A DNA stretch of 35,633 nt from Parvularia atlantis (taxonomy: Eukaryota > Opisthokonta > Rotosphaerida). A model generated the notes under the pieces. That model worked only from the letters and a program-made list of their open reading frames with translations, was not told where the DNA came from and made no database searches. The translations under genes and the position numbers were made by a program. Below are positions 1-35,633 of the stretch, piece after piece (the stretch's first letter is position 1; each line of letters starts with the position of its first letter). The stretch covers positions 1 to 35,633 of the forward strand of contig CALSCO010000759.1 of NCBI GenBank assembly GCA_943704415.1, in the 5' to 3' direction.

Positions 1-84
1 CCCCTCCCCTCCGCCCGCACCACCCCTCGCGCGCGCGCCGGGATCCGCCGTGCTCACGCCGAACGTCGCATGCGCGCACAACAG

Positions 85-1079
85 TCGCCGGCAAGGCCGG
101 ATCCGCCCGCGTTGCCGCGTCGGTACGCGATCGCCTCCTCTTTCTCCTCTTTTCCTTTGCTCACGTTGCTCGCGCCGCAGCGTGCGACGGCCGGCGTCGC
201 GGCCCGCGGTCGCGGTGCGCGGCGCATCAACACGAGCCGTGCGTTGTGCGACGGGCCAGAGGGGCGCGACTGACGGCACCGCGCGCAGTCAATGGCGCGG
301 CGGCCTCGGGCGGCGAGAGCTCGACGCAGCGGTGGCAGCACGACAAGTTTGACGGCCCCGTGCGCGGCCTGCGCGGTGCGACGGAGACACGGGCGCTTGT
401 GGCTTTTGTCCCCTGCTGAGCCGCGCATGTGCGTGTGATGCGTGCAGCTGCCGCCGGTGTGGGCGCGGCCGCCGGTCGTCGCCAGCTCGCCGCCGCCTCG
501 CCGGTGGCCATTCGCCGCGTGGGCCCCTCGACGGTGCGCGGCCGAGGCGCGTGCGGACGGCGAGGGCTCACGCGTGTCCCGCGCAGCCGATCGCGTCGGG
601 CTCGATCCGCTCGGCGATCTCGGCGCGCAGCATCCCGGCTACCGGCCTGACGACGGGCGTCAAGGTCACGATCGCCAACCTGTCCAACACGGTCGTCGTG
701 GAGGACCTGCAGGTGCGTGCGCGGCCGGGCGGCGTGTCGCGGCGCTCACGGCCCGCCTGCAGGAGCTGTTTGGTGGCGACGGCGTCAAGCTCAAGTCGGT
801 CAAGATGGTCTCGGACGGCGTAGGCGAGGTCGTGTTCTCGCGCCGCGAGGACGCCGTGGCCGCCGTGGCCAAGTACGACAACGTCCAGCTCGACGGCCGC
901 CGCATGATTCTCAAGTTCAGCTCGGGCGACCTCGGCGGCGCCTCGCCCGCGCCGTCGCCGGCCGCGCGCCGGTGCGCTCGCGTTGGCGTGCGCGGCCCGC
1001 TGCTCACGCGCATCGCCCGCCCGCCCGCAGGCCAGGCGTCGCGTCGACACGCCTGCTGCGCGACGCGATGCAGCTGTGA
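85..1079 (+). CDS. YRA1: ALY/REF (Yra1-type) mRNA export adaptor, 5' partial
   Basis: RNA-binding adaptor that links spliced mRNA to the TREX/export machinery in the nucleus. Exons read as 85-122, 181-238, 289-375, 448-533, 587-712, 763-971 and 1031-1079, with matching phases. A short RG-rich stretch is followed by the family motif RWQHDKFDG (about 325-350), which corresponds to the WQHDLFD motif before the RRM of ALY proteins. The single RRM then runs from KVTIANL (RNP2-like) to GEVVFSRREDA (RNP1 position) and LDGRRMILKF. The C-terminus RLLRDAMQL is a plausible short helicase-binding tail, but this is not certain. The first coding exon is not seen: base 84 looks like the end of an intron with a CTCAC branch motif, so the start lies left of the window. 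Another RRM protein is possible, but the WQHD motif plus RRM argues for ALY/REF. Confidence 0.78.
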
Positions 1080-1533
1080 GAGACGCGCGCGTGTGGCGTG
1101 AGCGTGTGTGGTGTGGTGTTGGTCGTGGTCGTACTGCGTGCGCGTAGGTGGACGGTCCGTGCGCGTCTGTGCTGACGATGCTCGCTGGCAGATCTGCTCG
1201 ACGATGCGGTGCATACACAGTGACGCTTCCATCGCTGCCCGCAGCGCTCGCAGCGCGCACTCGCCCTCCGCACGCAGTCAGCCCGAATCACGCGCTACTT
1301 TCGTCTGTCAGGAAGCTTCTGCTCACAGTCACATGTCGCGCGGCATCCCGCATCCATCCCTCCGCCGTCCTCGCGTCCTCCTCGTCGCCCCATGCGCCCG
1401 CGCCCGCACCCGCCCGCGCCCCTGCCGTACTGCGTGGCTGCGATCCTTCCCCTCCTTGCTCACGCACGCACCACCTTGCCCCCGCTCATTCGCCCACCCG
1501 CTCGACGACTGATACGGCGCCAGCACCTCCGCG
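1080..1533. other. Intergenic region, pyrimidine-rich upstream of the F-BAR gene
   Basis: This 454-bp stretch between two co-oriented genes has no coding exon I can support. The first half is GT-rich, the second half (about 1335-1520) is strongly C/T-rich on the + strand, a common leader or promoter texture. A CTCAC followed by GCGCCAG at about 1516-1522 could be the end of an intron in the 5' leader, just before the ATG at 1534. Confidence 0.5.
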
Positions 1534-4500
1534 ATGCTGCGCAAGTTGATCAATGCGGCGGGCAAGGCGGCCTCGCCACTGACGTCGCTGTCGGTGTCGC
1601 CGTCCACGCCGGCGGTGCCGGGCGCATTGGCAGCGTCTTCGTCATCGGCTGCTGCTTCGGCGGCGGCGTCAGGGCAGCAGCCGTCGCAACTGACTGACGC
1701 CGACGTTGATGACGACGCGCTGCTGTTTGGCACGGGCGGCGCGGCCACCAACACGGTCGCGAGCGACGTGCCGCTGCTGGAGGACGGCATGGTGTGCGAC
1801 CACCGCGGGCGTGTGGGCGTGCGCGTGCGGTGGCTGAGAAGGGCGCGCGCGCAGGACGTGTACCTCGCGCGGTCACGCGAGTGGCTCAAGGCGAGCAAGA
1901 TCCTCCTCGGCTTCGCCGAGCGGCGCGCGGCAAGCGAGGTCGAGCACGGCAAAACGGTCGCGCGGGCGGCGCGCGCGGGCATCGACGGGCACATCGAGAG
2001 CGAGCTGCGGGGCGAGGTGCGCGCCGTGTGCCCTGTGCCGTGTGCACTGTGCCAAACGCGGACGGCAGGGCTCCTACGCCGGCTCGACACTCGCGCTGCT
2101 AAAGCAGCAGGAGGCGATCGCGCTGCGCCAGCTCGAGTTTGGCAACACCCTCATGTCGGACGTGGTCGCGCCGCTCGCGTGCGTGGTTGCTGCGCGCCTG
2201 GTGGTGCCCCTTGACCGACGAAGACGCGCACGCCAGGACCAAGCGCGACCAGCACGAAAAGTCGCGCAAGCGCCTGCAGGCGCACCTGCAGAAGGAACAT
2301 AAGAAGTACGACGAGGCCGTGCAGCTCCTGGCCAAGACCCGGCAGAAGTACCACGCCGCGACCCAGGCCTGGGAGAAGGCCCTCGCCGACAAGCGCACGG
2401 AGGAGAGCACGTCATACAAGGTCCGGCTGGACAAGCGCACCAAGGAGGAGGACGAGGCCAAGGCCAAGATGGTCGCGGCCGAGGAGGCCTATCGCGCGCA
2501 GATCAAGGCGACGAACGCGGCGCAGGAGGTGAGCACGTCGAGTACGGCGACGCGGGCGCGAAGAGCGCTCAAGAACGTGCGCACGACGCCAGGACATGAA
2601 GCGCTACATGCAGCTCATCCTCTCGGCCTACGAGCGCCTGCACGTCGAGTCGGACGCCAAGTACAAGGTGCGCCGGCCGGCCGGCCGGCGCCCGCTGCCC
2701 GGCTGCTCACCGTCGCGTGCAGGAGTGCCTCAGCCGGTACCTGGCCATCCACCAGACGTACGTCGACGACCTGCCTGGCATGAACAAGGCGCTTGCGACG
2801 CAGGTACACCGCGCGTGTGGCCTCGCGCGCTGTGCGCCGCCGACATTTCGACCACCACCAGGTCGCCGGCGTCGACAACAAGGCCGACTTCCACAAGTTT
2901 GTGTCGCAGACGTCGCGCAACGAGCTCTACAACCCGCGCCCGTTCGTCTTCGACAAGGCGCCGGGCACGGTGACCGACCCTGCGATGCGCGGTGCGCTGC
3001 CCGCACGGCCGGCGCGGCGTGGCTGACATTGTCGTTGGCCGGCAGCGTCGATGTACGCACCGTCGATCTTTGAGGAGCCCGCCACCGCCGCCGCGGTCGG
3101 CACCACGGGCGAGGTGTCGGCGCAGGTGCCGACGACTGTGCCCGCGGCGGCCGACATACCGAAGGAGCGCATGCACAAGTTCATGAAGCAGTTTGCGGTG
3201 CGGCGCTAGCGCTCACCGGTATCCAGCCCGCGCTCACCTTGCCTCGCACCCGCCAGCCTGCCCTCTGCCAGCACTGCCACCAGATGACCTTCCGTGGGAT
3301 CGTGTGCGAGGCCTGCGGTATCGCCTGCCACAAGAACTGCGTCGAGAAGGTGCCTGCCGGGCTCGTGTGCGACGCCAATGACCCGCGTGCGTGGGCAGCT
3401 CAAGCTCGCCTGCGGCAAGAGCGACCCGGCGCGCGAGCTCGTGATCTTTGGCGTGCCACTGGACGCGCAGGTGGGCTACACGCCGTGCGCGCCGATCTCA
3501 GGGGCCTGACGGCGCTCGCGCGCGCAGCCGCGGCTGGAGAATGGCGCCGTGCCGTCGATCGTGGCCACGTGCGTCGGCGAGGTTGAGCAGCGCGGCATGG
3601 ACAGCGAGGGCATCTATCGTCTGGCTGGTGCGACGCGCGCCGTGGTGTGCGCGGATGGCGGCACTGACCGCGCCCCGCAGGCATCAAGTCGGCCGTCGAG
3701 AAGCTGAGCGCGCTATTTGAGCAGCACGGCAGCGCGCGCGGCCGCGTGGACCTGTCGTACGAGGCCGACATCAACGCGGTCACGGGCTGCTTCAAGGCGT
3801 TCCTGCGCCAGCTGCCCGAGCCCGTCATCCCGTTCGACCTCTACGACGACTTTGTGCAGGCGGCCGGGCTCGAGAAGCTCGACATCGACGCGCTGGCGCA
3901 GGCATGTGAACACTCACTCGCAGTGCGCCGTGCGCGTATCTCACGACAGCTGCGCACAGGCGGTGGCGCGCATGCCTGCGATAAACTACGACACGCTTGT
4001 GTACCTCATGCGGCACCTCATGTGCTTTTTGCGGGGCGAGCGCTGCGCGGCCGCACTGACGCGGCGCTCCCGCACAGCCGCGTCGCCGAGCACTCGGCCG
4101 TCAACAAGATGCAGCCGTCCAACCTGGCCATCATCTTCGGGCCGTCGTTGCTGCACCCTGACCGCGCGCAGGTACGCGCCTTGGTGTGCTGCGCTTGCAC
4201 TGACGCCGCGCTCGCTCCGCCAGGACGACGCGGTGCTTGCGTTCCAGGAAAACGGACGCCAGTGCGCCGTCGTTGAGCGCCTGATCCAGTCGTTCGACGA
4301 CATTGACAGCAAGGCGGCGGCGCTGCGTGTGACGGCCGCGGCCGCGGAGCCCACGGCGGCTGCCGCGCAGCCTGCGACGGTGCCGTCAACCGAGCCGGCC
4401 AAGGCGGACAGCCCGTTTGTGAGCGGGGCGGTGCGTGCTTGGCGTCGGTCGATGCGGTGTGCGCCTCTCACGCCGCGCCTCGCAGTCGAGTCGGCGCGGC

Positions 4501-5844
4501 ACATCGCGGCGGATGATGGTGTTCGACGACGACGACGACGACGACCTGGACGAGCAGGAGATCGAGCGCATGGCGCGCGTGATCGAGCAGAACCTGAGCA
4601 TCGAGGTGCGCGCTTCGCTGCTGCTTGCGCGCCTCGCTGCCCTCACGTGCACTGCACCAGGCGCTCAACGTGCGGCGGAGCATAGTGGTGGACGGCGACG
4701 CACCAGTGCGGCCCCTCGTTGTCACGGTGCCGCCGGTGGAGCTGATCACGGACTTGGCGCGCAAGACGCCGTCGGCCGATGTGGTGTGTGCCTGCGCGTG
4801 CGAGCGAGCCGCGCTGACGCATCCTGCAGCCGCACAGCCCGACCGAGCATGTCACCATCGTCGCCTCGGAGCTGCGCGACGGCATCTCGGTCGAGACGCT
4901 CGTGCGCACGCTGTCTGGCTCGGGCATGAGGTGCGCGGTCTGCGCGGTGCCTGCTGTGCAATGCTGACGGCCGTACGCACAGCGAGCCGTACGCCGCGAC
5001 CCTGCTCGCCAGCGCGCTGCCGCGCACGCCCAAGTCGGTGCTGGCGGCGGCGGCGGCGTCCGAGGCGGCGACCGTACCTGCCCAGGTCGAGCAGGCCCGT
5101 CCGCTGCCCGTCACGCCAGCTGCGCACGCTGAGGAGGCTCGTCCGTTGCCCGTCGCCCCTGTGGATGACGCGCGCCCGCTGCCCGCCGCACCCGCGGAGG
5201 ATGCGCCCTCCCTGCCCGCTGCGCCGGTAGAGGACGCCCGCCCGCTGCCCGCCGCGCCCGCTGCGCCCGCTGCGCCGGTAGAGGACGCCCGCCCGCTGCC
5301 CGTCCCGCCCGCAGCAACAGACGCGCCGGCGCCAGCGCTGGCCGAGGCATCGCCCACGGCCCGCAGCAGCCGCGTCGTCTTGGTCCCGCCGCCGCCCTCG
5401 TTCCTCGTGCAGTCGCTGGGCATGCCCGTGCCCGCCGCCAGCACCGCGCCCGAGAGCACGCCCGCTGCAACCGGCGCGAACGTGCTCGTCGCCGTCAGCA
5501 GCACGCCGACGGTCAACCTGAGCGCGCTCATGACATCGGCCGCGAGCAAGGCCGCCGAGGCCGCGACCGTGCAGGCCGCGCCCGTGCCCGTGCAGGCCAC
5601 ACCGGCGCCCGTGCTCGACGAGGAGGAGGACGAGGAGGCGTTGATGCGCAAGGTGCGAGAGTCGCTCAACCAACGCAAGTCGCCCGCGCCGCCGACGAGC
5701 GAGCCGTCGACGCCGGACGCGGGCGCATCGGAATCGGCGGCCCGCGCCGCCGCGAAGCGCGCCGCCGAGCACCAGGCCTGGCTAAAGCAGCGCCACGAGG
5801 CCAAGCAGCGCCGCGAGGGTAGCGACGACCAGTCAGCAGCGTGA
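1534..5844 (+). CDS. F-BAR / C1 / RhoGAP protein
   Basis: Predicted membrane-curving regulator that stimulates GTP hydrolysis on Rho-family GTPases at the cell cortex. Nineteen exons give 1,103 residues. Order: Ser/Ala-rich N-terminus with a DADVDDDALLF acidic patch; F-BAR helical region (about residues 85-400, with many K/E/Q heptads, e.g. the 2237-2528 exon); C1 zinc finger (about 411-447: HKF, CQHC, CEAC, HKNC and a final C after VEKLKLA); RhoGAP (about 460-640) with the arginine finger in EGIYRLAG and conserved LPEPVIPFDLY, NYDTLVYLMRHL and MQPSNLAIIFGPSLL. A long Pro/Ala-rich tail with ARPLP repeats and an acidic/charged C-terminus follows. The C1 closing cysteine spacing (X7) is only right if the 3350-3398 intron is removed, which supports the model. 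The first C1 loop is two residues shorter than usual. The architecture resembles animal HMHA1/ARHGAP29. Confidence 0.88.
3902..3959 (+). other. Probable GC-AG intron in the RhoGAP domain
   Basis: The exon ends DALAQ and the next begins AVARMPAINYDTL; the join matches the usual RhoGAP length before the NY.TL motif. The intron would start GCATGT after CAG and end CACAG, in phase 0. The nearest GT alternative (3923) leaves only 37 bp and adds seven residues, so GC is favoured but not proven. Confidence 0.6.
5095..5310 (+). repeat. Coding ARPLP proline repeats (about 6 units)
   Basis: Within the tail of the RhoGAP protein, units of roughly 10-14 residues of the form EDARPLPAAP recur six times, one of them degenerate (EDAPSLPAAP). 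They are proline-rich and could bind SH3 domains, which is inference. DNA-level similarity between units is high, as expected from slippage or unequal exchange. Confidence 0.85.
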
Positions 5845-5874
5845 TGTACCCCTCCCCGCACAAGTTCTCTCATC

Positions 5875-7445
5875 ATGGTGACGCTTGCGGCGATGCGGCC
5901 GCTGCTCGCGGCGCTCGTGCTCGGCGTGCTCGTGGCGCTCGTCGTGTTTTCGTGGCGCAAGCGCCTGCTCTCGTCCGCGCGGTACATGGCCGACGTGATC
6001 CTGGGCGACGACGAGCTGCTGCTCGAGCTGCCCGCGCCGACGCCCACGCTCGCCGCGCCCGAGCCCACGCTCGCGGTACCGACGCTCGCCGCGCCCGAGC
6101 CGACGCTGCCGCCAGCGCCGCCGCCGCCCACGGCGTCGCCAGCGCCGGAGGAGGACGACTCCGAGCTCGCGGCCGACGGTGGGCAGTGTACCGCGTGGGT
6201 GCCGCCGCTGCCGCCCGAGCCGGGCCCGATCGGCCCCGACAAGCTGCGGCGCGTGCTCGAGTGCTGGGCCACCAACGGTACGTTCCGGCACGACCCGCGC
6301 GTGTTTGCGCACGAGGCGTACCACAAGGGCCCCGACACCGGCAGCGGCTGCTACATCCTCAACGGCGACTTTGCCCGCAGCTTCGAGGCTGGCATCGTCT
6401 GGGAGCCCTCGCCCGCGTGCGAGCTGCCCTACCGGCACGTCGACGGGCGCGACGTGTGCCGGACGATCAACGGGCGCAACGTGCTCCTCGTCGGCGACAG
6501 CCTGACGCTGCAGTACTTCCACAGCTTTCAGTCGCTAGTGCAGCGCGCGTTGATCCAGCTGGGCGGGGCGGCCGCGCGGCACGTCTGGAACACGACCGAC
6601 ATGAGCAGCCCGTTCGTGTGCAACGGGCCGCACGGTATCGGCACGCTGTATATCTTTTGCCAGGTCCGGCTCTGCGTCGACTCGGGCTACCCCGAGTTCA
6701 CGCTCACCTTCAACCGCAACGACCGCCTCACGCGCGTGCACGAGTTCCACAAGGACTGGGGGCTATCCGACTACTGGCAGGCGCGTTCGTCGGGTGCCTG
6801 CGTGTGATGCCCTGCCGGTCTCACGCGCTCGCTTCCCCAGTTCCCCTGGGTTGACCAGCTCCACAACAACAGCATCGTCGTGCTCAACCGCGGCGCGCAC
6901 TACACCGCGAACGACGACTTTGCCAAGGAGTACTACACCGTCCTGCGCTTCCTCGCCCAGAACTTTACCAGCGACCTCTCGAGCGGCCGGCTGGTCTTTG
7001 TGCGCGCGACGCCGCCGGGTGCGTGCTGCCGCGCTACCGCGCACCGGGCCTGCCTGACGCGCGGCGTGCGCGGCAGGCCACAAAGACTGTCAGCTCTACG
7101 TCAACAAGATGCCCATCCTCGAACGCCAGGACCCCACGACCCTGCCGTACCACTGGGGCCTGATCGCGGCGCAGAACGAGCTCGCGCGCAAGGCCGTCGC
7201 CAAGTACTACCCGCGCGTGCTCTACCTCGACGTCGACACCGTGACGGGCTTCCGGCGCGACTCGCACGTGGGCCCCGAGGACTGGTGCGCGCGCGCCGCG
7301 TCTGCACGGGGCTCGCGCACACGCTGACGGCGCCCGCACAACGCGCGTCAGCCTGCACTACTGCCGGCCGGGGCCGATCGACTTCTGGGTCGAGCTGCTC
7401 ATCAACAGCGTGCGGGCGGCGAGCGCGCTGCGCACCAGCGCATAA
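5875..7445 (+). CDS. TBL/PC-esterase family type II membrane protein (putative polysaccharide O-acetyltransferase)
   Basis: Four exons (5875-6780, 6841-7018, 7077-7284, 7352-7445) give 461 residues. A short N-terminus and one hydrophobic segment (residues about 8-25, LLAALVLGVLVALVVF, then WRKR) predict a Golgi-type signal anchor. A Pro/Ala stem with PEPTL repeats follows. The catalytic half carries GDSLTLQ (about residue 206, the GDS serine motif), LNRGAHY in the middle, and near the end a D-x-H element in TGFRRDSHVGPED followed by CLHYCRPGPIDFW, which corresponds to the family's DxxH plus HWC-PG-D-WNELL region. Related proteins (plant TBL, Cas1-type) acetylate cell-wall or surface polysaccharides; the substrate here is unknown. 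Only 30 bp separate it from the gene upstream. Met7 is an alternative start. The first intron appears to use a GC donor. Confidence 0.82.
6781..6840 (+). other. Probable GC-AG intron in the PC-esterase gene
   Basis: Exon 1 ends GLSDYWQ and exon 2 begins FPWVDQL in phase 0. Nearby GT dinucleotides (6785, 6789, 6794) give the wrong phase for the next exon, while GCGCGT at 6781 fits. TCTCACG and CCCCAG provide the 3' signals. Confidence 0.6.
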
Positions 7446-7572
7446 CACCTCATGTACCAAGCATGCAAGATGCGTTGCTAAGCAGGCCCAGGCCGCGGTT
7501 GGCACCAATGCCAAGGGGGGAGCGCACTTCGGTCATTTTCGCGTTGCTGTTGGCACCACGCGCACACACGAC

Positions 7573-10500
7573 ATGGAGCGGCGTGCCGCGGCCGTCGTGA
7601 CGCAGCTGCGCGTCGTCGCGATGGTCCTCGTGGGCGACGCGCCGCCGGGGCTGGTGCGTCCGGGCCCGCGACGCGCCCGCGACGCGCCCGCGACGCGCCC
7701 GCGACGCCGCGTTTCAACCTGTCGACGGCACAGGCGTACCAGATCGCGGTCGCGTTCGACGAGCAGGACGACACGCCGGGCGCGGGCGGCAGCAGGTGCG
7801 CGGTGCTGCGGCCGGCCGCGTGCTGTGTGCCGAGCGCTGAGTGGGCGCGGCGCGGCAGACGCGTGACGGGACAGGTCATCCGCCGGCCGGGCGAGGTTGT
7901 GCGGTTGCACCAGCAGGTGCCGTGTCGCCCTGTCTGCCGCTTCGCCGCGGCCGCGCTGAGCCCAGCGCCGCACCAGCTGGTCGAGCGCGCGGCGGGGCAC
8001 ATGGCCGCGCACGGCATCGAGCTCGCGACGCACCTCGTCGCCGGCGAACGTGACGGCACAGACGGGCAGCAGCTGCTGTCGAGCCACCTGCTGGTCAACC
8101 GGGCGCAGATGGACGCGCTGCAGGTGCCGCGCCGTCTCGACCCGTGCCGCACCGCCCCGCTCGTGCGCTCACGGGTCGCCGCGCACCAGTCGTACCTGCA
8201 GCAGCTGCTGGCAGTGCCCGAGCTGGCGCGGTCGGATGCGCTGCTCGCGTTCACGGCCAACGCGACGCTCGATGCGTCCGCGACGGTACGTCAAGGGCCA
8301 CGGCCGTGTCGTGGTTGCGGGTGCAGATGCGGGCGGGCCGGCGCGTTTGGCACGCGTGTTTGTCGCCGAGGGCGGCGCGTTTCACCGGCGTGGCAACCCC
8401 GCATCTCATGCTCGCGCCACGCCGTCGCGCCCCGTGCCGCGACGGCCCCGCCGCCCCGCTCAAGACGCCCCACCCGAGCGCGGCGGCGCTGCGCCCCAGG
8501 CCCAGCGAGGACAGCTTCCCGCAGGTCGGGCCCGACAGCTTCGCGCGGCTCAAGGTGCTCGGGCAAGGCAGCATGGGCAAGGTGCGCGCGCGCGCTCGCT
8601 TCGTCCCACGGTCGGCGCGCGTCGTTGAGCACTCGGGCGGGCTGCAGGTCGTCCTCGCGCGCAAGAAGGACTCGCAGAAGCTGTACGCGCTCAAGATTAT
8701 CCGCAAGGTGCGCGCCGGTCCGGCCAGCCGCGGCGGCGCCCGGGCTCACGCCGCGGCGCAGGAGTGGGTCATCCTCCAGTCTGAGGTCGTCCACACCAAG
8801 GCCGAGCGTGACATCCTCGTGGCCGTGACGCAGTCCAAGCACCCGTTCCTCGTCACGCTCTACCACTCGTTCCAGACCGAGCGCGACCTCTACCTCGTGC
8901 TCGAGTACTGCCCCGGCGGCGACCTCGCGTCGCAGGTTACGCCGGCGCCTGCGTGCGAGCGCGCTCTCCTCACGGCACCGCCACAGCTCACCATCCAGCG
9001 CAAGTTCAACCTGCCGGCCGCGGCCTTCTACGCGGCTGAGATCGTGCTCGGGCTGGAGGAGCTGCACCGGATGGGCATTATCTACCGGTGCGTGTGGGCC
9101 GTGTGTCGTTTTGCGCGCTCATCGCGAGCACGTGCGCGCAAACAACAGCGACCTCAAGCCGGAAAACATCCTCATCGACCGCGCGGGGCACATCGTCCTG
9201 AGCGACTTTGGCCTCAGCAAGCAGTTTGCGTCCGCGTCCGCGCCCTTCACCAAGACGTTCTGCGGCACAACCGACTACCTCGCGCCTGAAATCCTCCGCG
9301 GCGAGGAGTACTCGTTCGCGGTCGACTGGTGGAGCCTCGGCACGCTCGTGTACGAGATGCTTGTGGGCATTGTGCGTCGTGCCCGCGTGCGTACCGCGCC
9401 CGGCTCACTGCGGCACGCGCAGACGCCCTTCTACCACAGCAACCACCACGAGCTGTACCGGCGTGTGCTCGAGGCGCGTCTCGCCTTCCCTGCCTCGGTC
9501 GACCCGAACGCAAAGCACCTGATCATGCAGCTGCTCGACCGCAACCCCAGCACGCGGCTGGGCCGCCGCTCGAACGGTGCGCGCCCGCACGCGAGCGCAT
9601 GCCCGCAATTTGCCGCCGACACGCGCGCGTCGCCAGGCATCAGGGACATCAAGACGCACCCGTTCTTCTGCACCGTCGACTGGGCCAAGGCGTTCGCGCG
9701 CCAGCTCCTTCCACCCTTTGTGCCGAAGCTGGTGAGCCTTTTTGCGCGGCGCCAAACTGCGCAACTTGACTGACCACCGCGTGCAGGCGGCGCCGGACGA
9801 CGTAAGCCACTTTGACGCCGAGTTCACGGCCCTGCCCGTGGATGACGACGACTCGCAAGCCTCGCTCGCCGCGGCCACGGAGCGCATCGCGGGGCTCAAC
9901 GTCGGCGCCACGCCCGAGAACAGCACGCCCGCACTCGACGAGCCGCACCGCGGCGCCGAGAATGAGCCAGCCGAGCCGGTGTCGCTTGCCGACGTCAGCG
10001 TGTACTTTTTCGGCTTCTCGTACGACGGCGACCAGGACAGCCTGCTGCAGAGCGTGAACGCGCGCCGGCGGCACCGATGTGCGTGCGCGCACTGTCTGTT
10101 GCGACCGGCTCACGCCCGACGCGGCGGCCGCGCAGCATCGTCCTCCGTTTCGGCGTCGTCGCTCGGCGCCTCGGCCAGCAGCAGCGGCAGCGGCAACGGC
10201 AGCGCGCCCGGCAACGGGCACGGGCACGTGGGCGGCGCCAGCACCACGCAGCTGCGCTACGCCCACCCCGCGGCACGGCGCCTTAACAACGACAGCACCG
10301 ACAGCAGCTACGACGGCTCGAACCTGTCCTCGCCGCGTGACCCGCGCACCCGGCCTGCCCAGCTGGAGTGCGTCGCGCTGGCACGCCACCTCCTGTCGTC
10401 TCATGCGTCCACGGCGCGCAGCTCGTCGGCGTCGGCCCCGTCCTCGCTCGACGACATGAACGTCTTCAAGCGCACCGTGACCACCACCAGCGGGCTGCGG

Positions 10501-11003
10501 CCGGCGGCCGACTTGATCAACCACTCGTCGTCGGTGCGTTGTCGCGCGCTTGCAGGCGCCTCCACGCCTCACGCACCGAACAGACCGAGGGCGTCCGACC
10601 GGCCCCGCAAGCGCGACAAATGGTTCAGGCCATGTCCGACGGCGCGCTCAACGCTCCACCGTCGCACACCGCCGTCCACCCCAGCAGCCGCCCGGCCTTT
10701 CGGTGCGCGTCCGCACGTACGCGCGCACGGCCCTGACAGCTCGCGCGCGTCGTCGGGACGCAGCACTCTTGTGCCGACTAGCCCGCGCGTGCCCGGCGTG
10801 ATCCCGAGCAGCCCGCGCTCGCCGCACTCGGATCACGACTTCCACGTGCGCTGCGGGCCACACCCCTGTGCCCGTGCAATGCCTGATGCGCACACGTGAC
10901 GTAGGGCGACGGCTACGACGGCAACATCTTGCTGCTGTCCCCGCGTCGCAACAGCCTCGAGGAGCCCACGGCGAGCCACACGCCCTCGCCGCACTTTGCG
11001 TGA
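7573..11003 (+). CDS. PX-domain AGC serine/threonine kinase (SGK3-like layout)
   Basis: Seventeen exons give about 831 residues. The N-terminal PX domain (about 10-150; LRVVAMVLVGD, AYQIAVAF, VIRRPGEVVRLHQQ, SYLQQLLAVPEL) should bind phosphoinositides and place the kinase on endosomes. The kinase domain (about 220-490) has GQGSMGK, the VAVK-like ALKIIRK, YRDLKPEN, DFGLSKQF and APEIL. The activation loop reads TFCGTTDYLAPE, with Thr where most AGC kinases have Pro. An AGC tail follows (PFVP, FDAEFT) with the hydrophobic motif FFGFSY at about 578, then an unusual tail of about 250 Ser/Gly-rich residues. Exons: 7573-7653, 7734-7795, 7859-7916, 7977-8123, 8190-8285, 8327-8581, 8648-8707, 8762-8935, 8987-9087, 9149-9371, 9423-9576, 9637-9731, 9787-10078, 10136-10533, 10584-10702, 10764-10845, 10905-11003. 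The 8286-8326 intron is the weakest border. Confidence 0.85.
7666..7709 (+). repeat. 11-bp tandem repeat inside an intron
   Basis: The unit CCGCGACGCGC is repeated about four times, the last copy imperfect. It lies in the first intron (7654-7733) of the PX kinase gene and makes that intron longer than most (80 bp). Confidence 0.85.
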
Positions 11004-11062
11004 GCCCGCGCCCCTTGCCCGCGCCCCGTTTCTTGTTACTCTTCCGCTGCCACCGCCCTTCG

Positions 11063-11092
11063 GCCGCCGCCGCCGCCGCCGCCGCCGCCGCT
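11063..11092. repeat. (GCC)n microsatellite in the convergent spacer 11004-11141
   Basis: About ten GCC units lie between the stop of the PX kinase and the stop of the polymerase gene on the other strand. The 138-bp spacer must contain both 3' ends; apart from the repeat I see no clear AATAAA. Confidence 0.85.
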
Positions 11093-11141
11093 GCTGTGTG
11101 CTATCCCGCCCTGCACATAACTGCCGTCGACACACGCCAGC

Positions 11142-14100
11142 TCACCAGCTGCTCTCAAAGCGCTCGACGTTGGCCGCCGCGTCCTTGAGGTCCTTGCGCA
11201 CGCGCGAGCGCATGTAGAAGATGGGCTGCGCGCGTGCGTCAGGCCAAGAGAACGAGCGCGCACAGGCGCGGCACGCACGCAGTCGCGCGCCGTGCACAGC
11301 ACGTCGTTTACGAGCGAGCCCTGGCAGCGCTGGCACTGCGCGTCCGGTTCAGTGCCAGCAGCTGGAGAACACACGGCGGGCGCGCACTTGCGTCCATAGC
11401 CGCGAGAAGCGCTCCTCAAGGTCGTTCGACGAGTGCAGGTACTTCTGGTACAGCTCGGCCTCGCGCGGCTTGCAGTGTTTGCACAGCGCCTTTTCTGTGG
11501 GCGTGCAGTGAGCCGCCGCTTGCGCCGGACCGACAGACGCACCGCCCTTGCCCAGCGGCGTCTTGCACCCGAGGCAGGTCAACGTGCGCTCCACAAACTT
11601 CATCAGGCCGCCCACGGTCGGTGTGGCGACGGCGATCGTGCGCGTGTGGTCGCCAGCTGCGCCGCACGTTCGGGCGCGCCGTCAGACGACGGCAGCGGCA
11701 GCGGCAGCGGCGGCACGCAGGCACGCACACAGCAGCGAGCTCGCCTTGTCGCCCATGATCGGCTCGAAGATGCGCAGCAGCGGCTTGGACAGCTGGTTGT
11801 CGAGGTAGTACTTGACGTCTATCGGCAGGTTGTTCTCGAGCACGAAGATTGGGTCCTCCGCTTTCTGCGCGCGTGGGGTCTCGTCAGCACTCTATGGTCG
11901 CACGACCGCAGCGCACCTCGTACGCCGCCGCGCCCTTCACGCCCTTGATGATCACGTACGGCACGCGGTCGCCCATTGCCGGCGCAGACGCTGTGCGCGG
12001 CAGCGTACGGCTCAGCGACGTCGCGCGGAGGCCACGGCCGCCGCGGCACCTGCGTCGCGCTTGCGCATCTTCTCGGCCAGCTCGACGTGCGCCTGCTTGC
12101 CGGCGTAGTCGTCCTCTGTGGCGCGCGCGGTGTCAGACGAGTGGCCCGCCCGTTGGCCGAGGCGGTCGCGCGCACCGGACTTGCTGAGCGACTTGGAGAT
12201 GACGAGTTGCGACATGTCGATCTTGTTCTGCAGCAGGTCAGAGATGGTCTGCTTGGCGTACTCGATCGCCCCGTTCACATTCTGGTCGATCAGGATCCTG
12301 CGCAGGCACGTGTCGATCAGGCTCTTGGCGAGCGCGCAGTTGTCGCGGCGCACGGTCTGCGGCGCGCTGAGCACAACGCGGCACACGCACGGCAGACACG
12401 CGCGCGCACCTCGATGCCCTTGGCGTCCATCTTGTCGTGCCTGGTCGGGTTGGACCAGTACAGGCCCGCGTAGCGCTTTTTGCTGATGAGCAAGTACGGG
12501 AAGTACACCTTCTCAAACTCGAGGTTGATCGGCTTGATGAACTGCTCCGTCACAAACTTGGCCGCCTCGCGCCCTGCGCCGTCTCAGCGGCCACCTCGCA
12601 TCTTGGCCTGCCCAGCGCGCACCGAGCACCATCGCCTCGTCGACCGTCGTCACGCCAAACTTGACCATGACCGAGTCCGTGTCGCCGTAGATCACCTTGG
12701 CATCGTGCGCGTAGCCGTTGTGCATGTTGAAGCGCGCCTCGACGGTCTGCGCAGGCACTCAGCAGCGCAGCACAAAGGGCGCTGCGTGTGCCGCGCACCG
12801 ACTTGGTGAAGTCGATCATCTGCCGCCCGAACGCCGTGACTGACTTGGAGATCTGCAGACACGGCAGCTTGCCCACGGTCGCGCCGGTGAAGCCGTAGAC
12901 CGAGTTTGCGCTGATCTGCGGTGCCGGGAGGGCTTGGCGGGCGCGTGGCGGGGCAGGCACACGCGTCGCACACCTTGAGCGCGAGCTGGCGGCCGTCGAG
13001 CACAGCGCGCTTGAACGGATCCGTTTCCTTCTTCAGGTCCGCCTTGGCGCGCTTGCGGGCCGAGAGCAGGTCCTCGAGCACCTCTGGCAGGAGGCCCTTG
13101 CGCACGCTCGCCTTGACAAAGATGTCTGCTTCGCGTCAGCAGGTGCGCGAGTGCTGACCGCACAGGGCGTACCACCGCTGGGCGTCTTGATGTACTGGTC
13201 GGGCTGGAGGCCGTGCTGTGCCACGTTCTGCGCGCTGCTGAGCGTCGAGTAGCACAGATTGTGCGCCATCATGATCGACGGGTACAGCGAGCTACGCCGC
13301 GCTCGGTGAGCCCATGCGAAGCTCAGGCGCTGCGAGCGTGCGCGCGCACCTGAAGTCGAGCGTCGCAATCGGCACGTTGTAAAAGCCTGTCAGCGGCTCC
13401 AGGACCGTCGCGCCTTCGTACTGCTCCTCCGTGCCTGCGGGCGCGGCGGGTGAGCGGGAGGCTGCGGCGGGGCTGCACAGATGGCGCACCCTCGGCCTTC
13501 ATCGCGGGGATGACCAGGTTCTTCTCGAGCGCCTTGCGGTACAGCTGCGAGATGACCTGCGCGGAGCGCTGCTCAGCCGCGTGCGGCGAGCAGAGCTCAG
13601 AAGCACCTTGATCTGCTGCCCTCGCGTGAGCAGGTAGTTGAACGGCACGCCCGTCACGCGCGCCATCTCAATGTAGTTGACGACGCACATGAGCTTGTCG
13701 AGGAGCCTGTGCGCGTGGCCGGTCAGGCGCGCGCATCCGGGCAGCCGCACGGCGCGCGCCTCTGTGGCAGGTACGCGTCCTTGAGGCAGTAGATGGCCAG
13801 GCGGCGGCGTGTCTCGTTGTTGCCGTTCTGCAGATCCGAGATGATCGAGTGGTGCACGTCCTCCTTCTGCTCACCTGCAGGCAGCAGTCAGCGAGCGATG
13901 CCAGACAGGCCGCGCGGCGCACCGAGAAACTCGGCGCTGACGGCGTTGAGCGTGTACGAGCGCAGCTTGTAGTCGCGCTGAATGATCTGTAACACGTCAA
14001 ATTGCACACGCCCAAAGATCGCTGCCGCGGTGCAGCGCGTGAGCACACGCCGCCCCGCACACGGCACAAGCGCGCGCTCGCACCAATGTCCTTGCTTTCG

Positions 14101-16088
14101 CGCGTGCCGTACGCCTTGGACGAGAACAGCGTGTCCTTCATGCTCGACTTGATGCCTGGCACGGGGCCCGTCAGCGGCCGACGCGCACGCACGGCACGCG
14201 GCGCACCTCGCACGCGGCCCAGCTGCGAGACGTGGTCGCCGATCTTTAGTGCGTCGGCGCGGTTGAGCAGGTACGGCAGGTCAAAGTTGGTCGTGTTATA
14301 GCCCGTGATCACGTCCGGGTCCGACTGCGCGCGCGCGCAATGTCAGCCCGTGCGCCACAAGGCCGCGCGAGAACGCACGAGGATGATAAAGTCGCGCCAG
14401 GCCTTGAGCATGTCGGCCTCGGACTCGAAGCTGAGCACGTCGGCGCCGGCGATGCTCGCGCAGGCCTTGAGCGTGAAGATGTTGCGCACGCGCGGCTTGG
14501 TCTCGCCTGGCGCACGCATCGCAGGCGTGTCAGCTGCTGCTGCGGTGCGCCGGCACGGACGCACCCTGCAGCGTGATCATGTTGGCGATCTGGATCACGG
14601 GGTCCTTGTCGGCCTCGGGGAAGTGCCCCTTGCGGCCCGCGCACTCGATGTCTGCCCCGGGTAACGTTGAGCGTGCGCACACGCAGGCACAGCGGTTGGC
14701 GCCGCACCGAAACTGAGGATGCGCAGCGGCGCGATGACGGACCACTCGTCCTCGATCGAGTGCGACACAAAGTCGTTCCAGCTGCGCGTCCCTGCCCCAT
14801 TAGCACGCGCGGCCTCGTGCGCGCCCCCCAGGGCCTACGCACGCGATGTCAGCCTCGATCTGGCAGAAGCTCGTCTTGGTACTGCGCAGCTTGTACTTGC
14901 TCGGCGGGAGCTCGATCCAGCCGGCGCCGGGAACGGCGCGGTCGATCATGAAGCGAAGGACGTACTCGATGTTGCTCTCGTACGTCTAGTGCGCATGAGA
15001 CGTGCGCGCGTGCGGCAGGAGGCGTCGGCACACCTGCAACGCGATACTGCCGTACGGGTGGCACGAGAAGCCGCGGTCAAAGATGCCTGGTGCGCGGACG
15101 CCGCAGTGCGTGAGCAAAGGCGGTTCCGTGTGTGCGCACGCGCCGCGCCGCACGCACCCTTGACCTTGGAGATCTGCGAGGGCAGGGCCGTGTAGACGCG
15201 GATGAATGGAATCTTGCGGTTGCCGTGGAAGCCGTAGATGCTGCGCGCCGGCGCCAGTGCGTGAGGCGGCGAGCCGGCCCTTGTGTGGTGACGCAGGCGC
15301 ACCTCTCCTTCTGCGCGACCTCGAGCTGTATCCGCACGTCGCTCGCCCGGTTGAGTGCCAGCTGTTCCTGTGCACGGGGCGGGCGGCGTGAGCGGGCGGG
15401 CGCGGCCGGCGCGTGTCACACGCACGACGAGCGCGTGGTGGATGCTGCCGAGGTGCGACGGGTCGAAGTTCATCGGCGCGGGCACGTAGAAGTACGGGCG
15501 GAAGCCGTGGACGTGGCACAGGACGCTGTTGCCCGCCTTGGTCACGCCGTAGAAGCGGATGATGGGCGCGTTCGTGGCCGGGTCGGCGCCGGCGCTCGAG
15601 TAGGCCCGGTGCATCTCGGGCGGGGCCTTGCCCATGTAGAAGTCGGTGTCCATCTGCTGAAAGACTGCGGCGCGGGCGTGTCAGCGCGGACGTGGTGCGC
15701 TGATGCGGCCGGTGGGCGCGCACCGATCGCGTGCTCGTGCTCGTCGAGGGCGGGCGCGGCGGGGCGCGTCCAGTGCCGCCGCATGTTCTCGTCATCGGGC
15801 GCGGGTGCGGGCGCGGCTGCTGCTGCCACCGCTGCGGCCACGGCGTCGCTCTCGGCGGCCTCCATCATCGCGTCCATCTCCGCCATGTCTGGTGCGCGGG
15901 GCGCGCGCGCGGATGGGCACGCGCTGCGCTCGCGACACGCGACGCCGGCGAGGCGCACCCATGTCCATCATCTCGTCCACGTCGTCGTAGTCGCCGTCGG
16001 CGCCCGGGCGCGGCTGGCGCGGCCGCTTGGACGCGTCGCTGCCGGGCGTGCTGTCGGCGCCGCGCTTGGCGCCGGTCGCGCTGGCCAT
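11142..16088 (-). CDS. POL3: DNA polymerase delta catalytic subunit
   Basis: B-family replicative polymerase with 3'-5' exonuclease, acting at the replication fork. About 29 short exons. N-terminus [12 protein letters not shown] and KRPRQPRP is a basic, nuclear-type start; the N-terminal domain shows [25 protein letters not shown]. Exonuclease: Exo I FDIECAG, Exo [15 protein letters not shown], Exo [12 protein letters not shown]. Polymerase: motif A SLYPSIM, motif [13 protein letters not shown], motif C YGDTDSVM, then [10 protein letters not shown]-terminus: CysA (CLGC ... CKHC) and CysB (CQRC ... CTARDC), the latter the Fe-S site that binds the B-subunit, ending ERFESSW. All catalytic acidic residues of the motifs are present. 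The ATG at 16088-16086 faces the Siva-like gene across 109 bp with an E2F-like site, suggesting S-phase control. One intron (13707-13759) uses a GC donor. Confidence 0.97.
13707..13759 (-). other. GC-AG intron in POL3
   Basis: On the minus strand the exon ends with AYLPQ plus AG, and the next gives RLLDKLM, reproducing the conserved AYLP-RLL element of delta polymerases. The donor is GCGCGC and the acceptor CACAG; a CTGACC branch-like motif precedes it. A GT donor a few bases on would add residues to a strongly conserved block. Confidence 0.7.
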
Positions 16089-16147
16089 CGGTGGCGGCGA
16101 AGAGGCGGTCGGATGCGGCGGATGCGGCGGCGCTTCAAATCGCGCGC

Positions 16148-16181
16148 GCTTTTTTTGTTTTTTCGCGCCAAAAAAGTCAAA
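16148..16181. promoter_or_regulatory. E2F/SBF-like site in the POL3 / Siva-like divergent promoter
   Basis: A T-run leads into TTTTCGCGCCAAAAAA (core TTTCGCGCCAAA, 16161-16172). This matches the E2F consensus TTTSGCGC on one strand and contains the SBF-type CRCGAAA on the other. It stands out as the only A/T-flanked block in the 109 bp between the two start codons. Polymerase delta genes are classic G1/S targets, so the location fits. Confidence 0.65.
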
Positions 16182-16197
16182 CGGCTTCCTCGGCAAG

Positions 16198-16977
16198 ATG
16201 GACTTCGAGCTGGCGCGCGCGCACACACCCTCGCCGCCCGCTGCCGAGACCGGTGGCGGCGGTAGCGGCGGCAAGCGGCGCAACCCGTTCCAGGCCGAGA
16301 CGTCGCCGGTGCAGCTCAAGCTGTCGCGCGGCGGCAACTGGTCCATGCCCGACTACCACGGTGCGCGCAGTGCCCGCCATGCGTGCTCGCCGCGTGCTGA
16401 CCCGAGCCGGCAGTGCGCGCGTACACGGACGTGCTGATGGCGGCGGCGCACCAGCACGCGCCCGCGGTGCGTCGCGCGGCAGCCGCGAGCAGCCGCGACG
16501 GGAGGCTGACGGAGGAGACGCAGGCGGTCGCGGCGCCCGCCGTCGTCGTCGTCGCGTGCACCGGGTGCCGGCGGCCGATGCAGTGCGTCAGCTGCACGTT
16601 CTGCGCGCGCAACGTCTGCGGCTCGTGCTCGCGGCAGTGCGAGATGTGCTGCGACGTCTTCTGCGGCACGTGCTCGACGATCAAGTGCGCGCAAGCGTGC
16701 GCGTCGCACTGTCTCACGCCACAACGCGCGCAGCTACGACACGAGCTACGACCGCGTGTTCTGCCTGACGTGCAACGAGAGCGCGCGGCACGGGCACCCG
16801 GGCACGCCCGTCGCCCTCGAGCTGGGCCCGCGCAGCGCGAGCGCACCCATCCGCGTCGGCGGCAGCCAGTGGACCGTTCCCGCGAGCTCGTCGTCGCCGA
16901 CGTCATCGCCACCGCACCCGTCGGCGCACGCGTTCGCGCGGCGGCAGCGCTCCTCGCCGCCGGCCTCCATGTGGTAG
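16198..16977 (+). CDS. Siva-like cysteine-rich zinc-binding protein
   Basis: Three exons (16198-16360, 16414-16684, 16734-16977) give 225 residues. The N-terminus contains SPVQLKLSRGGNW, similar in place and type to the PLQLKVRV segment of animal Siva. After a variable middle comes a dense Cys block: CTGC, CVSC, CARNVCGSC, CEMCCDVFCGTC, then YDTSYDRVFCLTC, matching the order and spacing of the Siva C-terminal zinc-binding region (including the Y-KVLC-SC end). A Ser/Pro-rich tail of about 60 residues, absent from animal Siva, ends in ASMW. Animal Siva binds TNF-receptor-type tails and promotes apoptosis; those partners are not expected in a fungus, so function is unknown. B-box or other treble-clef proteins are alternatives. 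It shares a promoter with POL3 and converges on HIS2 with 37 bp between stops. Confidence 0.7.
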
Positions 16978-17014
16978 CGCCCGGGATGTGTGTGTGGCTG
17001 TGCATGTACTACGA

Positions 17015-18029
17015 TCACGCCCGCGACCAGAACGCGTTCGCGAGGATGCCCGGCGCGTGCTCGGCCGTCACGGCACCCGTTGCGTCGTCCCGCCGCAGGT
17101 AGTAGATGCGCTCGCCAAGCGCGTGCTCGGCGATGTAGGCGCGCAGGCGGTCGTAGTGCATCGCGACGTCGTTGGGCCCGTGGCAGTCGTCCGAGAGCGC
17201 AAACCGCCCGCCCTCTTCAACGATGACCTGCCAGCCCGGTCAGCTGATGCAGCAGCACAAGCTGCGGCCGCACCGCGAGGCTGTCGGGCATCGGGTAGGC
17301 CGACGGGATGCCCTTCTTGAATGCGCGCGAGTTGAGCTCGAAGAGCGCGCCGTAAGCCACGGCGACGCGCACGTTGCGCCGGATGCGCGCGAGCACATCG
17401 GGCGCGTAGGCCTGCGCCGGCACGTACATCTTGATCAAGTCAAAGTGGCCGATGACGGGCGGGCGGAGCGCCTCGAGCATCGCGAGCTGCGCGTCGTAGT
17501 AGGCAGCAAACAGGCCGTTGAGCGCTTCCACGTCGGAGCCGCCGGGGCTGCGGTGGCGCGCCAGGGCCGTGTAGAACAGCTCGCGCGAGAAGTCGATCGG
17601 GATCTCGTGTACGTGGTGCACCGAGCCGACAAAGTAGTCGAGCCGGTGCTCGTCGACCACGGCGCGGACGTGCTCGGCAAAGTCGGGCGTGATCCAGTCG
17701 CTCTCGCAGCCGACCAGCAGCCGGATGCGCTCCGCGTGCTCGCGCTGCAGCCGGCGCGCCTCGGCCACGAACGCTGCGTACATCGCGTGCAGGTCGGCCG
17801 GTGTCAGTCCGGCCTCGTCGGCGTACAAGTCCTGCGCGCGGTAGCGCGGCATGTGCTCCGACAGGCCGTACGTCTCGAACCCTGCGGCGAGCGGCCTTGG
17901 TCACCTCGCACGCGCCATCGCGCACCATCGCACCGCACCGCGCGCGATCGCCGCCTCCACCACCGCCGCGAGCGCGCCGTGGCCGTGGCGGCAGAACGAG
18001 CCGCTGTGTGAGTGATGCGAGTGCGGCAT
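17015..18029 (-). CDS. HIS2: Histidinol-phosphatase, PHP type
   Basis: Hydrolyses histidinol phosphate to histidinol, the penultimate part of histidine synthesis, in the cytosol. Three exons on the minus strand (18029-17939, 17881-17274, 17227-17015) give 303 residues, close to the fungal family length. Metal-binding PHP motifs are all visible: HSHHSHSG at the N-terminus, GLSEHMPRY, GCESDWI, GSVHHVHEIPIDF, GHFDLIK, and the C-terminal SDDCHGPNDVAMHYDRL. The second intron is only 46 bp and is open in frame for some distance, so skipping it would give a false C-terminus lacking the SDD-HG motif. The start codon lies 50 bp from that of the divergent MAU2-like gene. Confidence 0.95.
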
Positions 18030-18079
18030 GCGTCCCAGTAACTATCGAAACGAACTGTGACACGGACCGTCAGAACGTC
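18030..18079. promoter_or_regulatory. 50-bp divergent promoter of HIS2 and the MAU2-like gene
   Basis: Only 50 bp separate the two opposed start codons. The stretch is less GC-rich than its surroundings (e.g. AGTAACTATCGAAACGAACT) but shows no TATA box or motif I can name. Confidence 0.5.
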
Positions 18080-20597
18080 ATGCTGCTCGACCTTGCTGAG
18101 GCCGCCCTGCGCGCCACGGCGCCCGCGCTGGCCGTACGCGCGCTCTGTGCGCTGCTGGCGCAGCAGCCACCCGATATGTCGCCGGTCGAGCTGCGCGCGC
18201 GCGTTCTGCTCGCGCGGACGCTGCTGCGGTGCGGCCCCACTCGCGACCGTTTGTGGCGCCACAAAACGCGCGCGCGCGCGCAGGTACTCGCGCGACGCCA
18301 AGGCGGCGGTGCGCCACGCCGAGCGGGCGGTGCGTGCTCGTGCCGTGTGCGACGCGCGGCTGACGCGCGGCGACGCAGTACTCGCTCGCGAAGCAGGCGC
18401 GTCCGCACGAGACGGCGCCAGCCAGGCGGTCTGTAACGGCGCGTCGCGTCAGTTCGCCGACCGCGTCGGGACCCTCGAGACGGCCGAGCTGCTGGCCGAG
18501 GCGCTCGTACGGGACGAGCGCGTCGGGCACGCGCGCACGATCCTGCGCGACGCGCTCGCCGAGGCAATCGGGTGCAGCGCATCGCATCGTTTTCTTGACC
18601 ACGTTGACCGCGCGCCACAGATTGCACCGCGACGACTGGGCCGTGCGGCTGTCGCTGCGCCTGGCCGAGCTGTTCCACCGCGCGCGCGCGCACAGCGACA
18701 GCGACGCTGTGCTCGCGGCCGCGCTCGCCGAGCAGTCCAACGCGGCCGCCAGGGCGATCCTGCTCTGCGCACAGCTGCAGCTCGCTGCCACGCGCTTCCC
18801 GGCCGAGACCGCGCGCGTGGACGAGCTGATGACCGAGCTCAACACGCTGTTCCTGGCGCAGGTGCGCGGTGCTCGTTGCCGCACGCACGTGTGTCAGCAG
18901 AGCCGAGCGCCGCGCGCAACAGAACTTGACCCAATCGGGCATGTACGTGCACTACTGCATCGTCGCGACGCTCGCGCTGCTGCAGACGCACCGGCTCATC
19001 GAGGCGCACGCGATGGTGCGTGCCGCGGCTGCTGCCTGCGTGCTTAACTAGGCGTGCGCGCGCTGACCAACGTGCAGCTCGCCAACGTGCCCGAGGCCTG
19101 GCGCGCACCCGAGACTGCGCAGGAGCTCGAGCGGCTGACGGCAACGCAGACCAACATGTTCTGCATGCCCGTGATCGCGAGCACGCCGGGCCTCGTCGCG
19201 GCACTGCACCAGCTGCTCGAGGGCGCGCTGCGCATGCTCCGCGACCCGGCCGTCGCGCTCGAGAGCATGCACGCCTGCGTCGCCACGCTCGACAAGGGTG
19301 CGGCTGCTGTCCAGGCGGCTAGTGCGCGTTACGCTGACCGTGCGATCGCAGCGCTGAGCAGCTGCTGCTCGCTCGAGCACCGCGCCATCCTGCGCCTGCT
19401 GCAGTATATCGCGCACCGGCTCAGCTGCTGCCTGGCCGTGGCCCTGGGCGTGTACAACAAGGCGTTCGAGGTGCGCGCGGGACATGCACGCCGGTCAGTG
19501 ACACGGGCTGGCGCGCGGCAGCACATGCGCGGGTGCCTCGACGTGCGCAACGACGCGGGCGTGTCGCAGGAGCAGTGGCACGTCGACCGCCAGGTGTTGG
19601 CAGCGTTGATCGAGCACCGCGTCGACGCGCGCGAGAGCACGCTGCAGCGGTGGCTGTGGGTCGCGCAGGTGCGGCCGCGACGCGACTGTACGACGCACTG
19701 CTGAGTACCGTCAAACAGAACGCGGCCGGCCAGCCTGTCGGCGTGTTTGCCGCACTGCACGCGCACCAGATGCTCGTGGCCAACGACCTGCCAGTGCGAC
19801 GCGGCGCGCGTTGTTCGTGCGCACGCTCATTCGTCGCGGCCGCGCTAGACGAGCGCCGTCACCGACAAGGCGAGGCGAGTGGTCGGCCAGCTGCCGAGCC
19901 TGTGCGCCAGCGCCGGCGACAGGCACTACCAAGCGGCGGTCGTGGTGCTGGACGCGCTCGAGGCGCTGTGCAACGGCGCGCGCACTGAGTGCCGGTGCGG
20001 ACGCGGGCCGGGCGGCTGACGTGCCCGCAGTCTGAGTGCGACGCGCAGGCAGAAGCTGCAGCAGTACAACAGCCTGCAGCCGCCGCAGTCGTCGGACGTG
20101 AATGTGCGTTGGGGTCCGCTGTGTATGCGTGCGTTCGACTGACTGGCTGCTTGTGCGATGGCAGGAGGGCGTCAACGACGCTGTGTGCCGCGCAGCTGGG
20201 CGGTGCCGCGCGACCGCTGACGGTCGCTGCGCAGGTGGTTGCGTTTGCGTGCCTGACGGTCGCGGAGCTGTACGAGCACAAGGACGACGCGACGACAATG
20301 CGCGCGCTTTTCAAGGCTGGCCTCGTGGCCGAGAAGAACCACCTGTACGGCGTGCTCCAAACGACGTTGATGCGCATGGCCGGTGCGCCTGCCTCCCTTG
20401 CGCTGCGGCCGACGCTGCTGACAATGTGCAACGCGCGCGTAGAGGCCACGCGCGCATTGGGCAACGCCGCCAACGCGAGCGAGCTCCTGGCACAGGCCAG
20501 CGAGTGCGGCAACAAGGCCGCGGAGGCGCTGGCGCGCAAGCGCAAGTTTGCCGAGACGAGCGACATGAGGCTGCCGCCCGTGCCGAAGAGCCCCTGA
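18080..20597 (+). CDS. MAU2: SCC4/MAU2-like cohesin loading factor (TPR-type)
   Basis: Fourteen exons give about 591 residues, near MAU2's usual 600 or so. The whole product is helical-repeat sequence without catalytic motifs. The N-terminus (MLLDLAEAALRA, VELRARVLLARTLLR, AKAAVRHAERA) and the next units (ETAELLAEALVRDERVGHARTIL, WAVRLSLRLAELFHRARAHSDS, RAILLCAQLQLA) follow the TPR order of the MAU2/SCC4 family, which grips the N-terminus of SCC2 and loads cohesin on chromatin. Internal exons include YVHYCIVATLALLQ and LANVPEAW. Exons: 18080-18228, 18284-18329, 18426-18571, 18621-18861, 18923-19015, 19078-19297, 19352-19470, 19522-19668, 19719-19793, 19849-19994, 20031-20103, 20165-20182, 20235-20382, 20443-20597. 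The 18-bp exon and the 96-bp second intron are the least certain. Another TPR scaffold cannot be excluded. Confidence 0.65.
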
Positions 20598-20736
20598 GCC
20601 TGTGCGGGTCGTTTGCATGATCAGAACATAGGCTTAGGCCTAAGGGAGCGATTAAAATGGTATGCGCCGTCTGCGAGAGCTGCGTCAGACGCGCGCGTGA
20701 AACGTGCATCACGTGCAGCAGGCGCACCGATGATCT
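20598..20736. terminator. Convergent 3' spacer with a 12-bp palindrome
   Basis: Between two opposed stop codons lies the perfect palindrome CTTAGGCCTAAG (20633-20644), followed by ATTAAA (20651-20656), a known weaker variant of the poly(A) signal for the + strand gene. It is the most AT-rich block nearby. A role in 3' end formation is inferred. Confidence 0.4.
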
Positions 20737-22761
20737 TCACATGGCGAACGCCGCGGCCGCAAAGAGGATGTCGTGGAAGATGTCGTTGATGCTGCCGACC
20801 GCCGAGGCCGCCCCGAAGACCAGCGGCGCCTGCAGGCCCGCGGCCATCTTGCGCGCGGCGACGGTGATCGTCACCTGCGCGCACGGCTGCTGAGACTCTC
20901 GCGCGGCTGGGCGCAACCGGCGCACCTTGACGTCGAAAGCCTGCTTGGAGAAGACGTCGTTCTTCATCCCGAGCAGGAAGACACGCGTGCCCTCGTTGTA
21001 CGTGCGCACGTGGCGGTGCCAGAGCGGCACGGCCTCCATCGCGTCCAGGCCCTGGCACAGGTCGAAAGTGATGATAATGCAGTTGGCCTTCGCGAAGACG
21101 TGCGAGCGCATGTGCGGCGTCGCGGGCGCGTCGACCGTGCCCGTGCTCTCCCTGCGCCGCCGCACTGTGGTGGTGAGCCGCAGGCCGGCGTACGTGCCGA
21201 GCGCGCACCAGATCTCGATGATGCAGTCGCCGTCGTCCTCGTCCGGGTCTACCACGCGCCTGCACTGCACCTGCAGCCCGCGCGTCGGATGGTACGCCTG
21301 TTGCGCGCCCACGTCAGCGCCAGCAGTATGGCGTCGCCAATGCCACCGACGCGCCTCGGAGAAGGTGCCGTCGACAAAGGCGTTGATCAGGCTCGACTTG
21401 CCGCTGCTCGTGTCGCCCACAACAACGACCTTGAGCACGGGCGCGTCGACGCCCTTGCGCCGCGTGCCGCGCAGGCTGAGGCTGGCGAGGCTGCGGCGCG
21501 ACTGCACCGGAGTGCGGCTGAGCGACACGGAGCGTGGCGGCGCAGAACGCGTTACGCACGTGCCGCGAGCTGTCAGACGTGACGGACGAGACCGACATCT
21601 TGCGCTGGGGCACAATGTCGCCGGGCCCGCGCGCCTCCGAGTTGAGGCTGTGCGTCGACTGGCTGCGCTCGGACCCGGCGCGCGCGAGCGGGTGCAGCTG
21701 GCCGTTGCTTTCTGGCGTGCTCTCGGTGCGAGAAACGGCGTCTGCTGCGCGCGTCAGACCGCCGAGCGGCGGGCTGCAGCGCCCAACGCACCCTTGCGCG
21801 GGCCGCTGGAGGCCGAGCGCTTGAGCGAGCGGTCGGAGCCGGCGCGCGGACGGATCGTCTTGGCGCCGTGCCCGTTGACCTCGTCCGGCACCGTCAGGGA
21901 CGACGACGAGTCAAAGCTCGGGTCGATGCTGAGGCTGCTGCGCGGTGCCTCGACGAACGGCGCCGGTGTTGGTGCCGGTACCGCTGCTGCTAACGCCGGC
22001 TCGTCCTGCAGCTGCGGCTGCGGCGGCAGCGGCTCGTCGTCCTGGGCCATCCGCGCGTCGCGCACGGCGGCCGAGAGCGACGGGCGCCCGCGCGGGATCG
22101 TGCGCAGCGACACGGCGCGCTGCAGGAAGCTCTTGCGCGCGGGCTTGGCCTCGGACGGCTCGGCGACGTCGGCGTCGGCGTCGGCGGCCGCGGCGAGCGG
22201 CGGGCTGCCGACGTTGGGCGAGGCGGGCGGCGAGGCGGGCGCGGACGCGGCGTCGTGCTCGGCGTGCGGTGCGGGCGCGGGCGCGGGCGCGGGCGCGGCA
22301 GCCGGCGACATGCGCCGCATGACGCGCGAGAAGGCGTTGCGCAGCGACAGCGACGACGAGCGGCGCACGCCCGCGGGCGAGGGCGAGTCGTTGAGCGGCT
22401 GTTGTTGTGTTGGCGGCTGCTGCTGCTGCTGCGAAGGCGTTGCGGGATCCGCGTCCATCACGACCACCGCGGGCACGCCCGGTGCGGCCGTGCCGCCGCC
22501 CTCGGCGCCCGGGCTGCGCTCGCGCCGCCGCGCCGAGGCCGGCGTGGTGGGCGTGGTGGGCGTGGCCGCGTGCTCGCTCTTGAGGCTGCTCGACCGCGCG
22601 TGGCCGGCCCCGGGCGACGGCGAGCCGGTCGTGAGCGGGCTGGGCGCGGGCGGCGACAGCGCGCCCTCAGTCCCCGCGGTGGTGGCGGCGGTGCGGCGCC
22701 GTGTGCTGCCAGCGCGACGAACAGACGCCTTGCGCGTAGGCGTGACAGCAACCCCGTCCAT
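20737..22761 (-). CDS. Tem1/Spg1-like Ras-family GTPase with long N-terminal extension
   Basis: Five exons (22761-21792, 21744-21560, 21501-21355, 21297-20926, 20874-20737) give 603 residues. The first 400 or so are Ser/Pro/Ala-rich and low complexity, with many basic-Ser sites (RKASV, RRSSS, RSASS) that could be kinase targets. The G domain starts at LKVVVVGDTSSGKSSLINAF (P-loop intact) and has GTFSEAYHPTRG (switch I Thr kept), a G4 of MKND where Spg1/Tem1 has TKYD, and a C-terminal AARKMAAGLQAPLVFGAAS...IFHDIL that mirrors Tem1/Spg1. The switch II DxxG is replaced by CALG, and an Arg/Ser/Thr-rich insert follows. Tem1/Spg1 triggers mitotic exit and septation; whether this copy hydrolyses GTP is doubtful. 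A NAGNAG acceptor occurs at 21742-21747. Confidence 0.75.
21298..21354 (-). other. GC-AG intron in the GTPase gene
   Basis: Joining GTFSE to AYHPTRG recreates the Ras-family switch I spacing (F-x-E-x-Y-x-x-T-x-G). The minus-strand donor after GAG is GCGCGT and the acceptor AACAG, with GCTGACG upstream. GT alternatives inside the region give the wrong phase. Confidence 0.75.
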
Positions 22762-22873
22762 GCCAGACTTATTTCTGGACACGCCGGACCACGCGCTCTC
22801 CGCGCCGCCGCCGAGGCAGCCGCAGCGGAAGCAGCCGCAGCCGCAGCCGCAGCGCGTGGACAGGGGCGTGCGG
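22762..22873. promoter_or_regulatory. Divergent region between the GTPase and sulfotransferase genes
   Basis: If the sulfotransferase starts at 22874, this 112-bp stretch is the shared promoter. It has a short AT-rich block (ACTTATTTCTGGAC, 22767-22780) and a CCGCAG repeat. It is also open in frame with the sulfotransferase back to an ATG at 22760, which overlaps the opposed GTPase ATG in a CATG palindrome. Confidence 0.45.
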
Positions 22874-24278
22874 ATGCAGCGCGCACGCTCGCGCGTGGCC
22901 GCCGCCGTCACGACCTGCGTCGCCCTGCTGCTCGTGCTCGCCGCGGCGCGGGCGACGGTCGAGCGCATGCACAGCACGGGCCACGCCGCCCGGCCCGCCG
23001 TCGACAGCGCGCCCGCGCGAGAGGCCGCCGACGAGCGCGACGGGCCGGGAAGAGGGGCGCGGGTGGTGGAGGAGTGCGGTGTCGTGACATGTGCGGTCGC
23101 GCAGGGTTGGTCTGAAACGCAGTCGTGACACGGACGACGCAGCACGCTTCCGCGACGAACTCGGCGCCGCGGCCGACGCATCCGACGCCGACGCCGACGA
23201 CGCGCTCACGCGGAGGCTCAGCACCGAGCTGCGCGGCCAGGTTGTGGCGCTGGCGTCGTACCCGCGCTCGGGCAACTCGCTGGCGCGGCTGCTGCTCGAG
23301 AAGCTCACGGGCGTCGTGACGGGCTCGATCTACAACGTGCGGGGCGCCATCGTGTGCCTGCTGCGCCGCTGCCACTCACACGGCGGGCGGGCATGCGCAC
23401 GCAGGACGAGCGACTGCGCCGGCAGGGCTGGCAGGGCGAGGGTGTGTTCGCGGCCGAGCGCGTCATGGTCGTCAAGACGCACGACCCGATGTTTGCGCGG
23501 CACTCGCAGCCGGACTTTGTCTTCCAACGCGTCGTCTACCTCGTGCGCAACCCGATCGACGCCATCTGGTCGCACTTCAACCTGGCGCTCGCGGGTGACC
23601 ACGACCGCTCGATCAACGCGACCGGGTGGGTGGCGCCGCCGTGCGCGTGCTTGCGCGCAGCCCGCGTGCCTGACCCGCACTGCCGCGCCGCAGCGCTGAG
23701 GAGGACGTGGCCTCACGCTGGCGACGCTTCGCGAGCAAGCAGCCCAAGCTGTGGCGCGAGCACGTGCAGCACTGGCGCAGCGTGAGCGAGCGCGTGCCAA
23801 TGATCACCGTGCGGTGCGCACCGCTGCCTCTGACACGGCCGGACTGCTGCCAGTGGCTGACACGGAGGCGTGGCGGCAGGTACGAGGACCTGACGAGCGA
23901 CGGCGAGGGCGAACTGCAGCGCATGTCGCAGTTCCTCTTCCCGCACGTGCAGGGCGATGCGACGCTGCTGCGGCGCCTGCGCTGCGCCGTGCAGACGTCG
24001 ATCAACGCGGGCGAGCATCAGGGTGCGTTGCCCACACGGCGCGCCGTTGACCACGATGCGATCCAACGCGCCCGGTCGCAGTCGGCGGGTACCGCCCTCG
24101 CAGCGCGTCCACCGGCGCGGCGGGTGACCTGCGCAGCCAGCTGCTGTCGTACGAGGCCGAGCGCCACATCCTGCGGCAGACGTTTGTTGAGCTGTGCGCG
24201 CTCGGCTACGGCCCGTGGCTCACGCAGCGCTACCGCCTCGCGTGCCCCGAGAGCGACGAGCCGGCGCGGCGAGCATAG
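22874..24278 (+). CDS. WSCD-like sulfotransferase, type II membrane protein
   Basis: Six exons (22874-23073, 23123-23336, 23405-23625, 23694-23813, 23880-24022, 24082-24278) give 364 residues. A signal anchor (VAAAVTTCVALLLVLAAARA) follows a basic start, as in Golgi sulfotransferases. The PAPS 5'-phosphosulfate loop is ASYPRSGNSLARLLLE, typical of WSCD-type and related sulfotransferases. VVKTHDPM and RVVYLVRNPIDAIWSHFNL supply the 3'-phosphate site region, and YEDLTSD the conserved late motif. The acceptor substrate is not predictable; a glycan or glycoprotein is likely. An in-frame ATG at 22760 would add 38 Gln/Pro-rich residues. I prefer 22874 because it puts the anchor at the N-terminus and leaves a normal promoter. 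Confidence 0.8.
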
Positions 24279-24391
24279 AACATACACGGCCCATGTAATC
24301 ACCCTGCACCCACACCACACCACACCACGCCACACCTGCACTAGCACGCTGCAAACTGAAGGAGAACGCGGCGCGCCAAGGCATTATCAGG
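24279..24391. other. Spacer with CCACA-type repeats
   Basis: The 113-bp spacer between two co-oriented genes contains a run of ACACC units (about 24309-24336) and is poorer in GC than the genes around it. No named promoter element is visible. Confidence 0.6.
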
Positions 24392-26237
24392 ATGGGAATT
24401 GCGAACGCAGAAGGACAAGGTTCCCAGCGTGGCGCGGTGTCATCGACGCCGCGCACTCATCCGCGCCAGCCGACGATGCTCAAGGGCTCGCTCAAGCACC
24501 TGATGGAGAACCTCGAGGCGTTCGCGAGCCTGCCGGCGTCGCCCGTGTCGATCCGGCAGCTCATCTCGCACGGTAGCTGGCGCGGCCGCGGCGTTGCGCG
24601 CACAGCAGGCGCTGATCGATGGGCTCGCAGGGTCGCAGCCATCGCGCCGCGCGCTGCTCTTCTCGGCGCAGTTCCTGCACAACGAGCTCCCCATCCGCAT
24701 CGCGCACAGCATCCGCCAGCTCGAGGTGCTCCCGCACGGCCTGAGCGACACGGACGACATCCGCCAGCTGCGCAGCGACTACCTGCGCTCGTTCGAGGAT
24801 CTGCTCAGCTTCCCGCGCATGACCCTCCCGCCCGTGCCCGGCGTCCTCCCGCACGGCTTCGACTACGCCCTCGGCACGGTCGAGACCGCGCGCATGTTCC
24901 GCAAGACGGACCTGCGCGCGATCAAGGGCACGCTCGAGAGGCTGCTGGACGAGCCGGCGCTCGGGCGCGTCTTCGACAGCCAGCGCGACAGCTTCCTGGA
25001 CCTGCTGCAGCAGATCCGCGACCGGCACCAAGACGGTGCGTGAGTGCCTGCGTGCGCGTGTGCTCGGTAGCCCGCTTACCCGTACGCGCCCGCAGACACG
25101 ATTGCGATGGGGCGCGCGCTGCACGAGCTGCGTCTGCGCCTCGGGCCCAAGTCGCTCACCAGCCTGCCGCTGAACGACTTCCTGAACCCGTTCCACCGCA
25201 ACCGTATCGGCTTCCGCCTGCTGCTCGGGCACCACATCGGTGTGCGCCCCCCATGCGGAGTGCGCGACGGACGGCTGACTTTATGGCCGCGGCGGTTCAG
25301 CACTCAGCGCGGGCTCGCAGGAGGGCCACATCGGCATCGTCAGCCCGACGTGCGTGTGCCCGCAGCGCGTGACGACTCTGATCGCTCGGCCGCGCAGCTG
25401 CAACGTGCGCCAGATCGTCGAGGCCGCGGGCAACTCGGCCGCGTTCCTGTGCATGCAGCACTACCCGTCCGCCGTCCCACCCGAGGTGCTCTTCCACGAG
25501 TGCGTGGTGGTACCCGCGCCGGTTGAGAGCGACGCGCCGGCCTGGGCCGGGACCGGTGGCGGCGAGGCAGCGCCCCGACCTGCACAACCTGCATCGCTCA
25601 CGTTCCCGTTCATCCCGTCGATCCTGTACTACATCAGCTTCGAGTTGCTCAAGAACTCGCTGCGGGCGTCGGTCGAGCTGGCGCTGCGACGCGGGGCGCC
25701 GACGAGCCCGCCGCCCGTGAGCGTGGTCATTGCGTCGCAGGGCGAGGTGCGCTGCCGCGCGCGTTCACCGTCACCGTGCCGCGGGCCCGAACGATCGTGT
25801 GTGGCGCGCGCAGGACATGGCCATCAAGTTCTCCGACCAGGGCGGGGGCATCCCGCGGTCGGCGCTCGACCACGTCTGGTCATACACATACACGACCGCG
25901 CCGCCACTGTCGGTCATCGGTGCGCCGCGCGCCTCAGTGCCGCCGCTGCGTGTAACCGTGCGGCCGCGCCCGCAGACAGCAACCGCCCGGGCGGCGCGCG
26001 CATCACGCCAATGGCCGGCTTCGGCTACGGGCTGCCGGTCTCGCGGCTGTACGCACGCTACTTTGGCGGCGACCTGCGGCTGATGAGCATCTACGGCTAC
26101 GGCACCGGTGCCGTGCACGCACGCACCACCAGCGCCGCCTCCCTGTGCGTCTGACGCGCGCATCCGCGCCACGCACAGACGCGTACCTGTACCTCAACCG
26201 CATCGGCGACGTGGTGGAAGCGCTGCCGCCCAGATGA
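24392..26237 (+). CDS. Mitochondrial PDK/BCKDK-family protein kinase
   Basis: Phosphorylates and switches off a mitochondrial 2-oxoacid dehydrogenase (pyruvate or branched-chain). Eight exons (24392-24572, 24631-25035, 25096-25239, 25301-25355, 25398-25746, 25814-25919, 25976-26107, 26179-26237) give 476 residues from the first ATG. N-terminal regulatory helices: PASPVSIRQLISHG, SAQFLHNELPIRIAH. GHKL ATPase part: N-box ELLKNSLRA, G1 SDQGGGIPRS with VWSYTYTTAP, G2 GFGYGLPVSRLYARYFGG, and GYGTDAYLYLNRI at the end. The first intron is best placed at 24573-24630, which restores the conserved join and phase. An ATG at 24476 is an alternative start; neither gives a textbook targeting peptide. PDK and BCKDK cannot be told apart from sequence by eye. 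Confidence 0.92.
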
Positions 26238-26355
26238 CGCTCACAGATGACGCTTGTGCAGTGATTGCTAATTGCGATGTGTCCATAGCCGCCACAGCCG
26301 CTGCCGCCATGGCGCGTCTCACACGCTCCGCACTGCGCAGGTCGCAGGCGGCGCG

Positions 26356-27054
26356 ATGGCGGGCGCGCGCGACCCGAACGCGGTCACGTTCACGTGCCTC
26401 AACGGCATGTACGCGCCGCGCAAGCTGCGCGTGAGCGATTTCCCTGCGGTGATCGGCCGCCAGACGGTGCGCGCTCCGTGTTTTTTGTGGTTGGATCCGT
26501 GGGCTGAGCGCACGCCGCGCCCCAGGGCGAGACGGAGGACGTGCACAGCCTGCTGTTTGCCAGCAAGATCGTCTCGCGGCAGCACGCGCGCGTCTCGTGC
26601 CGTGACAACAAGGTGCCGCGCTGCTGCCCCGCGCCGCCGTGCCCGCCGCGTGAACCGACCGCCCCATGACCCAGTACTTCATCCAGGACACGCGCAGCGC
26701 CGGCGGCACCTTCGTCAACCACCGGCGTCTGTCCGCGCCCAAGGAGGAGTCGCCGTGGACCGAGCTCAGCGACGGCGACGTGATCGCGCTCGGCACCGAC
26801 TACGAGCTCGACGACGGTGGGCGGCGACGCGGCCGCCCCGCCTCGCTCACCGCCTCGCGCCCGCGCAGTCGTCGTCAAGGCCGTGCGCTTCTTCGTGCAG
26901 ATGCCGCAGAGCCACCGCGCCAGCCGCATCCTGACTGACGACGAGGTGTCGGGCACGGACACGACCGTGATCCTCAAGGTCGAGAAGGTGCGCGCGCCTC
27001 GCGAGGTCGCACCGCTGCTCATCGGCCGCTGCACGTCAAGACGCTCTACTTCAT

Positions 27055-27101
<47 letters not shown>

Positions 27102-30100
27102 GCAGCGGGCAGACGTCGCCGGCCGTGTCGCCGTCGCCTGGGCGCTCACCCTCGCTGCCGTCCGACGTCGAGGCCGGCATGAGCGGCCTGAACCTGGCGC
27201 AGCGCGAGCTGTCGGTGCGTGCCCGTGCGTGTGCGCGTGCGCATGGCTGCACTCGCTGACGCCGCCGCAGACAAACATCGTCGTGTTCACGCGCGAGGGT
27301 GACAGCAAGCTTGTGCCGTGCACGACCCGCACGACGGCCGCGCAGGTGCTCCAGTTTCTAAACCTGCCCGCGTCGTTCAAGCTGTACGTGATTCGCAACC
27401 GGCTGTACGGTGCGTGCGTGCGTGTGCACCACGCAGTGACCGAGCGGTCGAAGCTCACGTGCGGCGCAGAGCGCGAGCTGCGCGCGACCGAGTGCCCGGC
27501 CGCCCTCTTGATGCAGCTGCTGGAGCAGAGCGGCTTCTCGCTCGAGCTGGGCCTGCTCTCGGAGGCGACGCACAAGGACAACAGCTACCTGGTGCAGTTC
27601 ATCTGCAGCGACGAGGGCGAGCACACGCAGGTCGTCAAGGCACGCCGTGCTTGAGTGCTGCTCGCGCGTGCATCCTCGTCTGAGCGCGCTTTGCGCGCGC
27701 AGAACCAGTCACTTGAGATCTCGTCCGTCGTTGACCTGTCCTGGCGCAACCTGACGACGATTGAGCCGCTGCTGCAGCGCCTCTCGCAGCAGGCCGTCAG
27801 CCGCATCGACCTGTCCGGCAACGCGTCCCTGCGCAGCGCCATGCCGCCCTCGCTGCCCCCGACCATCTGCGGCAGCCTGTCGGAGCTGATCCTCACCGAC
27901 CTCGCCATGACCACCGTGCCCGAGGTCGTCTCGCAGCTGTTTGCGCTCAAGCTGCTAGACCTGTCGCGCAACGCCCTTGTGGCTATTCCGCCGGCGATCT
28001 TCACCAACCTGGCCGAGCTGCACAAGACCGTGCATGCGAGCGTGCCGGACGCGGTCGTCGGCCTGCGCACTCTGCGCATCGGCGGCAATCGCCTCGTCAA
28101 CATCCCGAGCTCGATCAGCAAGCTCACGCCTGCGCTCGAGACGCTCTGCATCGACAACAACGACCTCGCGATCCTGCCCGACGTCATCGGCGACCTCACG
28201 CGCCTGGTCTGGCTGGACGTGTCGCACAACAGCATCGTGAGCGTGCCCAATGCCGTCTTTGCCCTGCCCGAGCTCCAGACCTTCCTCTGCGCCGGCAACC
28301 AGCTCCAGGCGCTCCCGCCGGCATTCTACCAGAGCAGTGCGCCGCACGATCCACGTTGCGTCTCGTGCTGCCAGCTGACACGCGGCCGCGCAGGGTCCTT
28401 GGCCTTTGTGGACGCACGCCGCAACCGGCTCAAGGCGTTTGGCGACTGCTCACGTGCGCTCGGCCCGTTGTTTGTGCGCGTGGGCACGTACTCACTCGCC
28501 GACGCGCCAGGCATGCCTGGCCTGACGACGCTGCTGCTCAACGATAACAAGACGCTCGAGACGCTCGACTTGTCCAGCGCGAGCATCGCCTCGGCATCGG
28601 CAAGCGACTGTCGCGTGACCGACGTGTCGTTCGCGGGCACGCCCGCGACCGCGGCGCCGGCAACCCCGCGAGGCACACCCCTGCCGCCGCCACTCGTCTC
28701 GCCGTTGCCGCCCGTGACGCCGACAGGCGATGCCGCGCGGGGGTGCGTGCTGCCCCGCTCAACACTGCCGTGTGTTGACGTCCCGCGTGCACAGGGTCGC
28801 CGCGGCACTGCCACCACCGCTGGTGCCTCGTGGCGGCGGTGCCAACATGACGACGCTCGACCTGACCGGCTGCGGGCTCGCGGCGCTACCGGCCCAGCTG
28901 CCCGCCAAGCTGCAGCACCTGCTGCTCGCGCGCAACCAGCTCACGCGTACGATGGAGTAGTGGGCGCGCAGCGGATCGCGCAGCTAATCGCTCACACGCG
29001 CGCGCAGTGCTCCCTGCATCCATCGGCACCTGCACCAACCTAGAATCGCTCAGCGTCAGCCACAACAGGCTGCAAACGCTCCCTGCACTCTCCTGTGCGT
29101 ACACGGCGGCTACGGCGCACCGCTGGCGGCTCACTAAGGCGCGCACCAGCCCTCACCGCCCTCACTCTGCTCGACTGCAGCGACAACGAGCTGCGTGCCA
29201 TGCCGGCCGACGTGTGGGCGCTGCCGCTGTCGACGCTGCGCGCGGCGTCCAACCGCCTCGAGGTGCGCGCGTTCGCTGTGATGCAGCCACACCCCGCTGA
29301 CTTGCCCCACGCGCGGCAGACGTTCGCTGTGCCGGCGCCGTTCAACCCGCGCGCGTCGCCGCTCGTCGCGTCGCTGCAGGTGCCGCCAGCCTGCCGCGCG
29401 TTCGCATCCACTGACTCATTGCGCAGATCCTCAGCCTTGGGCGCAACCGCCTCGCGGCCGACCGCAACCTGTTTGGCCTGATCCTCCTGCTGACGGGCCT
29501 GCGCCTGCTTGACCTCAGCTATAACGACATCGCCGAGCTGCCGCCCAACCTCGGCCTGCTGTACCGGTGCGCGCTGCCACGCCGTGTGGCGGTGTCTGAC
29601 GCGTGCTGCAGGCTGAACGAGCTTTACCTCTCTGGCAACCGCCTGCGCGCGCTGCCGGACGACGTCGAGAAGCTGCGCAGCCTCGTCGTGCTCACGCTGG
29701 CGGGTGCGCACGCGGTGGGTACATGTGCCGCAGCGTTTATCGTGCGGCACGCAGGCAACGAGATGACGACCCTGCCGGGCGGCATGTCAAAGCTCAAGCA
29801 GCTGCGCTTCCTCGACGCGTCATTCAATCAGCTCTCGTACGACCCGGGCCAGTGGCCGCAGTGCTGGAACTGGTGCACGTCCGCGCGCGGCGCGCTTGGT
29901 GTGCTTAGCGCACGCGCGTCGCAGGGTCTGGAACAAGGACCTGGCCCACCTGGACCTGTCGGGCAACGAGAACTTGGTCGTGGCCTCGGCGCAACGCGAG
30001 CTCGTCGACTTTGCGCAGCTGCCGCGCCTGCGCATCCTCGACGTGCGCGATGTCAAGGTGGGGGCGCACGGGCGGTGCCGCGATCTGGGTACTCACGGAC

Positions 30101-33100
30101 ACCGTGTTGTGCAGCTGCAAGTGCCCATCCCGGCCGACCTCAAGCGCGACGGGCGCTTCCGCCGCACGCACCAGGTCGTCGGCCAGCTGCCGCACGGCCT
30201 GTCGGAGGCGCTTGGCGGCGACACGGAGCTGCACCTGTGGAGCCACGCGATCGCCAAGATCCCCAAGTGCGCGCACAGTGTGCGTTCGCTGCGTCTGTTG
30301 ACAGGGAGCCAGGGACACGGACGGGCACATGTTTGGCCTGATCGAGGGCAGCGAGCCGGCGCTGGCCCGCTTCATCCACGAGAAATTCCCGACTATCTTC
30401 GCGATCGAGCACAAGGCCGCCAAGTCGGACGGCACGGTGGCGCCGACGCACCAGCAGATCGTCTCGCGCGCGTTCACGCGGTGCGCCGCAGCGCACGCAG
30501 CGCACACAGACTCACGCAGGCGCACGCACAGCACGTTCCTCCTGCTCAACGCCGAGGTCGCGCTCGTCGGCGCGCCGCTGTCGACCGCGGCGTGCTCGGT
30601 CGCGTTGTGCTACGTGCATGGCCGCACCGTCAGCGTGGCCAGCGTCGGCTCCACTCAGGCATGTGACGGCACGGCACGGCGCGCGTCTGTTAGGCCCGCG
30701 CTCAGACGATGGGAACAACACAGGCGCTGCTGATCAAGGGGCGTGGCAAGGCGCAGCTGCTGAGCCGGAGGTTCCTGTGCTCGGACGCGGACGAGGCCAC
30801 GCGCATCCGCGGTCTCGGCGGTGCGCATGCCTCGAAACGATGCTGGGGGCTATACTGACACAGGTTGCAGGATGCCTCGAGCGCGACGGCTCGCTCGCGC
30901 GCCCGAAAGGCATCGACCCGCACTTTTCGTTGGCGACGTCTGCACGGTCTGCGCCGGCCACAAGCTCACCCGACGGGGGCGCGGCGTCACCCGAGGAAGA
31001 CAGCGTGCTTAACAGCCAGGCACGCACACTGGTCAGCGCGAGTGCGGTCTGTCGCTGAGCCGCTCGACGCAGGACATGACCCGCGCGGTCGTGCACTCGC
31101 GCGTCATCGGCTCGACGCACATGCTGCCGCTCGTCAACGCCGTGCCGCACGTCAAGCACGCAGAGGTGCGTCGTCGGCTTGCGTGTGCGCGCGACGCCGA
31201 CGTGCGCCACAGTTTGCCGACGACGACGAGTACGTCGTGATCGCCAGTAGCGCGTTCTGGGCCGTCATGACCGACGACGACGTCGGCCGGAGCCTTGCTG
31301 GCATGATCGACCTCGACTGTAACCAGCGCTCGCTGCGGGTGCACACGGGCGTGCACACCGTCGCTGCTGCCTTGTGACGCGCGCATGTGGGTTGCAGCTG
31401 CGCGACCAGGCGTTTGCCTACGGTGCGCGCGGCCCGCTGGCCGTGCAGGTGATCGACCTGCGCTACGCCGTGTTTGGCAACGAGCCGTACCGCGACAAGC
31501 GCATCCCGTCGTCGGGCTCGGGCAGCTCGACGCCGGGCATCGCGCGGATGCAGTCGCCCGACGCGAAGGCGAGTGGCTTGCCGGCGCGGCTGTTGCAGCA
31601 CACGGTCTCACGCGCGCTACGATCGGCAGGAGGTCAAGCCGCCGACCGAGGTCGTCGTGCTCGTCTTCACCGACATCAAGTCGTCGACGGCGCTGTGGGA
31701 GCGCAGCCCGCAGGCGATGCGGGACGCGATCGCGCTGCACAACAGTCTCATGCGCGAGTACGCGCTGCAGGTCAACGGCTACGAGGCGCGTTCCCGCGTG
31801 GGCAGCTTGCTTGCGGCCCGCTGAACGGCGCCCGCTCAGGTCAAAACCGAGGGCGACGCGTTCATGATCGCGTTTTGGACCGTGCGGGACGCGGTCGACT
31901 GGTGCATCACAATCCAGCGCCGCCTGCTCGACGCGGCCTGGCCCGCGTCGCTGCTCAAGGAGGCGCCCGCGGCCGAGAAGCGCGGGGACAAGGGCGAGCT
32001 GCTGTTCCGGTGCGCTTTCAGCACTACACACGCGCTATGCCCGTCCTGAGCCGACGCCGTCCGGGCGCAGCGGCCTGACCGTGCGCATGGGCATCCACAT
32101 GGGCTTCCCCGTGTGCGAGATGGACCCGACGACGGGGCGGATGGACTACTTTGGCCCGGTCGTCAACCGCGCGGCGCGCATCTGCTCGGCGGCAGACGGC
32201 GGGGAGATCTACGTCTCTGCAGACTCGTGGGTGCGTGTGCGCGCGGCCGCGCCCGACCGCTCCGCTCAGCGCGCCTGCGTAGAACGAGGTCGTGTTGAGC
32301 GACAAGGAGCGGACAGAGCTGCGCAAGCGCGGCGTCGAGATCGCTGCGCTCGACCTGGGCGAGTTTAACCTGCGCGGGCTCGAGACGCCTGAGCACCTAT
32401 TCCTAGTGCGCGCGTGCGGCTGTTTGGGCCGAGACCGCTGACGCGTCGGCGGCAGCTCTTCCCGAAGCAGCTCGAGGGGCGCAAGACGATCACGCGGAGC
32501 CAGCAGGCGCAGCAGCAGCAGATTGCGCGGCACATCAAGTGCGTGGGGGGCCGTGCAAACGCGCGAGCGTGGCTGACACGCCACCGGCAGGAACATGGAC
32601 GTGCCGTCCTCCGAGACCGTGCTCGACAGCTGGCGCTGCGTGCGCTGGATCCGCGAGCCCGTGAGCGTGCAGGTGCCGGTGCAGCCCGCGGCTGTGGACG
32701 ACTCGCGGTGCGCTGCTCTTGTTGCTGCCCCAAAGGGCTGACACGCCCGCGGGCCGAGCAGCAAGGGGCGCCTGCTGCTGACGCCGTTCTTCGTCTGCTT
32801 CGAGCCCAAGTTCCGCAACTTCCTCCTGCGCAACAAGAACCGAGACTCGCTCGCACTCGCGCTCAAGGACGTGAAGGACGTGCGGATCGTGCGTGTCGCG
32901 GACGCCAGCGCCACCGCAGTGCAGTGACGTACGGCACGCATCGCACGGCGCGCGCACAGGTCAGCGTGCCGTCGATGGGCCAGGGCCTCGAGATCACGTC
33001 GACATCGAACGAGTCGCTCGTATTCATGAAGCTCGAGGCGCGTTCCGCTCGCCCGCACACCGCGCACGCACAGGCTGACGCGCCGCTTGCGCAGCCTGCG

Positions 33101-33205
33101 GACGTACACGAGCTGCAGCAGCGCATCGTCACGCAGCGCGCGTACGCGCTCTCAATCGCCGCCAAGTCCGCGGCTTCGCGCCCGACGCCTCCGCTTGCCA
33201 CTTGA
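26356..33205 (+). CDS. CYR1: Fungal-type adenylate cyclase with FHA and GRAM-like additions
   Basis: Makes cAMP from ATP downstream of Ras or nutrient signals. Domains in order: FHA (26356-26987: [41 protein letters not shown]); Q15 tract and Ser/Pro linker (27041-27214); Ras-association domain (27271 to about 27630); leucine-rich repeats (about 27703-30270; e.g. [18 protein letters not shown]); PP2C-like domain (about 30317-31370; MFGLIEG lacks the metal-binding DGHGG); class III cyclase (about 31640-32405: FTDIKSST with a metal Asp, GYEVKTEGD with the adenine-contacting Lys, RMDYFG with its Asp partner, VNRAARI); then [10 protein letters not shown] and a GRAM-like domain ([17 protein letters not shown]...[10 protein letters not shown]). 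RA-LRR-PP2C-cyclase is the fungal order. Splice phases match through the FHA-to-RA and cyclase-to-GRAM joins. The Galpha-binding N-terminal domain was not seen. The 5' end and several LRR/PP2C borders are provisional. Confidence 0.9.
27056..27100 (+). repeat. Pure (CAG)15, polyglutamine
   Basis: Fifteen uninterrupted CAG codons encode Q15 directly after YFM, between the FHA and RA domains of the cyclase. Pure repeats of this kind tend to vary in length between strains. Confidence 0.97.
31786..31839 (+). other. GC-AG intron in the cyclase catalytic domain
   Basis: The exon ends VNGYE and the next begins VKTEGDAFM; together they give the near-invariant class III cyclase motif [11 protein letters not shown]. 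The intron begins GCGCGTTC and ends CTCAG with CTGAAC upstream. The only in-phase GT (31798) would insert four residues (ARSR) into this motif. Confidence 0.85.
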
Positions 33206-33250
33206 ACGACACTCGTTTTGTATATGCTTGATTTGCACTTGACACGTCAC

Positions 33251-34444
33251 ATGCCGCCGCTGCCGCCCGCGCGCGACCTCGCCGCCGCGCGCCGCGCGCT
33301 CGAGGACCGGCTCGAGCCGGCCAAGCAGCTGGTGATGGCCGTGTACATCAACTGCCTGCTGGCGTACCACGCCGCGTACGCCGCCGCGTTCGTGTGCGCG
33401 TACATGACAGCGCTCTGGTGCGTTCCTCGGGGCCGTGTGTGCGCGTGCGCCCCCCTTTGCTGAGCAGCGGGCGGGCGGGCGGGCAGGTACGTGACGAGCA
33501 CGACCAAGACGCTCTTCGAGCTCGTGACCATGGGCATGCTCGCGATGGTGCTCGTGCAGGTCGGCGTGCAGACGATGGGCTGGCGCCTCGCACTGCCGGC
33601 CGACTTCTTTGTCGTGCCCGCGGCCAGCCAGCACGAGTGCGCCGCGCCGGTTGCACCTCGTCCTGCTCGGGCGTCTCACACGGCGTCACCACACGCAGGA
33701 CCGCCACGCACAAGCGCGCACTGCAGTTCCACGAGCTGTGCGGCTTGGCCGTGCGGCTGCGCTTCGCCGTCGATGACTTCGTGGCCGTCGTCATGCGCGT
33801 GCAGCGCACCCGGCCGTGGCTGGTGCGCGCGGAAGCCTGCGCACGGATCGCGCTGGCCACTGACGCGCGCACGCGGCGCAGGTCACTGGCGTGCTCGGCG
33901 TGCTGCTGCTCGGCTCGCTGTGGCTGTCGACGCGCGTGCCCGACTCGGAGCTGTTCTTCTGGCTCGGTGCGCGCGTCCTGCGCGGGCTGCTCGCTCGGTG
34001 CTGATTTGGCGCGCGCGCACAAGGCATCGCTCTCGCTGTCACGCCCGCGGTGCAGCACTACTGTGCCGTCGAGCGCATCGACGCGCAGCTGCTGGCGCTG
34101 CTCGGCAGCCCGTACCGCGACCGCCTCCACCAGCTGCACCAGCACGTCGTCGCGCCGCTTCGCACCGCCGGGCAGCAGTTTGTGCGCTCTCTGCTAGACG
34201 AGGCGCCCGCTGCACGGTCGCGGTCTCCTTCTCCGCCGCCACCGCCAGCCAGTGCGTGCGCTTGTGGCGCCCGTGACCGATTAGCTGATGCTCCGCAGCC
34301 GCAGCCGCAGCCGCAAGCGCAGCCTCAGCCGCACCGACGCTCGCCGCTGCCGTCGCGTCCGAGCTGAGTGAGTCGTTCTACCTGGTCAGCCGCGACCGCG
34401 ACCTGGGCGACGAGCCGGCGAGCGCGGCGCCGGCGCTCTCGTGA
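33251..34444 (+). CDS. Multi-spanning membrane protein of unknown function
   Basis: Six exons (33251-33417, 33487-33636, 33699-33822, 33882-33966, 34024-34251, 34299-34444) give 299 residues. Two pairs of hydrophobic segments are seen: around VMAVYINCLLAYHAAYAAAF and LVTMGMLAMVLVQVGV, then VTGVLGVLLLGSLWL and FFWLGIALAVTPAV, separated by a helical loop (LQFHELCGLAVRL). The tail is Ser/Pro/Ala-rich and ends FYLVSRDRDLGDEP. The two-hairpin layout recalls reticulon-like or peroxisomal/ER-shaping proteins, but I recognise no family motif, so function is open. An upstream in-frame ATG at 33223 is only 18 bp past the cyclase stop and less likely. One acceptor is AAG (34021-34023) rather than CAG. 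Confidence 0.7.
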
Positions 34445-34527
34445 GAGACCGGGGTGGGCTGTGTGCTTTCTGTACATGGGCCGAGCAGGCCTGCTGTCCG
34501 ACTGGCACACTCATCGAAGCTCGAGCG

Positions 34528-35633
34528 ATGGTGGACGGCCACGTGGCGCGCGTCGCGTCGCGTGTGCTCTCGCTCGCCGCGCCGGCGGCGCCGCAACAGC
34601 ACGACGGCGCGGTGCTGGAACAGCTGGCGCGCGTGCTCGTGCGCGAGGCTGCGCGCGGGCGCTGGGACGTGGCGCTGCTGCTGCGCTCGCTCCTGCCCGA
34701 GCTCGTTGCGCGCGCCGTGCGCCTGCTCACCGACCTAGGTGACGGGCGCGCCAGCGACGCCGGCGACGCGCTGTCGCTCCTGACGTGGCCCGAGCTGTGC
34801 GTCGTCGCGCTCGCCAACCTGCTACCGCTGTACCCGCAGGTCCTGCGGTGCGTGGCGCCGCGTGCTGCGGCGGCGGCGTCTTGACGCGTGCGCCAAAGAC
34901 CGGCGCAGCCGCTGCTGGCCGGTGCGCCGCCCTTCTTCGAGCGGCTCGCGACGAGTGCCGACCCGGCTGCACGACGGGCCTGGCCCGTGCTCGCGCTCGC
35001 CGCCAGCCGCCTGCTCACGGCCGCGCCCGAGCTCGCGCGCCACGCCTGGGATTGGTCCGCGTTCTATCGACTGTTGCTCGCGAGCGACCCGGGCGACGTC
35101 GCAACGCGCGTGCACGCCGCCCGCGCCATTGCCGTGCTGCTGCGCATGCCGTCACCCGAGCCGCTGTTTGCATGTCACCTGCCGGAGGAAGTGCGCGCCG
35201 ACGCCGTGGTCATGTGGTGCGTGCTGCACGCTCTCGGCTGCGCGCAGAGCTCACGGCGCACGCCAGTCTTGACGAGGAGCGCCTGCTGCATGCGCTGCGG
35301 CAGGAGCTGCTGGCGGCGTCGGCAGACAGCCCGGCGGCCGCGTCGGCAGTGGACGACACCGTGATCACGGCTGCCGACCTCTCGCAGCACTCGGCGAGCG
35401 TGAGCGGCGTGCTGCTGCCCCGCGCGGCGACCGCGGCCGGCGCACCAGGACCGGCGGCGCACTTTGATGCGCCTCTGGTGATGACCGAGACGACGCGACG
35501 CAACCTGCACGCGCTCGCGCTGCTGCTCTCGCTCGGCGCGCCCGTCCTGCTCGAGGGCGCGACCGGTGCCGGCAAGACCGCGCTCGTCGAGGAGGCCGCG
35601 CGCCAGCTGGGCCGCACAGGCATGCCCCCCCCC
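34528..35633 (+). CDS. MDN1: Midasin (Rea1), N-terminal part, cut by window end
   Basis: Giant dynein-like AAA ATPase that strips assembly factors from pre-60S ribosomes in the nucleolus and nucleoplasm. Three exons are seen (34528-34847, 34899-35216, 35267 to the window edge). The N-terminal region is helical (ALLLRSLLPELVARAVRLL, WPELCVVALANLLPLYPQVL, ARAIAVLLRM), as in midasin before AAA1. The last exon has TTRRNLHALALLLSLGAPVLLEG followed by the Walker A GATGAGKT (about 35548-35571), which matches the midasin AAA1 entry (P-LLEGP-G-GKT). The remaining 4,000 or so residues lie outside. The second exon uses an AAAG acceptor (34895-34898) with CTTGACG upstream; this restores phase. Confidence 0.85.

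Follow-up and report, generated by a model that had tools for sequence, protein, structure and literature searches.

Organization of the locus

Hand splicing of positions 26356–33205 (+) of the window, by which we mean the whole 35,633-nucleotide stretch analysed, gave 35 exons that form one frame of 1664 amino acids with no internal stop (Table 1). The predicted product carries, in order, an FHA domain, a linker with a run of 15 glutamines (Q15; aa 159–173), an RA domain, leucine-rich repeats (LRRs), a degenerate PP2C domain, a class III cyclase domain and a weak GRAM-like tail. Its 34 introns measure 36–71 bp and comprise 28 of GT-AG and 6 of GC-AG type; GC-type intron starts are apparent at 27640, 30659, 31020, 31569, 31786 and 33038, and the one at 33038, 36 bp long and in frame, may stay in the transcript. 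The splice sites of this gene were picked by hand, and the model rests on the genomic sequence of one assembly, a draft of 16.25 Mb in 616 contigs; the GC content of the window is 66–79% per kb.

When the product was searched against Pfam, FHA (aa 32–106, E = 1e-12; 3e-14 for the N-terminal 153 aa alone) and RA_3 (E = 2.1e-13) were both found, as expected from the original prediction. A scan of the organism's own genome placed an FHA match at 26669–26794, in the region of exon 3, and the sole RA_3 match found there at E <= 0.1 was the window cyclase. The features that mark family membership are present (a class III catalytic domain, an RA domain before the LRRs, and LRRs with a PP2C-like domain behind them), and the RA-LRR-PP2C-cyclase order, with loss of the PP2C metal motif, is that of Cyr1, the family of fungal Ras-responsive cyclases that is sister to PHLPP. 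PHLPP shares the RA-LRR-PP2C chassis with Cyr1 but differs in having a PH domain and no cyclase (PMC12002173).

Table 1 Features of the FHA–cyclase gene model, in window coordinates
Feature	Position	Strand	Description
Exon 1	26356..26466	+	Start ATG, N-terminal part of FHA, IGR motif, R35; GC3 0.95, +44.7 bits
Exon 2	26526..26612	+	FHA core SKIVSRQHAR (S54, R55, H57), aligns to SLMAP SRNH; GC3 0.93, +34.2 bits
Exon 3	26675..26816	+	FHA strands GGTFVN, LGTDY; GC3 0.98, +63.2 bits
Exon 4	26869..26987	+	End of FHA region and linker; GC3 0.97, +60.9 bits; 5' splice site AAG/GTGCGC at 26988
Intron 4, as originally predicted	26988..27040	+	53 bp; acceptor possibly at 27058–27112 instead, within the CAG run or directly behind it
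Exon 5	27041..27214	+	Q15 run (27056–27100), Ser/Pro-rich linker, in frame with RA; +65.0 bits
Exons 6–7, RA domain	27271..27639	+	Pfam RA_3, PF23010, aa 215–302, E = 2.1e-13
Exons 8–18, leucine-rich repeats	27703..30057	+	LRR_8, 3.4e-33
Exons 20–26 (part), PP2C-like domain	30313..31455	+	PF00481, 2.8e-17, aa 1024–1235, profile positions 74–251 only
Class III adenylate cyclase catalytic domain	31639..32285	+	PF00211 (Guanylate_cyc), 1.1e-24, aa 1286–1445
C-terminal GRAM-like domain	32592..33031	+	PF02893, 0.037 in whole protein, 8.2e-4 in tail alone; both below Pfam cut-off
Whole gene model	26356..33205	+	35 exons, 34 introns of 36–71 bp

On the upstream side, the last frame of the neighbouring gene, which encodes a mitochondrial dehydrogenase-kinase domain (BCDHK_Adom3), stops at 26237. 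Downstream, an open reading frame runs from near 33251, and its first piece has no Pfam match. Elsewhere in the window, 14946–15677 (-) resembles the N terminus of a REV3-like DNA polymerase zeta, and at 34743–35633 (+) a protein begins that is truncated where the contig stops; it matches AAA_7 weakly, below the cut-off, and is perhaps midasin.

Probable continuity between the FHA exons and the cyclase

To score coding potential, a codon model was trained on no other exons than those of the gene from RA to its end. Each of exons 1–5 then scored +34 to +65 bits in frame (GC3 0.93–0.98), while both remaining frames came out negative; the part of exon 5 at 27100–27214 alone reached +29.9 bits, again with the other frames negative. 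Splice sites were scored against 29 training introns. The exon 4 donor at 26988 reached 10.9 bits, a value exceeded by only one of the training donors (2.4–11.3 bits, n = 29), and an exon with such an end is improbable as the last of its gene. At the proposed junction 26988–27040 the strong donor and the kept frame held up, but the acceptor at 27040 (..GTCAAG/A) scored -0.5 bits, under all 29 training acceptors (2.0–10.6 bits). Acceptors at 27058–27112 score higher (2.1–6.1 bits) and would lengthen intron 4 to 71–125 bp, compared with 36–71 bp for the other 33 introns, and the sequence CTCAT, which resembles a branch point, is found 23 nt upstream of 27040, a spacing that favours 27040. The choice matters little to the reading frame: with 19 of the 21 positive-scoring downstream acceptors, as with 27040, a single frame stays open through to the last cyclase codon, in 15 of those 19 because the CAG repeat has a period of three.

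Extending the exon 4 frame across 27041–27180 gave -35 bits, against +45 bits for the cyclase frame. Read on unspliced, the FHA frame meets its first stop at 27180, within the polyQ exon of the cyclase, and 26988–27040 is mildly coding-like in the frame of exon 4 (+8.3 bits over 17 codons). We also considered a dip in GC as a sign of a gene boundary. The 60-bp minimum is 0.60 between FHA and RA, 0.52 ahead of the FHA ATG and 0.53 inside the cyclase; because GC falls equally low in coding parts of the cyclase, the dip was rejected as boundary evidence, and base composition, in which no clear boundary shows, was judged not decisive. Rfam gave 0 matches on the window. A bacterial promoter and terminator scan marked one terminator-like site at 26469–26481, within intron 1, which is uninformative for a eukaryote.

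Much of the original prediction thus survived scrutiny. Its FHA exons, running in matching phase through the Q15 exon into RA, were confirmed by Pfam, codon scores and the open spliced frame, and the introns of 53 and 56 bp with no stop in the spliced frame were as claimed. Within the span given for FHA and polyQ, 26356..27214, coding on the FHA side starts at the ATG at 26356 and runs to 26987, and the polyQ exon closes at 27214. The join is supported by the phase of the splice sites, by codon usage and by the strength of the donor, and FHA and the Cyr1-type cyclase likely form a single gene.

FHA type and phosphothreonine pocket

Among 17 PDB chains matching the FHA domain at E <= 1, human SLMAP (6ar0) was the best (E = 6e-14) and Vps64 the next (1e-5). 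SLMAP scored far above the mycobacterial FHA chains and above 3gqs, a chain described by its depositors as 'adenylate cyclase-like' (E = 0.0062). Judged from these matches, the window FHA is of the SLMAP/Vps64 (STRIPAK) type: SLMAP and Vps64 (Far9-Far10) are its nearest solved relatives by sequence, and their phosphate-binding Arg and Ser are kept here. Far9/SLMAP is a tail-anchored STRIPAK subunit (PMC12435686), whereas the window FHA leads into a cyclase, and we do not count the protein as a STRIPAK member.

Four SLMAP residues, R32, S52, R53 and S75, hold the phosphate of phospho-MST2, and H55 is likewise a conserved phosphothreonine-binding residue; R32A weakens binding of a phospho-MST2 peptide about 120-fold, and mutation of R32, S52 and H55 disrupts MST2 binding in cells (PMC5663475). 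Counted along the PDB alignment, R32, S52, R53 and H55 correspond to R35, S54, R55 and H57 of the window protein, so that four of the five pocket residues are kept; the S75 contact is A75 here, and the Asn that follows it is Gly. Because most of the phosphate-contacting residues known from SLMAP are present, recruitment of the cyclase to phosphothreonine through its FHA domain is plausible.

The same genome holds 17 Pfam FHA matches, exons counted singly. A small family of SLMAP-type FHA genes is seen at L028 (contig C118), L029 (C487), L030 (C455) and L031 (C7); by eye, the C118 and C455 genes appear to be short with FHA as their sole domain, and the C118 gene seems to close with a Q-rich tail followed by a stop. 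Such FHA cassettes are possible donors. The STRIP/Far11 family gave a match in the genome (E = 2.3e-7) and striatin gave none, in a search whose controls were prokaryotes only.

Cyclase core, tail and upstream inputs

Class III cyclases use a metal-binding Asp pair and a purine-contacting Lys/Asp. D1297, K1336, D1340, D1416, N1423 and R1427 are invariant across the four proteins of alignment A1, and the catalytic positions of the cyclase are intact. The metal-site motif of the PP2C domain is degenerate in the same alignment (FGLIEGSEPA here against FGLFDGHHTG in Sorochytrium). Loss of the DGH-type motif is consistent with the view of Cyr1 as a pseudophosphatase, and with a PP2C domain in this state the protein would be unlikely to erase a phospho-signal itself.

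The GRAM-like tail sits where many relatives carry a CAP-binding tail, the C-terminal CAP-binding and dimerization domain being an acquisition of fungi (PMC12002173). Searched against the PDB, the C-terminal tail matched two chains only (E = 1 and 1.2), neither usable. A model built from 75 tails scored the window protein at E = 9.6; with Sorochytrium left out of the model its tail was also missed (1.7), whereas Paraglomus, left out in turn, was found (1.2e-15). A firm claim that the CAP tail is absent was rejected because of the failed leave-one-out test for Sorochytrium, and the difference from Cyr1 at this end is therefore stated as a GRAM-like tail here, with a CAP-binding tail not detected by a model of low sensitivity. 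A CAP N-terminal motif is matched in the genome (E = 4.4e-7).

In Cyr1-type cyclases a single enzyme receives input from both Ras and CAP (PMC12002173, PMC8308684), and one passage of the literature consulted points, in our reading, to Ras-dependent recruitment rather than allostery. Two G-alpha loci lie over the cut-off in the genome. The G-alpha-binding domain PF08509, present in many but not all of the relatives among the best 120 of 2249 matches, had 0 matches in the genome and the product, a further difference from Cyr1 to be read with the control genomes, which gave none either.

Relatives and the search for a second fusion

We assembled 85 relatives, of which 75 were Cyr1-type proteins among the best 120 of 2249 matches and 10 were rows of another search, all picked by eye from the Pfam column; some are truncated gene calls. 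FHA (PF00498) was absent from the best 120 of 2249 rows and from the 10 further rows. A local FHA model built from six sequences detected the domain in none of these 85 relatives (E <= 10); it does find the window protein, itself one of the six, which was the only check of its sensitivity. The view that Cyr1-type cyclases lack FHA thus agreed with the 85 relatives examined, from which the N-terminal FHA sets the window protein apart.

Of 4655 candidates from a search of residues 1–345 against 5.8 billion proteins, two were hits at E <= 10, and no cyclase domain is listed for either: an FHA protein of the chytrid Boothiomyces (P0107, E = 4.6e-5) and an FHA/vWA protein (P0112, E = 0.4). This search needs shared exact words of five residues, so distant fusions could be missed. 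A pattern scan based on alignment A1 gave 102 matches in viral contigs and 322 in genome contigs, with no relatives by tblastn. None of the open-licence papers searched, as represented by their titles and the starts of their abstracts, describes an FHA-bearing Cyr1, and in the text retrieved from PMC8308684 the mention of FHA concerns Rad53, not Cyr1. The kinds of domain are all known, and FHA in a Cyr1 is a new combination in the literature searched.

Bacterial FHA-linked class III cyclases exist. They resemble the window protein in pairing FHA with a cyclase but are not known to have the RA-LRR-PP2C core.

The closest Cyr1-type row by catalytic identity among the best 120 of 2249, P0154 (58%), has a gene call that begins at RA without FHA and keeps an unaligned, intron-like stretch; that it starts at RA looks to be the product of automatic gene calling. 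On visual inspection, P0154 and the window protein share a short C-terminal linker motif that precedes the GRAM-like part. Cyclase trees paired the two with support of 100/100, and of 97/96 in a second tree that compared window residues 212–1283 with full-length rows, but both branches are long and the program warned that the join may be false. Without P0154 the cyclase tree gave the window protein no supported place. The description of the cyclase as fungal is likely: the Cyr1 architecture and one Fungal_trans match in the genome (2.7e-13) speak for it, but the cyclase trees leave the lineage unsettled, and unicellular holozoans also keep Cyr1 (PMC12002173).

Possible role of the FHA domain and alternative explanations

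We consider it rather probable, from the sequence, that the locus is a single gene for a Cyr1-type cyclase in which an N-terminal, SLMAP-type, phosphothreonine-binding FHA domain on a Q/S/P-rich linker determines position or partners. The locus might instead be two adjacent genes, with a short FHA protein followed by a cyclase starting at the in-frame ATG at 27053 (MQQQ...). The weak acceptor at 27040, the mildly coding-like stretch after the donor, and P0154, the closest Cyr1-type relative by catalytic domain among the best 120 of 2249, which is called without FHA, speak for this. A separate FHA gene is not absurd here, given that short FHA genes seem to be present in the same genome, other SLMAP-type genes among them including one apparently Q-rich at its end. 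However, the FHA frame stays open up to 27180, within the polyQ exon of the cyclase, so the two genes would overlap in coding sequence, and a terminator and a promoter would presumably have to sit within coding exons. The FHA exons also end in a near-consensus donor, their frame is anti-coding past 27041, and the P0154 start looks like an automatic call that kept an intron-like stretch; we regard two genes as quite improbable. Still further down the scale, and highly improbable, is an artefact of a chimeric contig or of unrelated exons joined by hand: the genome is a single draft assembly in 616 contigs and the splice sites were hand-picked, but FHA and cyclase exons are alike in GC3, intron size and splice consensus, and a codon model trained on the cyclase strongly recognizes the FHA exons.

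The fusion could also be real and the FHA domain a passenger, structural or bound to a non-phosphorylated partner, with no phospho-regulation. Relative to SLMAP the window FHA has Ala for S75 and Gly for the following Asn, one of 17 Pfam FHA matches in the genome could have been captured by chance, and the PP2C domain of the same protein has already lost its metal-site motif. Retention of the pocket Arg, Ser, Arg and His argues against this, and we find a passenger role doubtful.

If the FHA domain is indeed a phosphothreonine reader within a single protein, it would dock the cyclase on a partner's phosphothreonine. The partner might be an autophosphorylated Ste20/GCK-family kinase, such as SLMAP binds; only family resemblance points to a GCK/MST-type partner. 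FHA would then act as a second, phosphothreonine-dependent anchor that brings the enzyme to a kinase or its substrate, and the flexible linker would leave docking mechanically uncoupled from catalysis. In this way, kinase state may set where, or with whom, Ras-GTP turns on cAMP synthesis. A built-in phosphothreonine reader would add a direct kinase input to the cyclase, and an FHA of SLMAP type raises the possibility of a physical link from Hippo/STRIPAK-like kinase signalling to Ras/cAMP. More speculatively, and in our view unlikely, FHA might let the cyclase compete with or replace a STRIPAK adaptor at autophosphorylated GCK/Hippo-type kinases, which would make a kinase-gated cAMP switch, while the GRAM-like tail swaps CAP/actin for membrane-lipid tethering; the cyclase would then be rewired at both ends.

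Other cyclase loci and contig ends

Two more class III cyclase loci, L033 (C252) and L035 (C141), have long hydrophobic stretches by eye and resemble animal-type membrane adenylyl cyclases, although the genome is probably fungal. A fragment at G000:C570:90102-90305 (-) is 42% identical to the window cyclase domain (E = 9.3e-7) and is perhaps a further class III cyclase. The window contig closes in a run of C, as does C118, perhaps a trace of library preparation or assembly.
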